A DNA stretch of 64,000 bases, from assembly GCF_013911085.1 (NCBI RefSeq), contig NZ_JACERN010000030.1:124001-188000 (forward strand), read 5' to 3'. The notes under the pieces were generated by a model. The model was given only the letters and a program-made list of their open reading frames with translations. It did not search any database and was not told the DNA's origin. The position numbers and the translations under genes were made by a program. Shown in pieces: positions 1 to 64,000 of this stretch (position 1 is the stretch's first letter; the number at the start of each line of letters is the position of its first letter). The DNA comes from Aquitalea aquatica. Lineage in GTDB: Bacteria; Pseudomonadota; Gammaproteobacteria; Burkholderiales; Chromobacteriaceae.

Positions 1-1159
1 GCGCCTGCATCAGCCGCATATTGTGCTGCGGAGCCCCTTCCTTGCCAATGCAAGCTCCACGGCAACGCCCGCTGCTGATTCCCGCACAGCCCACGCCCTT
101 GCGGCTGGTCAGTGCCTCCACCCCCAGTACCGACTGACACAAGCCGTTGCCATTGGCGATTTCCGCCAATACCTTGCGTGCCTCTTTCGGGCTGCGAAAC
201 AGCCCATAAAGATCAGCCGTGCGGCTGAAGTCCAGCTGATCGGCATAGACGATGGCCGGCCGCATGAACTCGCCCTGACCATGGTCCAGCTGAATCGAGC
301 ACAAATCGTTCGCCAACCGGCTGCGGTGATTGTAGAAGGGCTGCAGTTCACGCAGCAGACGCTGCTCCAGCAGATGCGCCCCCAGATCGCCCACGGTTTC
401 CTGACACTCGATACGACGGATCGGCCGCTGTATCGACGGGTCCTTGCCGTATTTGCCATCCTGCGCCAGTTGCGACACCACCTTGCCACGTACATTGCTG
501 GCGCGCCCCACATATAGCGCAGCGCCCTTTTCACCCCAAATGGTATAGACGCCGGGCAGATCAGGCAGATCATCCACCAACGCGGCATCCACCCCCGGCG
601 GCAGATCTGGCTGTGCCAGCACCTGACCGATCGCCAGCTGTACCGCCTCTTCGCCCAGTTCCGCCATGGCCGATTGCAAAAACAGTAACAAGGCTTCGGC
701 ATCGGCCATCGCCCGGTGCCGGTCTGGCAATTGCAGGCCATGGCGCTGGATGATGCTGTCCAGATTGTGTTTGAAATGCTGCGGGTACAAGCGGCGTGAC
801 AGCTTTACCGTACACAGCGTGGCCGATTGCAGACGCAGACCGACACGACGGAACTCGTTACGCAGGAAACCGTAATCAAACCGCACATTGTGTGCCAGCA
901 ACAAACGACCTTGCAGCATGGGCAGCAGCTCGGCCGCGATGGCGGCAAAGGGCGGCTGCGCCTGCACCATCTCATTGCTGATGCCGGTCATGTTTTCGAT
1001 GAAGGGCGGAATCGGCTGCAAGGGATTGACCAGGGTCTGATAGCGCCGTAGCTGATCGCCATCCAGCATGATCAGACCGATTTCAGTGATGCGGTCGCGA
1101 CCGATATGGCCGCCAGTGGTTTCCAGGTCGACAATGGCCCAGGGGATATCAAACAGCAT
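1..1159 (-). CDS. DEDDh 3'-5' exonuclease fused to GIY-YIG nuclease domain (3' end outside window)
   Basis: An open frame of at least 386 codons starts at an ATG at 1159 and runs off the left edge. The N-terminus has the exonuclease ExoI motif IVDLETTG (about residues 8-15), followed by further DEDDh features (HNVRFDYGFL, then HRAMADAEA), as in DNA polymerase III epsilon/RNase T-type proofreading nucleases. Around residue 200 it changes to a GIY-YIG domain (LPGVYTIWGEKG, then ALYVGRASN), like UvrC/Cho. Exonuclease plus GIY-YIG fusions are a known bacterial class annotated as epsilon-like/Cho repair nucleases. A role in excision or recombination repair is inferred. It is transcribed away from the tRNA array. 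The C-terminus is not seen. Confidence 0.85.
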   Translation of the reverse strand, partial: MLFDIPWAIVDLETTGGHIGRDRITEIGLIMLDGDQLRRYQTLVNPLQPIPPFIENMTGISNEMVQAQPPFAAIAAELLPMLQGRLLLAHNVRFDYGFLRNEFRRVGLRLQSATLCTVKLSRRLYPQHFKHNLDSIIQRHGLQLPDRHRAMADAEALLLFLQSAMAELGEEAVQLAIGQVLAQPDLPPGVDAALVDDLPDLPGVYTIWGEKGAALYVGRASNVRGKVVSQLAQDGKYGKDPSIQRPIRRIECQETVGDLGAHLLEQRLLRELQPFYNHRSRLANDLCSIQLDHGQGEFMRPAIVYADQLDFSRTADLYGLFRSPKEARKVLAEIANGNGLCQSVLGVEALTSRKGVGCAGISSGRCRGACIGKEGAPQHNMRLMQA

Positions 1160-1351
1160 GCAGTCTCGTCGGGCAAAAAATGGGCCGGCACAACCGGCAG
1201 GGGATGGATTCAGCACCAAGGCTGATCCGCAGCGCCATCTTACACGGCCAGCCAACATTTGCCGAACCCGCCCGCCAAGGCGCACTGCGGCTGGCGCAAC
1301 AGCCCTGCCCCGCGTTTCGACTGGCAAAGCAAAAAAATATTTGTCGCAGTG

Positions 1352-1380
1352 TTGACACAAAAAAAGTGAATCTGTATAGT
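1352..1380 (+). promoter_or_regulatory. Sigma-70 promoter of the tRNA array
   Basis: A perfect -35 TTGACA (1352-1357) and a -10 TATAGT (1375-1380) are separated by exactly 17 bp and lie 36 bp before the first tRNA. This is the strongest consensus promoter I see in the window and fits a stable-RNA operon. Confidence 0.85.
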
Positions 1381-1416
1381 TCGCCCTCTCGAAAGACAAA
1401 ACGTTTTCGAGACAGT

Positions 1417-1493
1417 GCACCCGTAGCTCAGTTGGATAGAGTATTTGGCTACGAACCAAAGGGTCGGGCGTTCGAATCGCTCCGGGTGCACCA
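1417..1493 (+). tRNA. tRNA-Arg(ACG), copy 1
   Basis: A 77-nt cloverleaf with an encoded CCA end. The acceptor stem GCACCCG pairs with CGGGTGC, and the T-loop contains TTCGAAT. The anticodon loop CTACGAA (1449-1455) carries ACG at 1451-1453, read as inosine-CG, which decodes CGU/CGC/CGA arginine codons. It is identical to the copy at 1581-1657. Confidence 0.97.
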
Positions 1494-1500
1494 CTACAGC

Positions 1501-1575
1501 GTCCCTATAGTTTAGCGGTTAGAACACCGCCCTTTCACGGCGGTAGCCGGGGTTCGATTCCCCGTGGGGACGCCA
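1501..1575 (+). tRNA. tRNA-Glu(TTC), copy 1
   Basis: A 75-nt cloverleaf with an encoded CCA end. The acceptor stem is GTCCCTA/TGGGGAC (one T-G wobble). The anticodon loop CTTTCAC has TTC at 1534-1536, decoding GAA/GAG. It starts 7 nt after tRNA-Arg copy 1 and is identical to the copy at 1660-1734. Confidence 0.97.
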
Positions 1576-1580
1576 GCTTT

Positions 1581-1657
1581 GCACCCGTAGCTCAGTTGGA
1601 TAGAGTATTTGGCTACGAACCAAAGGGTCGGGCGTTCGAATCGCTCCGGGTGCACCA
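1581..1657 (+). tRNA. tRNA-Arg(ACG), copy 2
   Basis: Base-for-base identical to the 1417-1493 gene, so it was produced by tandem duplication of the Arg-Glu pair or is kept identical by gene conversion. It lies 5 nt after tRNA-Glu copy 1. Confidence 0.97.
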
Positions 1658-1659
1658 AA

Positions 1660-1734
1660 GTCCCTATAGTTTAGCGGTTAGAACACCGCCCTTTCACGGC
1701 GGTAGCCGGGGTTCGATTCCCCGTGGGGACGCCA
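1660..1734 (+). tRNA. tRNA-Glu(TTC), copy 2
   Basis: Identical to the 1501-1575 gene. It begins only 2 nt after tRNA-Arg copy 2 and is the last tRNA before the terminator hairpin at 1747. Confidence 0.97.
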
Positions 1735-1744
1735 GGATTCAAGA

Positions 1745-2269
1745 TCAAGCCCAGTCGCAAGACTGGGCTTTTTCATTGCCCGCGCAACATAAGCTCTCCG
1801 CACGAGCCTGCAAGGCAATCTCTACTGCAGCTCCCTTGGGTAGTTCAGCCACCCCTACTGATGTACGTGCATGACGCCCAACATCACCCATCACCTGCAG
1901 CAACAGTTCCGATGCAGCATCAGCCACCTCGCTCTGCTGTGTGAAACCGGCCGCCGAACGCACATAAACCGTCATGGTCAACATGCGGGCAATCTGATCC
2001 AGGCTGCCCAACTCCCGTCGCAGCAATGCCAAGCAACGCAACACGGCAATGCGAGCTGCCCGCTGCGCAGTGGCCAGATCCACCTCTCCGCCTACCGCGC
2101 CTTTCACCACCACCTCACTGCCGATGCGCGGCACCTGCCCGCTGACATACAAGTAATTGCCATCCCGTATAACCGCCTGATAATTCCCGCCAACGCGTAT
2201 TTCATCGTTCGCATCAAAACCGACTGCCGCAGCTTGCTGCAAAAAGCGCTCTGCCCTGGTTTCTGCCAT
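1745..2269 (-). CDS. RidA/YjgF/UK114-family protein
   Basis: A 174-residue RidA-family protein. The family hydrolyses reactive enamine/imine intermediates released by PLP enzymes. Family hallmarks are visible: YLYVSGQVPR, the long helix with RCLALLRRELGSLDQI, TMTVYVRS and the C-terminal SVGVAELPKGAAVEI strand. It is longer than the classical ~130-residue RidA and resembles the YjgF-like subgroup of about 150-170 residues. The start at 2269 is chosen for the GAGAGGAG ribosome site just upstream, although the frame is open further 5'. The last residues (AQSCDWA) are encoded by the tRNA-array terminator hairpin and look like read-through into it rather than conserved protein. Downstream of coq7 on the same strand, but separated from it by a terminator. 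Confidence 0.9.
   Translation of the reverse strand: MAETRAERFLQQAAAVGFDANDEIRVGGNYQAVIRDGNYLYVSGQVPRIGSEVVVKGAVGGEVDLATAQRAARIAVLRCLALLRRELGSLDQIARMLTMTVYVRSAAGFTQQSEVADAASELLLQVMGDVGRHARTSVGVAELPKGAAVEIALQARAESLCCAGNEKAQSCDWA
1747..1773 (+). terminator. Terminator of the tRNA array, lying inside the 3' end of ridA
   Basis: Stem AAGCCCAGTC / GACTGGGCTT with a GCAA tetraloop, followed by TTT. It is placed 12 nt after the last tRNA. The same bases are the last codons and stop of the convergent RidA gene, so the hairpin is also protein-coding on the other strand. Confidence 0.85.
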
Positions 2270-2283
2270 TGTCTCTCCTCCAA

Positions 2284-2310
2284 TAAAAACGCCACCATTC
2301 AGGTGGCGTC
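2284..2310 (-). terminator. Rho-independent terminator after coq7
   Basis: On the minus strand, the stem ACGCCACC / GGTGGCGT with loop TGAAT is followed by TTTTATTG. It lies 30 nt past the coq7 stop and just before the ridA ribosome site, so the two genes are separate transcription units. Confidence 0.85.
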
Positions 2311-2338
2311 TTGACGTGAACCGGACCTTCCCTGCCAA

Positions 2339-2959
2339 CTATACGCGATAGCTGGTAGCCGTCATCAGCTTGGCAGTCAGTTTCATCAATCCCTTAACCG
2401 GTGCCGGCAGGCTGGCTGCACCAAACTCATGCGCCATATCGGCATGGCGCAACTCGTCGTCCCGCATCTGGGTGACAATGGCACGACTTTTGGCATCCGC
2501 CTCGGGCAGCGCCGTCAGGTGACTATCCAGGTGAGCGCCAACCTGATGCTCGGTCTCCTCCAGAAAACCCAGGTTCCACTTGTCGCCCAGCAAGCCTGCC
2601 GTCACACCGATCGCCAGCGAGCCCGTATACCACAGCGGCCCCAGCAGACTGGGCTGACCACCCAGTTCGCGAATGCGCTGCTCGGTCCAGGCCAGATGCT
2701 CCACCTCCTCAAAGGCAGCATGCTGCAGCGCTTCACGCGCCTGCTGATTGCGAGCGGTCAGTGCCTGCCCCTGATACAGCGCCTGGGCACACACCTCACC
2801 ACAATGATTCACCCGCATCAGGCCCATGGCATGGCGCTTTTCCGCCGTGCCGAGTTCAGCCTCTTCCAGCCCGGCATCCGGCCGCGGCCGCTGGCTTTGC
2901 GCCGGCGCAAACAGGGTGCGCAGACCCTTGTCAAATTCGGTAATCAGCGTGTCAAACAT
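2339..2959 (-). CDS. coq7: 3-demethoxyubiquinol 3-hydroxylase Coq7
   Basis: 206 residues. A di-iron carboxylate enzyme that carries out the penultimate hydroxylation in ubiquinone synthesis at the inner membrane. Ferritin-like metal ligands are seen as E in [10 protein letters not shown], the EVEH in [11 protein letters not shown], the E/H in ETEHQVGAH and the ELRH in [11 protein letters not shown]. The hydrophobic [13 protein letters not shown] segment is the membrane-associated part. The start at 2959 is preceded by AGGAA. It is divergent from ppa with about 127 bp between. Confidence 0.96.
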
Positions 2960-3026
2960 AGTGTTCCTGATTGGTGCACAAATCCGTCAAAGATTATACC
3001 TGTGCACCGCACAAGACGGCAGCTGC

Positions 3027-3035
3027 TGATATAAT
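3027..3035 (+). promoter_or_regulatory. Extended -10 promoter for ppa
   Basis: A perfect extended -10 (TGATATAAT: TG, one base, TATAAT at 3030-3035) lies about 50 nt before the ppa start. No good -35 is seen at the proper distance, as is usual for extended -10 promoters. Confidence 0.6.
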
Positions 3036-3086
3036 CCTGCAAGAATTTCCATGTAAACAACCACCATTACCAAAGGATTCTGCCTG

Positions 3087-3614
3087 ATGAACCTGGAACT
3101 CATCGGCCCGGGCAAAGACATGCCGGGCGACTTCAACGTCGTGATCGAAATCTCCGCCAACGCTGCGCCGATCAAATACGAATTCGACAAAGAGTGGAAC
3201 ACCCTGGTGGTTGACCGTTTCATGGGCACCTCCATGATGTACCCGGCCAACTACGGCTTCGTGCCGCAAACCCTGGCTGGCGATGGCGACCCGGTTGACG
3301 TGCTGGTGGTTACCCCCTTCCCGCTGCCCCCGGGCGTGGTGATCCGCTGTCGTGCCCTGGGCCTGATCAAGATGGAAGACGACGGTGGCGTGGATGCCAA
3401 ATTGGTTGCCGTTCCGGTTGAAAAACTGTGCCCGATGTATAAATCCATCCAGAAACTGGAAGACCTGCCGGAACTGCTGCGCGCGCAGATGGTGCACTTC
3501 TTCGAGCACTACAAGGATCTGGAAAAGGGCAAATGGGTCAAGATCAACGGTTGGGGCACCCTGGAAGATGCCAAGACCGAACTGGTGGAAGGCATTGCTC
3601 GCTTCGGCAAGTAA
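3087..3614 (+). CDS. ppa: Inorganic pyrophosphatase (family I)
   Basis: 175 residues, the usual length of the bacterial hexameric soluble enzyme. It hydrolyses pyrophosphate to two phosphates in the cytosol and pulls biosynthetic reactions forward. The family signature DGDPVDV is at residues 66-71, containing the metal-binding aspartates. The substrate-binding YEFDK (31-35) and MYPANYGF (51-58) are intact. It is preceded by AAGGA. Monocistronic between a divergent coq7 and the terminator at 3665. Confidence 0.97.
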   Translation: MNLELIGPGKDMPGDFNVVIEISANAAPIKYEFDKEWNTLVVDRFMGTSMMYPANYGFVPQTLAGDGDPVDVLVVTPFPLPPGVVIRCRALGLIKMEDDGGVDAKLVAVPVEKLCPMYKSIQKLEDLPELLRAQMVHFFEHYKDLEKGKWVKINGWGTLEDAKTELVEGIARFGK

Positions 3615-3664
3615 ACCTGTCTACCTCGCCCGTCCTGCGGGCAATTTGTCCCTGCAGGCAAGAC

Positions 3665-3693
3665 AAAACGCCAGTGCATGCACTGGCGTTTTT
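3665..3693. terminator. Bidirectional terminator between ppa and the small secreted gene
   Basis: A 22-bp perfect palindrome, ACGCCAGTGC / GCACTGGCGT around AT, is flanked by AAAA on the left and TTTTT on the right. It can end ppa (+) and the convergent 69-residue gene (-). Confidence 0.9.
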
Positions 3694-3734
3694 GCATTCA
3701 GAGAGACCCGACAGGAAAACTGCCGGCAGTCTGC

Positions 3735-3944
3735 TTAATGGTTGCGATAGTTGGCCGCATTGGCTGCAATGGCCTTACCGGCATGATCATCAGCAGCCTT
3801 GCGCTGTGCATCGCTCTGGCTGAACTGCTGCTCGTATTTCTGTACAGCATCCTTATCCGGACGGCTGCGCACATCACTCTCGGCCATAGCAGTGGCGACC
3901 AGGGCATTAGAAACAACAAGGGCCAGCATCAAATTCTTCAACAT
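3735..3944 (-). CDS. Small exported protein of unknown function
   Basis: 69 residues. The N-terminus (MLKNLMLALVVSNALVATAMA) is a convincing Sec signal peptide with an AMA-E cleavage site near residue 21. The mature part of about 48 residues is hydrophilic, rich in A, D, K and Q, and has no cysteine. A GGAG ribosome site lies just upstream. I do not recognise a family. It is divergent from the LysR gene at 4159 and ends at the shared terminator with ppa. A periplasmic location is inferred from the signal only. Confidence 0.7.
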   Translation of the reverse strand: MLKNLMLALVVSNALVATAMAESDVRSRPDKDAVQKYEQQFSQSDAQRKAADDHAGKAIAANAANYRNH

Positions 3945-4158
3945 GATTCACTCCATTCGGTTAGCTGAATGCAAGCTTTACGCAGCGAACTATCAAATAT
4001 GCTTCAATTTTTTTGATGTCAATACTTGATAGATCTGTACAATTAGTGCTTGAAAAACTGCCTTATCACTTGCATCGGGTTGGTGAAACAGATAATAAAC
4101 GCGAGTGATTCCTGTTGATAGCGAAATGATCTGAACAGCTAATTCAAAAAATTCGAAC

Positions 4159-5058
4159 ATGAAAATATCTCTGGATGCCCTACTGGTACTGGATGCCATC
4201 GATCGCAACGGTAGCTTTGCCGCCGCTGCGGACGAACTGCACCGGGTAACATCAGCCGTCAGCTACGTGATCCAGAAGCTGGAACAAGACCTGGATGTCC
4301 AACTATTCGACCGTAGCGGACACCGCGCCCGCCTGACCGCCGCCGGACAAGTCCTGCTGCGCGATGGCCGCAATCTGCTGGATGCCGCACGCACGGTAGA
4401 ACACCGCCTGCTGCAACAGGCTGCCGGCTGGGAAAGCGAGCTGGTCATCACCATCGGTGATCTCGTCCCCTTTGAGCAACTCATTCCGCTCATCGCCCGC
4501 TTCGACCAGCTGGGTAGTGGCACGCAGTTGCGCTTTACCCGCGAGGTATTCGGTGGCATCTGGGATGCGCTATATGACGCACGCGCCGACCTGGTACTGG
4601 GGGCGCCCGGCCACCCTCCTGCAGGCGACTATTTCCACCGGGAAATCGGCTCTGTTGATTTCGTGTTTCTGGTCAGCCCACAACACCCACTAGCCGCTGC
4701 ACCCGAGCCACTGGCGGCGCATACTCTGCGCCAGCACCGGATTATTTCCTTGGGCGACACCTCGCGCCGCTTACCGACACGAACTGCAGGCATACTTAAC
4801 GGGCAGGACGTACTGACCGTCCATACACTGGATGCAAAGCTGGCACTGATGATCGCAGGGCTGGGTATTGGCTACCTGCCGCGCATGCTCGCCGCTCCCT
4901 ATCTGCAAAACGGCCAACTTGTGGAAAAATCACTCAAGGAAAAGCGCAGTTGCACCAAGATGTTTTACGCATGGAAAGAAGAATCTCCCGGCAAAGCACT
5001 CGCCTGGTTTATTGACAACCTGGCACTCGCCATCCAGCAACAGCAACTGATCATATAA
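4159..5058 (+). CDS. LysR-family transcriptional regulator
   Basis: 299 residues. An N-terminal winged helix-turn-helix (about 1-60: LDALLVLDAIDRNGSFAAAADELHRV, then TSAVSYVIQKLE) is followed by a two-lobed effector domain. The sequence resembles the YhaJ/DhaK-type subgroup of LysR proteins, where Val/Ser replace the usual QP in the recognition helix. No clear ribosome site precedes the ATG. The next gene, a 6PGDH-like protein, starts 9 nt after the stop, so the two are probably co-transcribed. The effector is unknown. Confidence 0.85.
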   Translation: MKISLDALLVLDAIDRNGSFAAAADELHRVTSAVSYVIQKLEQDLDVQLFDRSGHRARLTAAGQVLLRDGRNLLDAARTVEHRLLQQAAGWESELVITIGDLVPFEQLIPLIARFDQLGSGTQLRFTREVFGGIWDALYDARADLVLGAPGHPPAGDYFHREIGSVDFVFLVSPQHPLAAAPEPLAAHTLRQHRIISLGDTSRRLPTRTAGILNGQDVLTVHTLDAKLALMIAGLGIGYLPRMLAAPYLQNGQLVEKSLKEKRSCTKMFYAWKEESPGKALAWFIDNLALAIQQQQLII

Positions 5059-5067
5059 GGCCAAGCG

Positions 5068-5793
5068 ATGTTTCAGCCTCAGGGCAGCGCTCCTCATCTG
5101 CACTGGCTCAGCCAGCGCCTGCAAGCACGCACCCTGCTGCGCGCGGCGGGCGCACGCCTGCCCGCGTGGCTGCCAGCAGACTGGCAAGGCTTTGCCGGAG
5201 AGCGCTGCTGGCTGGATCTGGCAACAGATGATAGCGGCCGCTTGCTGGAACGTGCCGAGCATTGCCGGCAACACGACATTGCCTTGCTGGAGGTGTGTGG
5301 CCAATGGCTGCCACAAGGTGAGCAGTTTGGTTTCATGCTGCTTTGTGGCGGCGAATTACCCGCCACCAGCGAAGCCCGTAGCTGGTTGGATTGCGCGGCT
5401 CCGCTAGCCGGCGGCTGGCTGCATTGCGGGCCGCTGGGCAGTGCCCGCTATACGCTGCATGTCATCAACGCCATGCGCCATACCTGGCAACTGGCCTTAC
5501 AAGCACTGCCGGCCACTGGCCAGCCTTCCTGCATCAACTGGGAACAGCTCATGCAGCAGCAAAGTGAACTGGCCGACAAGCTGTATTTGCTCTCTGCCAG
5601 CTATCTGCAGCGCCAGGGGATCGATGCTGCTGCATATAGTGCCAGCGAGGCACGCAGCAACTTCGCCCTGCCCGTTGCGGCACAAAGCCACTTTGCCGCC
5701 AACCTGGCCATCCTCATTGTGCTGGCCATGCAACAACGCGAAACCTTGCACAGCATGCTGCAGCAGGTGTTCTCCACGCTGCACAACACTTAG
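5068..5793 (+). CDS. 6-phosphogluconate-dehydrogenase-like protein lacking the NADP fold and catalytic residues
   Basis: 241 residues. Not an obvious family member at first sight. However, the stretch from about residue 50 to 145 follows the order of motifs of decarboxylating 6PGDH: a DxxxDD...ERAEHCRQHDIALLEV segment (cf. family D-G-G-N...RRA...GI.FLDVG), then GFMLLCGGE (cf. YCLMVGG), then GGWLHCGPLGSARYTLHVINAMRH (cf. GYLHCGPxGAGHFVKMVHNGIEYG). In that last motif the asparagine is kept, but the catalytic Lys and Glu positions read Leu and Arg. No GxGxxG NADP motif is present at the N-terminus. If this alignment is right, it is a pseudoenzyme. An AAGG ribosome site precedes it and it sits 9 nt after a LysR gene. 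Confidence 0.6.
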   Translation: MFQPQGSAPHLHWLSQRLQARTLLRAAGARLPAWLPADWQGFAGERCWLDLATDDSGRLLERAEHCRQHDIALLEVCGQWLPQGEQFGFMLLCGGELPATSEARSWLDCAAPLAGGWLHCGPLGSARYTLHVINAMRHTWQLALQALPATGQPSCINWEQLMQQQSELADKLYLLSASYLQRQGIDAAAYSASEARSNFALPVAAQSHFAANLAILIVLAMQQRETLHSMLQQVFSTLHNT

Positions 5794-5813
5794 CCAACAG
5801 AATGACAGGCAAT

Positions 5814-5841
5814 AAAAAACCCGCCGAGTGGCGGGTTTTTT
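5814..5841. terminator. Bidirectional terminator between the 6PGDH-like gene and the phasin
   Basis: AAAAAA, stem CCCGCC, loop GAGT, stem GGCGGG, TTTTTT: fully symmetric, so it works for both convergent genes. Confidence 0.9.
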
Positions 5842-5857
5842 GCATTGCAGCAACAAA

Positions 5858-6427
5858 TCAGGCAGCGGCAGGGGTCGCCGGCTTTTTGCGGCTTACTGCA
5901 GCAGCAGTAGCCTTGGCCTGGGTGCTGGCAGCTTCTACGCTGGCTTCAGCAATTTCAGCACTTACTTTTTTAGCAGTCTTGGACACACTTTCGAAAGCAG
6001 CGTTGGAGCTGTTAACGAAGGTTTTCAGTGCGGAAACCGCAACATCGGAACCAGCCGGGGCATTCTTGGACAGACGGTCCAGATTGCTCAGCAGCAGCTT
6101 GTTCTGTTCAGCCAGTTGCTCTTCCACGAAGGAGCTCAGCTCACCCTGGGTAGCTACAGCTACGTCGTAAACTTCGCGTGCCACGCTGAAAGCCTGGTCC
6201 AGGCTAGGCTGCGCCAGGCTGGTTTGCAGCTCGGCAAATGCCTTGGGGTCTTTCACTTCGGTCAGCGCCTTGAAGTGCTTGGCGTTGTTGTCCAGCAGCT
6301 TGCGGGTCAGTTCCAGCTGCAGGTTGGCAAAGCGCTCGGCACCTGCCAGAACGATGGAGGACAGGCGAATGGCTTTGTCGAACTGCGCCTGGCCGAGAGC
6401 AGAAAATTCTTGGGTGTTGGTAAACAT
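5858..6427 (-). CDS. Phasin family protein (PhaP-type)
   Basis: 189 residues, typical phasin length. Phasins coat polyhydroxyalkanoate granules and control their size and number. The phasin_2-like helical region spans about residues 1-130, with QFDKAIRLSSIVLAGAERFANLQLEL typical of the family. It ends in an alanine/lysine-rich tail (ATAAAVSRKKPATPAAA) like those used by granule-associated proteins for DNA contact. The protein is nearly all helical and lacks cysteine. No PHA synthase gene is in the window. Monocistronic, with its own terminator at 5814. Confidence 0.92.
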   Translation of the reverse strand: MFTNTQEFSALGQAQFDKAIRLSSIVLAGAERFANLQLELTRKLLDNNAKHFKALTEVKDPKAFAELQTSLAQPSLDQAFSVAREVYDVAVATQGELSSFVEEQLAEQNKLLLSNLDRLSKNAPAGSDVAVSALKTFVNSSNAAFESVSKTAKKVSAEIAEASVEAASTQAKATAAAVSRKKPATPAAA

Positions 6428-6781
6428 GGCTACTCCTGGAAATGTCGAAATACAACTCAGCTTTAACAGTCACAACAACCGTTTCGCCGCCAATGCTGCA
6501 CAGCAGCAAATGTAATTTAACCAAATCGTTTGCACAGGTCAAGAAAATGTTGCGCTGCACAATTCCGTAAACAGCTATTTTGTATGTGTTTTTACAACAT
6601 CAACATTCCAAATGAATGACAGTATTGCGACAATTACCGCTTGCTCACGGCTGGCTGATTTTTTTGCAGCGCAATATCAACAGAATACCGCGCCCGCCGA
6701 TTAGTTCACCGGCATTGAAAGGGGGGCGGCAAGCCAGTACACTCGCTCCATAGAAGAAATCTATTTATATAAAGCCTACTC
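6428..6781. other. Intergenic region between phasin and minC
   Basis: 354 bp between divergent genes, holding both promoters. It is clearly less GC-rich than its surroundings. A poly-G tract (GGGGGGCGGC near 6721) and an AT stretch (TATTTATATAAA, about 6762-6773) precede minC. I see no RNA gene or clear operator. Confidence 0.5.
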
Positions 6782-7495
6782 ATGAGCTCTGCGGTCACCG
6801 CCTTTGACATCAAATCTGCCAGTCTTGATCTGCTGGCCCTGATTCTCCGCACGGATAATCTGGAAGAACTGACTACTGCGCTGGAAGCCCGTTTCGGCCC
6901 GGCCGGTGATGCCCCGGCAGAAGCCTTCCTGCTGGATGTGGAAGCACTGGCAGCAGCCGCCGATGCTGATTATGGCCGTTTGTTGCCCATGCTCAGCCGC
7001 CACGGCATCCGTGCTGTCGCCCTGCGCCATCCAGATAGCAATATGGCCGAGGTCGCCAGCCGCTATGGCCTGGCTTATGTACGCGGCAATACCCCGCCGC
7101 GCCAAAACCTGAGCGAACCGGTAGCCAAGCCGGTCGAGGTGGCAGCGGCCCCTGCTCCGGTAGCTGCCATGATCATCGACCGCCCGGTTCGCGCCGGACA
7201 ACAGATTTACGCCCGTGGTGGCGACCTGGTGGTACTGGCCATGGTCAGTGCCGGTGCCGAAGTAATTGCCGACGGCAACATCCATATTTATGCCCCGCTG
7301 CGTGGCCGTGCACTGGCCGGCGCACGCGGCAACACGGCAGCCCGCATTTTCGTGCGCAGCATGGAGGCCGAACTGGTCTCCATTGCCGGGGTCTATCGCA
7401 CTATCGAACAGGCACTGCCCGACAGCATCAAGGGCAAGCCTACCCAGATCTATCTTGAAAACGAGCGCCTGGTCATGACCGCGCTTGGCGAATAA
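6782..7495 (+). CDS. minC: Septum site-determining protein MinC
   Basis: 237 residues. The FtsZ-polymerisation inhibitor recruited to the membrane by MinD to block division at the poles. The N-terminal FtsZ-binding domain is about residues 1-100. A variable Pro/Ala linker ([14 protein letters not shown]) follows. The C-terminal beta-helix dimerisation/MinD-binding domain contains [16 protein letters not shown] and the hallmark [17 protein letters not shown]. First gene of minCDE-oxyR; minD follows after 24 bp. Confidence 0.97.
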
Positions 7496-7519
7496 TTCAA
7501 TTATCCAAAGGGATTTACC

Positions 7520-8332
7520 GTGGCAAAAATCATCGTCGTGACTTCCGGCAAAGGTGGTGTCGGCAAAACCACTACCAGTGCCAGCTTTGCATCCGGCCTG
7601 GCTCTGCGTGGACACAAGACTGTGGTCATCGACTTTGACGTCGGCCTGCGCAACCTGGACCTGATCATGGGTTGCGAACGCCGCGTCGTGTACGACCTGA
7701 TCAATGTGGTGAATGGCGAAGCATCGCTGAACCAGGCCCTGATCAAGGACAAGAACTGCGACAACCTCTATATCATCCCGGCCTCGCAAACCCGCGACAA
7801 GGATGCCCTGTCGCAAGAGGGCGTGGAGAAGGTACTGAAGGAACTGGCCGACAGTGGCTTCGAGTTCATCGTCTGCGACTCCCCGGCCGGTATCGAAAAG
7901 GGTGCCCTGCTGGCACTGTACTTTGCCGATGAAGCACTGATCGTCACCAACCCGGAAGTGTCTTCGGTACGTGACTCCGACCGCATCCTGGGCATTCTGG
8001 CTTCCAAATCACGCCGCGCCGAGCAAGGTGGTGATCCGGTCAAGGAACACCTGCTGATTACCCGCTACTCGCCAGCCCGTGTCGACAAGGGTGAAATGCT
8101 GTCGGTGGACGACGTCAAGGAAATCCTGCGCGTGCCGCTGATTGGCGTGATCCCGGAATCACAGACCGTATTGCAAGCCTCCAACTCCGGTACACCGGCC
8201 ATTCACCTGAAGGGCAGCGATGTAGCCGAGGCCTATTCCGACGTGATTTCACGTTTCCTGGGCGAAGATCGCCCCATGCGCTTCCTGGACGCGCCCAAGG
8301 TGGGCCTGCTCAAGCGCCTGTTCGGAGGTTAA
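7520..8332 (+). CDS. minD: Septum site-determining ATPase MinD
   Basis: 270 residues. The ParA/MinD-type ATPase that cycles on and off the membrane under MinE control. The deviant Walker A motif GKGGVGKT is at residues 10-17, with the signature lysine K11. Switch motifs DFDVGLRNLD and CDSPAGIEKGA are present. The C-terminal amphipathic membrane-targeting helix (KVGLLKRLFGG) is intact. The start codon is GTG at 7520, supported by AAAGGGA 7 nt upstream. minE starts 3 nt after its stop. Confidence 0.98.
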   Translation: MAKIIVVTSGKGGVGKTTTSASFASGLALRGHKTVVIDFDVGLRNLDLIMGCERRVVYDLINVVNGEASLNQALIKDKNCDNLYIIPASQTRDKDALSQEGVEKVLKELADSGFEFIVCDSPAGIEKGALLALYFADEALIVTNPEVSSVRDSDRILGILASKSRRAEQGGDPVKEHLLITRYSPARVDKGEMLSVDDVKEILRVPLIGVIPESQTVLQASNSGTPAIHLKGSDVAEAYSDVISRFLGEDRPMRFLDAPKVGLLKRLFGG

Positions 8333-8335
8333 ACC

Positions 8336-8593
8336 ATGTCCCTAATCGACATTCTGTTCGGCAAGCGCCAGAAAACGGCCGCCATCGCCAGAGAACGTCT
8401 GCAGATCATTCTGGCGCACGAGCGCAATGGTCGCAGCGCCCCTGACTACCTGCCTGCACTGCAACGTGAACTGATGGAGGTGATCTCCAAATACGTGGCG
8501 GTCAATCTGGATGACATCAAGGTGCAGGTAGAACGCCAGGATGACTTTGAGGTGCTGGAGGTCAATATCGTGCTGCCGGAGCATCAGCGCTAA
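8336..8593 (+). CDS. minE: Cell division topological specificity factor MinE
   Basis: 85 residues, the usual size. The N-terminal membrane-binding/anti-MinCD helix ([24 protein letters not shown]) and the C-terminal dimerisation strand region ([23 protein letters not shown]) are both recognisable. Tightly packed, 3 nt after minD and 3 nt before oxyR. Confidence 0.97.
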
Positions 8594-8596
8594 ACC

Positions 8597-9538
8597 ATGA
8601 CGCTGACCGAACTCCGCTACATCGTGGCAGTGGCGCGCGAGCGCCACTTTGGCCGCGCCGCACAAAGCTGCTTTGTCAGCCAGCCCACCCTGTCCATCGC
8701 CATCAAGAAGCTGGAAGACGAACTGGGCATCACCCTGTTCGAACGCGGCGGCCAGGAAGTGGCAGTAACGGAAATTGGCGAGCGCATCATCGAGCAGTCG
8801 CAACGGGTGCTGGAAGAAGCCGAAACCGTCAAGCGGCTGGCTGGTGAGCACCAGAACGAGCTGGTTGGTCCGCTCAAGCTGGGGGTAATCTTCACCATCA
8901 GCCCCTATCTGCTGCCCAAGCTGATTCCGGCCCTGCGCATTCTGGCACCGGACATGCCGCTGATTCTGGAAGAGAACTACACCGCCCGCCTGGCAGAAAT
9001 GCTCAAGCGCGGTGAGGTGGATGCGATCATCGTGGCTGACCCCTTCGAAGAAGCCGGCACCATGACTTGGCCACTTTATGATGAACCCTTCGTGGTTGCC
9101 ACGCCCAAGGGCCATCCATGGGAAAAGCTGACCTGCATCGGAGCCAGCCAGCTGACTGACGAGAGCGTCCTGCTGCTGAACCAGGGCAATTGCTTCCGCG
9201 ACCAGGTGCTGCAAGCCTGCAGCGAACTGGCCAGCAAGCAGAACCATCAGTCCGGCCTCGCCACCACCTTGCAGGGCAGCTCGCTTAATACCATTCGTCA
9301 CATGGTGGCCAGTGGTATGGGCGTCACCGTGATGCCATCCACCTCCATCGGCCCTGGTGATGACAGCCTGCTGTCTATCCTGCCCTTCCAGGAACCGGCA
9401 CCACAACGCCGGGTATTGCTGGTGACCCGCAAGCAGTTTTTCCGCAAAAAAGCTGTGGAAACCCTGCAGCAGGCGGTGTTCCGTTCCGGCCTGGCCGGCG
9501 TGGACATGCTGGAAAACGAAGGTCCTCTGGGTAGTTGA
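8597..9538 (+). CDS. oxyR: Hydrogen peroxide sensor/regulator OxyR
   Basis: 313 residues, LysR family. The N-terminal helix-turn-helix is RAAQSCFVSQPTLSIAIKKLE. The redox pair falls at exactly Cys199 and Cys208 (GNCFRDQVLQAC), the same numbering and spacing as the E. coli sensor cysteines that form the peroxide-induced disulfide. It therefore should be a true peroxide-responsive OxyR. Only 3 nt follow minE, so it is almost certainly in the min transcript. I recall the same min-oxyR linkage in Neisseria. Ends at a strong terminator. Confidence 0.96.
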   Translation: MTLTELRYIVAVARERHFGRAAQSCFVSQPTLSIAIKKLEDELGITLFERGGQEVAVTEIGERIIEQSQRVLEEAETVKRLAGEHQNELVGPLKLGVIFTISPYLLPKLIPALRILAPDMPLILEENYTARLAEMLKRGEVDAIIVADPFEEAGTMTWPLYDEPFVVATPKGHPWEKLTCIGASQLTDESVLLLNQGNCFRDQVLQACSELASKQNHQSGLATTLQGSSLNTIRHMVASGMGVTVMPSTSIGPGDDSLLSILPFQEPAPQRRVLLVTRKQFFRKKAVETLQQAVFRSGLAGVDMLENEGPLGS

Positions 9539-9555
9539 CCTGCAGCTACCGGTAC

Positions 9556-9585
9556 AAAAAAAGCCGCTCCCGTGAGCGGCTTTTT
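9556..9585. terminator. Bidirectional terminator between oxyR and the aminotransferase
   Basis: AAAAAAAGCCGCTC, loop CCGT, GAGCGGCTTTTT; both convergent genes end within 20 nt of it. Confidence 0.92.
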
Positions 9586-9599
9586 CTTTGCGGCAAAAC

Positions 9600-10754
9600 T
9601 CAACGGTGGGCTGCGCGCACCAATTCGGCCAGCCGGGCAATGCCTTCGTCGATGCGCTCAACAGCCGCATGGCTGAAGTTGAGGCGCAAGTGACCAATGC
9701 CATCCTGCGGATTGGGGTAGAAAGGCTCACCCGGCATGAAAGCAACATTGCACTCCGCCAGCGCCACTTTCAGCAACTCGCGGGTATCCTGCGGCCGCTT
9801 CAGCGTCAGCCAGAAGAACAAGCCACCCTTGGGAACCTGCCAGTCGGCCAGATCAGCAAAATGCTTTTCCAGCGCCATCTGCATGGCATCGCGGCCAATG
9901 CGATAGGTATCGCGCAGCGACTGCAGGTGGGCTGGAAACGCCGGATCGGCCAGCTGCTGCGCAATAAACCACTGTCCCGGACGGTTGCTGTGCAAATCAG
10001 TGGATTGCTTCAGTTTGACCAGATGCGGATACAGCTCGGGCGAAGCGATCAGATAGCCGATGCGCAGCCCCGGAGCCAGGGTCTTGGAGAAGGAACCGGC
10101 ATAAATCCACGGCGTCTTCTTCAAGTGACTCACCAGCGGTGCCGGTGCTTCGCCATCGTAAGACAAGGCGCGGTAAGGATCATCCTCGAACACCGGCAAG
10201 CCGTGGGCATCGATCACCTCCGCCAGCGCACGGCGGTTTTCCTCGCTGTAGCAGGCACCGGACGGATTCTGGAAGCTGGGAATCAGGTAGGTCAGCCGCG
10301 GCTTGGCGGTGCGCAGGGCCTGCTCCAGCTTGGCCGGTGGCAACTGGCCATCTTCCTGCGCAACGGCGGTAATGTCAGCACCGAACAGGTTGAAGGACTG
10401 CAAGGCCGCCAGGTAGGTCGGCCCTTCCGTCACCAGTGGCGTACCCGGATCGATGAACAGCTTGGATGCCAAATCAATGGCTTGCTGCGAGCCAGACAGC
10501 ACCAGCACTTGCTGGGCACTGCACTCCAGCCCCAGAGCCCTGGCCTGTGCGGCAATCAGTTCGCGCAACTGCGGTTCACCCTCGGTCGTGCCATATTGCG
10601 CCAAATCTGGCGGCAGGCCACTGAAGTCCAGTTGCGGCAGACAGCTGGCTGCCGGCAGACCTCCGGCAAAGGAAATGACTTCCGGGCGCTGAGCAGCGGC
10701 AAGAATTTCGCGGATCAGCGAACCCATCAGTCGTTCGATACGTTCTGAAAACAT
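9600..10754 (-). CDS. PLP-dependent aminotransferase (fold type I, MocR/LysN-like)
   Basis: 384 residues. Motifs: ISFAGGLPA near the N-terminus, YGTTEGEPQLRELIA, VTEGPTYLAAL, IPSFQNPSGACYS, FEDDPYRALSY, and the PLP-lysine motif YAGSFSKTLAPGLRIGYL, with a C-terminal LRLNFSH. This matches the 2-aminoadipate/aromatic/branched-chain aminotransferase group; the amino donor cannot be told from sequence. There is an ATG 12 nt upstream (10766), but 10754 is preferred because GGAG lies 6 nt before it. Its promoter faces the MarR gene across 201 bp. Confidence 0.88.
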   Translation of the reverse strand: MFSERIERLMGSLIREILAAAQRPEVISFAGGLPAASCLPQLDFSGLPPDLAQYGTTEGEPQLRELIAAQARALGLECSAQQVLVLSGSQQAIDLASKLFIDPGTPLVTEGPTYLAALQSFNLFGADITAVAQEDGQLPPAKLEQALRTAKPRLTYLIPSFQNPSGACYSEENRRALAEVIDAHGLPVFEDDPYRALSYDGEAPAPLVSHLKKTPWIYAGSFSKTLAPGLRIGYLIASPELYPHLVKLKQSTDLHSNRPGQWFIAQQLADPAFPAHLQSLRDTYRIGRDAMQMALEKHFADLADWQVPKGGLFFWLTLKRPQDTRELLKVALAECNVAFMPGEPFYPNPQDGIGHLRLNFSHAAVERIDEGIARLAELVRAAHR

Positions 10755-10908
10755 GGTAATCTCCATGACTGTCGCACCAGCATGTCTGCCATATTGCCGT
10801 GGCCGAGGGTGGTAAGCCTACGGAAGCCCAGCTCCTGCAGCAGTAAGGATGGTTTCTTCTGCTACCGCTTTATGGTCTGCTACTGCGCCAGCCCAATAAA
10901 CAATAAAC

Positions 10909-10923
10909 GTCAATTTTTTTGAC
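10909..10923. promoter_or_regulatory. Candidate operator between aminotransferase and marR
   Basis: A perfect inverted repeat GTCAA-TTTTT-TTGAC sits 33 bp before the marR-type gene. A second short palindrome, CCCCTGACAGGGG (10932-10944), overlaps the ribosome site. Dyads like these are typical MarR targets, but binding here is inference. Confidence 0.35.
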
Positions 10924-10955
10924 CTAATTTACCCCTGACAGGGGATGTCGTCAAC

Positions 10956-11411
10956 ATGCCTGACAGCGATAACGCGATCGATTTGCGCGCAGCCATGGAA
11001 GTGTTCTTCCATGCCTACAAAGCCTTTACCGCCAAGCCAGACGAGATCCTGGCCCGGCGTGGCCTGGCCCGGGTGCATCACCGCATCCTGTTCTTCGTGG
11101 CCCGCTATCCCGGCCTGTCGGTCAAGGATCTGCTGAGCGCGCTGGACGTGACCAAACAGGCCATCAACATGCCGCTGCGCCAACTGGTGGAGATGGGGCT
11201 GATTGCCAGCGTGGCAGCCAGCCACGACAAGCGGGTCAAGCAGCTGACGCTGACCAGCGAAGGCCGCAAGCTGGAAGAAGCCCTGCACAAGGAGCAAGCC
11301 CGCTTGCTCAGCCAGGCCTTCAGCCGCATCGGCGACACTGCCACCCGCGACTGGATGGCTGTGAATGGTCAACTGGCGGGCCGCGCAGACGCCGAGGATG
11401 CCAAGCACTAA
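10956..11411 (+). CDS. MarR-family transcriptional regulator
   Basis: 151 residues. Winged helix of MarR type: HHRILFFVARYPGLSVKDLLSALDVTKQAINMPLRQLVEMGLI (recognition helix TKQAINMPLRQL), followed by the wing DKRVKQLTLTSEG. C-terminal helix forms the dimer interface. GGGG lies about 12 nt before the ATG. It is divergent from the aminotransferase, which is its likely target besides itself. The ligand is unknown. Confidence 0.85.
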   Translation: MPDSDNAIDLRAAMEVFFHAYKAFTAKPDEILARRGLARVHHRILFFVARYPGLSVKDLLSALDVTKQAINMPLRQLVEMGLIASVAASHDKRVKQLTLTSEGRKLEEALHKEQARLLSQAFSRIGDTATRDWMAVNGQLAGRADAEDAKH

Positions 11412-11436
11412 TCCTGTCCCTGTGCCGACAGCATGT

Positions 11437-11468
11437 AAAAAAGCCCGCGTCTTCCGACACGGGCTTTT
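11437..11468. terminator. Bidirectional terminator between marR and greB
   Basis: AAAAAAGCCCG-C-GTC, loop TTCC, GAC-A-CGGGCTTTT: a stem of nine pairs with one internal mismatch, flanked by A and T tracts. Confidence 0.88.
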
Positions 11469-11491
11469 GTTTGGCTGCAGGAGATTTCGGC

Positions 11492-12046
11492 CTAGCTGAT
11501 CTTCTCGTAGCGTACTTCGAGGATTTCGATGTCCTCGTCGCCATCCGGGCCGCGAAACAGCACGCTATCCCCCTCGCGCGCCTTGATCAGGGTGCGGGCA
11601 ATCGGCGAAATCCAGCTGATATGACCACGTGGCAGGTCAATCTCGTCAACGCCGACAATGCTCAGCAGCTGCTCACTGCCATCGCCGCGCTCGATCAGCA
11701 CGGTGGCGGAGAAAAATACCTGGTCAGTGGCTTCACGCGCTTCCGGATCGACCACTTCGGCCAGCTCCAGCCGTTTGGTCAGAAAGCGGATGCGGCGGTC
11801 AATTTCACGCAGCCGGCGCTTACCGTACAGATAGTCACCGTTTTCCGAGCGGTCGCCATTGCTGGCTGCCCAGTTGACCACCTGCACCACCTCCGGCCTT
11901 TCCTTGTTGACCAGCTGGTACAGCTCATCCTTCAGCCGACGCCAGCCACCGGGGGTGATGTAGTTCTTGCTGGAGGCCGGCAGCCGCTGCTCGACTGGCA
12001 GATCGTCTTCGGCCTCGTCATTCTCTTTGGTAAATGCCTTGCTCAT
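11492..12046 (-). CDS. greB: Transcription elongation factor GreB
   Basis: 184 residues. It enters the RNA polymerase secondary channel and stimulates cleavage of backtracked RNA. The N-terminal coiled coil carries the acidic tip (NGDRSENGDYLYGKRRLREID), whose aspartate/glutamate coordinate the catalytic metal. The C-terminal FKBP-like domain contains SWISPIARTLIKAREGDSVLFR. An acidic N-terminal extension of about 20 residues precedes the family core. Probably the last gene of the rluB-NUDIX-greB block, though a terminator lies after rluB. Confidence 0.95.
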   Translation of the reverse strand: MSKAFTKENDEAEDDLPVEQRLPASSKNYITPGGWRRLKDELYQLVNKERPEVVQVVNWAASNGDRSENGDYLYGKRRLREIDRRIRFLTKRLELAEVVDPEAREATDQVFFSATVLIERGDGSEQLLSIVGVDEIDLPRGHISWISPIARTLIKAREGDSVLFRGPDGDEDIEILEVRYEKIS

Positions 12047-12112
12047 ACCTGCTTTCCTGCCTTGCGCCGCAATCCGCTACCTTACGTCGATAATGGCAGC
12101 AGCGGCAAGCCA

Positions 12113-12565
12113 TCACTCATCGACCGGCCACAGCCACTCCTGGCAATACACCAGCAGATTCTTCGGCCGCAGCTTGACCTGCTGCAGTTGCGCATAATCC
12201 AGCCACACCAGATGGTATTGGTTGTCCGGCGTCATGCGTGCCAGTTCCGGGCCACCCAGCTGCAGCGTGCCGCGAAACTTGCTAGCCAGAAATACATGCT
12301 CGATACGCCCCTTGTGCTCCAGCGTGCACAGCTGCTCGGCCAGCCAGATGCTCAGGCCGGTTTCTTCGCGGGTTTCACGCACGCAAGTCATGGCCGGGGT
12401 TTCGCCGGCCTTGATGGTGCCGCCGGGCAGGACGAAGTACTCCTTACCCTGCTTGATACGCTGCATCATCAACAGGCGGCCATCTTGAATGATGACTACC
12501 GAGGCGCGCGGCCCACGGCGTAAACCCAGCAGGGCGCCACCACCCGTAGTGGCGGCCGGCGGCAC
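12113..12565 (-). CDS. NUDIX hydrolase
   Basis: About 150 residues. The NUDIX box GGTIKAGETPAMTCVRETREETG fits GX5EX7REUXEEXGU fully, so catalysis on a nucleoside-diphosphate-type substrate is expected; the substrate is unknown. The frame stays open upstream to an ATG at 12730, but that would overlap rluB and cross its terminator hairpin. I prefer a GTG start at 12565, which has AGGA 7 nt upstream and gives a normal-length protein. A GTG at 12619 is possible but has no ribosome site. greB follows on the same strand. Confidence 0.8.
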   Translation of the reverse strand: MPPAATTGGGALLGLRRGPRASVVIIQDGRLLMMQRIKQGKEYFVLPGGTIKAGETPAMTCVRETREETGLSIWLAEQLCTLEHKGRIEHVFLASKFRGTLQLGGPELARMTPDNQYHLVWLDYAQLQQVKLRPKNLLVYCQEWLWPVDE

Positions 12566-12591
12566 TGCCGCGTCCTGCGAGCCCGCCGAAA

Positions 12592-12621
12592 GCAAAACGG
12601 GCGACCGCCAGGCGGTCACCC
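12592..12621 (-). terminator. Rho-independent terminator after rluB
   Basis: On the minus strand, GGGTGACCGCC pairs with GGCGGTCGCCC (one G-T wobble), followed by GTTTTGCTTT. It lies 52 nt past the rluB stop and just upstream of the chosen NUDIX start, which supports the GTG start. Confidence 0.75.
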
Positions 12622-12672
12622 ATTTGCAGCAGCGCGCAGCCAATGCCGTCAGCAACGGCCAGCTGCCACGGC

Positions 12673-14232
12673 TCACTCTGCCTTGCTTCCGCGGGTTTTC
12701 TTGCGGCCGGTCATGGTCAGGTCGGACCACTTCATCACCGCAGCCACTTCGGCTTCGTTCAGTTCGTAGAACTGGCCACGCTTCAGGCGCGGCGGCAGGC
12801 CCAGATTACCGAAACGCACGCGGATCAGGCGGCTGACGGTGAGGCCGAAGTGTTCGAACATGCGACGCACTTCGCGGTTACGGCCTTCCTTGATCACCAC
12901 GTTGTACCACTGGTTGGCACCGTCTTCGGCACCACCGCGCTGGAATACGCGCTGGAAAGCGGCCGGGCCATCTTCCAGTTCCACGCCGGCAGTCATTTCC
13001 TTGGCGACTTCCGGGGTCAGCTCGCCCAGCACGCGCACCGCGTATTCACGCTCCACTTCGAAGCTGGGGTGCATCATGCGGTTGGCCAGTTCACCACTGG
13101 TGGTGATCAGCAGCAGACCGGAGGTATTCACGTCCAGGCGGCCCACGGCCACCCAGCGGCTGCTCTTGGCTTGCGGCAGACGCTCGAACACGCTGACACG
13201 GCCTTCCGGGTCGTCGCGGGAAACGATTTCGCCTTCCTGCTTGTGGTACATGATGATGCGCGGCAGGCGGTCGGCCCACTTGAGCTTGATCACGTCGCCT
13301 TTGGCGGTGACGCGGTCTTCCGGACCCACGCGGTCGCCCAGGCTGGCTTTCTTGCCGTTTACCAGCACCAAGCCGGCTTCGATCCATTCTTCCATCTCAC
13401 GACGGGAACCGACGCCAGAAGCCGACAGCGCCTTTTGCAGGCGAACCGGCTCAATCTGTTCTTTGTCGAGGCGCACCTCGCGCAGCCGCTTGGACTTTTC
13501 TTTCACGTCCTGACTCGGGCTGCGCAGACGCAACTTTTTTGCCTTGATTACCAGCGACTTGCCTTCTGCGCGCGGTTTGCCCGCGGCCGGTGCACGACGC
13601 TGTTCGCGCGGGCTTTGTTCACCATCGGCTACCGGCATGGCGGCATTCTTGTTGCCAAAGCGGCGCTCGTGCTGCAATGCCTCACCACCCTGGCCTTGCA
13701 GACGCTCGGCCTTTTCCTGGCGACGGGCAGCTTGCTGCTGGCGGTTGTTTTCCGACTGGCTACGCTTGCCGCTGCCGGTGGGATTGCTCTGCACTTCGCC
13801 ACGGCGGTTGACCGTTTCCTTGCGACGGCCGGCAGCCGGCTTCTTCGGCTCGGCTACGTTGCCATTGGGCTCGCCGTTTTCACCACGCACCACCTGGCCA
13901 CGGGCCTGGCGTTGCAGTTCCAACTGGGCCAGTTCGGAACGGCTCATCTTGAACAGCGGTGCACTTTCATGCGGTGCGGCATGGGGTTGTGATTGCATCA
14001 GGTTGCCATAAGCATCACGCGGTGCAGCAGGACGACGGCCCTGCGGCTTGCCACCCTGACCCTGGCCTTGCGCGTCTTGCGGATTGCGCGCCTTGCCAAA
14101 GCCTCCCGGCTTGCCACGGCCCTGTTGCTGCGGGGCGTTGCCGCGCGGCGCATCGGGCTGACGGCGCGGAGAAGATTCGCGGCCCTTTACACGCGCCACC
14201 GGCTGGCGGGCGTTGTTTTGTCCTTTAGACAT
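12673..14232 (-). CDS. rluB: 23S rRNA pseudouridine synthase RluB with long disordered N-terminus
   Basis: 519 residues, against about 250-300 for typical RluB. RluB makes pseudouridine 2605 (E. coli numbering) in 23S rRNA. From about residue 262 there is a normal S4 RNA-binding domain (VRLQKALSASGVGSRREMEEWIEAGLVLVNGKKA), then the RsuA-type catalytic domain with the active-site aspartate in GRLDVNTSGLLL and GRNREVRRMFEHFG. The first ~260 residues are low-complexity and rich in Q, G, R, P and K, so probably disordered and RNA-binding. A short basic tail (GRKKTRGSKAE) ends it. It lies 46 bp after scpB. Confidence 0.93.
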   Translation of the reverse strand: MSKGQNNARQPVARVKGRESSPRRQPDAPRGNAPQQQGRGKPGGFGKARNPQDAQGQGQGGKPQGRRPAAPRDAYGNLMQSQPHAAPHESAPLFKMSRSELAQLELQRQARGQVVRGENGEPNGNVAEPKKPAAGRRKETVNRRGEVQSNPTGSGKRSQSENNRQQQAARRQEKAERLQGQGGEALQHERRFGNKNAAMPVADGEQSPREQRRAPAAGKPRAEGKSLVIKAKKLRLRSPSQDVKEKSKRLREVRLDKEQIEPVRLQKALSASGVGSRREMEEWIEAGLVLVNGKKASLGDRVGPEDRVTAKGDVIKLKWADRLPRIIMYHKQEGEIVSRDDPEGRVSVFERLPQAKSSRWVAVGRLDVNTSGLLLITTSGELANRMMHPSFEVEREYAVRVLGELTPEVAKEMTAGVELEDGPAAFQRVFQRGGAEDGANQWYNVVIKEGRNREVRRMFEHFGLTVSRLIRVRFGNLGLPPRLKRGQFYELNEAEVAAVMKWSDLTMTGRKKTRGSKAE

Positions 14233-14278
14233 AAATCATGCTCTTTCAGTACGAGCGCACAGCAAAACGGCGTCCAGC

Positions 14279-14911
14279 CTATTCTGCCTGTGGCTCCAGA
14301 TTGTCCGCCTCATCGTCGAGGGGGAGAGTGTCTTCGGCGTCATCGCTGCCGATCTCTTGTGGCTGGGCATCGGGTATGACCAGTGTTCCCAAGTCTGCCA
14401 GTGGTGGCAGGTCCCTTAGCGAAACAAAGCCAAGATCATCCAGAAACTTGCGGGTGGTGGCATACAGCCCCGGCCGGCCGGGCACGTCCTTGTGCCCGAT
14501 TACTTCAATCCATCCCCGCTCCAGCAGGGTTTGCATCACGCTGGTGGACACCGAAACGCCACGAATGGATTCGATATCACCACGGGTAACAGGTTGTTTG
14601 TAGGCGATAATCGCCAGGGTTTCCATCACGGCGCGTGAATAACGCGGCGGTTTTTCCGGATTCAGCCGTGACAGATAGGGGGTGAACTCGGCCCGGGCCC
14701 GAAAGCGCCAGCCGCTGGCCAGTTTCACCAGTTCCACACCACGGCCACGCCAGTCAGCCTGGATGTCGTCCAGAATGTCGTTCAGCAGGCTGGCCTTGAT
14801 GTCTTCGGTAAACAGCTTTTTGAGCTGGGATACCGACAAGGGTTCCGTCGCGGTCAACAATGCCGTTTCCAGCACGATCTTGAGATAGTTTAAGTCGGTG
14901 ATGGTGGACAT
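14279..14911 (-). CDS. scpB: Segregation and condensation protein ScpB
   Basis: 210 residues. The kleisin-interacting subunit of the Smc-ScpAB condensin; it dimerises and binds ScpA. Tandem winged helices are visible: [25 protein letters not shown] and the strongly conserved [31 protein letters not shown], then [22 protein letters not shown]. An acidic tail of about 30 residues follows. The start at 14911 (MSTITDLNY) is chosen over an upstream ATG at 14965, which would add unconserved sequence. It lies 145 bp after scpA. Confidence 0.94.
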
Positions 14912-15056
14912 CGGACCAGGTCTCGCCCGGCCTGCGCACAGGACTGGGGGCGAAAAAATATACATTGCGCGGGGAAGGCGCGGATTTTACCTGATTTCCC
15001 GCTCAGCGACACGGTCAATTGACGCGCTACTGTCATGCGCGCAACAGTTGCGGCCA

Positions 15057-15887
15057 TCAGCTGATGGCGATACGCACGTAAATCGGCTGGAAGGCCAGCT
15101 CCTGGCTGACCTTGATCAGCCCCTCCTTCACCAGTTCCAGCACGGCAATGAAGTTGACCACCAGGTGCGCCACGCCCTTGTCGACTTCGAACAGTTCCTC
15201 GAACGGTACGTATTCGCGATCGTTGAGATAGCGCAGGATCCAGCTCATCTGCTCGCGTACCGACAGTTCGTCCTTTTCCACCTTGTGGCTGCGCTTGTGC
15301 TTGGCCCGCGACAAAATCGCCAGCCAGGCCTGGCGCAGATCAACCGCCGCCACATCGGGCAGGCGCGCTTCGGCGCCCTGCTCGATCAGCACCGCCAGCC
15401 AGGCAAAGTCGCGATCAGCCTGTGGCAACTTGTCCAGCGCCAGCGCGGCCAGTTTCATCTGTTCGTAATCCAGCAGACGGCGTACCAGCTCGGCACGCGG
15501 GTCGTCCGGCTCGCCCTCTTCATCCAGCTGCGGGCGCGGCAACAGCAGCCGCGACTTGATTTCAATCAGCAAGGCCGCCATCAGCAGGTATTCGGCCGCC
15601 AGCTCCAGCCGCTCACCCTGCATGGCATCGACATAGCTCATGTACTGGCGGGTGATGTCGGCCATCGGGATATTGAGCACGTCCAGGTTCTGCTTGCGGA
15701 TCAGGTAGAGCAGCAAATCCAGCGGGCCTTCGAAGCTTTCCAGAATCACCTGCAACGCATCAGGTGGAATGAACAGATCCTGCGGCACTTCCAGCACCGG
15801 CTGGCCAAAGACGTGGGCAATGGGCAGGCCGGCCGGCAGTTCCGGCGCAGTCAGGGTGAAGTCGGCTGGGGTGGTCTGGGTGCTCAT
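15057..15887 (-). CDS. scpA: Segregation and condensation protein ScpA (kleisin)
   Basis: 276 residues. It bridges the Smc heads in the condensin complex. The kleisin core is clear: FEGPLDLLLYLIRKQNLDVLNIPMADITRQYMSY, EYLLMAALLIEIKSRLLLP, and a C-terminal winged helix near the end. The start at 15887 is an ATG whose first base overlaps the stop of the upstream LysR gene (ATGA), implying translational coupling. That upstream partner is unusual, because scpA in many proteobacteria follows trpS or a YciO-type gene. Confidence 0.94.
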   Translation of the reverse strand: MSTQTTPADFTLTAPELPAGLPIAHVFGQPVLEVPQDLFIPPDALQVILESFEGPLDLLLYLIRKQNLDVLNIPMADITRQYMSYVDAMQGERLELAAEYLLMAALLIEIKSRLLLPRPQLDEEGEPDDPRAELVRRLLDYEQMKLAALALDKLPQADRDFAWLAVLIEQGAEARLPDVAAVDLRQAWLAILSRAKHKRSHKVEKDELSVREQMSWILRYLNDREYVPFEELFEVDKGVAHLVVNFIAVLELVKEGLIKVSQELAFQPIYVRIAIS

Positions 15888-16780
15888 GCGACAGAGTGTA
15901 AGCCAGGCGGGTGCTCTTTGAGCCATTCCAGAAACAGCCGCGCCGGGCCGGACAGGCTGACTTTGCGGTGATAGGCCAGCATGATGGTGCGGGCCGGCTC
16001 GTATTGCGGCAAAGGCAGCCGGCACAGGCCGCTGCTGATCATGACTTCGGGCAGGGCGCTCCAGCCCAGCCCGGCTTCCACCAGCATGCGCAGCGCCTCC
16101 AGATAATTGGATGGCTCGCGCACATCCAGCGGGGTGGCATGCTGCTGGAACAGGTTTTCGATCAGCCGGCGACAACGGGTATTGCTGCCGGGCAATAGCG
16201 CCGGGTAGCGCGCCAGATCCTGCAGCGTCAGCGCCTCCAGCAAGGCCAGCGGATGCTGCTGTGCCACGGCAAAGCACAGCCGCTCGTTCAGCACCTCGAC
16301 ATACTCCAGCGCCTGCTCATGCAGCGGCGGCTCGGACATGAAGCCCAGCTCCAGCTCGCCCTGACACAGCAATTTGTGGGTTTCGGCCGAGGTCTTGAAA
16401 TCCACCGTCAAATCGATGCCGGGATATTGGCGCACAAACTCCGCCAACAAGGGCTTGAGATAGTACAGGCCGATATGCTGGGTAGTAGCCAGATGCAGCT
16501 TGCCGATCTGCGCCGGTTGCAGGCTGCGCAGCAGCTGGCCGGCCTGCTCGGCTTCAGCCAGGATGCGCAGCGCATAAGGCAGAAAGGCGCGGCCGGCCTC
16601 GGTCAGCACTGTGCGCCGACCGATGCGGTCGAACAGCTCCACCCGCAGGGCATCCTCCAGGCTGCGAATGCGCTTGGACAGGCCGGGCTGGGTGAGGTGC
16701 AGGCAATCGGCGGCGCGCGAAAATGAAGACTCGCGCGCGGCACTGACAAAGGCCTTGAGGGCGGCTAGATGAAAATCCAT
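15884..16780 (-). CDS. LysR-family regulator, likely controls ctlX
   Basis: 298 residues. N-terminal helix-turn-helix (ALKAFVSAARESSFSRAADCLHLTQPGLSKRIRSLE) and a standard LysR effector domain. Divergent from ctlX, with 101 bp between start codons when ctlX begins at 16882, which is the classical arrangement for a LysR regulator and its target. Its stop overlaps the scpA start by 4 nt. The inducer is unknown; a guanidino or ureido compound is plausible from the neighbour. Confidence 0.87.
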   Translation of the reverse strand: MDFHLAALKAFVSAARESSFSRAADCLHLTQPGLSKRIRSLEDALRVELFDRIGRRTVLTEAGRAFLPYALRILAEAEQAGQLLRSLQPAQIGKLHLATTQHIGLYYLKPLLAEFVRQYPGIDLTVDFKTSAETHKLLCQGELELGFMSEPPLHEQALEYVEVLNERLCFAVAQQHPLALLEALTLQDLARYPALLPGSNTRCRRLIENLFQQHATPLDVREPSNYLEALRMLVEAGLGWSALPEVMISSGLCRLPLPQYEPARTIMLAYHRKVSLSGPARLFLEWLKEHPPGLHSVA

Positions 16781-16881
16781 TCCAAATCATTATGGAGATG
16801 TCAAACAAATCCAACTTTTTGTTTGATGTGGGTCTGGCTACTATACCAGCACCATCCACACTTTGCCTCCGAAACCATTAC

Positions 16882-17874
16882 ATGGGAAATCAGAATCTAC
16901 CCTGGATCGCGCCGCTGTCGCTGACCCGCCCGCCACAAGCACAACTGGCGCGTGCCGTGGTCATGGTGCGCCCGGTCGACTTTGCCTTCAACGAACAAAC
17001 CGGTGCCGACAATGTGTTCCAGCATCGGCTGAACCTGCCGCCGGCATCCGTCACCGCACAGGCCATGGCGGAATTCGATGCCATGGTACAGCGCCTGCAG
17101 CAACACGGCCTGCAGGTGATGGTGCTGGAAAAAAGCCCCGACGGCATTGCCACTCCGGATGCGGTATTTCCCAATAACTGGTTCAGCACCAGCGCTGATG
17201 GCAGCCTGCATGTCTACCCCATGCATACCCCCAACCGGCGCCAGGAGCGGCGGGTGGAAGAACTGGCACGGCTGCTGCTGGGCCATGGCTACCAGATCAA
17301 CCAGATCAGCTGGGTGGGCCACCCGTGGGAAGAAGAACTGATCCTGGAAGGCACCGGGGTGATGATTTTCGACCACGCCCGCCGCCGCGTGTATGCTGCC
17401 CGCTCGCAGCGTTGCCATCCGCTGGCGCTGTATCGCTACGCCAGGCTGCGCGGGCTGGAAGATGTCCAGTTGTTCGACACTGCAGACAGCCACGGCGTCC
17501 CCATCTATCACAGCAATGTGATGATGTCGGTGGGGCAGGATATTGCGGTGATCTGCGCCGACAGCCTGTATCAACCGGAACAACGCCAACGCGTGCTGGC
17601 CGCGCTGGAATCCACGCATGAGGTGATCCACATCAGCCATCAGCAGGTGGAACAGCATTTCTGCGGCAATATCCTGCAACTGGCGGCTCAGGATGGCACG
17701 CCGCTGCTGGCCATGTCGCAACGCGCCTGGCAGGGCTTCACGCCACAGCAGCAGCGGGTGCTGGAGCGTCACGGCCAGCCGGTGGTCAACCCCATCCCCA
17801 CCATCGAAGCGGTGGGCGGCGGCAGCTGCCGCTGCATGCTGGCAGAAATCTTCCTACCACGTGTCGAGCACTGA
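16882..17874 (+). CDS. ctlX: Arginine deiminase-type hydrolase CtlX family
   Basis: 330 residues. CtlX proteins belong to the amidinotransferase/arginine deiminase fold and have been linked to citrulline utilisation. Catalytic features: the substrate motif TPDAVFPNNWFS, the histidine in IYHSNVMMSVG (His210) and the nucleophilic cysteine in GGGSCRCML (Cys316, with Cys318 beside it). Open frame continues upstream to 16792, but that start would leave only 11 bp for two divergent promoters, so the ATG at 16882 is preferred; no strong ribosome site is visible at either. Divergent from a LysR gene. Exact substrate unproven. Confidence 0.85.
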   Translation: MGNQNLPWIAPLSLTRPPQAQLARAVVMVRPVDFAFNEQTGADNVFQHRLNLPPASVTAQAMAEFDAMVQRLQQHGLQVMVLEKSPDGIATPDAVFPNNWFSTSADGSLHVYPMHTPNRRQERRVEELARLLLGHGYQINQISWVGHPWEEELILEGTGVMIFDHARRRVYAARSQRCHPLALYRYARLRGLEDVQLFDTADSHGVPIYHSNVMMSVGQDIAVICADSLYQPEQRQRVLAALESTHEVIHISHQQVEQHFCGNILQLAAQDGTPLLAMSQRAWQGFTPQQQRVLERHGQPVVNPIPTIEAVGGGSCRCMLAEIFLPRVEH

Positions 17875-17898
17875 AACTGGACGCCGCAGGAATGCAAT

Positions 17899-17930
17899 AA
17901 AAAAGCCGGAACACATGGTTCCGGCTTTTT
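17899..17930. terminator. Bidirectional terminator between ctlX and trpS
   Basis: AAAAAAGCCGGAAC, loop ACAT, GGTTCCGGCTTTTT. Both convergent genes stop within 26 nt of it. Confidence 0.92.
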
Positions 17931-17955
17931 GACTGACTGCTAACTGTGTGGTGAA

Positions 17956-19152
17956 TCAGAAACCCAGCCCCATGGCGGCGCGCACGTCAGTCATGGTTTC
18001 TTTTGCCACTTGCTCGGCACGGCGACAGCCTTCGAACACGATTTCCTTGACCCGGTCCGGATGGGTCAGATACTGCTCGGCGCGCTCGAACATCGGCTGC
18101 TGCTCGCGCAGCACGCCTTCGATCACCGGTTGCTTGCAATCCAGACAGCCGATGCCGGCGCTGGTACAGCCCTGCTTCACCCATTCGCGGGTTTCATGAT
18201 CGCTGTACACCTGGTGCAGCTGCCATACCGGGCATTTTTCCGGATTGCCGGCATCGGTACGGCGTACGCGGGCCGGATCGGTCGGCATGGCCTTGACCTT
18301 CTTGCTCACCTGCTCCGGTGCTTCGCGCATGGTGATGGTGTTGCCGTAGGACTTGGACATTTTCTGCCCGTCGAGGCCCGGCATGCGCGAAGCAGCGGTC
18401 AGCTTGGCTTCCGGTTCCGGCAGAATGGTCTTGCCCTTGTTTTCCAGCCAGCCGGCCAGGCGTTCGCGGTCGGCCACACCCAGGTTCTGGCTGGCGGCCA
18501 GAATCTCGCGGGCAGCTTGCAGCGCTTCGGCATTGCCATCCTGCAGGTAGGCGGTACGCTGCTGCATGAACTGCTTGCCCTGCTTGCCGATTTTCTTGGC
18601 GGCGGCCTGGGCCAGCTCGTCGAAGTTGGCTTCGCGGCCAAACAGGTTGTTGAAGCGGCGCGCCACTTCGCGGGTCAGTTCGATATGCGGCACCTGGTCT
18701 TCGCCCACCGGCACCAGCCCGGCCTTGTACACCAGGATGTCGGCGGCCTGCAGCAGCGGGTAGCCGAGGAAGCCGTAAGTACCCAGATCCTTGGTGGACA
18801 GCTTTTCGATCTGGTCCTTGTAGGTGGGCACGCGCTCCAGCCAGGACAGCGGTGTCACCATGGACAGCGCCAGGTGCAGCTCGGCATGCTGCGGCACCTT
18901 GGACTGCAGGAACACCGTGGCCTTGTCCGGGTCGACGCCGGCCGCCAGCCAGTCGATCACCATGTCCCAGATGCTCTTTTCGATGATGGAGACATTATCG
19001 TAATTGGTGGTGAGGGCGTGCCAGTCGGCCACCATGAAATAGCAATCGTGGCTGCTCTGCAGCTCTACCCAGTTCTTGATGACGCCGTGGTAGTGGCCAA
19101 GGTGCAGGCTGCCCGTGGGGCGCATGCCGGAAAGGATGCGGTTGGCAAACAT
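17956..19152 (-). CDS. trpS: Tryptophanyl-tRNA synthetase
   Basis: 398 residues. Class Ic aminoacyl-tRNA synthetase. The HIGH motif reads HLGH at residues 17-20 (MRPTGSLHLGHYHG) and the KMSKS loop is in GLDGQKMSKSYGN. Its length, longer than the ~335-residue E. coli enzyme, fits the subgroup with an inserted segment (about 190-260 here, with LAQAAAKKIGKQG and ILAASQNLG). A CTSAGIGCLDCKQPV stretch near the C-terminus is typical of this subgroup. The start at 19152 is chosen because homologous sequence begins there, though the frame is open further upstream into the protease gene. 14 bp after the site-2 protease. Confidence 0.95.
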   Translation of the reverse strand: MFANRILSGMRPTGSLHLGHYHGVIKNWVELQSSHDCYFMVADWHALTTNYDNVSIIEKSIWDMVIDWLAAGVDPDKATVFLQSKVPQHAELHLALSMVTPLSWLERVPTYKDQIEKLSTKDLGTYGFLGYPLLQAADILVYKAGLVPVGEDQVPHIELTREVARRFNNLFGREANFDELAQAAAKKIGKQGKQFMQQRTAYLQDGNAEALQAAREILAASQNLGVADRERLAGWLENKGKTILPEPEAKLTAASRMPGLDGQKMSKSYGNTITMREAPEQVSKKVKAMPTDPARVRRTDAGNPEKCPVWQLHQVYSDHETREWVKQGCTSAGIGCLDCKQPVIEGVLREQQPMFERAEQYLTHPDRVKEIVFEGCRRAEQVAKETMTDVRAAMGLGF

Positions 19153-19166
19153 GGAGCGGATTCCAG

Positions 19167-19808
19167 TTAGAAAAAGAGACTGAGCAGATGATACACCAGC
19201 TGGCGCAGCGGATTGAGCAGCGGCATGAGCACGCCAGTAAAGATCAGTGCGATCAGTATCCACATGCCATAGGGTTCCAGCCGCGAATACTTGTAGGCCA
19301 GACCCGGCGGCAGCAGGCTTTCCACGATGCGCCCGCCATCCAGCGGCAACAGCGGCAGCAGGTTGAGCACCATCAGCATGACGTTGATATTGATGCCGGC
19401 CTTGCTCATCAGCGCCAGCGGCTCGGAATAGCTGTTGTTCATGACGATGGCCAGCTTGAGCAGCAAGACCCACAGCACCGCCATGATGAAGTTGGCCAGC
19501 GGGCCGGCAGCCGCCACCCAGCGCATGCCGACGCGCGGATTGCGCAGCGCGCCAAAATTCACCGGTACCGGCTTGGCCCAGCCAAACAGCACGCCGCCCA
19601 TCATCAGCGACAGCAGCGGCAACAGCACGGTGCCCACCGGATCGATGTGCTTGAGCGGGTTAAGCGTCATGCGCCCCAGCATATAGGCGGTGGCATCGCC
19701 AAAACGCTTGGCGGCATAGGCATGCGCGGCTTCGTGCAGGGTAATGGCCAGCAGCACCGGCAAGGCATAGATGCTGATCTGCTGGATCAGTTGAGAGGTA
19801 TCGCCCAT
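19167..19808 (-). CDS. Site-2 protease family membrane protein (M50)
   Basis: 213 residues, about five membrane segments. The zinc motif HEAAH is at residues 25-29 within ITLHEAAHAYAAKRFGD, and the second conserved motif NLLPLLPLDGGRI supplies the third ligand aspartate. This small group lacks a PDZ domain, unlike RseP. Substrate unknown. The start at 19808 has AAGAAG upstream. It belongs to the minus-strand cluster S4 / oxidoreductase-like / PHP / YciO / S2P / trpS, an arrangement seen in many beta- and gammaproteobacteria. Confidence 0.9.
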   Translation of the reverse strand: MGDTSQLIQQISIYALPVLLAITLHEAAHAYAAKRFGDATAYMLGRMTLNPLKHIDPVGTVLLPLLSLMMGGVLFGWAKPVPVNFGALRNPRVGMRWVAAAGPLANFIMAVLWVLLLKLAIVMNNSYSEPLALMSKAGININVMLMVLNLLPLLPLDGGRIVESLLPPGLAYKYSRLEPYGMWILIALIFTGVLMPLLNPLRQLVYHLLSLFF

Positions 19809-19881
19809 AGCTTCTTTTCTGTTTGGGTAAGATGAACCACTACTAGATGGGGACAGCCGGCCAGGGTTCCAGCCGGGCCGG

Positions 19882-20502
19882 CTATAAACCGAAAACGGCC
19901 GGATCGCCCTTGCCACGGCGCAGCAGCTCCACGCCGTCGGTCATGTCGATCACCGTCGTCGGATCAGTGCCACACCAGCCACCGTCAATCACCGCATCCA
20001 CGCTGTGCTCCAGCCGTTCGCGGATTTCATACGGGTCGGTCAACGGCTCCTCATCACCCGGCAGCAGCAAGGTACAGGACAGGATGGGCTCGCCCAGCTC
20101 TTCCAGCAGTGCCAGCGCCACCTTGTGGTCCGGCACGCGCAGGCCGATGGTGGCGCGCTTGGGATGCAAGGTGCGGCGCGGCACTTCCTTGGTGGCCTGC
20201 AGGATGAAGGTGTAGCTACCCGGCGTGGCCGCCTTGAGCTGACGGAACTGGCTGTTGTCGACGCGGGCGTAGTTGGCCAGCTCCGACAGGTTGTGACAGA
20301 CCAGGGTCAGGTGGTGTTTGAGCTCGATCTGGCGGATGGCCAGAATGCGCTCCATCGCCTGCTTGTCGCCCAGCATGCAGCCCAGCGCGTAGCAGGAATC
20401 GGTGGGATACACCACCACGCCTCCACCCCGCAGGATGGTGGCGGCTTCCCGGATCAGCCGCGCTTGCGGATTGTCCGGGTGAATCATGAAGAACTGTGCC
20501 AT
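19882..20502 (-). CDS. yciO: YciO/Sua5/YrdC-family threonylcarbamoyl-AMP synthase-like protein
   Basis: 206 residues. YrdC-fold protein: GGVVVYPTDSCYALGC (the phosphate/ATP-binding region), KHHLTLVCHNLSELANYA, PGSYTFILQATKEVPRR and TIGLRVPDH. It lacks the C-terminal Sua5 domain. It looks like the YciO branch, whose activity in the tRNA t6A pathway is weak or uncertain, rather than the essential TsaC. The start at 20502 (MAQFFMIHP) is chosen over an upstream ATG in the same frame. It lies 20 bp after the PHP phosphatase, as in many proteobacteria. Confidence 0.9.
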   Translation of the reverse strand: MAQFFMIHPDNPQARLIREAATILRGGGVVVYPTDSCYALGCMLGDKQAMERILAIRQIELKHHLTLVCHNLSELANYARVDNSQFRQLKAATPGSYTFILQATKEVPRRTLHPKRATIGLRVPDHKVALALLEELGEPILSCTLLLPGDEEPLTDPYEIRERLEHSVDAVIDGGWCGTDPTTVIDMTDGVELLRRGKGDPAVFGL

Positions 20503-20522
20503 GTGTGTGCTTTTGTGTTGGT

Positions 20523-21389
20523 TTATGCCGCGTGCGGGGCGCGAATGATGCGCTCTTGCAATGCCTGCCACACCGGCTGGCAAATGGGCGGCAGGTCATC
20601 GGTGCGGCCGACGTCGCGGCCGCCTTCACCCGGTGCATGAAAATCGCTGCCGGCGCTGGACAGCAGACCATAGCGCTGGGCAATCAGCGCGTACTTGTGC
20701 ATATCGTCCAGGCTGTGGCTGCCGCTGGCCACTTCGATACCACGGCCGCCAGCGTCCTTGAAATCCAGGATCAGTCGTTCGGTGAGCGTGCGACCCATAT
20801 CGTAGCGGCCGGGATGGGCGATCACCGCCATGCCGCCGGAGGCAACGATCCAGCCCACTGCATCGGCCAGATTGGTCCATTCATGCGGCACATAGCCGGG
20901 CTTGCCCGGGGTCAGGTATTTGCGGAACACGGTGCGGACATCTTTCACCTCGCCGCTATTGACCAGGAAACGGGCGAAGTGGGTACGGCCTATCATTTCC
21001 GGGTTTTCGCATACCGCCATCGCCCCTTCGAATGCCCCGTGGATACCGATGCGGGCCAGCGAGTCGGACATTTCGCGCGCACGCTCCACCCGGCCATCGC
21101 GGATGGACTGCAGGCCGGCCAGCAGGCCGGCATGCTCGGGGTCGATGCCCAGGCCGACAATATGCACGGTGTGCTTGCCATTCCAGGTAACCGATACCTC
21201 GACGCCGTCAAGAAAATCCACGCCATGGGTCGCGGCGGCGGCACGGGCTTCGGCCAGGCCGCGGGTGCAGTCGTGGTCGGTCAGCGCCACCAGCGTGGCC
21301 TCGCGCTCGGCGGCGCGGGCAATCACCTCGGCCGGCGGCAGCGCGCCATCGGAGGCGTGCGAATGAAAATGCAGATCGATACTGGCCAT
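20523..21389 (-). CDS. PHP-domain 3',5'-nucleotide bisphosphate phosphatase
   Basis: 288 residues. PHP (polymerase and histidinol phosphatase) metal-binding motifs: DLHFHSHASDG (5-15), ALTDHD, and histidines in IAHPGRYD and GSDFHAPG. The Chromobacterium violaceum member of this group (Cv1693) has been characterised as a phosphatase of pAp and related 3',5'-bisphosphonucleotides; the E. coli relative RnaAM/TrpH also acts on 5' ends of short RNAs. This close family match supports the same activity. The oxidoreductase-like gene ends 3 nt upstream, so they are one operon. Confidence 0.9.
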   Translation of the reverse strand: MASIDLHFHSHASDGALPPAEVIARAAEREATLVALTDHDCTRGLAEARAAAATHGVDFLDGVEVSVTWNGKHTVHIVGLGIDPEHAGLLAGLQSIRDGRVERAREMSDSLARIGIHGAFEGAMAVCENPEMIGRTHFARFLVNSGEVKDVRTVFRKYLTPGKPGYVPHEWTNLADAVGWIVASGGMAVIAHPGRYDMGRTLTERLILDFKDAGGRGIEVASGSHSLDDMHKYALIAQRYGLLSSAGSDFHAPGEGGRDVGRTDDLPPICQPVWQALQERIIRAPHAA

Positions 21390-21392
21390 GGC

Positions 21393-21584
21393 TTATTGTC
21401 CGTCCTTGTTGTGCCGCGCCTGCCAGGCGGCCAGCCGGCTGCGGTAATCGCGCAGTTCGGCTTGATAGGTGTCGAGAATGCAGGGATCGCAGCCGCTGCC
21501 GCAGCACATGTCGTCGCTCACCTCAAACGGCGGCTCCGGCAAGGGATCGGCAGCATCCGGCGCCAGCGGGAGCGGCTCGCTCAT
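21393..21584 (-). CDS. Oxidoreductase-like small protein (Cys-rich)
   Basis: 63 residues. Contains the CCGSGCDPCILDTYQAEL motif that defines the oxidoreductase-like N-terminal domain family (also in mitochondrial OXLD1): four cysteines able to bind metal or a cluster. The rest is a short acidic/proline lead and a helical tail. Function unknown. Its ATG shares one base with the stop of the S4 gene (TGATG), so translation is coupled. The PHP gene starts 3 nt after. Confidence 0.85.
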   Translation of the reverse strand: MSEPLPLAPDAADPLPEPPFEVSDDMCCGSGCDPCILDTYQAELRDYRSRLAAWQARHNKDGQ

Positions 21585-21799
21585 CAGGCGGCCACCACCT
21601 TGATGGTAAAACCCTGCCCGCTCACCACCTGGCCAGCGCGGATCTTGCAGGTCTTGCGCAATTCCTGCACGCCATTCACCGCAACATTGCCCTCGGCGAT
21701 GAAATGCTTGGCTTCACCACCTGAGGAACACACGCTGCAGCTTTTCAGCAGATCGCACAGGGCGATGTATTCGGTGCTCAGTTTGTAGATTTCATTCAT
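21584..21799 (-). CDS. S4-domain RNA-binding protein (YbcJ-like)
   Basis: 71 residues. A single S4-like domain: YIALCDLLKSCSVCSSGGEAKHFIAEGNVAVNGVQELRKTCKIRAGQVV. Such proteins (E. coli YbcJ, Bacillus YaaA type) are assumed to bind structured RNA. Start at 21799 (MNEIYKL); upstream in-frame sequence belongs to repeat unit A and is unlikely to be coding. First gene of the minus-strand cluster leading to trpS. Confidence 0.85.
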   Translation of the reverse strand: MNEIYKLSTEYIALCDLLKSCSVCSSGGEAKHFIAEGNVAVNGVQELRKTCKIRAGQVVSGQGFTIKVVAA

Positions 21800-21800
21800 T

Positions 21801-21900
21801 TTTACACATCCATTCTGGACAGGCTTGTGCACCGGCTGTGGACAAGGCCTGCAACTGTTTGAGCGGAAAGCCATTTTTCGCACTGCCTTTTTTTTAGGCA
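21801..21900 (+). repeat. Repeat unit A
   Basis: TTGTGCACC at 21825-21833, TGTGGACAA at 21837-21845, and the hairpin TGCCTTTTTTTTAGGCA at 21884-21900. It overlaps the leader of the S4-protein gene. Confidence 0.75.
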
Positions 21901-21910
21901 GACACTACCG

Positions 21911-22014
21911 CTTTTCCACCTGCCGGCGGGACAGGGCTGTGGGGTAGCTGTGAAAAATGGGGACAAAGCCCTGAAATATAAAGGCTTTGTCGTTACTGCT
22001 TATTTTTTGGGCAA
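21911..22014 (+). repeat. Repeat unit A' (degenerate, overlaps nadR-like 3' end)
   Basis: GGGACAGGGCTGTGGGG, then GGGGACAAAGCCCTGAAA, ending in TACTGCTTATTTTTTGGGCA. The last part supplies the stop codon and the final PKK residues of the NadR-like gene. Confidence 0.5.
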
Positions 22015-22539
22015 ATCGGCACGGCCCAGCGCCTGCCAGGCTTGCGCCAGCCGCTCGGCCTGCCCACCCTGCAGCAGGGTATAGGCCACGCCCTGGCGCG
22101 CCAGTTCGGCCTGGTACAAGCCCAGCAGCCAGTCGCGCTGCTCGGGATGGCTGCGCAGCGGGTCCGGCTGCCAGGGGATGTCGGCCGCAGTCAACAAGGT
22201 GAACTGGTAGTCTTGTGGCCGGTACAGCTGCAGCAGGGCCGGCGAAGGCTGGCCAAACGCCACATCGGCCCAGATCTTGCAGGTGAGCACCGTGGTATCG
22301 CACACCAGCCAGTCGTGTTCTGCTGCTGCGTGCTGCTCGGCCTGCAACTGGCCGGCGGCAATGGCTTCGATATCGGTCATGCTCACCTGATAGTCGCGTG
22401 CGGCGTAATAGGTGCGCGCATATTCGGCCACGGCCACGGCACGCAAGCCCTGGCTGCACAAGGCTGCCGTCAGTTGCAGCGACAAGGTGCTCTTGCCGCA
22501 GGATTCCGGCCCGATCACGGCGATTCTGATGACTGACAC
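22000..22539 (-). CDS. NadR-type nicotinamide riboside kinase-like ATPase
   Basis: 179 residues. An AAA_28/NadR kinase-like domain: the P-loop IGPESCGKSTL (about 9-19), AVAEYARTYYAARDY, and VCDTTVLTCKIWADVAFG, where the aspartate corresponds to Walker B. This matches the C-terminal ribosylnicotinamide-kinase part of NadR without the regulatory and adenylyltransferase parts. It could phosphorylate nicotinamide riboside, but the real substrate is not shown, and no pnuC transporter is nearby. The start is taken as GTG at 22539, since homologous sequence begins there; the ribosome site is weak. It is enclosed by repeat units, and its stop codon lies in the degenerate unit A'. Confidence 0.75.
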   Translation of the reverse strand: MSVIRIAVIGPESCGKSTLSLQLTAALCSQGLRAVAVAEYARTYYAARDYQVSMTDIEAIAAGQLQAEQHAAAEHDWLVCDTTVLTCKIWADVAFGQPSPALLQLYRPQDYQFTLLTAADIPWQPDPLRSHPEQRDWLLGLYQAELARQGVAYTLLQGGQAERLAQAWQALGRADLPKK

Positions 22540-22624
22540 TGCACAGCACCGGCAAAGAGTCTGATTATACGTCGGGAGCCAGCCTGCCAGTAGTGTTGCC
22601 GCGCATTTCTGCACACGGTGCGCG

Positions 22625-22727
22625 GTTTCGCACAGCCAGCGGGGACAGCCTTGTGCGTGAGCTGTGGACAAACAGGCTAAGTCGCTGAAAGCAATCAGGC
22701 TTCCCGCCACTGCCTGTTTTTTAGGCA
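22625..22727 (+). repeat. Repeat unit B
   Basis: GGGGACAGCC at 22641, TTGTGCGTG at 22651-22659, TGTGGACAA at 22663-22671, and hairpin TGCCTGTTTTTTAGGCA at 22711-22727. Confidence 0.75.
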
Positions 22728-22772
22728 ATTAGCCGTTTGCCGCTGTCTGGCTGTGCCGGGCAGTGTCACCGC

Positions 22773-22876
22773 AGTTTTACACACTGCGCGGGGACAGCCT
22801 TGTGCACGGTCTGTGGGCAAGTTGGCTAAGTACATGAAACACGACAGGGTTTTACTGCCTGCCTGTTTTTTAGGCA
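22773..22876 (+). repeat. Repeat unit C
   Basis: GGGGACAGCC, TTGTGCACG at 22800-22808, TGTGGGCAA at 22812-22820, and hairpin TGCCTGTTTTTTAGGCA at 22860-22876, preceded by an extra TGCC. Confidence 0.75.
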
Positions 22877-22933
22877 ATGGCCATTTTACGCCGTCTGCTG
22901 ACGCTATCCACCGCTGCAACGGGCTGTTGCGCA

Positions 22934-23042
22934 TGTTTTTGCACAGCAGGCGGGGACAGGCTTGTGCACCGCCTGTGGGCAACTAAAGCAAGCCACTGAA
23001 AGAAATGGACTTTTTCTGTTCTGCTGCTTTTTTAGGCAGCAG
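22934..23042 (+). repeat. Repeat unit D
   Basis: GGGGACAGGC, TTGTGCACC at 22962-22970, TGTGGGCAA at 22974-22982, and a changed hairpin CTGCTGC / GCAGCAG around TTTTTTAG (23021-23042). The stem has changed on both sides, so pairing is kept. Confidence 0.75.
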
Positions 23043-23085
23043 CCAGCAGTTCACACTGAGCAAGCCGTGATGGCCAACACAACAG

Positions 23086-23190
23086 GGTTTTGCACAAGCA
23101 GAGGGGACAGCCTTGTGTGTGGACTGTGGACAAACTGTCTAAACCATTGAGCCATAACAGGCTTTCTGCCATTGCCTGTTTTTTAGGCAG
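23086..23190 (+). repeat. Repeat unit E
   Basis: GGGGACAGCC, TTGTGTGTG at 23113-23121, TGTGGACAA at 23125-23133, and hairpin TGCCTGTTTTTTAGGCA at 23173-23189. Confidence 0.75.
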
Positions 23191-23199
23191 CAACCCCGT

Positions 23200-23300
23200 T
23201 TTTCCCCACTCCACGTGTACCACGGTGTGGAGGGCTTGTGGATAGCATGGGCAAGCTACTGATCTGGCAATGAAAAATACGACTGCCTGTTTTTTAGGCA
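23200..23300 (+). repeat. Repeat unit F (shortened)
   Basis: A diverged left half with TTGTGGATA at 23236-23244 and GGGCAAG, then hairpin TGCCTGTTTTTTAGGCA at 23284-23300. It abuts the terminator hairpin downstream of the asparaginase gene. Confidence 0.65.
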
Positions 23301-23315
23301 ACTCACCGTCACTGG

Positions 23316-23352
23316 CAGCAACAAGGGCGTGCCAATGGCACGCCCTTGTTCT
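23316..23352 (-). terminator. Strong hairpin downstream of asparaginase
   Basis: A 14-bp perfect stem AACAAGGGCGTGCC / GGCACGCCCTTGTT with loop AAT. On the minus strand it lies about 27 nt past the asparaginase stop. It lacks a long T-tract beyond the TTGTT of the stem, so termination efficiency is uncertain. Confidence 0.6.
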
Positions 23353-23376
23353 TTCCCCCGGATTGGCCTGGCCAGC

Positions 23377-24369
23377 TTAGCTGCTCTCGCCCCGCAGCGG
23401 GGTCGCCAGCTGCTGGCGCAAGGCCTCGCCACGCAAGCCCTGCGACAGCAACACCAGCAGCTTGGCGGTGGCTGCTTCCGGTGTCAGGTCTGCGCCGGCC
23501 ACTGCTCCGGCTCGCGCCAGTGGCTGACTGGCGGCATAGGCCCCTACTTCGACCGCGCCATGCACCACCTGGCTGATATTCAGCACTGCGCCACCAGCGG
23601 CGGTCAGCGCAGCCACGCCAGCAAGCAAGGCCGGATCAGCCGGGGTATTGCCATTGCCATAGCTCATCAGCACTGCGCCATCCAGTTCGCCCGCCTGCAT
23701 GATCTGCCCTGCCAGCGTGCTGGCATGGCCGGGAGTGAGGAAAAAGGTGGCCAGCTTGAGCGCAACATCCAGCTTTACCGGGGCAAAAGCGCCAGTACTG
23801 GTCAGCCAGTGCTGGCGCTGCCAGTCGGCCTGGATGCCAAAGCGGGCCAAGGCCGGGGCATTGGGGCTGGCAAAGCCGGCAAAGCTGGCGGCATCCAGCT
23901 TGCGCGCACGGCAGCCACGCAGCAGCAGGCGATTGAAGGCAATGCACACTTCGTGCAGATCGGGCTGGCTGGCGGCCTCCAGCGCATCGGCCAGATTGCT
24001 CCAGCCATCGGAGCGCGAATGTACCAGCGGCAGTTGTGAACCGGTGACAATAACCGGCTTGGCCAGGCCTTGCAGGGCAAAGGCCAGCACGCTGGCGGTA
24101 TAGGCCATGGTGTCGGTGCCGTGGATCACCACGAAACCGTCGTAATCGGCATAGCGGGCGATCAGGTCGTCCAGCAATTGCTGCCACTGCGCCGGCACGA
24201 TGGCCGACGAGTCGATCAGCTGCGGGTATTCCACCACGTCAAAGTCCAGCGCCGGAGTACGGAAGCGCTCCAGCAACCGTGGCAACAGGCCGGGAACAGG
24301 GGCCAGGCCTTCCGGGGTGTGGTCCATGCCGATGGTGCCACCGGTATAGAGGATGAGCAGGCGGGTCAT
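23377..24369 (-). CDS. L-asparaginase (bacterial type, no signal peptide)
   Basis: 330 residues. Hydrolyses asparagine to aspartate and ammonia. The two catalytic threonine motifs are present: YTGGTIG (residues 8-14) and VIHGTDTMAYTASVL. With no signal peptide it should be cytosolic, closest to type I. The start at 24369 has AAGGA 10 nt upstream; an in-frame ATG at 24414 adds an unconserved stretch. Monocistronic. Confidence 0.92.
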   Translation of the reverse strand: MTRLLILYTGGTIGMDHTPEGLAPVPGLLPRLLERFRTPALDFDVVEYPQLIDSSAIVPAQWQQLLDDLIARYADYDGFVVIHGTDTMAYTASVLAFALQGLAKPVIVTGSQLPLVHSRSDGWSNLADALEAASQPDLHEVCIAFNRLLLRGCRARKLDAASFAGFASPNAPALARFGIQADWQRQHWLTSTGAFAPVKLDVALKLATFFLTPGHASTLAGQIMQAGELDGAVLMSYGNGNTPADPALLAGVAALTAAGGAVLNISQVVHGAVEVGAYAASQPLARAGAVAGADLTPEAATAKLLVLLSQGLRGEALRQQLATPLRGESS

Positions 24370-24451
24370 GATTGCATCCTTGGTCAATATCAAACAGCCG
24401 GCATGGTAGCGCAAAACCGGTCCGTTGGCGGCAAGCTACCCGCCAGGCAGC

Positions 24452-24487
24452 AAAAAGCCCCGCGACAGACCGGCTGTGGCGGGGGGC
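24452..24487 (-). terminator. Rho-independent terminator after the exported paralog 1
   Basis: On the minus strand CCCCGCcACAG pairs with CTGTcGCGGGG (one mismatch), followed by CTTTTTG. It lies about 105 nt past the stop of the gene at 24593. Confidence 0.75.
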
Positions 24488-24592
24488 GGTGCGATGCCTG
24501 CTCAGCGCCGCAAACAAAATCTCGCAGAACACCGGGACCAAGGCGCGGCGACAAGGAGGCGCGGCGCAGAAACGGTTTTTTGTTAGCGCTGC

Positions 24593-25138
24593 TTAACGCA
24601 ACGCTTCGCCAATGGCGTCATTCACAGCATGCTGGGCAAGGCCGATCTGGCCGACGATGAAATGCTGCAAGCCACGCAGATAGGGATCGTCCTCTTCATG
24701 GCTGGCATCCTGCTTTGCCTTGTCCAGCAGGCGCAGCGCCTGGTGGAAACGGTCGTCCGGGCGGTAGCCGGCATCCGGCGGCTGGCGCTGGAAGGGATCT
24801 TTGCCATCATCGATAGCCGCATCATGCATGGCATGCAGGGCCTGATTGATGGCTTCCACGGCACGGCGCTCGCCCTGCTCCACCCGTGGCTGGTCCGGGC
24901 GGGACAGCAAATCGCGGGCGATGCGCAGGTCGGTCATGGCGTGGCTGTAGTAGGGATGCTGCTCCGGCTGCCAGTGGTGCTGCTCGAAGCGCCAGGGCAT
25001 GCCTTCATGCCACTCACCTTGGCGCATGTCGGAATGCCAGTCGTTGCCGTGCCAGTCATCGGCCATGGCCGATCCGCTTGCCAGCAGGGCCACACCAGCC
25101 AGCAGCAGGCTGACGACAGATTTCTTCAGAATCAACAT
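24593..25138 (-). CDS. Exported protein of unknown function (paralog of 25203-25718)
   Basis: 181 residues. A Sec signal peptide (MLILKKSVVSLLLAGVALLASGSAMA) cleaves before DDWHG. The next ~40 residues are rich in H, W and D (WHGNDWHSDMRQGEWHEGMPWRFEQHHW), suggesting metal binding. The rest matches its neighbour motif by motif: HPYYSHAMTDLRIARDLLSRPD, DDGKDPFQRQPPD, DRFHQALRLLDKAKQDASHEEDDPYLRGLQ, AINDAI/GEALR-like ending. Helical. AAGGAAGAG precedes the start. I do not recognise the family. Confidence 0.75.
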   Translation of the reverse strand: MLILKKSVVSLLLAGVALLASGSAMADDWHGNDWHSDMRQGEWHEGMPWRFEQHHWQPEQHPYYSHAMTDLRIARDLLSRPDQPRVEQGERRAVEAINQALHAMHDAAIDDGKDPFQRQPPDAGYRPDDRFHQALRLLDKAKQDASHEEDDPYLRGLQHFIVGQIGLAQHAVNDAIGEALR

Positions 25139-25202
25139 GGTTGCTCTTCCTTGATTACCAGCGATTTTTTATTGTTGCGGTAAAGCGATATCACAGCCTG
25201 GT

Positions 25203-25718
25203 TCAACGCAGGGCGTCGGCAATGGCTTGTTGGGTGGCGCGGTGAGCATCGTCAATGTGGTGCAGGATACGGCCCTGCAAGTCGCGCACCCAGGGATCAT
25301 CCTCGCGGTGGCTGGCATCACGCTTGGCTTGTTCCAGCAATTGCAGCGCCATGTGGAAGCGATCGGGGGCATTGAGATGTACATCACCAGGCTGCGGCTG
25401 CCAGGGATTCTTGCCGTCCTGGATCGACGCCTGGGTCATTTCCTTCAAGGCGGCATCAATGGCCCCGACTGCCCAGCGCTCGTCATCCTGCACCGGCTGC
25501 ACATCCGGCCGCGCCAGCAGGGCACGCGCCTGGCGCAAATCGCTCATGGCATGGCCGTAATAGGGATGTTCGGCAGGATTCCAGTGCGGGGCGGCGGCCA
25601 CCGGGGCCGGCTTGTACACCACCTGGGTACGCGGCGGAACCACCACGCAGGCGCTCAGGCCGGACACTGCGGCGGCCAGCACCAGCCAGCGACTACCACG
25701 CAGGATTTGCAGTTTCAT
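25203..25718 (-). CDS. Lipoprotein of unknown function (paralog of 24593-25138)
   Basis: 171 residues. Signal peptide with lipobox LSAC (cleavage before Cys24), then VVVPPRTQVVYKPAP, a linker typical of outer-membrane lipoproteins. Residue after the cysteine is Val, not Asp, so outer-membrane sorting is expected. The globular part shares with its downstream neighbour HPYYGHAMSDLRQARALLARPD, QDGKNPWQPQPGD, DRFHMALQLLEQAKRDASHREDDPWVRDLQ and the final ADALR. Thus a tandem duplication gave one anchored and one soluble form. GGAGA precedes the ATG. Function unknown. Confidence 0.8.
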   Translation of the reverse strand: MKLQILRGSRWLVLAAAVSGLSACVVVPPRTQVVYKPAPVAAAPHWNPAEHPYYGHAMSDLRQARALLARPDVQPVQDDERWAVGAIDAALKEMTQASIQDGKNPWQPQPGDVHLNAPDRFHMALQLLEQAKRDASHREDDPWVRDLQGRILHHIDDAHRATQQAIADALR

Positions 25719-25867
25719 TTGATACTCTCCGGAAATGAGGAACTGCTTGCAGCATGTAACAAGCTGTCATTGCCGGTCTGTAGCCATGCTGTATCACTTG
25801 GTAAGCATTTGTAATGAAACTGTGTGCAATTGTTAATTCATGACGAATTTCACCAATAATTCGCAGA

Positions 25868-26632
25868 TTAACCCATTGGCATTGCCGTGATACCCAGATC
25901 ACCCGGCTCGGCCGGTAGCTGGCTGTCCACCGACAAGCGGATGGCATCGTGCCGCCAGTATTCGACATCGCAATCGATGATGCGCTGCTGCTGGTCGTAG
26001 TTGATGCGGGTGATGCGCAGAATGGGGCTGCCGTCAGCCAGCATCAGCGCCTGTGCCACCTCGCCACGCGCGGCCGTGGGGGTGATGTCAAAGCGCGAGC
26101 GGCGATACTGCAGGCCATAGCGTGTCTGATAGAGCTCGGTCAGCGATTGCGACAGGTCTTCGTTCATGATGCCGGGAAAGCATTCCGGCTTCAGATAGTG
26201 CTCGACATACATCACCACGCGGCCATCCAGGCTGCGCTGGCGACAAATCTGCAATACCCGCGCCAGCGCCGACAATTGCAGCCGCTGGCTCATCTCCGGC
26301 GTGGCCACCATGCTGCGTACCGACAGCACCCGGGTATCCACCCGCCGCTGCTGCTGTTGCACCATCTGCTGGAAATGCACCCGGTACTGCGGGTTGTATT
26401 CCAGCCGCGGCGGCGCAACAAACCAGCCACGCCGGTCCTCGCGATAGATGCAGCCTTCGGCCTCCAGCGCCAGCAAGGCATCTTTCAGGGTGATGCGGGT
26501 AGTATCAAACAGCTCGGACAAGCTACGTTCGGACGGCAGTTTCCCGCCGGGCGGCAACAGTCCCCCCTCGATCTGCGCCAGCAGGGACTGTCTGATCCGG
26601 GCGACCTGCGTCTGGTTATTTTCAGCTGACAT
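25868..26632 (-). CDS. GntR-family regulator with UTRA domain
   Basis: 254 residues. N-terminal GntR winged helix (GGLLPPGGKLPSERSLSELFDTTRITLKDALLALEAEGCIYREDRRGWFV) and a C-terminal UTRA ligand-binding domain (SLDGRVVMYVEHYLKPECFPGI through ILRITRINYD). It is divergent from the ABC importer cluster starting at 26847 and very likely controls it. A perfect palindrome TGGACTAGTCCA lies 4 bp before its start codon, suggesting autoregulation. UTRA regulators next to such importers often sense phosphonates, sugars or amines; the ligand here is unknown. Confidence 0.88.
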   Translation of the reverse strand: MSAENNQTQVARIRQSLLAQIEGGLLPPGGKLPSERSLSELFDTTRITLKDALLALEAEGCIYREDRRGWFVAPPRLEYNPQYRVHFQQMVQQQQRRVDTRVLSVRSMVATPEMSQRLQLSALARVLQICRQRSLDGRVVMYVEHYLKPECFPGIMNEDLSQSLTELYQTRYGLQYRRSRFDITPTAARGEVAQALMLADGSPILRITRINYDQQQRIIDCDVEYWRHDAIRLSVDSQLPAEPGDLGITAMPMG

Positions 26633-26636
26633 GCTC

Positions 26637-26648
26637 TGGACTAGTCCA
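26637..26648. promoter_or_regulatory. Candidate GntR operator 1
   Basis: TGGACTAGTCCA, a 12-bp perfect palindrome with central CTAG, as in operators of HutC/UTRA-type GntR regulators. It lies immediately upstream of the gntR start codon. Confidence 0.5.
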
Positions 26649-26820
26649 TGTTGATTTGACTGGAGCTTAGTGTTTAGCAAACTCAAATGACAAGCCTGCG
26701 ACAGCATGTCGGAATATGACCAAAACAGGTCGTACGCAAGACTTCACACAATAGACACGGAACTGAAACTTGCCTCACATCATTTCGTCACCTGCACTGC
26801 CTATGATCGCCCTGCTCATA

Positions 26821-26835
26821 TTGACCTAGTCCAAA
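26821..26835. promoter_or_regulatory. Candidate GntR operator 2
   Basis: TTGACCTAGTCCAAA shares CTAGTCC with operator 1 and is an imperfect dyad. It overlaps the start of the ribosome site (AAGGATGG) of the solute-binding protein gene. Confidence 0.4.
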
Positions 26836-26846
26836 GGATGGAACCA

Positions 26847-27944
26847 ATGAACAAGAAGCTGATGGCCGCAGTTGTATTGTCCGCACTGAGTGTTGGTGCT
26901 TCCGCTGTGCATGCACAGGATCTGAACAGCCTGATCAAGGCGGCAAAACAGGAAGGCGAGCTCACCACCATCGCCCTGCCGCATGACTGGTGTGGCTATG
27001 GCGACCTGGTGGCCGGCTTCAAGGCCAAGTACGGCATCAAGGTGAACGAACTGAATCCGGACGCTGGCTCCGGCGATGAAATCGAAGCCATCAAGGCCAA
27101 TAAGGGCAACAAGGGCCCGCAGGCACCGGACGTGATCGACGTCGGCCTGTCCTTCGGTCCGCAAGCCAAGGCTGCTGGCCTGATCCAGCCGTACAAGGTG
27201 TCCACCTGGAACAGCATTCCGGCCGAGGTGAAGGACAAGGATGGCTACTGGTACGGCGACTACTATGGCGTGCTGGCCTTCGAAGTGAACACCGACATCA
27301 TCAAGAAAGTACCGGCCGACTGGGCTGATCTCCTGAAACCGGAATACAAGAACGCCGTGGCGCTGGCTGGTGACCCGCGCACCGCCAACCAGGCCATCAT
27401 GGGTGTATACGCTGCCGGCCTGTCGCAAGCGGCTGGCAACCCGGCCAAGGCCGCCGATGCTGGCCTGAAATTCTTCTCGCAGCTGAACAAGAACGGCAAC
27501 TTCGTGCCGGTGATCGGCAAGGCTGCCTCGCTGGCCCAAGGCACCACCCCCATCATCGTGCGTTGGGACTACAACGCCCTGGCCGACCGCGACACCCTGA
27601 AGGGCAACCCGAAAGTAGCCGTGGTAGTACCGAAATCCGGCGTAGTGGCCGGCGTTTACGTACAGGCCATCAGCGCCTACGCCCCGCACCCGAACGCCGC
27701 CAAGCTGTGGATGGAATACCTGTACTCCGACGAAGGCCAACTGGGCTGGCTGAAGGGCTATTGCCACCCGAGCCGTTTCAACGACCTGGCTGCGCGCAAG
27801 AAAGTACCGGCTGACCTGCTGTCCAAGCTGCCGGCTGCCGCCAGCTACAAGAAAGCCGTGTTCCCCACCCTGGAACAACAGGAAGTGTACAAGGCCACCA
27901 TCACCAAGCAGTGGGACAGCGTGGTGGGCAGCAACGTCAAGTAA
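26847..27944 (+). CDS. ABC transporter periplasmic solute-binding protein
   Basis: 365 residues. A signal peptide (MNKKLMAAVVLSALSVGASAVHA-QD) and a family 1/PotD-type extracellular solute-binding fold: SLIKAAKQEGELTTIALPHDWCGYGDLVAGFKAKYGIKV, DVIDVGLSFGPQAKAAGLIQPYK, and YWYGDYYGVLAFEVNTDIIKK. It resembles the Fe(III)/polyamine/2-aminoethylphosphonate group, which cannot be told apart here. Start at 26847 has AAGGATGG upstream; the upstream open frame is non-coding. First gene of a five-gene importer cluster. Confidence 0.88.
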   Translation: MNKKLMAAVVLSALSVGASAVHAQDLNSLIKAAKQEGELTTIALPHDWCGYGDLVAGFKAKYGIKVNELNPDAGSGDEIEAIKANKGNKGPQAPDVIDVGLSFGPQAKAAGLIQPYKVSTWNSIPAEVKDKDGYWYGDYYGVLAFEVNTDIIKKVPADWADLLKPEYKNAVALAGDPRTANQAIMGVYAAGLSQAAGNPAKAADAGLKFFSQLNKNGNFVPVIGKAASLAQGTTPIIVRWDYNALADRDTLKGNPKVAVVVPKSGVVAGVYVQAISAYAPHPNAAKLWMEYLYSDEGQLGWLKGYCHPSRFNDLAARKKVPADLLSKLPAAASYKKAVFPTLEQQEVYKATITKQWDSVVGSNVK

Positions 27945-27971
27945 GCCCGCCGGTATCCGAGCACCCAGACC

Positions 27972-28005
27972 TCATGGCCGTGCAAGCGGCCATGACGGTT
28001 TTTGA
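27972..28005 (+). terminator. Intra-operon terminator/attenuator after the solute-binding protein gene
   Basis: Stem TCATGGCCG / CGGCCATGA with loop TGCAAG, then CGGTTTTTG, 28 nt after the stop. Such a partial terminator would give more binding protein than membrane components. Confidence 0.75.
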
Positions 28006-28130
28006 TCCCACCCATCAGGGACCAGACCCGACCCTGCCCGCGCGGCAGTACAACAGCAAGGCAGCGACAGCCCACCGGCCCCACCGTTGCTGATGCCGGG
28101 CACTCCCTTGTACACGAGGCTGCACCACGG

Positions 28131-29045
28131 ATGAGTACTTCACCCGATTCCCTCACGCACCACCCCGAGCCCGGGGCAGGACAGATCCGCAAGGGTCTGA
28201 CGCTGTCTTCGCTCAACTGGCTGGGCGTGGCACCGTTTTTCCTGTTTGCATTGCTGTTTCTGATCCTGCCCACCGCCACGCTGATGATAGGCGCGTTTCA
28301 GGATGCCGACGGCCACTTTACCCTGGGCAATATCGCCAGACTGTTCGACGACAGCATCCTGTCGGCTTACTGGATCAGTTTTGAAGTCAGCGCGGCCTCG
28401 GCGCTGGGTGGCACGCTAATCGGCCTGGCACTGGCGCTGGCCGCCATCCAGGGTGGCTTGCCGCAATGGATACGCCCCACGCTGATGACCTTCTCCGGCG
28501 TGGCCTCCAATTTTGCCGGCATTCCGCTGTCCTTCGCCTTTCTGTCCACCCTGGGCCGCATGGGCCTGGTAACGGTATTGCTGCGCAACTATGCCGATTT
28601 CGACCTCTATGGCAGCGGCTTTTCCATTCTCAGTTTTCTCGGCCTGACACTGACCTATCTGTACTTCCAGATTCCGCTGATGGTGCTGATTGTCACCCCG
28701 GCCATCGATGGCCTGCGCGCCGAATGGCGTGAAGCCTGCGAAAGCCTGGGCGGCAACAGCGTGGCCTACTGGTGGCATATTGCCCTGCCCATCCTGTGGC
28801 CCAGCATCATGGGCTCGGCGCTGTTGCTGTTCGCCAATGCCTTTGGCGCGGTGGCCACTGCCTATGCACTGACTGGCAGCTCGCTCAATATCGTGCCCAT
28901 CCTGCTGTATGCGCAGATCCGTGGCGACGTGCTGCACGACCAGAATCTGGGCTACGCCCTGGCACTGGGCATGATCGTGGTGACCGGCCTGTCCAATGCC
29001 GGCTATATCTGGCTGCGCAGCCGCGCCGAAAGGGGGCGTGAATGA
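28131..29045 (+). CDS. ABC transporter permease (PotB/PhnU-like)
   Basis: 304 residues, about six membrane helices. The EAA loop for contact with the ATPase is seen as EWREACESLGGNSVAYWWHIALPILWPS. An N-terminal cytosolic stretch of about 25 residues precedes the first helix (LNWLGVAPFFLFALLFLILPTATLMIG). The start at 28131 is the ATG nearest the conserved part, though its ribosome site is weak. The next permease overlaps by 4 nt (ATGA). Confidence 0.9.
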   Translation: MSTSPDSLTHHPEPGAGQIRKGLTLSSLNWLGVAPFFLFALLFLILPTATLMIGAFQDADGHFTLGNIARLFDDSILSAYWISFEVSAASALGGTLIGLALALAAIQGGLPQWIRPTLMTFSGVASNFAGIPLSFAFLSTLGRMGLVTVLLRNYADFDLYGSGFSILSFLGLTLTYLYFQIPLMVLIVTPAIDGLRAEWREACESLGGNSVAYWWHIALPILWPSIMGSALLLFANAFGAVATAYALTGSSLNIVPILLYAQIRGDVLHDQNLGYALALGMIVVTGLSNAGYIWLRSRAERGRE

Positions 29046-29833
29046 AATCGACATCCCGACTGGGCGCCTGGGTGGCCATTGCCATCGGCACCCTTTATTT
29101 TGTTCTGCCGCTGATCGCCACCTTCGAATTCAGCCTGAAGATGAACCGCGACGGCTACAGCTTCGAGGCCTACAAGGTGGTGCTGGCCGACCCCGGCTTT
29201 CAGGCTACCTTTGGCTACTCCACGCTGATGGCGGTACTCACCATCATCGTCGGCATCCTGCTGGTGGTGCCCACCGCTTACTGGATTCAGCTGAAGCTGC
29301 CACGGTTGCGCCCGCTGGTGGAGTTCATCACCCTGCTGCCGCTGGTGATTCCGGCCATCGTCATCGTGTTTGGCTACCTCAAGCTGTACAACAGCAGCTC
29401 CTGGCTACCGCTGACCGGCAATGAACGCGCCACCGACCTGCTGTTGATGTGCAGCTACGTGACGCTGGCCCTGCCCTATCTGTACCGCTCGGTAGATGCC
29501 GGCCTCAGGGCCATCGACGTGCGCACGCTGACCGAAGCGGCCGAGAGCTTGGGCGCCAGCTGGCCCAGCATCCTGCTGCAGGTGATTTTTCCCAATGTGA
29601 AATCGGCCATCCTGTCCGGGGCCTTTCTCACCTTTGCGGTAGTGATTGGCGAATTCACCATGGCCAGCCTGCTGGGCCGCCCGGCCTTTGGCCCTTACCT
29701 GCAACTGATCGGTGCCAACCGGGCTTACGAGCCTTCGGCTCTGGCCATCATCGCCTTCATGGTGACCTGGGCCTCGATGGGGCTGATCCAGGTATTCGCC
29801 CGCAATGCCCGCCCGGCCCGCAAGACGGCCTGA
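29042..29833 (+). CDS. ABC transporter permease (PotC/PhnV-like)
   Basis: 263 residues, six predicted membrane helices. EAA loop: LTEAAESLGASWPSILLQVIFPNVKSAI. Forms a heterodimer with the permease encoded just upstream, with which it is translationally coupled by a 4-nt overlap. The ATPase gene follows after 26 bp. Confidence 0.91.
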   Translation: MKSTSRLGAWVAIAIGTLYFVLPLIATFEFSLKMNRDGYSFEAYKVVLADPGFQATFGYSTLMAVLTIIVGILLVVPTAYWIQLKLPRLRPLVEFITLLPLVIPAIVIVFGYLKLYNSSSWLPLTGNERATDLLLMCSYVTLALPYLYRSVDAGLRAIDVRTLTEAAESLGASWPSILLQVIFPNVKSAILSGAFLTFAVVIGEFTMASLLGRPAFGPYLQLIGANRAYEPSALAIIAFMVTWASMGLIQVFARNARPARKTA

Positions 29834-29859
29834 GCACAGACAGAATTCAAGGAACCAGC

Positions 29860-30864
29860 ATGGCCTATCTCACCATCAATAATCTGCACAAGCGCTTCGA
29901 CGACCACGTCGTGGTGCACGACTTCAACATGAGCATCGAACAGGGCGAGTTCGTGACTTTCCTTGGCCCCTCCGGCTGCGGCAAAACCACGGTACTGCGC
30001 ATGATCGCCGGCTTTGAAACCCCCACCTCCGGCCGTATCTGCGTCGGTGGCGAGGACATCACCCAGCAGGCCGCACAAAAGCGCGGCATCGGCATGGTGT
30101 TCCAGAGCTATGCGCTGTTTCCCAATATGAACGTGACGCAGAACATCGGCTTTGGCCTGAAAATGCGCAAATGCCCGGCCGACGACATCAAGCGCAAGGT
30201 GGCCGAGGTGATCAAGCTGGTGGAGCTGACCGGCAAGGAGAACCACTACCCGCACGAATTGTCCGGCGGCCAGCGTCAGCGCGTGGCGCTGGCCCGTGCC
30301 CTGGTAGTGGAGCCGCGCATCCTGTTGCTGGACGAGCCCCTGTCGGCACTGGACGCGCGCATCCGCAAGAACCTGCGCGAACAGATCCGCGACATCCAGC
30401 GCCGCCTCGGCCTGACCACCATTTTCGTCACCCACGATCAGGAAGAAGCGCTCACCATGTCCGACCGCATCTTCGTGATGAACCAGGGCCGGGTGGAGCA
30501 GGAAGGCCGCGCCGAAATCGTCTACACCGAACCGGCCACCGAGTTTGTTGCCCGTTTCATGGGCAATTACAATCTGCTGGGTGCGGCCGACACCAACCGC
30601 CTGCTGGGATTGAACATCAGCGGCCACCTGGCCATCCGCCCGGAATCCATTCACGTACTGGACGGCCACAGCCAGCAGGACGGCACCCTGGCCGGCACCA
30701 TCCGCCAGCACCAGCTGCTGGGCAATATCATCCGCTACCAGATTGAAAGTGCCGGCATCACCCTGCAGGTAGACCGGCTGAACCGTACCGCCAGCGACCT
30801 GATGCCGGCCGGCACCGAAGTCCGGTTGCAAATCAGCCGCGACGACATGCGCGAGGTACGCTGA
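29860..30864 (+). CDS. ABC transporter ATP-binding protein (PotA/PhnT-like)
   Basis: 334 residues. Walker A GPSGCGKT, Q-loop FQSYALFPNM, signature LSGGQRQRVALARAL, Walker B ILLLDEPLSALDARIR, and the switch histidine in FVTHDQEEAL. The C-terminal ~100 residues form a TOBE regulatory domain (LAIRPESIHVLDG). AAGGA precedes the ATG. Its stop shares a base with the start of the HAD gene (TGATG). Confidence 0.94.
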   Translation: MAYLTINNLHKRFDDHVVVHDFNMSIEQGEFVTFLGPSGCGKTTVLRMIAGFETPTSGRICVGGEDITQQAAQKRGIGMVFQSYALFPNMNVTQNIGFGLKMRKCPADDIKRKVAEVIKLVELTGKENHYPHELSGGQRQRVALARALVVEPRILLLDEPLSALDARIRKNLREQIRDIQRRLGLTTIFVTHDQEEALTMSDRIFVMNQGRVEQEGRAEIVYTEPATEFVARFMGNYNLLGAADTNRLLGLNISGHLAIRPESIHVLDGHSQQDGTLAGTIRQHQLLGNIIRYQIESAGITLQVDRLNRTASDLMPAGTEVRLQISRDDMREVR

Positions 30865-31514
30865 TGCTGGCCATTTTCGATCTGGACGATACCCTCACCG
30901 ACGGCGACAGCTCCAGCCTGTGGCTGCAATTCATGGTGGAACACGGCCTGGCCACCGCCGACATGCTGCCGCGCGAGGCCGAACTGATGGCAGCCTACCG
31001 CCGGGGCGAGCTGCGCATGGAAGACTATATGGAATTCACCCTGCAGCCGATGCAAGGCCGCAGCGTGGAGGACATGGCCGAGTGGGTGGAGCGCTTCATC
31101 GCCGACAAGATCGCGCCCATTGTCTTTCCGACCGCACGGGAAACCCTGGCACGCTACAAGGCAGAAGGCCGCACCCTGCTGGTGATTTCCGCCACTGGCG
31201 AGCATCTGGTGGGGCCGATTTCACGCTTTCTGGGGGCGGATGACTTTCTGGCCATCTGCCTGGAAACCCAAGATGGCTGCTATACCGGCCGCACCCATAG
31301 CGTGCTGACCTATCAGCACGGCAAGGTGCTGCGCCTGCACGACTGGCTGACGCAGCACGGGGCCGCGCTGGCAGGCAGCCATGGCTATAGCGACTCCATC
31401 AACGATGTGCCGCTGCTACAGGCGGTGGAGCAGGCTTATACGGTGAATGCCGACCCGAAACTGGCCGCCGTGGCAGTACAGCACGGCTGGACCCAGCTGA
31501 ACTGGCAGCGCTGA
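30864..31514 (+). CDS. HAD-superfamily IB phosphatase of the importer operon
   Basis: 216 residues. HAD motif I DLDDTLTDGDSS (Asp6 nucleophile, Asp8 acid/base), motif II LLVISATG, motif III lysine in QHGKVLRL, and motif IV GYSDSINDVPLL. Closest to the SerB-like subclass IB (phosphoserine phosphatase relatives). Coupled to the ABC ATPase by a 1-nt TGATG overlap. The link suggests that the imported compound is a phosphate ester which is then dephosphorylated; this is inference. Confidence 0.85.
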   Translation: MLAIFDLDDTLTDGDSSSLWLQFMVEHGLATADMLPREAELMAAYRRGELRMEDYMEFTLQPMQGRSVEDMAEWVERFIADKIAPIVFPTARETLARYKAEGRTLLVISATGEHLVGPISRFLGADDFLAICLETQDGCYTGRTHSVLTYQHGKVLRLHDWLTQHGAALAGSHGYSDSINDVPLLQAVEQAYTVNADPKLAAVAVQHGWTQLNWQR

Positions 31515-31560
31515 AGCCGCCTGCCAGGGCTGGTGACACCATGGGGGCGGGGCAGCAACC

Positions 31561-33753
31561 CTAGTGCGGCATACCGGGGGGCATACTGCGCCCCGGCGGC
31601 CGGGCTGGTGGCTTGAGCATGGCACCCCGCACCTCGAAGCCGACGGCCTCCACCTTGCCCCCCTTGCCATCGCGCAGCTCCAGCCGGTGCCGCCCCGGCC
31701 AGGGGAACCAGCGCAGCACCGCGCCCTTGCCCAGCAATTTTCCATCCAGCCACCACTGTGCCGCCACCACGCCACGTGCACGCAGCAGCAGCCGTTGATT
31801 GGCCGGTGGAATATCCGGATCAATGGCAAAAATGCTGCCATCCAGCGGGGAGACGATGCCCGGGCTTTGCGTCGTGGCCTTGCTGTCTGCGCTCTCGATC
31901 AGACTGCGCTGGCTGCCGGCCAGGAACCACTCCTGGCGCTCGGCCTCCTCCCCGCCACGGTAACGCACCAGCTGGCGCACCACCCCGGCTGGCGCGGACG
32001 GCGGCAGCGACGGCCCGGCGGCACTTTGCGCCTTGTCCAGCACTGCCATCCAGATCGGCGCGGCACCATGCATGCCGGACACATCCCACATCGGTTCGCC
32101 ATTGCTATTGCCCACCCAGCTGGCCACGGTGAACTGGCGCGAGAAACCCACCGCCCAGTTATCGCGCATGTCCTTGCTGGTGCCGGTTTTCACCGCGCTC
32201 CAATAGCGGGTGGACAGCACGCTGTCCAGACCAAAGGTGCGCGCGCGGGCCGTGCGGTCGGCCAGGATGTCGGCAATGATGAAGCTGCTGGCGGCATCCA
32301 GCTGCCGCTGCCAGCGCGGCGGCGGATCGGCCATGGTCCAGCGCAATGCCGAGGCACGTCCCTGATTGGCCAGGGTGCGGTAGGCATTGGCCAGCTCCAG
32401 CAGGCGGATGTCGGCCGCCCCCAGCGCCAGGCTGTAGCCGTAATACTCGCCATCCTGTTGCAGGCTGCTCAGCCCCAGTTGCGTCAAACGGTCGCGCAGC
32501 GCCTGCGGCCCCACCATTTCGATCACCCGCACCGCTGGCACATTCAGCGAGGCCGCCAGCGCGGTACGGGCCGACACCAGTCCCTTGAAATCCTTGGCGT
32601 AATTCTGCGGCGCGTACAAGCCGCTGCCGGTCTGCAAATCCAGCGGGCTGTCATTGAGCAAGGAGGCGGCAGTCAGGTAATGGCGCTGCAAGGCCAGCTG
32701 GTACAGGAAGGGCTTGAGGGTGGAGCCGGCCTGGCGCAGCGCGGTTACCCCATCCACCTCGGCGGCACTGGAAAGTGCCGCACCGCTGGAACCCACCCAG
32801 GCCAGGATGTCGCCGCTGGTATTGTCCAGCACCACCAGTGCACCATCCTGCACATTGCGCTGCGCCAGTGCCGCCAATTGCCGGCGCAGCACACTGGTGG
32901 CATAGCGCTGCAGGGTCTGGTCCAGCGTGCTGCGCACCACCCCGCCCTGCGCCATGGGCTGGCGCTGCAACAGCTTGCGGGTGAAGTGCGGCGCGTCCTG
33001 CTCGGCCTGCGGATTGGCGGCGCGGCTGCGCGCCAGTGCCTGGCTGGTATGGATGGCCACCACATCGCAGCGTGCCGGCTGCCCCAGCTCGTGTAGTAGC
33101 TGGCAGGCGCGGGCCGACACCTTTTCCGCTGGCGCATTGGGCGCACGGATCAGCGCCACGGTAATGGCGGATTCTTCCTGGTTCAGCCCGGATGGCAGCT
33201 TGCCAAACAGGGTGGACGACAAGGCTGACAGGCCCACCAGCTCTCCACGGAAGGCCACCAGGTTCAGGTAGGCTTCCAGGATTTCCGCCTTGCTCCAGTG
33301 CTGTTCCAGCCAGGCGGCAGACCAGCTCTGACCGACCTTCTGCCACAGGCTGCGGCCATTGCGCCCGGCCTTGAGCTCCTGATCCAGCAAGCCGGCCAGC
33401 TGCATGGTGAGGGTGGAGGCGCCACGAGTGCGGGTGTTCCACAGATTGCCCCAGGCGGCGGCAGCCACCCCAGACCAGTCCACCCCGCTGTGCTGGTAGA
33501 AGCGCTTGTCTTCGGACAGCACCAGCGCCTGACGCAAGGCCGGCGAGGTATCGACCAGGCTGACCCAGTCCTGCCGCCGCCCCTGCTTGTCCACTCGCCA
33601 GCGTTGCAGCGGCTGGCCGTGGCGGTCTTGCACGATGACATCCGACGAGCGCCACGCTGCCTTCACTTGCGCAAAGCCGGGCAGCGCCAGGCAGGGGCCG
33701 CTCAACAGCAGCGCCGCCAGCAGCAGCGCGCCACGCATCCGCTTACTGGCCAT
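31561..33753 (-). CDS. pbpC: Penicillin-binding protein 1C
   Basis: About 730 residues. After a hydrophobic N-terminal segment (MRGALLLAALLLSGPCLALPG), the glycosyltransferase-51 domain contains SEDKRFYQHSGVDW and RGASTLTMQLAGLL. The transpeptidase domain has SxxK at Ser344-Lys347 (AGSTLKPF), SLNVPAVRV (SxN) and VKTGTSKDMRDNWAVG (KTGT). The C-terminal BiPBP_C domain ends the protein. It overlaps the 3' end of the alpha-2-macroglobulin gene by 11 nt. A Met at 33738 is an alternative start. The same pair (yfhM-pbpC) is known in E. coli and others. Confidence 0.95.
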   Translation of the reverse strand: MASKRMRGALLLAALLLSGPCLALPGFAQVKAAWRSSDVIVQDRHGQPLQRWRVDKQGRRQDWVSLVDTSPALRQALVLSEDKRFYQHSGVDWSGVAAAAWGNLWNTRTRGASTLTMQLAGLLDQELKAGRNGRSLWQKVGQSWSAAWLEQHWSKAEILEAYLNLVAFRGELVGLSALSSTLFGKLPSGLNQEESAITVALIRAPNAPAEKVSARACQLLHELGQPARCDVVAIHTSQALARSRAANPQAEQDAPHFTRKLLQRQPMAQGGVVRSTLDQTLQRYATSVLRRQLAALAQRNVQDGALVVLDNTSGDILAWVGSSGAALSSAAEVDGVTALRQAGSTLKPFLYQLALQRHYLTAASLLNDSPLDLQTGSGLYAPQNYAKDFKGLVSARTALAASLNVPAVRVIEMVGPQALRDRLTQLGLSSLQQDGEYYGYSLALGAADIRLLELANAYRTLANQGRASALRWTMADPPPRWQRQLDAASSFIIADILADRTARARTFGLDSVLSTRYWSAVKTGTSKDMRDNWAVGFSRQFTVASWVGNSNGEPMWDVSGMHGAAPIWMAVLDKAQSAAGPSLPPSAPAGVVRQLVRYRGGEEAERQEWFLAGSQRSLIESADSKATTQSPGIVSPLDGSIFAIDPDIPPANQRLLLRARGVVAAQWWLDGKLLGKGAVLRWFPWPGRHRLELRDGKGGKVEAVGFEVRGAMLKPPARPPGRSMPPGMPH

Positions 33754-36700
33754 CGACCACCCGGAACGCTGCATTGGGCAACATGCCGAACACCTCGGGC
33801 GCATACAGCGCCTCGACCCGGGTCGGCGGCAACTGGAACAGACCGGCATTGCCCAGCCGCATGCTGTATTCCACTTTCAGGCTGCCGCGCGGTACAAAGC
33901 CGTAATAAGCGCGATAACCGGCAAAGCGCCGCTCGACATAATCAGCACCGTCGCCCTGCCGTGCTGCATCGCCGGCGATTTGCGAATCCCGACCCAGCCC
34001 GCTGCCCTGGATGCTGGCCCCGGCCGGGATCGGATCATCCACCACCACCCAGCTCATGTCGCTCTGCGCGCTAATCTCCAGCGTCACCTTGACCACGTCC
34101 CCCACCTGATAACGGCCGGCAGTGTGCTGGCTGATGGGAGTGAGCGTCTTGCGTATGCTGTAGCCGGCGTAGCGCGGGGCCTTCAACACCACCGCCGCTT
34201 CGGCCTGCACCGTGGCCCAGGGTGCGCCGCTGCCCTGATGGCTCAGTTGCAGCGTGCCGCGTCCGCCAGCCGGCCACGGCAACAACACGGCAGCCTGATT
34301 GCCTGCCTGCGGCCAGCTCTGCTTCTGGCTGCTGCCTTCCAGGCTCAGCATGCTGCTGCCGCTGACCGGGGTGCTTTCAAACTGGCGCGAGAACTGCGCC
34401 ACTGCCAGGCTGCCCCACAGATTGGCCGTGGTGGTCTGCCAGTGGCCCTTGTTCTGCCGCGCCAGCAGGCCGGTAAGCAGGCGTGGCACATCGGCCTGCC
34501 ATTCCGGCCGACGGCTGGCCAGCAGCAACAGGCGTGCGGCATTGACATCGCCATTGCCCATCAGCCACCAGGCGTTGTCGGCGGCCTCGGTGGTAAAGCC
34601 CATGCGGCTGCCCTGATAAGTCAGCCGCGCCCGCAGCAGATTGGTCGCCTCCACCAGCCGGCTGGCGCGCTGGGGAATGGTGGCGGCGCGATCCAGCAGG
34701 CTCAGCCAGTCCAGCAGCATGGCCGTGCTCATTTTCTGCGGATTGAGCTCCAGTACTTCCAGCATGGCCGGACGGAAGCGGCCATAGCGTGCCAGCGCCT
34801 CCATGGCATTGAGCCGGCGCGCATCCAGATCCTGGCGTGAGGACAGCAGCTCGCGCTTGATGCGGCCTTCGACAAAGGCAGTCAGCCCGTCCAGCATGCG
34901 CTGGCTGCCGGCTTGCGGCAGGCTGACGCCGGCTTCGTGCGCCACGGCCAGCAGATGCGCGGTGAGGATATCGCTGCCACGGTCAGCAGCCCCCTCGCCC
35001 AGCGGGAAGTAGGCCGCCAGGCCGTTGCCATCCAGATACAGCGGCAGCTCCTGCCCAATCACCTGCCAGGCCGCCTTGTCGCCCAGCCCCAGCGCCACCG
35101 CGCTACGTTGTTCCAGGCAGTGGTAAGGATATTCGGTAAACCAGCGCCGCACCGCCGGCAAGCTGCTGCCCAGGCGGTCCTGCAGCTTGATGCGCAAGCC
35201 GCCGCGCCCCGGCAGGGCAGCGGGTGGCAAGGCCACAGGCAGCGACAGGGACGGAGCCAGCCGTTGCAGGCTGGCCTGTTCCACCGTCACCGGCACGGCT
35301 GGCTCTACCGGCTGGGGCACCGCTAGCCGGTCGCTGGCCTTGCCATTGCGTTCACTGGCCTGGAATTGCCACTTCAGCTGCGCCAGCTCAGCCGGCACCG
35401 TCACCGGCCAGCTCACCCAGCGCGACTCGCCCACCGGCAGGCTGACGGCTTGCGGCGGCAATGAGGGCAAGCCTTCAGCCGCAGCCTGCACCTGCAGCTG
35501 CAAGGGGTGGTCGCTACCGTTACGCACGGTGATGCCGGCCTGTAGCTGGTCGCCGTTGCGCACCAGCGGCGGAATGCCGGCGCTGATCTGCACATCCTGC
35601 ACCACATTGATGCCGGCCTCGCCGGTGCCGAACTGGTCGCGCCCGACATCGGCCACCGCCACCAGGCGGAAGCGGCTGAGGGCATCATTGGTATTGAAAC
35701 GCACGCGGGCGTGGCCATTGGCATCCAGCACCACGCGCGGCTGCCAGCTGAGCAGGGTGTCCAGCAGTTCGCGGGTAGGTGCCTTGCCACCACCGCCACC
35801 CGGTGGCAGGGCCTTGCGGCCAAAGTGACGCTTGCCCACCACCTGCTGCTGCGCGGTGGCGATTTCCACCCCGTAGCTGTGGCGCTGGTACATGGCCTGC
35901 ATCAGCTCCCAGCTGCGATTGGGCTGCAGCTCGAGCAGGGCTTCGTCCACTGCGGCAAAAGCCACTTCGGTGCCGGCCGGTGCCGGCTTGCCATTGGGCA
36001 GCCTGACCTTGATATCGGCCTCTACCGGCTGACGGATGCCATAGCTCTTGCGCAGCGGGCTGACTTCCACTGCCAGCCGCTTGGCGACATCACCGACCCG
36101 GATTTCGGCAATGCCATATTTGAAGGCCGGCCGGGCCAGATCCACCAGCGCCGTAGCCGGGGTGTAATCCCTCCCTTCATGCCAGTAGGCATCCCACCAC
36201 TCGCCTGGGGTTTTCCAGCCCCAGGTAAAGAAGGAATACCACGGCACCTCGCGCACCCGGCCACGGATGGCCAGCACCGACACATACACATTGGGCGTCC
36301 AGTCCGGCTCGACCTTCAGTTCGATCACCGGCTGCTTGCCTTCCAGTTCCAGCACGCGGGTTTCCATGATGCCGTCGCGCTCGATGCCCACCCAGGCCGT
36401 GGCCTTACGGAAAGGCATGCGCACCTGGAAGCGGGCGATGTCGCCGGGGGCGTAGTCGGTTTTCTCCGGCAGCACATCGATACGGTCGTTGTTGTCGACA
36501 TCGAACCACAGCTCGTCATGCTCGCTCACCCACACTTGCTGGGCGGCCTGCGCCAGATTGCCCTTGTCGTCCTGCGCCTGGGCCACCAGCTCCATTTCAC
36601 CGGCATCTTTCAGGCTGATGTCGCACAACAGCAAGCCACGGGCATCGCTGCTGCCGCTGCATACCTGACCCTTGTCCACCACTTCTTCATTGTGTTCCCA

Positions 36701-39433
36701 GGCGTAGAAGCCACCCACCAGCCGCTTGCGGCTGGACAGGTAGCGATGCTCGCGCAGGCTGACCTGCACCTTGCGGCCAGCCACCGGCTTGCCGGTGGTA
36801 TCCAGTACCACCACCTTGAGCGGGACTTCGCGCCCGCTGTTCATCCAGCTTTCCACGCTGATGCCCAGTTGCAGGGCGGATGGCCACAAGGCCAGGCGGC
36901 GGCTGATGGTCTGCACCTCGCCATTCGGGTCGCGATAGGCGGCTTCGGCCTGCAGATCGTAGCGGCGGTCCAGCTTGGGCAGGCCGTTGACCATGGCTTT
37001 GCCATTGCCGTTGCCATCCAGCACCACTGCGGCCTTGTCCAGCACCACCTTGCCATCCAGCGAACTGTCGCGCTGTTCGCGGCTGCGTTGCGGCGCGGAA
37101 AAATTGTAGTCGTCGTAGCCCTTCCAGTAGCCAGAGCTCTCCGTCAGCATGGCGCTGACTTCCACCGGCCAGCCTTTGGCCGGGCCGCCGTTGCCCCAGC
37201 TCAGCGATACGTTGAGCGGCAGGCTGCTGGCGGCAATGCCGGCATCACGCGCACTGCTGATACGGCCACGCATCACCGGCAAGCGGAACTCTTCCACCCG
37301 GAAACTACCGCTGTGCAGCGAGTAGCCATCCAGCTCGGGACTGGACGCCTGGCCCGTGTCCCCGCTGCTGCGGCTGCCTTTGCGCTCCAGATAAAGGGTG
37401 TATTCACCCAGCTTGGCCTCGCGCGGCAGGGTAAAGCTGCTTTCGGCATAGCGCCCCTGCCGCCAGCTCAGCGGCAGCACGAATTCGTCGCTGCTGCCAT
37501 CGTGCACAATGCGCAACTGCTGCGGCAGCTGTCCGGCTTTCAGCAGCGACAGGCCACGGCTGTTTTGCACTCGCAACAAGTGCTTCATCGACACGGTTTC
37601 GCCGGCACGCAACAGGCTGCGGTCCAGAATGCTGTGTGCCAGCAGGGCCGGGGCAGCGTCGCTGCGCGTGGGAAAGGGAAAACGCCAGGACTCGATACCC
37701 TGGTTCCAGCTGGAGCGGACAAAGGACACATCTTCATTGCCCTGGGCATCGCGCGCATGGGCGGTGACGAACAAGCCGGAGGACTGCTCGTCGCCGTGTT
37801 CGCAGCTGCCCTCGTCCAGCCGGCCGCCAACAAAGGCCACGCCCTTGCTGTCGGTGCGGCCCTGCCACAGGGTGCTGCCCTTGCAGTCATAGATGGCGAT
37901 GCGCGCATCCGGCACCGGCCGCCCCTTGTCGAGGGTAGTCACCCACACCGCAGCATTTTCCGGCGAACGCTTCAGATGCACCGCCATATTGCTGACCAGG
38001 GCCGCCGTGCGCACATACATCGGTTTGTCTGCCGCCAGCAGCGCTTTGCCCAGCAGGCGCGAGGACACCTCCACCACGTACAGGCCCGGCTTGGGTAGCG
38101 GAATGCCCACCACCTCGAACGGCCATTTGCCATTGGCATCCGGCTGGGTGGGCAGCTTCAGTGGCTGCGCGGCGCGCTCGTGGCTCAGCAGCGACAGCCG
38201 CCGGCTTTCCACGTCCTTGCCCGCCTTGTTGGGAATGCGCGACTCATGATAGCGCTCCACCTTGTTCAGCCATTGCAGCATCTGCCGGTCGTCGGACAAG
38301 CGTAGCGCCTGGCCACCCAGTTGCACCGTCTTGATGTTGAGTCCTGCCTCTACCCCGCGCAGGGTAATGGGCAGGGCGGCATCCGGGCCGGATTCGATAA
38401 TGCCGAAGGGAGCCGCGGCAAACTTGGCCAGTGGCGGATAGTCGGCCAGCTTCACCGCCAGCGGAAAGCGGGCGGCATTGGCCAGCGGGCGGTCAACCTC
38501 GTCACGCAGCTTGTCCGGCAACACCAGGCTGAAGTTTTCCAGTGGCGGAAACGGTGGATCAAAGCTCACGCTGTCCACCGGTTCGCCGTGGCTGTTTTTC
38601 ACCGCGACCGGCTTGCGCTCACCCTCACTGCCGCGCAAGCGAATGGCCATGGCCAGTTTTTCCGGTACCGGCGACGTGAAGTTGAGAGTAATCGGGGCAA
38701 AGGGAATGCAGGCACCGCGCGCATTTTCGCGCTGGCAGCTAAGGGCGGCAGTAAAGGGCGGCCGCACCTGGAAATTCAGCTTGTCCGCCATGGCATTGCC
38801 GCGCGGATGCAGCAAGGTGAGCTTGCTATCCGCCGGCAGGCGCTGGCTGCAGCGCACAGTGGCCACGCTGGCGGCCTCGCCCTCCAGCCGCAGGTGCTTG
38901 AGCAGGATGCCGCGCTCGGCTGCACTGACCGGCTGTGCCGGCAAGCGCTCCGGCGAGGCCGAAGACAGGCAGAACAAGGGGCCGGCCTCGGCTGCCCGTG
39001 CATTGAACTGCACCGCAAAGACCTGATCTTCCTCGATATGGCCGGGATCCGGCCAGCTATTGCTGATGACCGGCAGCCCGGTAAAGAAACGGAACTGGCG
39101 CACACCGCCAGGCATGCCACCCTGCATGTCTTTCAGGCCGGGTTTGAGATTGAAACGGCAATCGGTATTGGCCGGCGGCATGGCACTGATGTCCAGCACC
39201 CAGGTCTTGTCATCCACCCAGTGCCCCTGCCCCTTGAGCGAGCACGACCAGCTGAATGGCGCGGCGGCTGCGCTATTGCCCAGCGCCACCATGCTGTCGC
39301 TGAAACTGGCGCGAACCTGGCTGAGTGTCTTGATCTCACCTTGCGGGCTGAAGGTGACAATGCTGGAAGCGCTGGCCAGGGTAGCGCTCACCAGCACAGC
39401 GGCAAGGACAAGGGGGCGTAGCAAGGTTGCCAT
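33743..39433 (-). CDS. Bacterial alpha-2-macroglobulin (YfhM type, thioester-containing)
   Basis: 1896 residues, longer than the E. coli protein (about 1650). It is thought to trap foreign proteases in the periplasm while PbpC repairs peptidoglycan. N-terminus: MATLLRPLVLAAVLVSATLASA, a cleavable signal without a lipobox cysteine, unlike the E. coli lipoprotein. The thioester motif CLEQ is intact at 1439-1442 (YPYHCLEQRSAVALG). The bait-type region and MG domains precede; RFRLVAVADVGRDQFGTGE marks the A2M domain. pbpC follows with an 11-nt overlap. Confidence 0.95.
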   Translation of the reverse strand: MATLLRPLVLAAVLVSATLASASSIVTFSPQGEIKTLSQVRASFSDSMVALGNSAAAAPFSWSCSLKGQGHWVDDKTWVLDISAMPPANTDCRFNLKPGLKDMQGGMPGGVRQFRFFTGLPVISNSWPDPGHIEEDQVFAVQFNARAAEAGPLFCLSSASPERLPAQPVSAAERGILLKHLRLEGEAASVATVRCSQRLPADSKLTLLHPRGNAMADKLNFQVRPPFTAALSCQRENARGACIPFAPITLNFTSPVPEKLAMAIRLRGSEGERKPVAVKNSHGEPVDSVSFDPPFPPLENFSLVLPDKLRDEVDRPLANAARFPLAVKLADYPPLAKFAAAPFGIIESGPDAALPITLRGVEAGLNIKTVQLGGQALRLSDDRQMLQWLNKVERYHESRIPNKAGKDVESRRLSLLSHERAAQPLKLPTQPDANGKWPFEVVGIPLPKPGLYVVEVSSRLLGKALLAADKPMYVRTAALVSNMAVHLKRSPENAAVWVTTLDKGRPVPDARIAIYDCKGSTLWQGRTDSKGVAFVGGRLDEGSCEHGDEQSSGLFVTAHARDAQGNEDVSFVRSSWNQGIESWRFPFPTRSDAAPALLAHSILDRSLLRAGETVSMKHLLRVQNSRGLSLLKAGQLPQQLRIVHDGSSDEFVLPLSWRQGRYAESSFTLPREAKLGEYTLYLERKGSRSSGDTGQASSPELDGYSLHSGSFRVEEFRLPVMRGRISSARDAGIAASSLPLNVSLSWGNGGPAKGWPVEVSAMLTESSGYWKGYDDYNFSAPQRSREQRDSSLDGKVVLDKAAVVLDGNGNGKAMVNGLPKLDRRYDLQAEAAYRDPNGEVQTISRRLALWPSALQLGISVESWMNSGREVPLKVVVLDTTGKPVAGRKVQVSLREHRYLSSRKRLVGGFYAWEHNEEVVDKGQVCSGSSDARGLLLCDISLKDAGEMELVAQAQDDKGNLAQAAQQVWVSEHDELWFDVDNNDRIDVLPEKTDYAPGDIARFQVRMPFRKATAWVGIERDGIMETRVLELEGKQPVIELKVEPDWTPNVYVSVLAIRGRVREVPWYSFFTWGWKTPGEWWDAYWHEGRDYTPATALVDLARPAFKYGIAEIRVGDVAKRLAVEVSPLRKSYGIRQPVEADIKVRLPNGKPAPAGTEVAFAAVDEALLELQPNRSWELMQAMYQRHSYGVEIATAQQQVVGKRHFGRKALPPGGGGGKAPTRELLDTLLSWQPRVVLDANGHARVRFNTNDALSRFRLVAVADVGRDQFGTGEAGINVVQDVQISAGIPPLVRNGDQLQAGITVRNGSDHPLQLQVQAAAEGLPSLPPQAVSLPVGESRWVSWPVTVPAELAQLKWQFQASERNGKASDRLAVPQPVEPAVPVTVEQASLQRLAPSLSLPVALPPAALPGRGGLRIKLQDRLGSSLPAVRRWFTEYPYHCLEQRSAVALGLGDKAAWQVIGQELPLYLDGNGLAAYFPLGEGAADRGSDILTAHLLAVAHEAGVSLPQAGSQRMLDGLTAFVEGRIKRELLSSRQDLDARRLNAMEALARYGRFRPAMLEVLELNPQKMSTAMLLDWLSLLDRAATIPQRASRLVEATNLLRARLTYQGSRMGFTTEAADNAWWLMGNGDVNAARLLLLASRRPEWQADVPRLLTGLLARQNKGHWQTTTANLWGSLAVAQFSRQFESTPVSGSSMLSLEGSSQKQSWPQAGNQAAVLLPWPAGGRGTLQLSHQGSGAPWATVQAEAAVVLKAPRYAGYSIRKTLTPISQHTAGRYQVGDVVKVTLEISAQSDMSWVVVDDPIPAGASIQGSGLGRDSQIAGDAARQGDGADYVERRFAGYRAYYGFVPRGSLKVEYSMRLGNAGLFQLPPTRVEALYAPEVFGMLPNAAFRVVDGQ

Positions 39434-39522
39434 GGCAAAATCCGGTGAAATTTGCCAACATCATACAACGCTGCGCCACGCGCACCCACTTATCGCGGCA
39501 AGAATCCTCCCTGCCCTGGCGC

Positions 39523-40776
39523 TCAGGATGCTGCGCCGCGTTCCATGCACTTCTGGTAACGGCCATCCACCCGGCGGGCAAACCACTCGGTGGTGAGCTG
39601 GTGGGTAAACTTGGGGCTGATCAGCACGATCTGCGGAATGATCTGGCGCACTGCCGATTTGCCGGACTGCTCGGCCAGCGCAAACACCCGCTTGTAGACT
39701 TCGGTCTGGCTGAAACCGGACAGCTTTTCCTGGCGCAAATCACGCGCCATCTCGTCCGGGCTCATGCGCAAGCGCCCGGCCAGGCTGTTAAGCGCGCGCT
39801 GGGTATCGCTGGTGGCACCGGACAGCACGCGGTTCATCTTGTCGCTATACAGCATGATGTCGCCATCCAGCGCCAGCTTCTGCCCGGACAGATGCTGCAC
39901 CGCCTGCTGGAAAGCGGCATTGCGGCTGGCATAGCGCCCGGCGTTGTAGTCGGCAAAGCGGTAGACCATGTCCGGATAGCTGATGGGATATTGCAACAGG
40001 ATGGCAGAGCCGAAATACACGCTGCCGCGCAGGCTGAACACTTCGTCGCGCAGGCTGCTGTAGCTGTAGGGATAGGGCCAAGCGCGGATCTGGGTTTCGG
40101 CAAAGGCCACGCTCACCTGCATCGGCCCGCCATCGCGGATGGGGTTCTTGTGTTCGAAGATGGTCTGGCCGAACGGCAGTTCGCGGATCATGTCCTCAAA
40201 CAGCGCATTCATCTGCTTCTTGGTGCGCAGCGCATTCACCCTTTCCTTGTAGCTTTGGCCATTGGGCGATTTCTTCAGCATGGCGGCATCCACCACCAGC
40301 GAGGGGATGAAATACTTCTGCCGCCGCTCTTCGATCTGCCCCCAGACAATCTTGGACAGATTCGGCACCACCGGATCGGGATTGAAGCCGGACTCCTGCT
40401 CTGCCACCGCCAGCACCGCGCAGAAATATTGCGGCGCGTAGGGAATCTTCAGATGAGTAAAGGCACTCATGATGTCGCCATGCCATTCGCGGCGAGCCGG
40501 AATGCCACGCGGTAGCAACTTGTCCAGCAAGGCTGCACCGGCTTGTTCGTTGTTGTAGGCCGGCTGCAACGGTGCCGGCACCGGCTTGCTCGCAGGCGCA
40601 CTCGCTGGTGGAGCCGGCTGAACCGGTGTTGGCAGCGGAGCAGGCAACAGGGTTTGCGGATCGGGCATCGGCGCCGGACGCACGGCCGGTGACACCACCG
40701 GCGCAGGAAGAGGAGCCACGCTGCTGGCGCAGCCGGCGAGGGCCAGCAACAAGCCGGCAGACAGATAACGGTACAT
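39523..40776 (-). CDS. DUF1615-family lipoprotein
   Basis: 417 residues. Signal peptide with lipobox LAGC (MYRYLSAGLLLALAGCASS), then a proline/alanine-rich linker of about 70 residues (PAPVVSPAVRPAPMPDPQ...). The conserved part contains YFCAVLAVAEQESGFNPDPVVPNL, which looks like a lysozyme-type glutamate region (EQESGF), and FADYNAGRYASRNAAFQQAV, reminiscent of lytic transglycosylases. This supports a peptidoglycan-related role (inference) and fits the neighbouring pbpC. Start at 40776; upstream in-frame sequence is not a signal peptide. Confidence 0.85.
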   Translation of the reverse strand: MYRYLSAGLLLALAGCASSVAPLPAPVVSPAVRPAPMPDPQTLLPAPLPTPVQPAPPASAPASKPVPAPLQPAYNNEQAGAALLDKLLPRGIPARREWHGDIMSAFTHLKIPYAPQYFCAVLAVAEQESGFNPDPVVPNLSKIVWGQIEERRQKYFIPSLVVDAAMLKKSPNGQSYKERVNALRTKKQMNALFEDMIRELPFGQTIFEHKNPIRDGGPMQVSVAFAETQIRAWPYPYSYSSLRDEVFSLRGSVYFGSAILLQYPISYPDMVYRFADYNAGRYASRNAAFQQAVQHLSGQKLALDGDIMLYSDKMNRVLSGATSDTQRALNSLAGRLRMSPDEMARDLRQEKLSGFSQTEVYKRVFALAEQSGKSAVRQIIPQIVLISPKFTHQLTTEWFARRVDGRYQKCMERGAAS

Positions 40777-40899
40777 GTGGATCAACCTCGAAAGCCACCG
40801 CGCACTCACGGCGGGCAGGCAAGAATGCGGCAGGCCGGGATAGTAAACAATGGCGGCAGCGTTGCCCAGCCACTTGTCCGTCACCCAGCCTGTCCGCGC

Positions 40900-42090
40900 T
40901 CAGTGTTTCAGTTTGGTACTGGGGGCCGGCGTCGGCAAAAAACCCTGGCTGAGCAGATGGAACACCAGCCAGCCCAGGGCGCACACGCCGATCAGCACGG
41001 CAAGCCCCAGCAGCAGCTTCACCAGCAGCGCCATGCGTGGCGAAGCCTGCAGACCATCCTTGCGTGCTGGCCGCGCCGCACTGTCGGCGGCGACAGGCTT
41101 GTCAGCGCCCGCGTGGATCGCTGCCGTCGCCGGTGGCGACTCGCTGCCGGCTGCCCTTGTGGCCACCACCTCCACGCTGGCAGGCGGGGATGTTTCAGAT
41201 GCAAGGGCCACTGCGGCTACGTCTGCGGACATGGCGGCTGTCACTGGGCTCAGTGCCATCGCCTCACCACTACCCTGCGGCCCGGCATCCTGCTGCCCGA
41301 CAGGCATAGCGAATACGGCCGCCTGCGGCGTGGCTCCCGCCTCGCCAATGCGCGCCAGCCGGCTCATCAGGCTTTCCAGCCAGCCCAGTGGTGGTGGGGG
41401 GGTGAGTTTCGCCGCACGTTCACGGATGATGCGGCTTTCCACCAGCACAAACACCACGCACAGCAATGGCACCACCACCTGCAAGGCCGGTGCCTGGGTA
41501 TTGATCCAGTCGGCCAGCAGCGGGTCGGACACGGCGATCTGGCCGGCCACCCAGCCCAGCAGGGCAGCACCCAGCGGAATCAGCAGGGGAACATCATTCA
41601 GCAGGCGGGCAATGAACAGGCTGCCATACATCAGCAGCGGCACGCTGAACAGCAGGCCGAGTATCAGATACAGCACGCTGCCCTGCGCTGCCGCAGCCAG
41701 CGCCACCACATTGTCCAGGCTGAGTACCAGGTCGGCCATCACCACCACCGACACCGCCGACCACAGCTGGCGGCTGTCGGCAGCACTGCCGGGCAGCGCT
41801 TCGCCATCGTCATCACCCAGCAGCAGCTTGATGGCAATGCTGATCAGCAAGGCCGCGCCCAGCAGTTTCAGCAGCGGCACTTGCAGCAGGAAGCCCACCA
41901 CCGTGGTGAGCAAGACCCGCAGCAGGATGGCAAAGCCGGTGCCCAGCAGCACCGCCTTGCGCATCAGCTGCGGCGGCAGCGAGCGGCAGGCCACCGCGAT
42001 CACCAGCGCATTATCGCCACTGAGAATCAGGTCGAGGAAAAACACTTGCAGCGTCATGCCCAGCGCATGCATCAAACCATCCAGCTCCAT
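40900..42090 (-). CDS. TerC-family integral membrane protein with C-terminal extension
   Basis: 396 residues. TerC fold of seven to eight helices: LDLILSGDNALVIAVA and ADLVLSLDNVVALAAA, the two metal-binding aspartate/asparagine motifs of the family, whose members (YjbE, Alx, MntP-like) export manganese or insert in redox/metal stress. After about residue 235 comes an unusual ~130-residue Ala/Pro/Ser-rich, probably disordered segment, then one more helix (MALLVKLLLGLAVLIGVCALGWLVF). The start at 42090 has AAAGG 5 nt upstream; GTG at 42093 is too close. Last gene of hflK-hflC-NRAMP-TerC. Confidence 0.87.
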   Translation of the reverse strand: MELDGLMHALGMTLQVFFLDLILSGDNALVIAVACRSLPPQLMRKAVLLGTGFAILLRVLLTTVVGFLLQVPLLKLLGAALLISIAIKLLLGDDDGEALPGSAADSRQLWSAVSVVVMADLVLSLDNVVALAAAAQGSVLYLILGLLFSVPLLMYGSLFIARLLNDVPLLIPLGAALLGWVAGQIAVSDPLLADWINTQAPALQVVVPLLCVVFVLVESRIIRERAAKLTPPPPLGWLESLMSRLARIGEAGATPQAAVFAMPVGQQDAGPQGSGEAMALSPVTAAMSADVAAVALASETSPPASVEVVATRAAGSESPPATAAIHAGADKPVAADSAARPARKDGLQASPRMALLVKLLLGLAVLIGVCALGWLVFHLLSQGFLPTPAPSTKLKH

Positions 42091-42123
42091 CACAGCCTTT
42101 CATTCAGCACAAACGCGTCCGGT

Positions 42124-43374
42124 TCAGCCATGCAAGGCCCCGGTCACCCCGGCGTACAAACCCAGCCCGCCAGTCAGTAAAAACAATATCCCCACGGCCA
42201 CGGCATAACGCCCTTGCAGCCGCAGCCCTGGCGGCAGCTCGCTGCGCGCCAGCCAGAACAGAAAGCCCAGCACCAGTGGCAGCAGCACCGCATTGAGCAC
42301 GGCGGTGGCAATGGACAGCCGCACCAGGCTGTGACTCAGCACCACGGTCAGCGCCGCGGCCAGTAACAAAACGGCAAACGCACCGTAGAACCACGGTGCC
42401 TGCAGCGGATGCTGCTCCAGCGAATGACGGGTGCCGCGCATTTCCCCCAGCGCCCAGGCGGCCGACAGGCACACCACAATGGTGGCCACCAGCGCGCCGC
42501 CACTGAGCGCCAGCGCAAACAGCAAACGGCCGGCCAGCGGCCCCAGCACGCGGCCGAAGGCATCGGCCAGCTCCGGCACGGTATCCAGCACCACCCCGCC
42601 ATGGCCGGCAAACACCGCTGCCGAGGCAATCAGCACGGCGGCGGTCACCAGCTGGCACAGCACCGCCCCCAGCATGGTATCCAGCCGCGCGGCACGCAGG
42701 TCGCGCAGGTCTAGTCCCTTGTCGATTAGCGCCGACTGCTGATAGAACACCGTCCACGGCATCACGCTGCTGCCCAGATTGGCCGCCAGCAGATAGAGAT
42801 AGCTGGCATCGTGCAGCGGCATCACCAACACCTGCTGCCGGATATGCTGCAGATCGGGCCGGGCATGCCAGGCCATGTAGAGGAAGGCCAGCTCGGCCAC
42901 ACCAAACAGCATGGCCACCCGCTCCACCGCACGGTAGCTGCCGCTGCACACCATCAGCAGGATCAGCCCGGCCACCAGCGCCACGCTCTGCCATACCGGC
43001 ACGCCGTAAAGCTGGCCGACACCGGCCAGCCCGCTCATCTCGGTCAGCAGCGCACCAAAGCAGCTGGCTACCAGCGCCACGCAGGACAGCTTTGCCCAGC
43101 AGCGGCCAAAGCGTTGCAGGATCAGCTCGCTATAGCCCTTGCCGGTGGACAGCGCCAGCCGCACCGTCAGCTCCTGCACGATGAACAGCAGCGGAATGAT
43201 GAGGAACTGCAGCAGCAACAGGCGATAGCCCCATTGCGCACCGCTCTGGGCGGCAGTCAGCACGCTGCCGGCATCGGTATCGGCCAGCATCACCACCAGC
43301 CCCGGCCCCAGCGTGGCCACCAGCCGGCGCAGCCGGCCGGCCGAGGGCCACTGCGGCACAGCCAGCTGGCTCAT
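42124..43374 (-). CDS. NRAMP-family divalent metal transporter with altered metal site
   Basis: 416 residues, about eleven membrane helices. The family is recognised by GPGLVVMLADTDAGSVLTAAQSGAQWGYRLL in helix 1 and SVMPWTVFYQQSAL in helix 6. In canonical NRAMP/MntH proteins helix 1 has DPGN and helix 6 has (A)MPHN; here these read DTDAGS and VMPWTV. The helix-6 methionine that selects transition metals is kept while histidine is not. Substrate may therefore differ (Mn, Mg or another ion). Start overlaps the hflC stop by 4 nt, and TerC follows 33 bp later. Confidence 0.87.
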   Translation of the reverse strand: MSQLAVPQWPSAGRLRRLVATLGPGLVVMLADTDAGSVLTAAQSGAQWGYRLLLLQFLIIPLLFIVQELTVRLALSTGKGYSELILQRFGRCWAKLSCVALVASCFGALLTEMSGLAGVGQLYGVPVWQSVALVAGLILLMVCSGSYRAVERVAMLFGVAELAFLYMAWHARPDLQHIRQQVLVMPLHDASYLYLLAANLGSSVMPWTVFYQQSALIDKGLDLRDLRAARLDTMLGAVLCQLVTAAVLIASAAVFAGHGGVVLDTVPELADAFGRVLGPLAGRLLFALALSGGALVATIVVCLSAAWALGEMRGTRHSLEQHPLQAPWFYGAFAVLLLAAALTVVLSHSLVRLSIATAVLNAVLLPLVLGFLFWLARSELPPGLRLQGRYAVAVGILFLLTGGLGLYAGVTGALHG

Positions 43375-44249
43375 GGTTTACTGGCTGCCGGCCCGTTGCG
43401 GAAGTCATGCAGCAGCGCCGAATCCGGCGTCAGCAGCAAGGTGGGGGCCGAATCAGACAGTGCCTGACGGTAAGTCTGCAGCGAGCGGTAAAACTTGTAG
43501 AACTTGGGGTCCTTGCTGAAGGCCGCCGCCAGCACCTTGTTGGCCTGGGCATCGGCCTCGCCATGAATGATGGCGCTCTGCCGCTGCGCCTCGGACAGGA
43601 TCACCGTGCGTTCGCCATCGGCCTTGGCCTGGATTTCCTGGGCCCACTGCCCACCCTGGGCGCGCAGTTCGCGTGCTTCCTGCTGCCGCGCCGACTTCAT
43701 GCGGTCGTAAATCGCCTGGCTGGTTTCCAGCGGCAGGTCGGCGCGGTGCAGGCGCACTTCGGTGACTTCGATGCCCAAGGAACGGGCGCGGGTAGCGGTT
43801 TCCTGCTGGATCTGCTGCACGATGCGGGTGCGTTCTTCAGACAGCAGGGATTTGAGCGGCACCTTGCCCAGCTCGCGCCGCAACGAGGTACTCACCAGTT
43901 GGGTCAGCTGCAAACGGGCCTGGTCTTCCGTGCGTAGCGCCTGATAAAAGCGCAACGGATTGGCAATGCGATAGCGGGTGTAGGTTTCCACTTCCAGCCG
44001 CTTTTCATCACCCAGAATGATCTGTTCCGGCGGCGGTGCCAGTGTTTGCAGCCGCACATCATAAAACTGCAGGCTGTCCACCAGCGGCAGCTTGAACTTG
44101 AGACCGGGTTCGGCATCCACGTCGATGGGGGCTCCCAGACGGATGATCAGCCCCTTCTGCCCTTCGCTGAGGGTATAGAAAGAGGACGACAGCAGCCACA
44201 ACACTGCCAGTGCGCCGAGGATGCCGGCGCCTTTGTACGAGCGGGCCAT
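43371..44249 (-). CDS. hflC: HflC-like SPFH-domain membrane protein
   Basis: 292 residues. An N-terminal helix (GILGALAVLWLLSSSFYTLSEGQKGLIIRLG) precedes the SPFH/band-7 domain (VETYTRYRIANPLRFYQALRTED), then a helical region with QQETATRARSLGIEVTEVRLHRADLP and ARELRAQGGQWAQEIQAKADGERTVI. With HflK it forms a large cage that, in E. coli, encloses FtsH. Here it is coupled to hflK by TGATG and to the NRAMP gene by ATGA, not in the usual hfq-hflX-hflK-hflC operon, so this may be a second set. Confidence 0.9.
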   Translation of the reverse strand: MARSYKGAGILGALAVLWLLSSSFYTLSEGQKGLIIRLGAPIDVDAEPGLKFKLPLVDSLQFYDVRLQTLAPPPEQIILGDEKRLEVETYTRYRIANPLRFYQALRTEDQARLQLTQLVSTSLRRELGKVPLKSLLSEERTRIVQQIQQETATRARSLGIEVTEVRLHRADLPLETSQAIYDRMKSARQQEARELRAQGGQWAQEIQAKADGERTVILSEAQRQSAIIHGEADAQANKVLAAAFSKDPKFYKFYRSLQTYRQALSDSAPTLLLTPDSALLHDFRNGPAASKP

Positions 44250-45301
44250 CAGCGGGTCTCCTTCGCCGGCTTGGGTTTGTCCTTGTCCTGCAATTGCAGC
44301 AGCGACAGCACGCCGCCATTACCCGCCTTGCCGGACGAATCCACCACCACCTTGCTGGCCTTCTTCAGCACCTCGTCCATGCTGTCCAGATACAGCCGCC
44401 AGGCGGTGACATCCTTGGACTGGGCATAGCTCTGGTAAACCGAGTCAAAACGCTTGGCCTCGCCCTGCGCCAGATTCACCACCTGGCTCTGATAAGCCTG
44501 CGCCTCCTGCAGGATGCGGGCAGCATCGCCACGCGCCTTGGGCAGGATATCGTTGCTATAGGCCTGGGCTTCGTTACGGGCGCGTTCCTGGTCGGCACGG
44601 GCCCGCTGCACATCATTGAAAGCGTCGATGACGGCCGCCGGCGGGTCCACCCGCTGCAGCTGCACCTGGGTAACGAAGATGCCACTTTCGGCTTCATCCA
44701 GCCGGCTTTGCAGCAGGGCACGGGTTTCTTCGGCCACTTGCTGGCGGCGGTTGGACATCACCGCCTGAATCGGCGTGCGCGACACCACCTCGCGCATGGC
44801 GCTTTCTGCAGCAATGCGTAGCGAGGTTTCCGGGTTGTTCACCTTGAACAAAAACTGCCCGGCATCCTTGATGCGCCAGAACACCGCACAATCGGCCTCG
44901 ACGATGTTTTCATCGCCGGTCAGCATCTGTTTTTCACGCGGGTCGCTGGAGTCGGTGGCCGCACCGTCATACAGATTGGCCAGCTTCAATTGCTTGACCT
45001 GGGTGACCTTGGGCAGCAGCACGGTTTCAATCGGCCATGGCAGGTGATAATGCAATCCGGCCTGAGTGGTATCCACCCAGCGGCCCAGGCGCAATACCAC
45101 GCCCTGCTCGTCCGGCTGCACCTTGTAAATGCCGGCCATGATCCAGCCGGTAGCCAGCAGGCCGCCCAGCAGCAGCAGGCCCTTGCCACGCATGCCCATT
45201 ACGTCCAGATAGTAATCCAGCCGCTGCGACCAGCCATGCTGGCGCGGGGCGCTATCCGCTACTGCGGCCGGAGTGTTTTGTCCGGCTTCATCTTGTTGCA
45301 C
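44249..45301 (-). CDS. hflK: HflK-like SPFH-domain membrane protein
   Basis: 350 residues, shorter than E. coli HflK (419), lacking its glycine-rich N-terminal region. A membrane helix (GKGLLLLGGLLATGWIMAGIYKVQPDEQGVVLRLG) leads into the SPFH domain (ADCAVFWRIKDAGQFLFKVNNPE), then the helical arm (VDPPAAVIDAFNDVQRARADQERARNEAQAYSNDILPKARG) typical of HflK. The start is GTG at 45301, with AGAGG upstream. Forms a pair with hflC, which begins within its stop codon. Confidence 0.9.
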   Translation of the reverse strand: MQQDEAGQNTPAAVADSAPRQHGWSQRLDYYLDVMGMRGKGLLLLGGLLATGWIMAGIYKVQPDEQGVVLRLGRWVDTTQAGLHYHLPWPIETVLLPKVTQVKQLKLANLYDGAATDSSDPREKQMLTGDENIVEADCAVFWRIKDAGQFLFKVNNPETSLRIAAESAMREVVSRTPIQAVMSNRRQQVAEETRALLQSRLDEAESGIFVTQVQLQRVDPPAAVIDAFNDVQRARADQERARNEAQAYSNDILPKARGDAARILQEAQAYQSQVVNLAQGEAKRFDSVYQSYAQSKDVTAWRLYLDSMDEVLKKASKVVVDSSGKAGNGGVLSLLQLQDKDKPKPAKETR

Positions 45302-45440
45302 AGCCTTGCCTCTCTCACTATCGGGCGACTAGCGCCCTCGCTTGCCCACCAAGCGATCCGGATGCCGGCCCCTGCCCTGCACCCGTCATTGTCTACAACG
45401 CAGCAGGGTTATTGTGGATGACACACCGCCCCGTCATGGC

Positions 45441-46007
45441 TCAAAACCAGCTGCTAACTGCCAGCCCGATACCGCCCAGCGCCGACAATATCGACACCGC
45501 CAGCAGCCAGCGGCGTTGGGTCAGCACGGTGATGGAGGCCATGGCCACCGCGATCTGGATCAGCGTCATCGCCAGTGCCATGCGCTCGTGCGGACGCAAT
45601 ACCCGCTCCGATTCCTCGCTCAGCCGGCGTGACTCTTCCTGCAAGGCTTCCGCTTTTTTCTGTTGCTCCAGCTTCTGCTTTTCCTGCTTTTGCAGATCGG
45701 CCTGGAACTGGGCTTTTTGCGCCGGATCGGTCACCAGCACCAGCGCCAGTTGATCCAGATGGGCCTTGGTCGATTTGGCCTGGTAATAGCCCCAGGCGTC
45801 CGACGCTTCCGACTGCTTGAGAATGCTCTGATTCTTCAGGAACAGCGCCTCATTCTGTTTGGCACCGCTCTGATAACTGAACACCGCACCAATAGTGGCC
45901 AGAATGGCCGTCAGCAAGGCAATCTTCTGTGCCAGCTGGCCTTTTTCCGCCTCTTCCTCCAGCAGCTTTTCGTGCAGACCCGCGATTTCGTATTCTTCTT
46001 CCGCCAT
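45441..46007 (-). CDS. DUF4337-family membrane protein
   Basis: 188 residues. N-terminal acidic helix (MAEEEYEIAGLHEKLLEEEAEKGQLAQ), a first membrane helix (IALLTAILATIGAVFSYQSG), a long charged coiled-coil stretch (DLQKQEKQKLEQQKKAEALQEESRRLSEESERVLRPHE) and two C-terminal membrane helices. This is the DUF4337 architecture; function unknown. Start at 46007 has GGGAGGG upstream. It lies 139 bp upstream of hflK on the same strand, so it may be the first gene of that operon. Confidence 0.85.
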   Translation of the reverse strand: MAEEEYEIAGLHEKLLEEEAEKGQLAQKIALLTAILATIGAVFSYQSGAKQNEALFLKNQSILKQSEASDAWGYYQAKSTKAHLDQLALVLVTDPAQKAQFQADLQKQEKQKLEQQKKAEALQEESRRLSEESERVLRPHERMALAMTLIQIAVAMASITVLTQRRWLLAVSILSALGGIGLAVSSWF

Positions 46008-46318
46008 CACCACCCTCCCTTGCTCGACACGGCTGCCCACCGACGCAAGCGCGCCGATATCCCACAGGCATCGTGCGGAATACTCGCCTGCGCGCAGGGG
46101 TAAAACAAGCATAGTTTTGTGCAGATTTTGTATGGCAGACCGTGGGCATGAACCACGGCAGACACGGCGGGCAGCCCCAAATGAGCCACCCGCCGCAGGC
46201 AGGACTTAGTGCGACTGACAAAATAGCGGAGCCTATCCGAGCCAGGTGCGCCGCCACAGACAGCACCAAGGTAGGGGCGGCAGGCGCCAGGCCGTAGCAG
46301 GGGTGTTGTCAGTGGCTT

Positions 46319-47608
46319 TTAATGCAGTTTTTCCAGTAGCTGGTAGTAGCACATGCCCAGCGCCAGCAAGCTCTGACCCAGCTTGTCCCCCAGCGGCAGC
46401 CGTACATGGCGGAAGTGCTGGAACACATCAAACTGCTCCATGCTGCCGCAGATAGCCTTGGCCATCACCTCGCCCACGATATGCGAAGTAGCCACCCCAT
46501 GGCCGGAATAGCCCTGGGCATACCAGACATTGGGCGACAGCTTGCCCAGCTGCGGAATGCGGTTGATAACGATGCCCATATTGCAGCTCCACTGGTAATC
46601 GATTTTCACGCCCTTGAGCTGCGGGAAAGTACGCTCGATGCAGGGACGCAACTCCGCTGCGATATCACGCGAGGCCTTGCCCGAGTAATTGGCACCACCG
46701 CCAAACAGCAGCCGGCCATCGGCCGTCATGCGGTAGTAGTCCAGCACAAAGCGGCAGTCGTAGACCGCGACATCCAGCGGATTGAGCTGACGCGCCAGCG
46801 CCCCCAGCGGCTCGGTGGTCACAATGCCGCCAGCGGCAGGAAAAATCATGCCACTCAGCTTGGCGCGCTCCAGCTGATGGTAGACATCGCCCGCCAGCAG
46901 CACCTGATCAGCACGGATGCTGCCGGTGGCAGTACGCACCAGCGGCACGGCACCATGGCAGATCTCCAGCACCGGCGAGTTCTCGAAAATCAGGCCGCCC
47001 AGGCTGGCCAGCGCCCGCGCCTCGCCCAGACAGAGATTCAAGGGATGCAGATGCATGCAGCGCTGGTTATAGAGGCCGCCAAAATACAGCGGCGTATCCA
47101 GAAAGCGCCCCAGCTCGGTAGCCTCCACCAGTTCGACCTCACCTCCCATGCCATGCTGCTGCGCCTCGGCGAAAGCACGGCGCAACTCAGCCATGTGCGC
47201 GGGCTTGTAGGCGGTATGCAGGTGGCCAAATTTCAGGTCGCAGGCAATACCATAGCGCTCGATACGCTGGCGGATAATGTCATGGCCACGCCAGCGCAAA
47301 AACCAGATGAAATCGTCAGCCGCCTGCTCCCCCACCTGGCGCGCCAACTGGCGGCGGATGGCCCCATCACCGGACAGGCTGCCGGTGACCTGCCCACCAT
47401 TGCGCCCCGACTGCCCCCAGCCGATACGCTGCGCCTCCAGCAAAGCCACTTTCTTGCCACGCTCGGCCAGCTCCAGCGCACTGGCCAGGCCGGTAAAACC
47501 ACCGCCAATCACCACCACATCCACACGTACATCGCCCTTCAGCTGCGGGTAAGAGGTATCGCCAAGCATGGTGGCACTGTAATAAGAATGAACTCGTTGA
47601 CTTGTCAT
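46319..47608 (-). CDS. FAD-dependent amine oxidase, gamma-glutamylputrescine oxidase (PuuB)-like
   Basis: 429 residues. DAO-family flavoprotein: FAD dinucleotide motif VVVIGGGFTGLASALELAERGKKVALLEA (about 30-58), GWGQSGRNGGQVTGSLSGD and the C-terminal VWYAQGYSGHGVATSHIVGEVMA, all characteristic of PuuB/OrdL. PuuB oxidises gamma-glutamylputrescine to the aldehyde in the Puu putrescine pathway. No puuA, puuC or puuD gene is in the window. The neighbouring agmatine operon would supply putrescine. The ribosome site (GGATC) is weak. Confidence 0.85.
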   Translation of the reverse strand: MTSQRVHSYYSATMLGDTSYPQLKGDVRVDVVVIGGGFTGLASALELAERGKKVALLEAQRIGWGQSGRNGGQVTGSLSGDGAIRRQLARQVGEQAADDFIWFLRWRGHDIIRQRIERYGIACDLKFGHLHTAYKPAHMAELRRAFAEAQQHGMGGEVELVEATELGRFLDTPLYFGGLYNQRCMHLHPLNLCLGEARALASLGGLIFENSPVLEICHGAVPLVRTATGSIRADQVLLAGDVYHQLERAKLSGMIFPAAGGIVTTEPLGALARQLNPLDVAVYDCRFVLDYYRMTADGRLLFGGGANYSGKASRDIAAELRPCIERTFPQLKGVKIDYQWSCNMGIVINRIPQLGKLSPNVWYAQGYSGHGVATSHIVGEVMAKAICGSMEQFDVFQHFRHVRLPLGDKLGQSLLALGMCYYQLLEKLH

Positions 47609-48075
47609 TGCACTGATCCGTTACGAAGCTGATGAAATCCTGCCTCCGCTGCGGGAGACAGCGTGATTTACCGTCAGGTCTTCAGCAAGCGTCCCGACAC
47701 CGGCAGCGCCATGACGCAATCCGCGGCAATGCGCGATGCGGACAGTGGCGGGCAGTGTGAGGTGGCGAATCCCGGCAGCCTGTCAGGCAGACCCTGCAGA
47801 CCCTGCAGACCATCGCAGTCTAGCGACAAGCACCGCGATGGCTCAATAGAAATTTGATCAAAAAAATGCAACTTCCTTTATTGGCAATTAAAAATACATC
47901 ATGGAAACAGCCAAAACAGACATTTTTGCCGGTATGACAATGCAAGCATAAAAATTTATTTGATCATACAAAGACAAATCCACCGCATAAGCGCCAGTCA
48001 GCCTTGCTACGTCAGGACCCCGCAGCCACACACAACTACCCAGCACGGCAAAACCCGGTTACAATGCCACCCTTC
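47609..48075. other. Intergenic region between puuB-like gene and tRNA-Gly
   Basis: 467 bp, AT-rich in its middle. It contains two copies of the palindrome TTTGATCA (47853-47860 and 47959-47966) about 106 bp apart, candidates for regulator sites of the oxidase gene. A -10-like TACAAT (48060-48065) precedes the tRNA. No gene seen. Confidence 0.5.
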
Positions 48076-48149
48076 GCGGGCGTCGTATAATGGTAATACC
48101 CAAGCTTCCCAAGCTTGTGCCGTGGGTTCGATTCCCATCGCCCGCTCCA
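48076..48149 (+). tRNA. tRNA-Gly(CCC)
   Basis: A 74-nt cloverleaf with encoded CCA. Acceptor GCGGGCG pairs with CGCCCGC. The anticodon arm CAAGC-TTCCCAA-GCTTG carries CCC at 48108-48110, decoding GGG. It marks the left border of the less GC-rich block and is followed by a terminator at 48184. Confidence 0.96.
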
Positions 48150-48183
48150 CACCGAATTCCTGTAGATCCTTGATCTGCAAAAG

Positions 48184-48214
48184 AAAAAGCCAACCGTCAG
48201 CGGTTGGCTTTTTT
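48184..48214 (+). terminator. Terminator after tRNA-Gly
   Basis: AAAAAGCCAACCG, loop TCAG, CGGTTGGCTTTTTT. A related hairpin with similar following bases lies at 58325. Confidence 0.88.
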
Positions 48215-48398
48215 CTTGTCTGGTCGATATCTGGTCAGCGTTGGGTCAAGCTGTAGTAAGCAGCATCCGGTGCCATCCAGGTGGGGCCACGGGTCGGCAA
48301 TCGCCGTTATTCGCCGATCAAGGAAACTATCTGCTCTGGGCTGTAAAGCCGTCTGGAGTTACGTCTACAGGCATTTTGGCTATTCTCAATCCCTAAGG

Positions 48399-49505
48399 CT
48401 ACCCAGGCTGTTGCTGAGTCGTACAGTGAATCCCGCCTCCACCTGCAGCAATTGCGTCAATGTTGAGCTGGATAACATCCCGACCAGGAAATAACTCTCG
48501 CAGGATCGCTCGACTGTTGCTGTCTGATTTGCTATCACCAAACTGGGGGGCAATAACGGCCTTGTTGCAGACATAAAAATTGATATAGCCGGCGGCAAAC
48601 TCGTCATTTTCGTATTTTTTACGAATTGACGATGGGCCGGGCATTTCAACAATTTTCAATTTGCGGCCACGGGCATCACTTGCATTGCGCAATATGCCGA
48701 GATGACGACGGGTAACTGCATAATCATACGAAGACGGGTCGTTATCCAGCCCTGCCACCACGACGCCCGGGCTGGCAAAGCGGGCATAAAAATCGGTATG
48801 GCCATCGGTGATGTCCTTACCGGCAATGCCGGGTAACCAAATGATCTTGTCCAATCCTAGCAGTGTCTTCAACTGGGCTTCACAAGCGGCCTTGCTCACC
48901 CCTGGATTGCGGTTTGGATTGAGCACACAACTTTCAGTAATGATGGCAGTGCCCTCCCCATCTACTTCAATACCACCACCTTCCAGTATCAGCTTGCTGC
49001 GCAGCAGCGGAACCCCGGCCTTGCTCGCAATCAGCCCGGCCAGCATGGCGTCATCGGCATGAGGCTGCTTGTTACCCCAACCATTGAAATTGAAGCGGAC
49101 CGCCGCGCGCTCCCCATTAGCCTTTTTTACAAAAACAGGCCCGGTATCGCGCAACCACAAGTCATCCATGGCCGCCTCAATCAACTTGACCTTGTCTCCG
49201 CACATGCGCGCTGCCACATCATATTCTTCCGGTCGAACCAGCATGTTTACCGGTTCATACTGCGCAATGGCACCTGCAATTGCGGCCAGCGCGTCTCTGG
49301 CGCCTGCTTGCAGACGGCTACCCCATATTTCTTCATCCGGTCCGAATGCCATCCAGGTGGCGGCATGTGGCTCGCCCTCATCCGGCATGCGCCACAAGGC
49401 TGGTGCAGCCTGAGAAACGTCAGCCAGCAAACCCATGCTGCCTGAGAGCAAACCGCCACCAGCCAGCATCAGTCCCTGCTTGATAAAATCACGTCGGCTG
49501 TTCAT
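48399..49505 (-). CDS. Tat-exported agmatine deiminase-family protein
   Basis: 368 residues. The N-terminus MNSRRDFIKQGLMLAGGGLLSGSMG is a twin-arginine signal (SRRDFIK), cleaved near QAAPA. The mature part is an agmatine deiminase/porphyromonas-type peptidylarginine deiminase: EPHAATWMAFG, MDDLWLRDTGPVFV, LEGGGIEVDGEGT, DGHTDFYARF and the catalytic cysteine in GGGGIHCTTQQQP. It would convert agmatine to N-carbamoylputrescine plus ammonia outside the cytoplasm. AAGGAG precedes the start. Last gene of aguA-aguB-potF-like-aguA2, 55 bp after the binding-protein gene. Base composition is less GC-rich than the left half of the window. Confidence 0.9.
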   Translation of the reverse strand: MNSRRDFIKQGLMLAGGGLLSGSMGLLADVSQAAPALWRMPDEGEPHAATWMAFGPDEEIWGSRLQAGARDALAAIAGAIAQYEPVNMLVRPEEYDVAARMCGDKVKLIEAAMDDLWLRDTGPVFVKKANGERAAVRFNFNGWGNKQPHADDAMLAGLIASKAGVPLLRSKLILEGGGIEVDGEGTAIITESCVLNPNRNPGVSKAACEAQLKTLLGLDKIIWLPGIAGKDITDGHTDFYARFASPGVVVAGLDNDPSSYDYAVTRRHLGILRNASDARGRKLKIVEMPGPSSIRKKYENDEFAAGYINFYVCNKAVIAPQFGDSKSDSNSRAILRELFPGRDVIQLNIDAIAAGGGGIHCTTQQQPG

Positions 49506-49560
49506 CGTGCACACTCCTTGCAAAATACTGCCAACATGGCTGGGCAGTACTGGTTTTCCG

Positions 49561-50658
49561 TTACTTTCCAGTTTTGAACGCAGTCCATAGTCGGTTTTCC
49601 TGTCGACTGCTTTCTGCACTCTGGCTACTGAGTGTGAACAAGGTCCGGCGCACAGATTCTGATGGGTAAACTCCCGGAGTCTGACGCAGCGCCGGGTCAA
49701 CAAAAGGCTGAGCCTTCAAATTGGCATTGGCGTAGCGGGTAGCATTGGAAATATGCGCCACAACGTCCGGCCGCAAAATGAAGTTGATAAACAGATGGGC
49801 ATTGCCCGGGTGGGGTGCTGTTCTCGGTATCACCATGCTGTCATACCACATCAGCGTGCCTATGCTGGGGATGCTGTACACCAGTTCTCGTCCCTTGCCC
49901 GTTTCACGATTCTTTTGCGCAGCAAGATTGATCGCTCCCGAATATCCGGCGAACACACATAGCTCTCCATCCATCAGCTCATTAGCGTTGGCCGAATTGG
50001 CAAACAGACTGATGGCCGGCCGAACCTTCATCAACATGCTGCGCACGGCCTCATAATCCTTGTTGTCCGCATTTTGCACTTTGCGTCCGGCATAGTGCAG
50101 GGCAAGCGGCAAAATGGTACTGGCGGAATCCTGCAGCCCCAAGGTGCAGTGGCCAGCCGCCAGTCGTTTCGCAATTGCCGGATTGAACAACAAGTCCAGA
50201 CTATTTGCCGGCATGTCCTTGCCCAGAATCGACTCTACTTTCTTGCGGTCATAACCGATTCCGACAGTGCCCCACATATAAGGTACTCCGTACAGATTTC
50301 CTGGGTCGGAATGCGCCATTATTTTCAATAATGCCGGGTCTAAATTAGATAGATTGGGCAGCCTGCTTTTGTCCAGCTTGCGAAAGGCACCTGCCTCTAT
50401 CTGTTTTGCCATGAAGTCATTACTTGGCCACACCAGATCGTAGCCACTGTTTCCAGTTAACAGCTTCGCTTGTAGCGTTTCATCACTGTCATAGCTGTCA
50501 TAACGCACCTTGATACCGGTTTCTTTCTGGAATTGCGCCAGGGTATCCGGCGCAAAGTAGTCGGACCAGTTATAGAGGTTAAGCACCTTCTCCTCTGCCG
50601 CGTGTGCAAGCCCTGACGCTATCAGCGTGAAAAGCATGACAAAGTGTCCGGGTTTCAT
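49561..50658 (-). CDS. PotF/PotD-type polyamine-binding periplasmic protein
   Basis: 365 residues. Signal peptide MKPGHFVMLFTLIASGLAHAA, then the family hallmarks EEKVLNLYNWSDYFAPDTLAQFQKETGIKVRYDSYDSDETLQAKL and YDLVWPSNDFMAKQIEAGAF. This matches the putrescine-binding PotF group. No permease or ATPase genes for it are nearby, so it must work with components encoded elsewhere or have a sensing role. Its ATG overlaps the stop of aguB by 4 nt. Confidence 0.9.
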   Translation of the reverse strand: MKPGHFVMLFTLIASGLAHAAEEKVLNLYNWSDYFAPDTLAQFQKETGIKVRYDSYDSDETLQAKLLTGNSGYDLVWPSNDFMAKQIEAGAFRKLDKSRLPNLSNLDPALLKIMAHSDPGNLYGVPYMWGTVGIGYDRKKVESILGKDMPANSLDLLFNPAIAKRLAAGHCTLGLQDSASTILPLALHYAGRKVQNADNKDYEAVRSMLMKVRPAISLFANSANANELMDGELCVFAGYSGAINLAAQKNRETGKGRELVYSIPSIGTLMWYDSMVIPRTAPHPGNAHLFINFILRPDVVAHISNATRYANANLKAQPFVDPALRQTPGVYPSESVRRTLFTLSSQSAESSRQENRLWTAFKTGK

Positions 50659-51587
50659 GCCAGTTCTCCCATTTTGCGATAGCAGGAAGTTTGGCCATCA
50701 CTGGTCAACAAGGTACGGTACATTTCCGGACGGCGATCGCGGAAGAAACCCCAGGACTGACGATCCGTCCTGATGGCATCCAGATCAAAGGTGTGCAGCA
50801 AGATGGTTTCATCACTGCGGTTGGCCTCGGCCACTTTGGCACCGGTATGGTCGGCAATAAAGCTGGAGCCATAAAACACTCCCGTCAGCCCTTGCTGCCT
50901 GTCATTGCCGTTACCTAAGCCGGTTTCCGTTCCAATGCGGTTGGCGGCGACCAGCGGCAGCATATTGGCGGCGGCATGGCCTTGCATGGTGCGCTGCCAA
51001 TGACCGGAAGAATCATAATTGGCATCAAACGGTTCGGAACCGATGATGGTAGGGAAGCACAATACCTCTGCGCCCATCAATGCCAGTGCGCGGGCCGTTT
51101 CCGGATACCACTGATCCCAGCAAATCCCGATGCCGATGCGGCCAAAGCGGGTATCCCATACCTTGAAACCGGTATCGCCCGGTGTGAAATAGAATTTTTC
51201 GGTGTAGCCGGGACCATCCGGTATATGCGTCTTGCGATAGACGCCGAGCACCGTGCCATCGGCATCGGCTACGGCGAGCGAGTTGTAAGCCGCATTGCCG
51301 GCGCGCTCAAAAAAGCCAATCGGCAGCACAATACCCAATTCACCGGCCAAGGCCGCAAAGCGGGCAATACGGGCATTACCGGCAAAGGGCTCGGCTAACT
51401 CCAGATGGCGGACATTCTGGTCCAGACAGAAGTACGGCATCATGAACAATTCCGGGCATAGCACCAGTTGCGCACCTTGGCTGGCTGCCTGACGAATCAA
51501 CTGTTCTGCCTTGGCCATATTATCTTCCAGATGCCAGCTACCGGATGCCATCTGTACCGCAGCAACCGTCAGGGTTCGTTGAGTCAT
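50655..51587 (-). CDS. aguB: N-carbamoylputrescine amidase
   Basis: 310 residues. Nitrilase-superfamily amidohydrolase. The catalytic triad is Glu46 (CPELF), Lys119 (YRKTHIPDGPGY) and Cys156 (GICWDQWYPE). The substrate-pocket motif IGSEPFDANYDSSGHWQRTMQGHA is that of AguB. It cleaves N-carbamoylputrescine to putrescine, CO2 and ammonia. AAGGA precedes the start, 16 nt after aguA; overlaps the binding-protein gene by 4 nt. Confidence 0.94.
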   Translation of the reverse strand: MTQRTLTVAAVQMASGSWHLEDNMAKAEQLIRQAASQGAQLVLCPELFMMPYFCLDQNVRHLELAEPFAGNARIARFAALAGELGIVLPIGFFERAGNAAYNSLAVADADGTVLGVYRKTHIPDGPGYTEKFYFTPGDTGFKVWDTRFGRIGIGICWDQWYPETARALALMGAEVLCFPTIIGSEPFDANYDSSGHWQRTMQGHAAANMLPLVAANRIGTETGLGNGNDRQQGLTGVFYGSSFIADHTGAKVAEANRSDETILLHTFDLDAIRTDRQSWGFFRDRRPEMYRTLLTSDGQTSCYRKMGELA

Positions 51588-51603
51588 GTTTGTATCCTTG
51601 TGT

Positions 51604-52647
51604 TCAATGAGGGGCCACTACACGCGGCTGTTGCTGGGTGGAGCAATGCATGCTGCCGCCGCCGATGGAAATGTGGGGAACTGGTAGCAGAATCACATCC
51701 CTGTCGGGAAATGCCTGGGCAAATACCTGTTTTGCCGCCTCGTCTTCAGGGCAGCCAAACGCAGTGGAAATCACTGCGCCATTCACCAGGATGTAGTTGG
51801 CGTAACAGTCGCAATAGCGTTCAGAACCATATCGCTCGCGGACAATAGGAGAGGGTAGATCCAATAGCTCAAACCGGTTACCGTGAGCATCACTTGCCAG
51901 TTCCAGTGCCCGGCGGTTTTCCCGCATGATGCGGAAGTACTCGCCCTGATCTTCTGTGGCTGACTGGCACAACAATTTTCCCGGTGCAATAAACGAGGCT
52001 ATGCCGTCAACGTGGCCATTGGTTTCCACCTCGTCCGGGTTGCCCGGCAGCCAGATGATTTTCTCTACGCCCAACATCCGTCGCAGTTCGGTCTCTATTT
52101 CGGAACGGCTCCATGCCGGATTGCGGTTGGGATGCAACAGGCAACTTTCCGTGGTCAACAACGTGCCTTGCCCATCCACGTAAAACGAGCCGCCCTCCAG
52201 GATCAGGTGGGAGTTGAAAATAGTGGCACTGACATGCCGCGCCATATCCTGAGCCAGCTGCTGGCAGCCGTCGTAAGGTTGGTATTTTTCACCCCAAGCA
52301 TTGAAGCGGAACACCGCAGCACCCAATTGCCCGTGCTTGCCTTGCAGGAAAATCGGGCCACAGTCGCGTACCCAATTATCTTCTGCCGCCACCGCCAATA
52401 CCTGCACTGTCGGCCCGCACAGGGCTTGTGCCTGCTCAGCCTGACTGAAATGGGCCGTCACGATACAGGGTTGATAGCGGGCAATGGTCTGGGCGACCAG
52501 GGCAAATTCGGCGCAGACCTGTGGGTAATGCTCGCCCCACAGCCCCTCGCGATATTCCGCTACCGGCCATCCCAGCCAGGTGGTCTGCTGCGCCTCCCAT
52601 TCGGCAGGCATGCGATAACCGTCACGGCGGGCATCAAATGACATCAT
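51604..52647 (-). CDS. aguA: Agmatine deiminase (cytosolic)
   Basis: 347 residues, no signal peptide. Motifs: RMPAEWEAQQTTWLGWP, DNWVRDCGPIFL, FRFNAWGEKYQPYDGC, LEGGSFYVDGQGTLLTTE, ETNGHVDGIASFI and the catalytic cysteine in GGGSMHCSTQQQP. Converts agmatine to N-carbamoylputrescine. The start is 52647, where AGGAG lies 8 nt upstream; the ATG at 52644 is also possible. First gene of the operon, divergent from the LysR gene at 52759. Confidence 0.95.
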   Translation of the reverse strand: MMSFDARRDGYRMPAEWEAQQTTWLGWPVAEYREGLWGEHYPQVCAEFALVAQTIARYQPCIVTAHFSQAEQAQALCGPTVQVLAVAAEDNWVRDCGPIFLQGKHGQLGAAVFRFNAWGEKYQPYDGCQQLAQDMARHVSATIFNSHLILEGGSFYVDGQGTLLTTESCLLHPNRNPAWSRSEIETELRRMLGVEKIIWLPGNPDEVETNGHVDGIASFIAPGKLLCQSATEDQGEYFRIMRENRRALELASDAHGNRFELLDLPSPIVRERYGSERYCDCYANYILVNGAVISTAFGCPEDEAAKQVFAQAFPDRDVILLPVPHISIGGGSMHCSTQQQPRVVAPH

Positions 52648-52758
52648 CTTGTTGTCTCCTTGTTTGTAAGTGGGCAAACGCAGTATGCGACACATTAATC
52701 TTGATAAAAATTGATGTTTATTGCTTAAATAGATCAACTTTTCTCATGATTTATCACC

Positions 52759-53652
52759 ATGCACCGTGTCCCTTCCCTCAAGCTGTTGATGGGTTTTGAA
52801 ACTGCCGCCCGCCTTGGCAGCTTTGCCCGTGCAGCAGACGAGTTGTGCTTGTCGCAATCCGCCATCAGCCACCAGATTCAACAGCTGGAACAGCAAACCG
52901 GACAGCTGCTGTTTAGGCGAGTGGGACGTGGTGTTGAGCTGACAATGGCGGGGGAAGTACTGCAAAGAACGGTGCAGCGCTCGCTGGAAACCTTGCGCAG
53001 TGGCTTGGGGCGCATTGCCACCTATCTGGACCCGGGGCTAGTGGTACTGGTGTGTCCGGCCCCGCTGCTGCATGGCTGGCTGCAACCACAGCTTGAACAG
53101 CTGCAACAAGACCTGCCAGGCTTATGCCCGCTACTGTCTACCGATGAAACAGCCCGCTATGTCGATGAAATCGACGTGGACATCACCATAGGCAGCCGCC
53201 CCATCCAGCAACCAGACCTGCTAGAAGTGCCGCTATTGCAGGATGAATGGCTGGTTGTTGCCCGGCAGGATATTGCGCACAAGCTCAATACCAGTTCTGT
53301 GGCAGAGCATGCAGCACATTGCCCGTTGATTTGTCTGGAAGAACACCTGACAGGCGAGCAAACCGGGCCGCTATTCAGACAATGGCTGCAAAGCTTTCGC
53401 ATGGCGGCCATCTATGATGACCAGCGCTGCGTACTGGATGCGGTGGAGCGGGGACGTGGGATGGCATTGGTATCAAAACTGGCGGCCGCGGACAGTTTGC
53501 AAGTCGGCCGCCTGGTCAAAGTGGAAGGCTATCCGGCATTGCCCGGACAAAGCTGGTGGCTATCCCGAGTGGCGGGCGAAACGCGTTCTAGCAAGGTCAA
53601 TCAGGTATATGACTGGCTGATTGCAAAGGCCGCAGCCACTATCGACAAATAG
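52759..53652 (+). CDS. LysR-family regulator, likely of the agmatine operon
   Basis: 297 residues. GcvA-like helix-turn-helix (LKLLMGFETAARLGSFARAADELCLSQSAISHQIQQLEQQTGQLLFRRVGRGVELT) and a short effector domain. Divergent from aguA; the 111-bp intergenic region is strongly AT-rich and has several TTGAT/ATCAA elements (CTTGATAAAAATTGATG, AGATCAAC), plausible LysR sites. Agmatine or N-carbamoylputrescine is the probable inducer (inference). Confidence 0.87.
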   Translation: MHRVPSLKLLMGFETAARLGSFARAADELCLSQSAISHQIQQLEQQTGQLLFRRVGRGVELTMAGEVLQRTVQRSLETLRSGLGRIATYLDPGLVVLVCPAPLLHGWLQPQLEQLQQDLPGLCPLLSTDETARYVDEIDVDITIGSRPIQQPDLLEVPLLQDEWLVVARQDIAHKLNTSSVAEHAAHCPLICLEEHLTGEQTGPLFRQWLQSFRMAAIYDDQRCVLDAVERGRGMALVSKLAAADSLQVGRLVKVEGYPALPGQSWWLSRVAGETRSSKVNQVYDWLIAKAAATIDK

Positions 53653-53659
53653 GCAACAG

Positions 53660-53686
53660 AAAAAAGGCTGCCAGAGGACAGCCTGA
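53660..53686. terminator. Hairpin after the LysR gene
   Basis: AAAAAAGGCTG, loop CCAGAGGA, CAGCCT, then GAAAAC. The T-tract exists only on the minus strand, so it could end minus-strand transcripts from the alpha/beta hydrolase gene; it lies just past the LysR stop. Confidence 0.5.
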
Positions 53687-53784
53687 AAACAGCATGGCGA
53701 GAAGCCTGATGAAGCAATCATGCCGGGAATTACCCTTAACACCCGGTGTGCGACTGGGCCCAGACGAGATAGCGGCGCAGCCTT

Positions 53785-53809
53785 TTTAAGACACCCAGTT
53801 TAAGACACC
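53785..53809 (+). repeat. Short direct repeat TTTAAGACACC
   Basis: TTTAAGACACC occurs at 53785-53795 and 53799-53809, spaced 14 nt apart, within 237 bp of gene-free sequence after the LysR gene. Confidence 0.5.
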
Positions 53810-53889
53810 ACGCGCGGCCTCGGTCTGCTTGGCGATGGCGCTAACGACACAAACTGCTTGTGTTGAAGCCGCAAGCAAACCCTGATGAA

Positions 53890-54507
53890 CTAGAGCCGAC
53901 ATCTGGTGAGATGATGATCAGCCAATGGCGCGAGGCTATCAGCATGAACCAATGCCAGGTCATGCTGGCCACCTGCAACAATGTGCAAATCAGCTTTGGG
54001 TATCTGCTGTTTCAGGTACTCCCCCACCGCGACAGGGCTTATCGGATCGGCATCCCCCCACAGTAATAATGTGGGTTGTGTTAGTGCGGCTAAATCAGGT
54101 TGTAGATTGCTGTGGTCGCACATAAACCAGTTGGGTAACTGTGGATTTGCCATACCGAAATCAGCACGCCAGTCAACAGCATCAAAACGTCTCATATCAA
54201 TGCCACCAGAGGTAACACTGAGCACCAGATGCGTAATAAGGGAGGGAAACTGCATGGCTAAACTGATAGCAAGAATGCCCCCCATCGACTGAGCAAAAAT
54301 GGCTGTAGGCTTATCAATGTACCCAGCAATTTGCTGACTGAGGTCTTCAAGGCTGTTAATCAAGCCATCTGCGGGCATATCGCCAAAGCCAGGATAGCGG
54401 ACAAAATGCCGCTCACCAGGATGGTCCAGCTGGTCGGCAAGTGGCTTCCAGAATTGAGAATTACCCGATGCGCCGGGAAGAAACAATAACTGCATTGCCG
54501 TGGACAT
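53890..54507 (-). CDS. Alpha/beta-hydrolase fold protein
   Basis: 205 residues. Oxyanion/first-strand region LLFLPGASGNSQFWKPL, nucleophile elbow FAQSMGG (GxSxG-like with Ala replacing the first Gly), acid in LLWGDADPISP and the histidine in AGGQHDLALVH. Substrate unknown; resembles small esterases of the BioH/homoserine acetyltransferase-like class. Start at 54507 has AAAAGG upstream. Its coding sequence is about half GC, much less than most of the window, consistent with acquired DNA. Confidence 0.8.
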   Translation of the reverse strand: MSTAMQLLFLPGASGNSQFWKPLADQLDHPGERHFVRYPGFGDMPADGLINSLEDLSQQIAGYIDKPTAIFAQSMGGILAISLAMQFPSLITHLVLSVTSGGIDMRRFDAVDWRADFGMANPQLPNWFMCDHSNLQPDLAALTQPTLLLWGDADPISPVAVGEYLKQQIPKADLHIVAGGQHDLALVHADSLAPLADHHLTRCRL

Positions 54508-54715
54508 GGGACAAGCCTTTTCTGTGCCGCAACATGAAGGCCGGCCGTAAGCTATGAATGACAACAGAGATGACTGGTCATTAGCGTTTCATCGACATCC
54601 CACCATCACCCAGTAGCTACCAGTTTTGGAGCCCAGCCCTTAATACAAGGACGAGCTGTGCTGCGGTAATCAGCAAATATGCCAAGCTGGCTTATTTTAA
54701 GGTGGCGCAGGTGAC

Positions 54716-55141
54716 TTACCGCTTGGTCAATGCCTTTTCGTATGCCGCATTAATCTCTTTGGATTTGCTCTCACACAATGCACGGACCTCAGGTGCCATC
54801 CCGTCAACCCTGTCTGGATGGTATTGGCTGATCAGTCCTCGGTAAGCACGTTTGATTTCATCAAGCGATGCGGTGGGGGACACCCCCAAAATCTCATGCC
54901 ACTCTGCTGGCTTTTCGGCAGCAGGCTCATCGCCACTGGTTTGCTGCTGGCGTTTCTGTTGCTGCCATTGCTCCCGGTCCCACCCCCCGAATTGATCATC
55001 GCTGTGCTGGCCCTGGGGGTCCGGTGGCCGCTTATTAGCATCACCATCCCCCCCCGGATCAGAATCCTTCAAAAATTTCGAAACGAACCAATAGCCGAAC
55101 GCGCCACACAGGGCGATGATTAGGAACTGTGCTGCAGACAT
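54716..55141 (-). CDS. Membrane-anchored J-domain protein
   Basis: 141 residues. One N-terminal membrane helix (AAQFLIIALCGAFGYWFVSKFL), an acidic/glutamine-rich linker, and a C-terminal J domain (WHEILGVSPTASLDEIKRAYRGLISQYHPDRVDG) with the HPD motif intact, so it should stimulate a DnaK-type chaperone at the membrane. Its start lies 22 nt inside the upstream gene. Third gene of a three-gene operon with a DUF2167 protein. Confidence 0.88.
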   Translation of the reverse strand: MSAAQFLIIALCGAFGYWFVSKFLKDSDPGGDGDANKRPPDPQGQHSDDQFGGWDREQWQQQKRQQQTSGDEPAAEKPAEWHEILGVSPTASLDEIKRAYRGLISQYHPDRVDGMAPEVRALCESKSKEINAAYEKALTKR

Positions 55142-55875
55142 ATCTGCCGTTCTTCCTGCAAGAAAGTGTTAAATTTTTCCATTGCCCGCACTTCAGCCAA
55201 ACTACTCGAGGCAAAGTCCAATAGCTCTTGCTGTACTTCGGCAACAGTCGTCACCAATTGACACCACTGCGCCGGCGTCAGCACCCGCGCTGCCAGCTCG
55301 ATCCCGTCACCTTGTGGGATGAGTCTCAAGCTCAGACGCCTGGCCAGATTGGGGCCGAATGGTGGACAGCAGATTAGCTCGAAACCGAGCGAAAGCACTT
55401 GCGCCGTAGTCATGCCCAAACATAGGCGTGCCATCCATATCCTGATGATGGTGGCTACCACCAAACCATAAAACACCACCAAGCCAGCAGCAATGACCGT
55501 GATATTCCCCAGCACGATAGCGGCACCCAGCAGCAGCATGGTCAGCGCCATCGCCCAAGCTGCATAACCGACCTGCCGGATCACTGCCGCAGGCTGCTGG
55601 CAATCCCATGCGGGTGCAGGCCCGGTGGCACCTGCCGCGTTCCAGTCCAGACGGAATGCCGGCTTGCCCAGATCAAACGGGGAGGCAAGATACCAGCCTT
55701 TGCCTAGTAGCTGGATCTGCGTCGAACCAGTAGCCACTTTCCAGCGTGGCCCAGAGCGAATCAGCACTAATTCGTTGCTGTACAGCAAGCAGGCTGACTC
55801 ATAGACATACAGCCCCACCATAAGCAGCACCAGCAGCCACTCCGGGTGGGGGATGTAGGGGAGAAATCCCATCAT
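55120..55875 (-). CDS. Membrane protein of unknown function in DUF2167/J-protein operon
   Basis: 251 residues. An N-terminal helix (WLLVLLMVGLYVYESACLLY) is followed by a short soluble segment with RWKVATGSTQIQLLGKGWYLASPFDLGKPAFRLDW, then two membrane helices (YAAWAMALTMLLLGAAIVLG and ITVIAAGLVVFYGLVVATIIRIW), and a C-terminal soluble helical part. I do not recognise a domain. It overlaps the upstream DUF2167 gene by 4 nt (ATGA) and the downstream J-domain gene by 22 nt, so the three products are probably made together. Confidence 0.75.
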   Translation of the reverse strand: MMGFLPYIPHPEWLLVLLMVGLYVYESACLLYSNELVLIRSGPRWKVATGSTQIQLLGKGWYLASPFDLGKPAFRLDWNAAGATGPAPAWDCQQPAAVIRQVGYAAWAMALTMLLLGAAIVLGNITVIAAGLVVFYGLVVATIIRIWMARLCLGMTTAQVLSLGFELICCPPFGPNLARRLSLRLIPQGDGIELAARVLTPAQWCQLVTTVAEVQQELLDFASSSLAEVRAMEKFNTFLQEERQICLQHSS

Positions 55876-56726
55876 TGCTGTTTCTTTTTCCCGAAGAGGG
55901 ATTTTGCCCAGGCACCAACCGCCACCAGCGCGCCGGCAACGATTTTCCAGCCTGCGGCCAACATGGCGCCCAGCGCACCCCAGAAGCCCTTCTTGGTAGC
56001 AACCGCCGCAGCACCACCCACAATCAAGGCACCCAGCCCTAGCTCCGCCACGTGATCCCCGGGTTTGAATTCCGAGTAGCGATGACCACTGGTGAACTGA
56101 AAGGTGGTCAGCAGTTCCTTGAACTTGGGCATGTCTTGCTGGAGCCGCTCGGGATCAGTCACCAGAGTGGCATTCATTACCCCTTCACGGCCGAGGATGC
56201 GCACCGTGTAGTTGATTCCCTCATGGCCTTCACTGCGCACTTTTACGCCCCACTCCAATAGATGCGTCGCCGGATCATAGTGGGGCGCCACATACCAGTC
56301 TTCGATATACAGGGCGGGTAGGCCCATTTTTGCGCGGCGTTCATTGGCGGGGCCATCTGACTCCTTGAGCGATTTCAGGATGGCATCCGGATCGATCTTT
56401 TCGTCATCCTTCACATACCCCATGGGGTCAAAGGAAAAATCGGCCCACCAGTTGCCTTCTTTGGAAACGATGATGTAATTGCCCGGATCAGGCAGGTTGT
56501 GAGTCAGCTCGAGAAACTTGGTGGAGTCCTGCTCGCTTAAACTGGCAAGGCTAGAATTGGCAAGCTGAATCGTGGCCTTGTCAGCCAGCACTTCTTGTCG
56601 GGGTCCAAGCCTCCAGTTAAGGCTGTCAAAACCGGTTTTTGCTGTAGCAGATGGCTCACTGTCAGTCGCTTGTGCAGCCATGGAAAACAACATCGAAACG
56701 GCGATAATGATGGAATTGATTTTCAT
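55872..56726 (-). CDS. DUF2167-family membrane-anchored protein
   Basis: 284 residues. Signal peptide (MKINSIIIAVSMLFSMAAQA), then DUF2167 motifs: LNWRLGPRQEVLADKATIQL, GNWWADFSFDPMGYVKDDEKIDPDAILKSLKE, LYIEDWYVAPHYDPATHLLEWGVKV, GINYTVRILGREGVMNATLV and FKPGDHVAELGLGALIVGGAAA. One or two C-terminal hydrophobic segments anchor it, ending in FGKKKQQ. Family function is unknown. First gene of the operon. Confidence 0.85.
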   Translation of the reverse strand: MKINSIIIAVSMLFSMAAQATDSEPSATAKTGFDSLNWRLGPRQEVLADKATIQLANSSLASLSEQDSTKFLELTHNLPDPGNYIIVSKEGNWWADFSFDPMGYVKDDEKIDPDAILKSLKESDGPANERRAKMGLPALYIEDWYVAPHYDPATHLLEWGVKVRSEGHEGINYTVRILGREGVMNATLVTDPERLQQDMPKFKELLTTFQFTSGHRYSEFKPGDHVAELGLGALIVGGAAAVATKKGFWGALGAMLAAGWKIVAGALVAVGAWAKSLFGKKKQQ

Positions 56727-57278
56727 TTAAAATATCCAAAATCTTAAAATATGCATTTTGATTTTCACACGATAAGACTTAATTGTCACAGGCAAAAAAG
56801 GTGACTGATTTTAAAAGGGAATTCCACATCACCTCAGCACGCTTGCAATGAATAGCTACTTTCAATTGAAGAAACAGAATCGGTCCTACATTCCCAGGCA
56901 ATTTCACTACGCAAGCAGACACTACAAACCGGTGAAGCAGTCCGCATTGCCCAGCGGGATACCTCGGCCCAATCCGCCAGCCAGTCACCATGTGGAAAAT
57001 GTCGTCAGCCACCCGCAGCCCTACTCAATATTCAATGACACACAATGACGCACCGAAATACATTCCGGCGCCAGCAAGCGCCTATTTAGACCAAGCCTTG
57101 CACTTGGGGCAGCTGGGCACAGCGACATATCCAGAAAAGGCAGATTGCGGCCGCTGATTACCCCCAACAGGATAAGCCACCGCTGCGACCACCATGCACC
57201 TGATGCAGATCAACAATAGCAGAGGCAAGGCCGGTTGCGGGTTCACCGGAACGGCTAAACGGTGCTATCTTGCCGCCT
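56727..57278. other. Intergenic region upstream of DUF2167 and copper-type genes
   Basis: 552 bp. The left part, upstream of DUF2167, is AT-rich (TTAAAATATGCATTTTGATTTT near 56743-56764) and likely carries its promoter. The rest shows no convincing gene, RNA or repeat; short open frames lack ribosome sites and family features. Confidence 0.5.
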
Positions 57279-57653
57279 ATGCAAGCCTTGTACCGTTTCC
57301 TGCTCATGCTTCTGCTCACGTTTCCGGCACTCAGTGTGCTGGCGGCGAGTGCAGACATGGCCATGGCCAACGAGGTGGCTATTTCGGCTAACTGCATGGC
57401 GCATGAATCCCATGCTTCCTGCCATCAGGCAGCCGCGCACAAGATACCGACCCATACCAGCAGTGCAGAAGCAACACATGGCATGCCATGCAGTGGTGCT
57501 GGTTGTGTACTGCACTGCGCGCCTTCGCTGTTCGCACAGCAGGCCTGGTCGGCCCCCCCGGTAGCGCAGGTCGGTATTTTTGTTCCAACCCAGCCTGCAG
57601 CGCTGGCCGGCATCACCCTCTCCCCGCCGCACCGCCCCCCTTTGCCAGTCTGA
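57279..57653 (+). CDS. Small exported Cys/His-rich protein, probably copper-related
   Basis: 124 residues. Signal peptide MQALYRFLLMLLLTFPALSVLAA, then a short region rich in His, Cys and Met (NCMAHESHASCHQAAAH, THGMPCSGAGCVLHCAP). This resembles the DUF2946/CopL-like metal-binding proteins, which keep copper away from regulators, but the match is by character only. The ATG at 57279 is chosen over the in-frame TTG at 57270. A DUF411 gene follows after 68 bp. Confidence 0.65.
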   Translation: MQALYRFLLMLLLTFPALSVLAASADMAMANEVAISANCMAHESHASCHQAAAHKIPTHTSSAEATHGMPCSGAGCVLHCAPSLFAQQAWSAPPVAQVGIFVPTQPAALAGITLSPPHRPPLPV

Positions 57654-57721
57654 CATTGCTTTGCCATACGCCGGCCTGTCCGGTGATCTGCACCATTGTC
57701 ATTGCCAGAAGGAGGGCCATC

Positions 57722-58159
57722 ATGGCCACAATCCGTACCCACGTTCTTGCTGTTTGGCTCAGCGCGTTCAGTACTGCCGCTTTTGCCGCCACCCCCGTCA
57801 CGCTGTACAAGAGCCCCAGCTGCAGCTGCTGCGAGGCCTATATCAGTTATCTCAAGCAAAACGGCTTCGATGTCACCGCCATCAATCGCGACGACATGCA
57901 GCCGATCAAGCAGCAAATGGGCGTCACCCCCGGCATGGGTAGCTGCCATACCGCCAAGGTTGGCCGCTACGTCATTGAAGGTCATGTGCCGGTGGCGGCC
58001 ATCAAGAAGTTGATGGCCAGTAAGGCTGACGTGGTAGGCCTGTCCGCCCCCGGCATGCCGCTGAACAGCCCCGGCATGGGTGAAGAAAAGCCAGGCACCC
58101 TGGCGATCTACACCATGACCAAAGACCACCGCACCGGCGTACTGTTCGGCCGCTTCTAA
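57722..58159 (+). CDS. DUF411 metal-binding periplasmic protein
   Basis: 145 residues. Signal peptide MATIRTHVLAVWLSAFSTAAFA, then the DUF411 signature VTLYKSPSCSCCEAYISYLKQNGFDVTAINRDDM, with CSCC as a thioredoxin-like metal site, MGSCHTAKVGRYVIEGHVPVAAIKKLM and GLSAPGMPLNSPGM. DUF411 proteins (CopG in some operons) take part in copper resistance. AGGAGG precedes the start. Ends before the terminator at 58325. Confidence 0.9.
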   Translation: MATIRTHVLAVWLSAFSTAAFAATPVTLYKSPSCSCCEAYISYLKQNGFDVTAINRDDMQPIKQQMGVTPGMGSCHTAKVGRYVIEGHVPVAAIKKLMASKADVVGLSAPGMPLNSPGMGEEKPGTLAIYTMTKDHRTGVLFGRF

Positions 58160-58324
58160 GCCATCGCCCGGCAGGATGTCGCCAGGCTTTGGCCATGGAC
58201 CATCCTGCCGTCCCGCTTGTTTGCCGAAGGCAGCGTGGCTATGCAGGGCCGCAATCGGCGTGAACAGGTCGGGATGCCCCCCATCTCCACGCCAGAGCAC
58301 GCGGTGGCAAATCCACCTTCCATG

Positions 58325-58356
58325 AAAAAAGCCAACCGATCATGGTTGGCTTTTTT
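58325..58356. terminator. Bidirectional terminator between DUF411 gene and amtB
   Basis: AAAAAAGCCAACC, loop GATCAT, GGTTGGCTTTTTT. Related to the tRNA-Gly terminator at 48184, including the bases after it (TCTGG...ATATC.GG.CAGCG). Confidence 0.88.
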
Positions 58357-58478
58357 ATCTGGCCCATATCCGGCCAGCGCTCCGCTCCTGCCTGCATTTC
58401 AAGCAAAGCGGCTGTGCACTGCCAGGAATAAGCAGAGCGCTTTAGGCAGACCCGACCCGGCACTGCCAGCCACTCAGC

Positions 58479-59723
58479 TCACAGCGAACCGCTGTAGGCT
58501 TCCTCGCCATGCAGGGTTTGATCCAGGCCGGTTTCCTGCGTGTGTTCGTCAATCAACACGGGGGTCATCTTGTTGATCAGCCAGAGCATGCCGTAGGTAA
58601 AGCCGAAGGCCCACAAGCCGGACACCACTGCGGCCACCACCTGTTTCCACAGGAAATCCGGATTACCCATCAACAGGCCATCCGCCCCGGCCGGATTCCA
58701 GGCTTTGCTGGCAAACACCCCCAACAGCAATGTGCCCAGCAAGCCGCCCACACCGTGTACGCCCCAGACATCCAGCGCATCATCCCAGCCCAGGCGGTTT
58801 TTCAATTGAACTGCGTAGTAGCACACCACCGCAGCAATCACACCAATAACAGCGGCAGTACCCAGCGAGACATAACCCGCCGCCGGCGTAATGGTGGCGA
58901 GGCCAGCCACCGCACCAGTCAGCAGACCGATGAACTTGGGTTGCCGCGCATGCGACCACTCCAGGAAAAACCAGGCCGTACCCGCAAACGAAGCGGCAAC
59001 GTCGGTATTAAGAAAAGCCGATGCAGTAATGTAATCCACCCGCAGTTCCGAGCCGGCATTAAAGCCATACCAGCCAAACCACAGCAGGCCGGTACCCAGG
59101 GCAATCAAGGGCACATTGTGCGGTTTGTTTTCCACTACCGAGCGGCGTCCGACATACAGCACGGAGGCCAGCGCAGCAAAACCGGCGGTGTTATGCACCA
59201 CGATGCCGCCGGCAAAGTCCAGCACACCCCACTTGGCCAGCAGGCCATCAGGACTCCAGATCATGTGGACAAAGGGGAAGTAGACCAACACCAGCCAGCC
59301 GGTAAGAAACAGGAAATATGCTTTCACCGTCACCCGGTTGGCAAAAGCCCCGGTGATCAGCGCCGGGGTGATGATGGCAAACATCATCTGGTAGGCCACA
59401 TGCACGATCAGCGGGATACCGGCATCGTTGCCGGTATACATGGTGTTCAGGGTGACACCGTGCATGAAGGCATAATAGGTGGGGTCACCCACAATGCCGT
59501 GCCATGTCGGGCCAAAGCACATCGAATAGCCAAAGGCAAACCACAGCACCGTGGTCCAGCCCAGTGACATGAAGCTTTGGGCCATGATGGTCAGCACATT
59601 CTTGCGGCCGACCAGACCACCGTAAAAGAAAGCCAAGCCAGGCGTCATCAACATGACCAGGCTGGCACAGAGCAGCATGAAGCCGGTATTGCCGACATTA
59701 AGCGGCATGAGCGAAGTCGTCAT
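58479..59723 (-). CDS. amtB: Ammonium transporter AmtB
   Basis: 414 residues, eleven membrane helices. Conducts ammonium into the cell. Conserved family motifs: NVLTIMAQSFMSLGWTTVLW, DFAGGIVVHNTAGFAAL with pore His177, FNAGSEL and DVWGVHGVGGLLGTLLLG with pore His323. The C-terminal cytosolic tail that binds GlnK is present. The start at 59723 has GGGGA 8 nt upstream; an ATG at 59732 and TTG at 59738 are less well placed. No glnK gene adjoins it, unlike the usual glnK-amtB pair. Confidence 0.95.
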   Translation of the reverse strand: MTTSLMPLNVGNTGFMLLCASLVMLMTPGLAFFYGGLVGRKNVLTIMAQSFMSLGWTTVLWFAFGYSMCFGPTWHGIVGDPTYYAFMHGVTLNTMYTGNDAGIPLIVHVAYQMMFAIITPALITGAFANRVTVKAYFLFLTGWLVLVYFPFVHMIWSPDGLLAKWGVLDFAGGIVVHNTAGFAALASVLYVGRRSVVENKPHNVPLIALGTGLLWFGWYGFNAGSELRVDYITASAFLNTDVAASFAGTAWFFLEWSHARQPKFIGLLTGAVAGLATITPAAGYVSLGTAAVIGVIAAVVCYYAVQLKNRLGWDDALDVWGVHGVGGLLGTLLLGVFASKAWNPAGADGLLMGNPDFLWKQVVAAVVSGLWAFGFTYGMLWLINKMTPVLIDEHTQETGLDQTLHGEEAYSGSL

Positions 59724-60428
59724 CGAACACATCCCCAATCGATAAATAATTATTTACTAATACTGTTGTGGATGGGATGCTGCGCTTGCTCGCACTCAAG
59801 GCATTTGCTCCAGATCAACTGAATGCACGACATCGAATCAAGCTGTCAGTGCCTGCCCCTTTCCTACCGCCACTGCGTGGCAAAAATGCTGAAATCACCG
59901 CAGTAAGCAGCCGTCAGCCGCCACTCAAATCCGAGTCAGCCCACAAGCAGACCGCCTGCAGCATGACGCATAAGCACCTCACGCCGCGGCCTGCTCACTG
60001 ACAGCATGGCCATCTGGCAGCAGCCATTTCCAACAAAGCCATTGCCGTGGAAATCCCCTCGCACCTAGTCTGAAGCGGCTCATGCCGACAGCACGCTATC
60101 GCCTGAATCTGCGGGCTGCTTGCCTGCCCGTACAGCTTATTTTCATGCATCGCGCCAGCGGCGTATTGCGGCAAGAAGGCCGCCACCTGACTGACCACGA
60201 CTCAGCGAAAATCCCGCCATGGCCAGCCACGGCACGGCCGATTCCCCGCCAGTGGCCCGCCGATTACGGCCAGCCAGCCAAAGCATGCTAAAATTCACGC
60301 TTTACAAATACCGCTTCCCCGGTAATATTTTGGCTTCGCCAAACTTGGGCAAGCGGCTGCCAAGCCCCTGTCAGCCACACCATGCTTGCAAACGACATCA
60401 TCCTGCTGAGCCCCCCGAAGACGCACTC
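59724..60428. other. Intergenic region between amtB and asmA-like gene
   Basis: 705 bp with both promoters. Directly upstream of the amtB ribosome site lies a 14-bp perfect palindrome TAAATAATTATTTA (59743-59756). I searched for a sigma-54 element (GG-N10-GC) for amtB and found none that fits. No gene or RNA seen in the remaining sequence. Confidence 0.5.
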
Positions 60429-62579
60429 ATGAAATGGAACTCCGGCCGGCTATGGCTTCGTATCTCGGTCTACGGCGCAACGACGCTGCTGACGCTGTTT
60501 GTCATCATCCAGGCACTGATTTTCTGGAAATTCGATGAAGCGTCGATTCGGACCACCCTCGCCGCTTCACTGCGCGATACCCAGCGCCAGGTGGTGGTGG
60601 AAGGCAAGATCAGCCCCACGCTGTTCCCCTCGCCCGGCCTCAGCATTCACCAGCTCACCATCAGTGAACCCGGCAGCAGCCTGCCCTTTGCCCGGGTAGA
60701 ACAGCTGGACGTGTATCTGGCCTGGCTGCCGCTATTAACCGGCAACCGCGAAATCAAGGCGCTGGAATTACATGGCGTCAGCGCCAGCATCGTTCGCGCC
60801 ACCGATGGCCGGCTGTCGATCATGGACCTGTTTCAGCGCCATACCCCAGGCAATGTCAGCATGAAGCTGGACAGCCTGCTGGTGCGCGAAGGTACGCTGG
60901 TTTACTCCGACCGGGTAAGCGGCAATGACCAGAAGCTGGATACCATCAGCCTGGACGCCGACGACCTGCGTAGCAGCGCCAACCTGAGCGCTGCGGCTAT
61001 TCTCAGCAATGGCAAACGCCCCATCCGCCTGGCCATCAGCACCCCGCTCACCATTCAGGACGATCAGGTCAGCCTGGAAAAAGTGGATGCCGTTGCCCTA
61101 TCCGAACTGCCCGGCTTAGGGGAGAGCAAATTTGCCGCCACTGGCCAGTACAAACTGAACTTCGCCACCCTGCAAACTACCGGCAAGGATCTCAGCTTCA
61201 ACTTCAGCAGCGAACGCCCCAGCAGCCAGCTGGAGCTGAAAGTGCCGGAGCTGAACGCCAGCTTCAATGAAGTTTCCATGCCTTCCGCCCACCTGGGTGG
61301 CAAGCTCAGCTATGCCCACAGCCAGTACCAGCTGGATGCTGGCCTGGACAACCTCAAGTTTACCGAGGGCGGACTGGCGGCGGACAAGGTCAAGGGTGAC
61401 TTCAACTGGCAGGCCGGCGATACCCGGCTCAACTTCAAGCTGGATGCGCCACTGGCGCTGATGGGCATGAAGCAGCTGCGCATGCAACCACTGAACATGA
61501 CGGCCACGCTCACCACGCCGTTGTTGCCACGCGGCAAGCTGTTTTCCAGCATGGAAGGCGCGCTGGATGGCGATCTGGACGAGCCGCGGCTGAATCTGCG
61601 CGTGGCGGGCAAACTGGATGGCTCCGACCTGTCGGTCACGGTAAGCCAGTTCGGCCTGATGAAACCGCGCCATGAAGCCACCTTGTCGGTCGGCAAACTC
61701 GACCTCAACCGCTATCTGCCGGAAAGCAAGGGCGACCCGGTAGCCATCTTCCAGAACAGCAAGCCGATTCCGCTCGACTGGCTCGACTATTTCGACCTGA
61801 CCGGCAAGATCGCCATCGGTGAACTGGCCATGGGCCGTTTCCGCATGAACAATCTGAGCGCCAGCGTGCGTATCAATCCACGCGAACTGGAGCTGGACCA
61901 GATGTCGGCCGACATCTACCAGGGTCGTCTGCAGGGCGATATCCTGCTGGCGCGCCGCGACACGCCGCACCTCGAGGTCAAGCAGACGCTGAAGGACATG
62001 AATATCCGTCCGCTACTGGTCGATCTGTTCAACTTCAGCCGTCTGGATGGCAAGGGCAATGGCCAGATCAACATCAGTGCAGATGGCAAGTCCTTCATCG
62101 ATCTGCGTAATACGCTGACCGGCACGGTGGAAACCAGCCTGAACAAGGGCGCGCTGTCCGGCATCGACCTGGTTGCCGCACTGAAAAACCTGCCAGCCGA
62201 GCTGAAAGAGTGGAATACCCAGGCCCAGGCCGATCAGAAAACCACCTTCTCCACCCTGTCAACCGGCTTCCGGCTGGACAAGGGTGTGGCCCGCAGCCAG
62301 AACATGCAGCTGGCTTCGCAGCTGGTGAACGTGAAGGGTTCGGGCAAGGTCGACCTGACGCAGAACATCGTCGATTACACCATGGATGTCGAGGCTAACC
62401 CGCAGGAGTTCAGCCGGCTGAAGGGGGTCAACGTGCCGCTGAAGATTACTGGCCCGCTGAATGCACCAGTGTATGCGCTGGACTTCAACGCCATGGTCAA
62501 GGGCAAGAAGACCGAAGGCGAAAAGCAGCAGGCACTGAAGCAAGAGCTGAAAAAGCAGATCACCACCATTCTGCCCTGA
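60429..62579 (+). CDS. AsmA-family protein
   Basis: 716 residues. A single N-terminal membrane helix (LRISVYGATTLLTLFVIIQALIFW) is followed by AsmA domain features: TLAASLRDTQRQVVVEGKISPTLFPSPGLSIHQLTIS (the N-terminal chorein-like motif) and a C-terminal region SADIYQGRLQGDI, DLFNFSRLDGKGNGQINISADGKS, then KGVARSQNMQLASQLVNVKGSGKVDL. AsmA-like proteins are thought to bridge the periplasm and carry phospholipids to the outer membrane. Start at 60429 is chosen because the signal helix follows at once. Monocistronic with a strong terminator. Confidence 0.92.
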   Translation: MKWNSGRLWLRISVYGATTLLTLFVIIQALIFWKFDEASIRTTLAASLRDTQRQVVVEGKISPTLFPSPGLSIHQLTISEPGSSLPFARVEQLDVYLAWLPLLTGNREIKALELHGVSASIVRATDGRLSIMDLFQRHTPGNVSMKLDSLLVREGTLVYSDRVSGNDQKLDTISLDADDLRSSANLSAAAILSNGKRPIRLAISTPLTIQDDQVSLEKVDAVALSELPGLGESKFAATGQYKLNFATLQTTGKDLSFNFSSERPSSQLELKVPELNASFNEVSMPSAHLGGKLSYAHSQYQLDAGLDNLKFTEGGLAADKVKGDFNWQAGDTRLNFKLDAPLALMGMKQLRMQPLNMTATLTTPLLPRGKLFSSMEGALDGDLDEPRLNLRVAGKLDGSDLSVTVSQFGLMKPRHEATLSVGKLDLNRYLPESKGDPVAIFQNSKPIPLDWLDYFDLTGKIAIGELAMGRFRMNNLSASVRINPRELELDQMSADIYQGRLQGDILLARRDTPHLEVKQTLKDMNIRPLLVDLFNFSRLDGKGNGQINISADGKSFIDLRNTLTGTVETSLNKGALSGIDLVAALKNLPAELKEWNTQAQADQKTTFSTLSTGFRLDKGVARSQNMQLASQLVNVKGSGKVDLTQNIVDYTMDVEANPQEFSRLKGVNVPLKITGPLNAPVYALDFNAMVKGKKTEGEKQQALKQELKKQITTILP

Positions 62580-62602
62580 GCCAGCAGGCCGGGCAGACAA
62601 GC

Positions 62603-62633
62603 ACAAGGCCGTGTCAATGACACGGCCTTGTTC
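62603..62633. terminator. Bidirectional terminator between asmA-like gene and CPA2 antiporter
   Basis: A 13-bp perfect stem ACAAGGCCGTGTC / GACACGGCCTTGT with loop AAT, followed by TCG. It is close to both convergent stops; the T-tract is short. Confidence 0.75.
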
Positions 62634-62657
62634 GTATGAGCAAAGAGCGGTGGCCGC

Positions 62658-64000
62658 TCAGCCTTCCAGAATGCGCGCCTCGGCCAGCGCCAGCTGTTCT
62701 GGTGTACCCAGCAGTACCAGCACATCGTTGGCATCGATTTCAAAATCAGCATCAAAGTCCAGCCGGCGAATGCTGTTACGGCGCACCGACTTCACCTCCA
62801 CCCCCAGCCCTTCCAGATGCAGCTCACCCAATGGCCGACCAATGGCATGGGCACCGGGGCAAGCCTGAATGCTGAGCAAACGCGGCACCAGCGCCTCGTC
62901 CAGCCCCTCGGCATCATCACTGGCACCACGGAAGAAACCACGGAACAGGTTGTAGCGTTCTTCCCGCACCGAGCGGATACGGCGCAGCACCCGGTTCAGC
63001 GGCACGCCCAGCACCATCAACGCCTGCGAGGCCAGCATCAGGCTGCCTTCCATTACCTCGGCCACCACCTCGTCGGCACCGGCCTTGCGCAGCAAATCGA
63101 TATCGCTGTCGTCCACTGTGCGCACAATCACCGGCAGATCCGGCCTGGCGGCCTGTACCGTATGCAAAATACGCAAGGCGGCATGAGTATCGGCAAACGT
63201 CACCACCACCACCTTGGCGCGCATCAGGCCACCGGCCACCAAGACTTCCTTCTTGCCGGCATCGCCGAACACCACCGGGTCACCAGCTTCACCCGCCTCG
63301 CGTACCCGCTCCGGGTCCATATCCAGCGCAAAAAAGGGAATGCTTTCGGTTTCCAGCAAACGGGCCAGCGCCTGACCGCTACGGCCATAGCCGCAAATCA
63401 ACACATGGTCGGACTTGCCCATGCTCTCCACCAGCAAGTGGTGCAGGCTGAAGGCCTGCATCATCCAGTCCTGCTTCACCAGCCGGCGGGTAATGGCCTC
63501 GCCATGCATGATCATGAACGGTGCCACCAGCATAGACAGCAAGATGGCGGCAATGGCGGCCTGCTCGGTACTTTCGGCAATCAGCCCCAGGTTGCCGGAC
63601 AGCGCCAGCAGCACAAAGCCGAACTCACCACCCTGCGCCAGCGCCAGGCCAGCACGCATCGAATGGTTGGGCTGATGGCGCAGCAAACGCCCCAGCACGA
63701 AGACAATGGCCAGCTTGGCCAGCAACAGCAGGCCCAGCATCAGCGCCACTTCGCCAAAGCGCTCGAACAGCACCGATAACTGCAAGCGCATGCCGACGGT
63801 AACAAAGAAAAAACCCAACAGAATGTCGCGGAAGGGCTTGATATCCTCTTCCACCTGGTAGCGGTATTCGGTTTCGGAAATCAGCATGCCGGCCACAAAA
63901 GCCCCCAGCGCCAGCGACAAGCCGGACAACTCGGTCAGCCAGGCCACTCCCAGGGTGATCAGCAACACATTGATCATGAACAGCTCGCCGGAGCGCTGGC
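62658..64000 (-). CDS. CPA2 cation:proton antiporter with TrkA domains (5' end outside window)
   Basis: At least 447 codons visible; the N-terminal helices lie beyond the right edge, since the frame continues upstream of 63977 as RSGELFMINVLL. Membrane part: SLALGAFVAGMLISETEYRYQVEEDIKPFRDILLGFFFVTVGM, typical of KefB/KefC/YbaL. Then a TrkA-N Rossmann domain (DHVLICGYGRSGQALARLLE, ALDMDPERVREAGEAG, VVFGDAGKKEVL) and a TrkA-C domain (DANDVLVLLGTPEQLALAEARI). A potassium efflux antiporter gated by nucleotide or glutathione adducts is the family role. Confidence 0.93.
   Translation of the reverse strand, partial: QRSGELFMINVLLITLGVAWLTELSGLSLALGAFVAGMLISETEYRYQVEEDIKPFRDILLGFFFVTVGMRLQLSVLFERFGEVALMLGLLLLAKLAIVFVLGRLLRHQPNHSMRAGLALAQGGEFGFVLLALSGNLGLIAESTEQAAIAAILLSMLVAPFMIMHGEAITRRLVKQDWMMQAFSLHHLLVESMGKSDHVLICGYGRSGQALARLLETESIPFFALDMDPERVREAGEAGDPVVFGDAGKKEVLVAGGLMRAKVVVVTFADTHAALRILHTVQAARPDLPVIVRTVDDSDIDLLRKAGADEVVAEVMEGSLMLASQALMVLGVPLNRVLRRIRSVREERYNLFRGFFRGASDDAEGLDEALVPRLLSIQACPGAHAIGRPLGELHLEGLGVEVKSVRRNSIRRLDFDADFEIDANDVLVLLGTPEQLALAEARILEG

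Follow-up and report, generated by a model that had tools for sequence, protein, structure and literature searches.

The DARS loci of Escherichia coli turn ADP-DnaA into ATP-DnaA. This is described as the work of a head-to-head pair of DnaA molecules on DnaA boxes I and II, aided by box III, and at DARS2 it also needs IHF and Fis (PMC4245941, PMC5742627, PMC8682772, PMC10380432). The core of a DARS is given as three DnaA boxes, with box I opposite to boxes II and III and the same spacing in DARS1 and DARS2 (PMC5742627). In DARS2, which occupies 455 bp between rppH and mutH in E. coli K-12, boxes I and II are reported to be the crucial ones (PMC4585315), an IHF site lies beside the core and a Fis site beyond it, both needed for activity (PMC4245941), and the distances between core, IHF and Fis sites are described as important and as conserved among relatives of E. 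coli (PMC4245941, PMC5742627). DARS1, between bioD and uvrB, is described with three DnaA boxes and without an IHF or Fis site. Two further loci combine such sites: (i) datA, defined by DnaA boxes 2, 3 and 7 and an IHF site with set spacing, which has no described Fis site and inactivates DnaA rather than reactivating it, and (ii) oriC, where DnaA, IHF and Fis sites stand together (PMC4585315). Much of the bound DnaA in E. coli under slow growth is reported to be held by the DARS and datA loci (PMC12371093).

The locus compared here with these systems lies in a stretch of 64,000 nucleotides from the freshwater bacterium Aquitalea aquatica (the window), and probably consists of seven compact DARS2-like elements in tandem that would serve to reload ADP-DnaA with ATP. 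Seven units of ~100 bp, all on the + strand and non-coding, occupy positions 21800-23299 and align almost without gaps over ~108 bp; two stand between an S4-domain gene and a NadR-like gene, 3' of the latter, and five between the NadR-like gene and an asparaginase-family gene, on its 5' side. An initial annotation of the window had described just such a seven-copy array of ~100-bp units around the NadR-like gene, and had proposed a search of the genome and its relatives with a unit model. The model built from the seven units (R1) recovers the same seven from the 4.46-Mb assembly, with E between 1.1e-24 and 2.6e-17 and the lowest score for unit G; no eighth unit appears, the next-best match having an E of 0.06. 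Units are present in 36 of 37 genomes of the family, with a best E of 3.2e-11 or lower in each, and the sole family genome in which none was found (G008) is 61% complete. The units, with their predicted sites, and the neighbouring genes are as follows.

Unit A, 21800..21899, + strand: box I 21800-21808, II 21814-21822, III 21826-21834, IV 21837-21845, IHF 21852-21864, Fis 21885-21899 (predicted sites)
Unit B, 21912..22012, + strand: box I 21912-21920, II 21926-21934, III 21938-21946, IV 21949-21957, IHF 21964-21976, Fis 21998-22012 (predicted sites)
Unit C, 22626..22726, + strand: box I 22626-22634, II 22640-22648, III 22652-22660, IV 22663-22671, IHF 22678-22690, Fis 22712-22726 (predicted sites)
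Unit D, 22775..22875, + strand: box I 22775-22783, II 22789-22797, III 22801-22809, IV 22812-22820, IHF 22827-22839, Fis 22861-22875 (predicted sites)
Unit E, 22937..23037, + strand: box I 22937-22945, II 22951-22959, III 22963-22971, IV 22974-22982, IHF 22989-23001, Fis 23023-23037 (predicted sites)
Unit F, 23088..23188, + strand: box I 23088-23096, II 23102-23110, III 23114-23122, IV 23125-23133, IHF 23140-23152, Fis 23174-23188 (predicted sites)
Unit G, 23200..23299, + strand: box I 23200-23208, II 23214-23222, III 23226-23234, IV 23237-23245, IHF 23252-23264, Fis 23285-23299 (predicted sites)
NadR-like AAA_28 ATPase gene, 22000..22536, - strand: between units B and C
S4-domain gene (YbcJ/YaaA-like, under the NCBIfam cut-offs), 21584..21799, - strand: neighbour on the unit A side
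Asparaginase-family gene, 23377..24369, - strand: neighbour on the unit G side

Unit A starts directly upstream of the start codon of the S4 gene. At the other end, a perfect 15-bp inverted repeat (23320-23350) separates unit G from the end of the asparaginase gene and is possibly a terminator shielding the array, and a nine-base inverted repeat seen by eye in unit B (21960-21995; GACAAAGCC/GGCTTTGTC) overlaps the IHF site of that unit. Elsewhere in the window, adjacent related genes at 24593-25138 and 25203-25718 encode small exported-looking proteins, with a cross-match of ~45-58% identity in congeners, and a tRNA-Arg(acg)/tRNA-Glu(ttc) pair is present in two tandem copies at 1417-1734.

The anatomy of the unit was read from an alignment (A2) of the best 150 of 169 matches, 149 of them distinct, including six from another family (G057) and one from a second place in a further genome (G018). 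With the first base of the strong box TGTGGACAA (box IV) taken as position 0, the order is: box I (+ strand, TTTTNCACA-like, at -37), 5 bp, box II (- strand, degenerate, nGKGGACAG, at -23), 3 bp, box III (- strand, weak, TGTGnRC, at -11), 2 bp, box IV (- strand, at 0), then an IHF site (YAAnnnnYTGA, at +15) and a Fis site (GnnYRWWWWWYRnnC, at +48 or +49), the last two identified by sequence match only. Mismatches to TTWTNCACA number 0-1 in box I of 100/149 units and in box IV of 122/149, 3-5 in box II of 140/149 and 2-4 in box III of all 149; the low-affinity boxes of E. coli oriC are described as likewise differing by 3-4 (PMC4585315). The link to DnaA drawn in the initial annotation is well supported by sequence, and its inverted pair of 9-mers is redefined. 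The first 9-mer (TTGTGCACC) is exact in 2/7 window units and only its TGTG is kept (at -11 in 143/149 units family-wide); the second (TGTGGACAA) is conserved, with TGTG at 0 in 144/149, yet exact in 3/7. Box I, whose + strand sequence TTTTNCACA has 0 mismatches to TTWTNCACA in 4/7 window units, and the IHF site were both absent from that description.

The two candidate protein sites downstream of the boxes are held at fixed offsets. YAAn4nTGA stands at +15 in 122/149 units, with one match at other offsets, and the published IHF consensus TAAnnnnTTGATW finds its best match at +15 in 136/149, mostly with 2-3 mismatches. In an all-offset scan the full Fis motif occurs at +48/+49 in 133/149 units and once elsewhere, and a G and a C 14 bp apart at +48 or +49 are found in 149/149 units, where other offset pairs average 13.6. 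Of the window units, 5/7 have a complete Fis motif; the motif of unit A, with a T at -3, is one position off the consensus and that of unit E two positions off. Fis placement in the window units is the best-scoring one per unit, and the all-offset scan and the G/C check are independent of that choice. Nineteen rows lie outside A2: eight have E > 0.003, and 11 resemble weaker units, with the Fis motif at +48/+49 in nine and the strict IHF motif at +15 in six; with these 11 included the totals would be 142/160 and 128/160, respectively.

Mean column identity in an array alignment of eight Aquitalea genomes is 0.946 for box I, 0.976 for box II, 0.942 for box III, 0.986 for box IV and 0.947 for the Fis site, the controls being 0.732 for linkers within units, 0.710 for linkers between units and 0.858 for the NadR-like gene. 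The IHF span, at 0.856, is conserved no better than this coding gene. Copies of the same array helped to define the element spans, which makes the test less than fully independent; an internal control is provided by the linkers.

A matrix of the core, covering positions -37 to -3 and learned only from the 149 units, was run on four 50-kb stretches of E. coli K-12 with DARS2, DARS1, oriC and datA (200 kb, 399,728 windows); the stretches were chosen for these loci, the ranking was not. The first of the 399,728 windows, at 2969135 (TTATTCACC TTTTC TGTGGATAG AGT TGTGAAGAA, 18.4 bits), is the DARS2 core and falls inside the DARS2 box I-III region as bounded by published deletion primers (PMC4585315). 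The second, at 813107 (TTATCCACT ATTCC TGTGGATAA CCA TGTGTATTA, 14.7 bits), is the DARS1 core, in the bioD-uvrB interval, and fits the 0.81-Mb place published for DARS1 (PMC5742627); the third scores 10.5 bits. Another register, ACAG-N14-TGTGGAYAA, rested on a second DARS2 box cluster at 2969451 and was dropped; its replacement agrees with the published deletion primers. With neutral linkers at spacing 5/3, the DARS2 and DARS1 cores reach 23.1 and 15.1 bits and the next window 11.2. Among nine spacings tried, the natural 5/3 alone gives the two cores ranks 1 and 2. Spacing 5/1 still has its two best windows (21.0 and 12.5 bits) inside DARS2 and DARS1 DNA, on the opposite strand, and 5/2 gives 19.4 and 15.1 bits to windows elsewhere. 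DnaA boxes in themselves therefore contribute part of the signal, and the DARS1 score would not be conclusive by itself; DARS2 stands out more clearly than DARS1. A whole-unit model (R2), built from 60 diverse units with a Fis score of 6 or more (alignment A3) and so leaning towards units with a Fis site, also places the DARS2 and DARS1 cores first and second, with partial and weak matches of 9.9 bits each (E 0.05 in 100 kb).

In position, orientation and spacing, the box positions of the units correspond to a DARS core: box I is opposed to boxes II and III across linkers of 5 and 3 bp, an arrangement shared with DARS1 as well as DARS2. The resemblance to DARS2 goes further, since candidate IHF and Fis sites follow on the same side, IHF beside the core and Fis beyond IHF, in the order of the candidate sites in DARS2 itself, and since both loci are intergenic and away from oriC. 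The differences lie in scale and detail. DARS2 is one copy of 455 bp and DARS1 too is single, whereas the units measure ~100 bp and stand in seven tandem copies. From box I, the IHF and Fis sites lie 52 and 85 bp away in the units and 93 and 145 bp away in E. coli DARS2 (candidates found by consensus, with weaker ones around), which places them ~40 and ~60 bp nearer in the units. Box II, one of the two boxes reported as crucial in DARS2, is degenerate here, and the strong box IV is an extra without counterpart in the E. coli core. Given these altered distances and a box II so remote from the DnaA consensus, the units are called DARS-like and are not filed as a DARS2 ortholog.

Titration of DnaA is likely to be a side effect of the array, and is also the main rival explanation for it. 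The initial annotation had suggested a datA-like locus that titrates DnaA. In such a locus the boxes would soak up DnaA; in another form of this rival, IHF-bent DNA would stack ATP-DnaA head to tail and speed ATP hydrolysis. Like datA, the array is a cluster of DnaA boxes with an IHF site outside oriC: there are four box positions per unit and 28 in total, boxes II-IV run in tandem, and the IHF site adjoins them. DARS and datA loci are both reported to contribute to DnaA titration in E. coli (PMC12371093), and some titration by the units is likely for the same reason. Units at hundreds of unrelated loci without conserved 9-mers had been named as evidence against this idea; no such scatter exists in this genome, and of the two 9-mers the first is indeed unconserved and the second conserved. 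The layout, however, with box I opposed to boxes II and III at DARS spacing and IHF and Fis sites following, resembles that of a DARS rather than that of datA. A conserved opposing box I has no role in simple titration or in the head-to-tail model, and the Fis site, for which datA has no described counterpart, is among the best kept in the units. Neither model finds a notable similarity to the datA region: the datA box cluster gives no DARS-type core match, lies outside the 15 best core-matrix windows of the 200 kb and scores at most 5.2 bits with R2, whose scores throughout the datA and oriC stretches stay at or below 6.1 bits. A datA-like function as the main role is therefore unlikely, if still a serious candidate.

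The gene neighbourhood bears on a second alternative, a promoter region controlled by DnaA, IHF and Fis that would serve the S4, NadR-like or asparaginase genes. The 30 family arrays laid out (L044-L073) share a recurring order: trpS, M50 protease, Sua5, PHP, S4, units, NadR-like, units, asparaginase, with the units in one orientation and with outer genes absent from some layouts where a stretch or contig ends. The first unit lies 12 bp or less from the start of the S4 gene in 29/30 loci, as a promoter would, the thirtieth (L067) having a weaker match there. Against such a role, units persist in three loci (L057, L060 and L065) where a NadR-like match is absent, they adjoin other genes in other families, and seven same-oriented copies exceed the needs of a promoter, so that this explanation is improbable. 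Because those three loci keep their units, the NadR-like gene is regarded as a neighbour that the array does not need. The neighbourhood differs at L074-L076, which come from another family and from the second place in G018.

The position of the array on the chromosome speaks to a third alternative, a spare or ectopic origin resembling oriC, or what is left of an integrated replicon. An oriC is characterised by a place beside dnaA, a DUE and helicase loading. In six closed family genomes the array stands at 0.31-0.77 of the replichore from dnaA, in none of them beside dnaA. Across 16 further closed genomes of the order, one of 34 places (G249, 43 kb) is less than 5% of the replichore away from dnaA; the 34 places were hand-picked, about one per cluster, and a seventeenth genome (G250) gave no dnaA match at the cut-off used. 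The combination of DnaA, IHF and Fis sites is shared with E. coli oriC, but in nine family loci R2 detects no full unit up to ~1.5 kb from the dnaA match, its best hit there being partial (E 0.043); two of these loci are cut by the start of the record, so that oriC may lie partly outside. None of four neighbouring genes tested is a replication gene, and the locus is conserved by synteny. An origin is thus very improbable here.

The copies have also kept their individual identities. Outside the seven closest Aquitalea, the first unit is nearest to window unit A in 22/23 loci (flanking bases excluded); the exception is L067, whose true first unit is among the weak matches left out. In the eight Aquitalea genomes, units at the same position share 77% mean identity (lowest 57%); for different positions of one genome the mean is 55% (highest 75%). 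The copies are therefore old and have been kept one by one.

The initial annotation had read the end of each unit as a hairpin, the arms of which had changed together in unit D. The hairpin string is exact in 4/7 window units, and its behaviour across relatives speaks for a Fis protein site as the better reading. Counts of would-be stem pairs in the 149 units (wobble allowed) and, in brackets, the expectation for independent columns are 120 (109.4) at position 6, 128 (123.5) at position 5, 111 (109.7) at position 4 and 127 (130.5) at position 3. The T-tract is interrupted by an A beside the centre in 36/149. A protein site is preferred because the G/C pair is present in 149/149 units, because the Fis motif (133/149) outlasts a 4-bp stem (79/149, wobble allowed) and because pairing is near independence. 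The compensatory change proposed for unit D loses its force for the last of these reasons, and an RNA hairpin was rejected; the small pairing excess at position 6 possibly reflects a remaining preference for symmetry. A mobile or neutral repeat, or a structured RNA with a T-loop hairpin, would account for the repetition of the units, for arm changes that keep pairing and for the further unit at the second place in G018 (L076, among the matches listed), yet is scarcely credible in view of the common neighbourhood of the 30 family loci, the positional orthology, the unconserved linkers, the near-independent pairing and a search of Rfam that returned no match at the array. Weak additional copies may nevertheless exist at other places in genomes other than that of the window.

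Units of this kind extend beyond the family. A strict pattern (box III TGTG, box IV, IHF and Fis), scanned over genomes of 84,980 species, matched 51 stretches, in Aquitalea, Chromobacterium, Vogesella, Pseudogulbenkiania, Paludibacterium, Crenobacter, Craterilacuibacter, Iodobacter, Chitinimonas, Parachitinimonas, Formivibrio and 'Xenophilus' AP218F, and further in Neisseriaceae, beta-proteobacteria and MAGs labelled Neisseria, Burkholderiales and Proteobacteria. Among 399 sampled genomes of the order, R2 has a match at E <= 1e-4 in at least 166, a lower bound set by strict filters, and none at that threshold and with those filters in 233, a figure that counts against the DARS2-like reading. 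Thirteen of the 166 belong to the family, and at least 69 of the other 153 carry two or more matches (hand count). Seven of eight other-family loci have named neighbour domains, among them pseudouridine synthase, EAL, peptidase U32 and exonuclease VII; S4, NadR-like and asparaginase domains occur in none. Five genomes from other families of the order (G236, G250, G220, G146 and G404) have units at two or more separate places each.

Across the class, R2 matches 35/369 genomes at E <= 1e-4, two of which belong to the order of the window (its own genome and one further); among the remaining 33, a single match is seen in 29. The motif check beyond the family used 72 of 77 matches. Those from other families of the order carry the Fis motif in 38/55 and the strict IHF motif at +15 in 30/55, with doubtful anchors in some (L119, L131, L135). 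Those from other orders include several strong cores (TTATCCACA-5-TGTGGATAA-3-TGTGGA...), with the Fis motif at the expected place in 4/17 and the strict IHF motif in 1/17, anchor placement being poor. Single R2 matches from other orders adjoin priA (L140, L146, L147 and L153, several with strong DARS-like cores), and another (L143) lies close to uvrB, the gene that borders DARS1 in E. coli. Full units, as predicted from their motifs, are claimed within the order alone.

The proteins that a DARS-like array would employ are encoded alongside it. DnaA is found in 11/11 genomes tested, IHF alpha above cut-off in 36/37 and Fis in 60/61, missing only in the incomplete G008; Hda is above the NCBIfam cut-off in one Aquitalea genome (G005), and the genome of the window has the same kind of weak second DnaA-domain match. 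With these genes present, ADP-DnaA should be made and could be reloaded. If the locus is an array of DARS2-like elements, DnaA would bind box I on one strand and boxes II-III-IV on the other, with box I facing box II across 5 bp. IHF would bend the DNA just downstream of the boxes, and Fis would bind next to it. ADP-DnaA would be kept in a head-to-head complex until ADP is released, and the freed DnaA would reload with ATP. Since box IV is strong and box II weak, the boxes may divide the work differently, with box IV perhaps loading DnaA onto boxes II and III. Several units in a row would multiply the activity, which would depend on Fis, and hence on fast growth, and on the time at which the fork duplicates the locus; an effect on the timing of initiation is predicted in consequence.

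The literature covered, from which most subscription journals fall outside, contains no report on DARS in Chromobacteriaceae or Aquitalea, nor on tandem DARS. In the relevant parts of a review containing both 'DnaA-reactivating' and 'Burkholderia', DARS are discussed in E. coli only (PMC10218098). The DARS2 core and Fis have been tied to gamma-proteobacteria close to E. coli (PMC4245941), and DARS-like sequences are said to be conserved also in E. coli-proximal beta species (PMC5742627) and in many proteobacteria (PMC10380432). Single beta-proteobacterial elements may therefore already be implied in earlier work; the compact tandem DARS-like array appears to be new. More tentatively, tandem amplification of a compact DARS could be the usual means of recharging DnaA in this part of the beta-proteobacteria, with copy number and place of the array acting as a dosage device that raises ATP-DnaA output at fork passage and when Fis is abundant; the compact core-IHF-Fis unit might then predate the stretched single DARS2.

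It is in E. coli that the recycling switch for ADP-DnaA was elucidated. A seven-copy version kept throughout a family, with related units in 166 of 399 sampled genomes of its order, would demonstrate that sites of this kind occur widely, allow multiplication and can shrink to ~100 bp. The array offers natural variants that can reveal which parts of a DARS are indispensable, and a setting in which to study how the number of sites sets the timing of initiation. In the cell, it may help to set when DNA copying starts.
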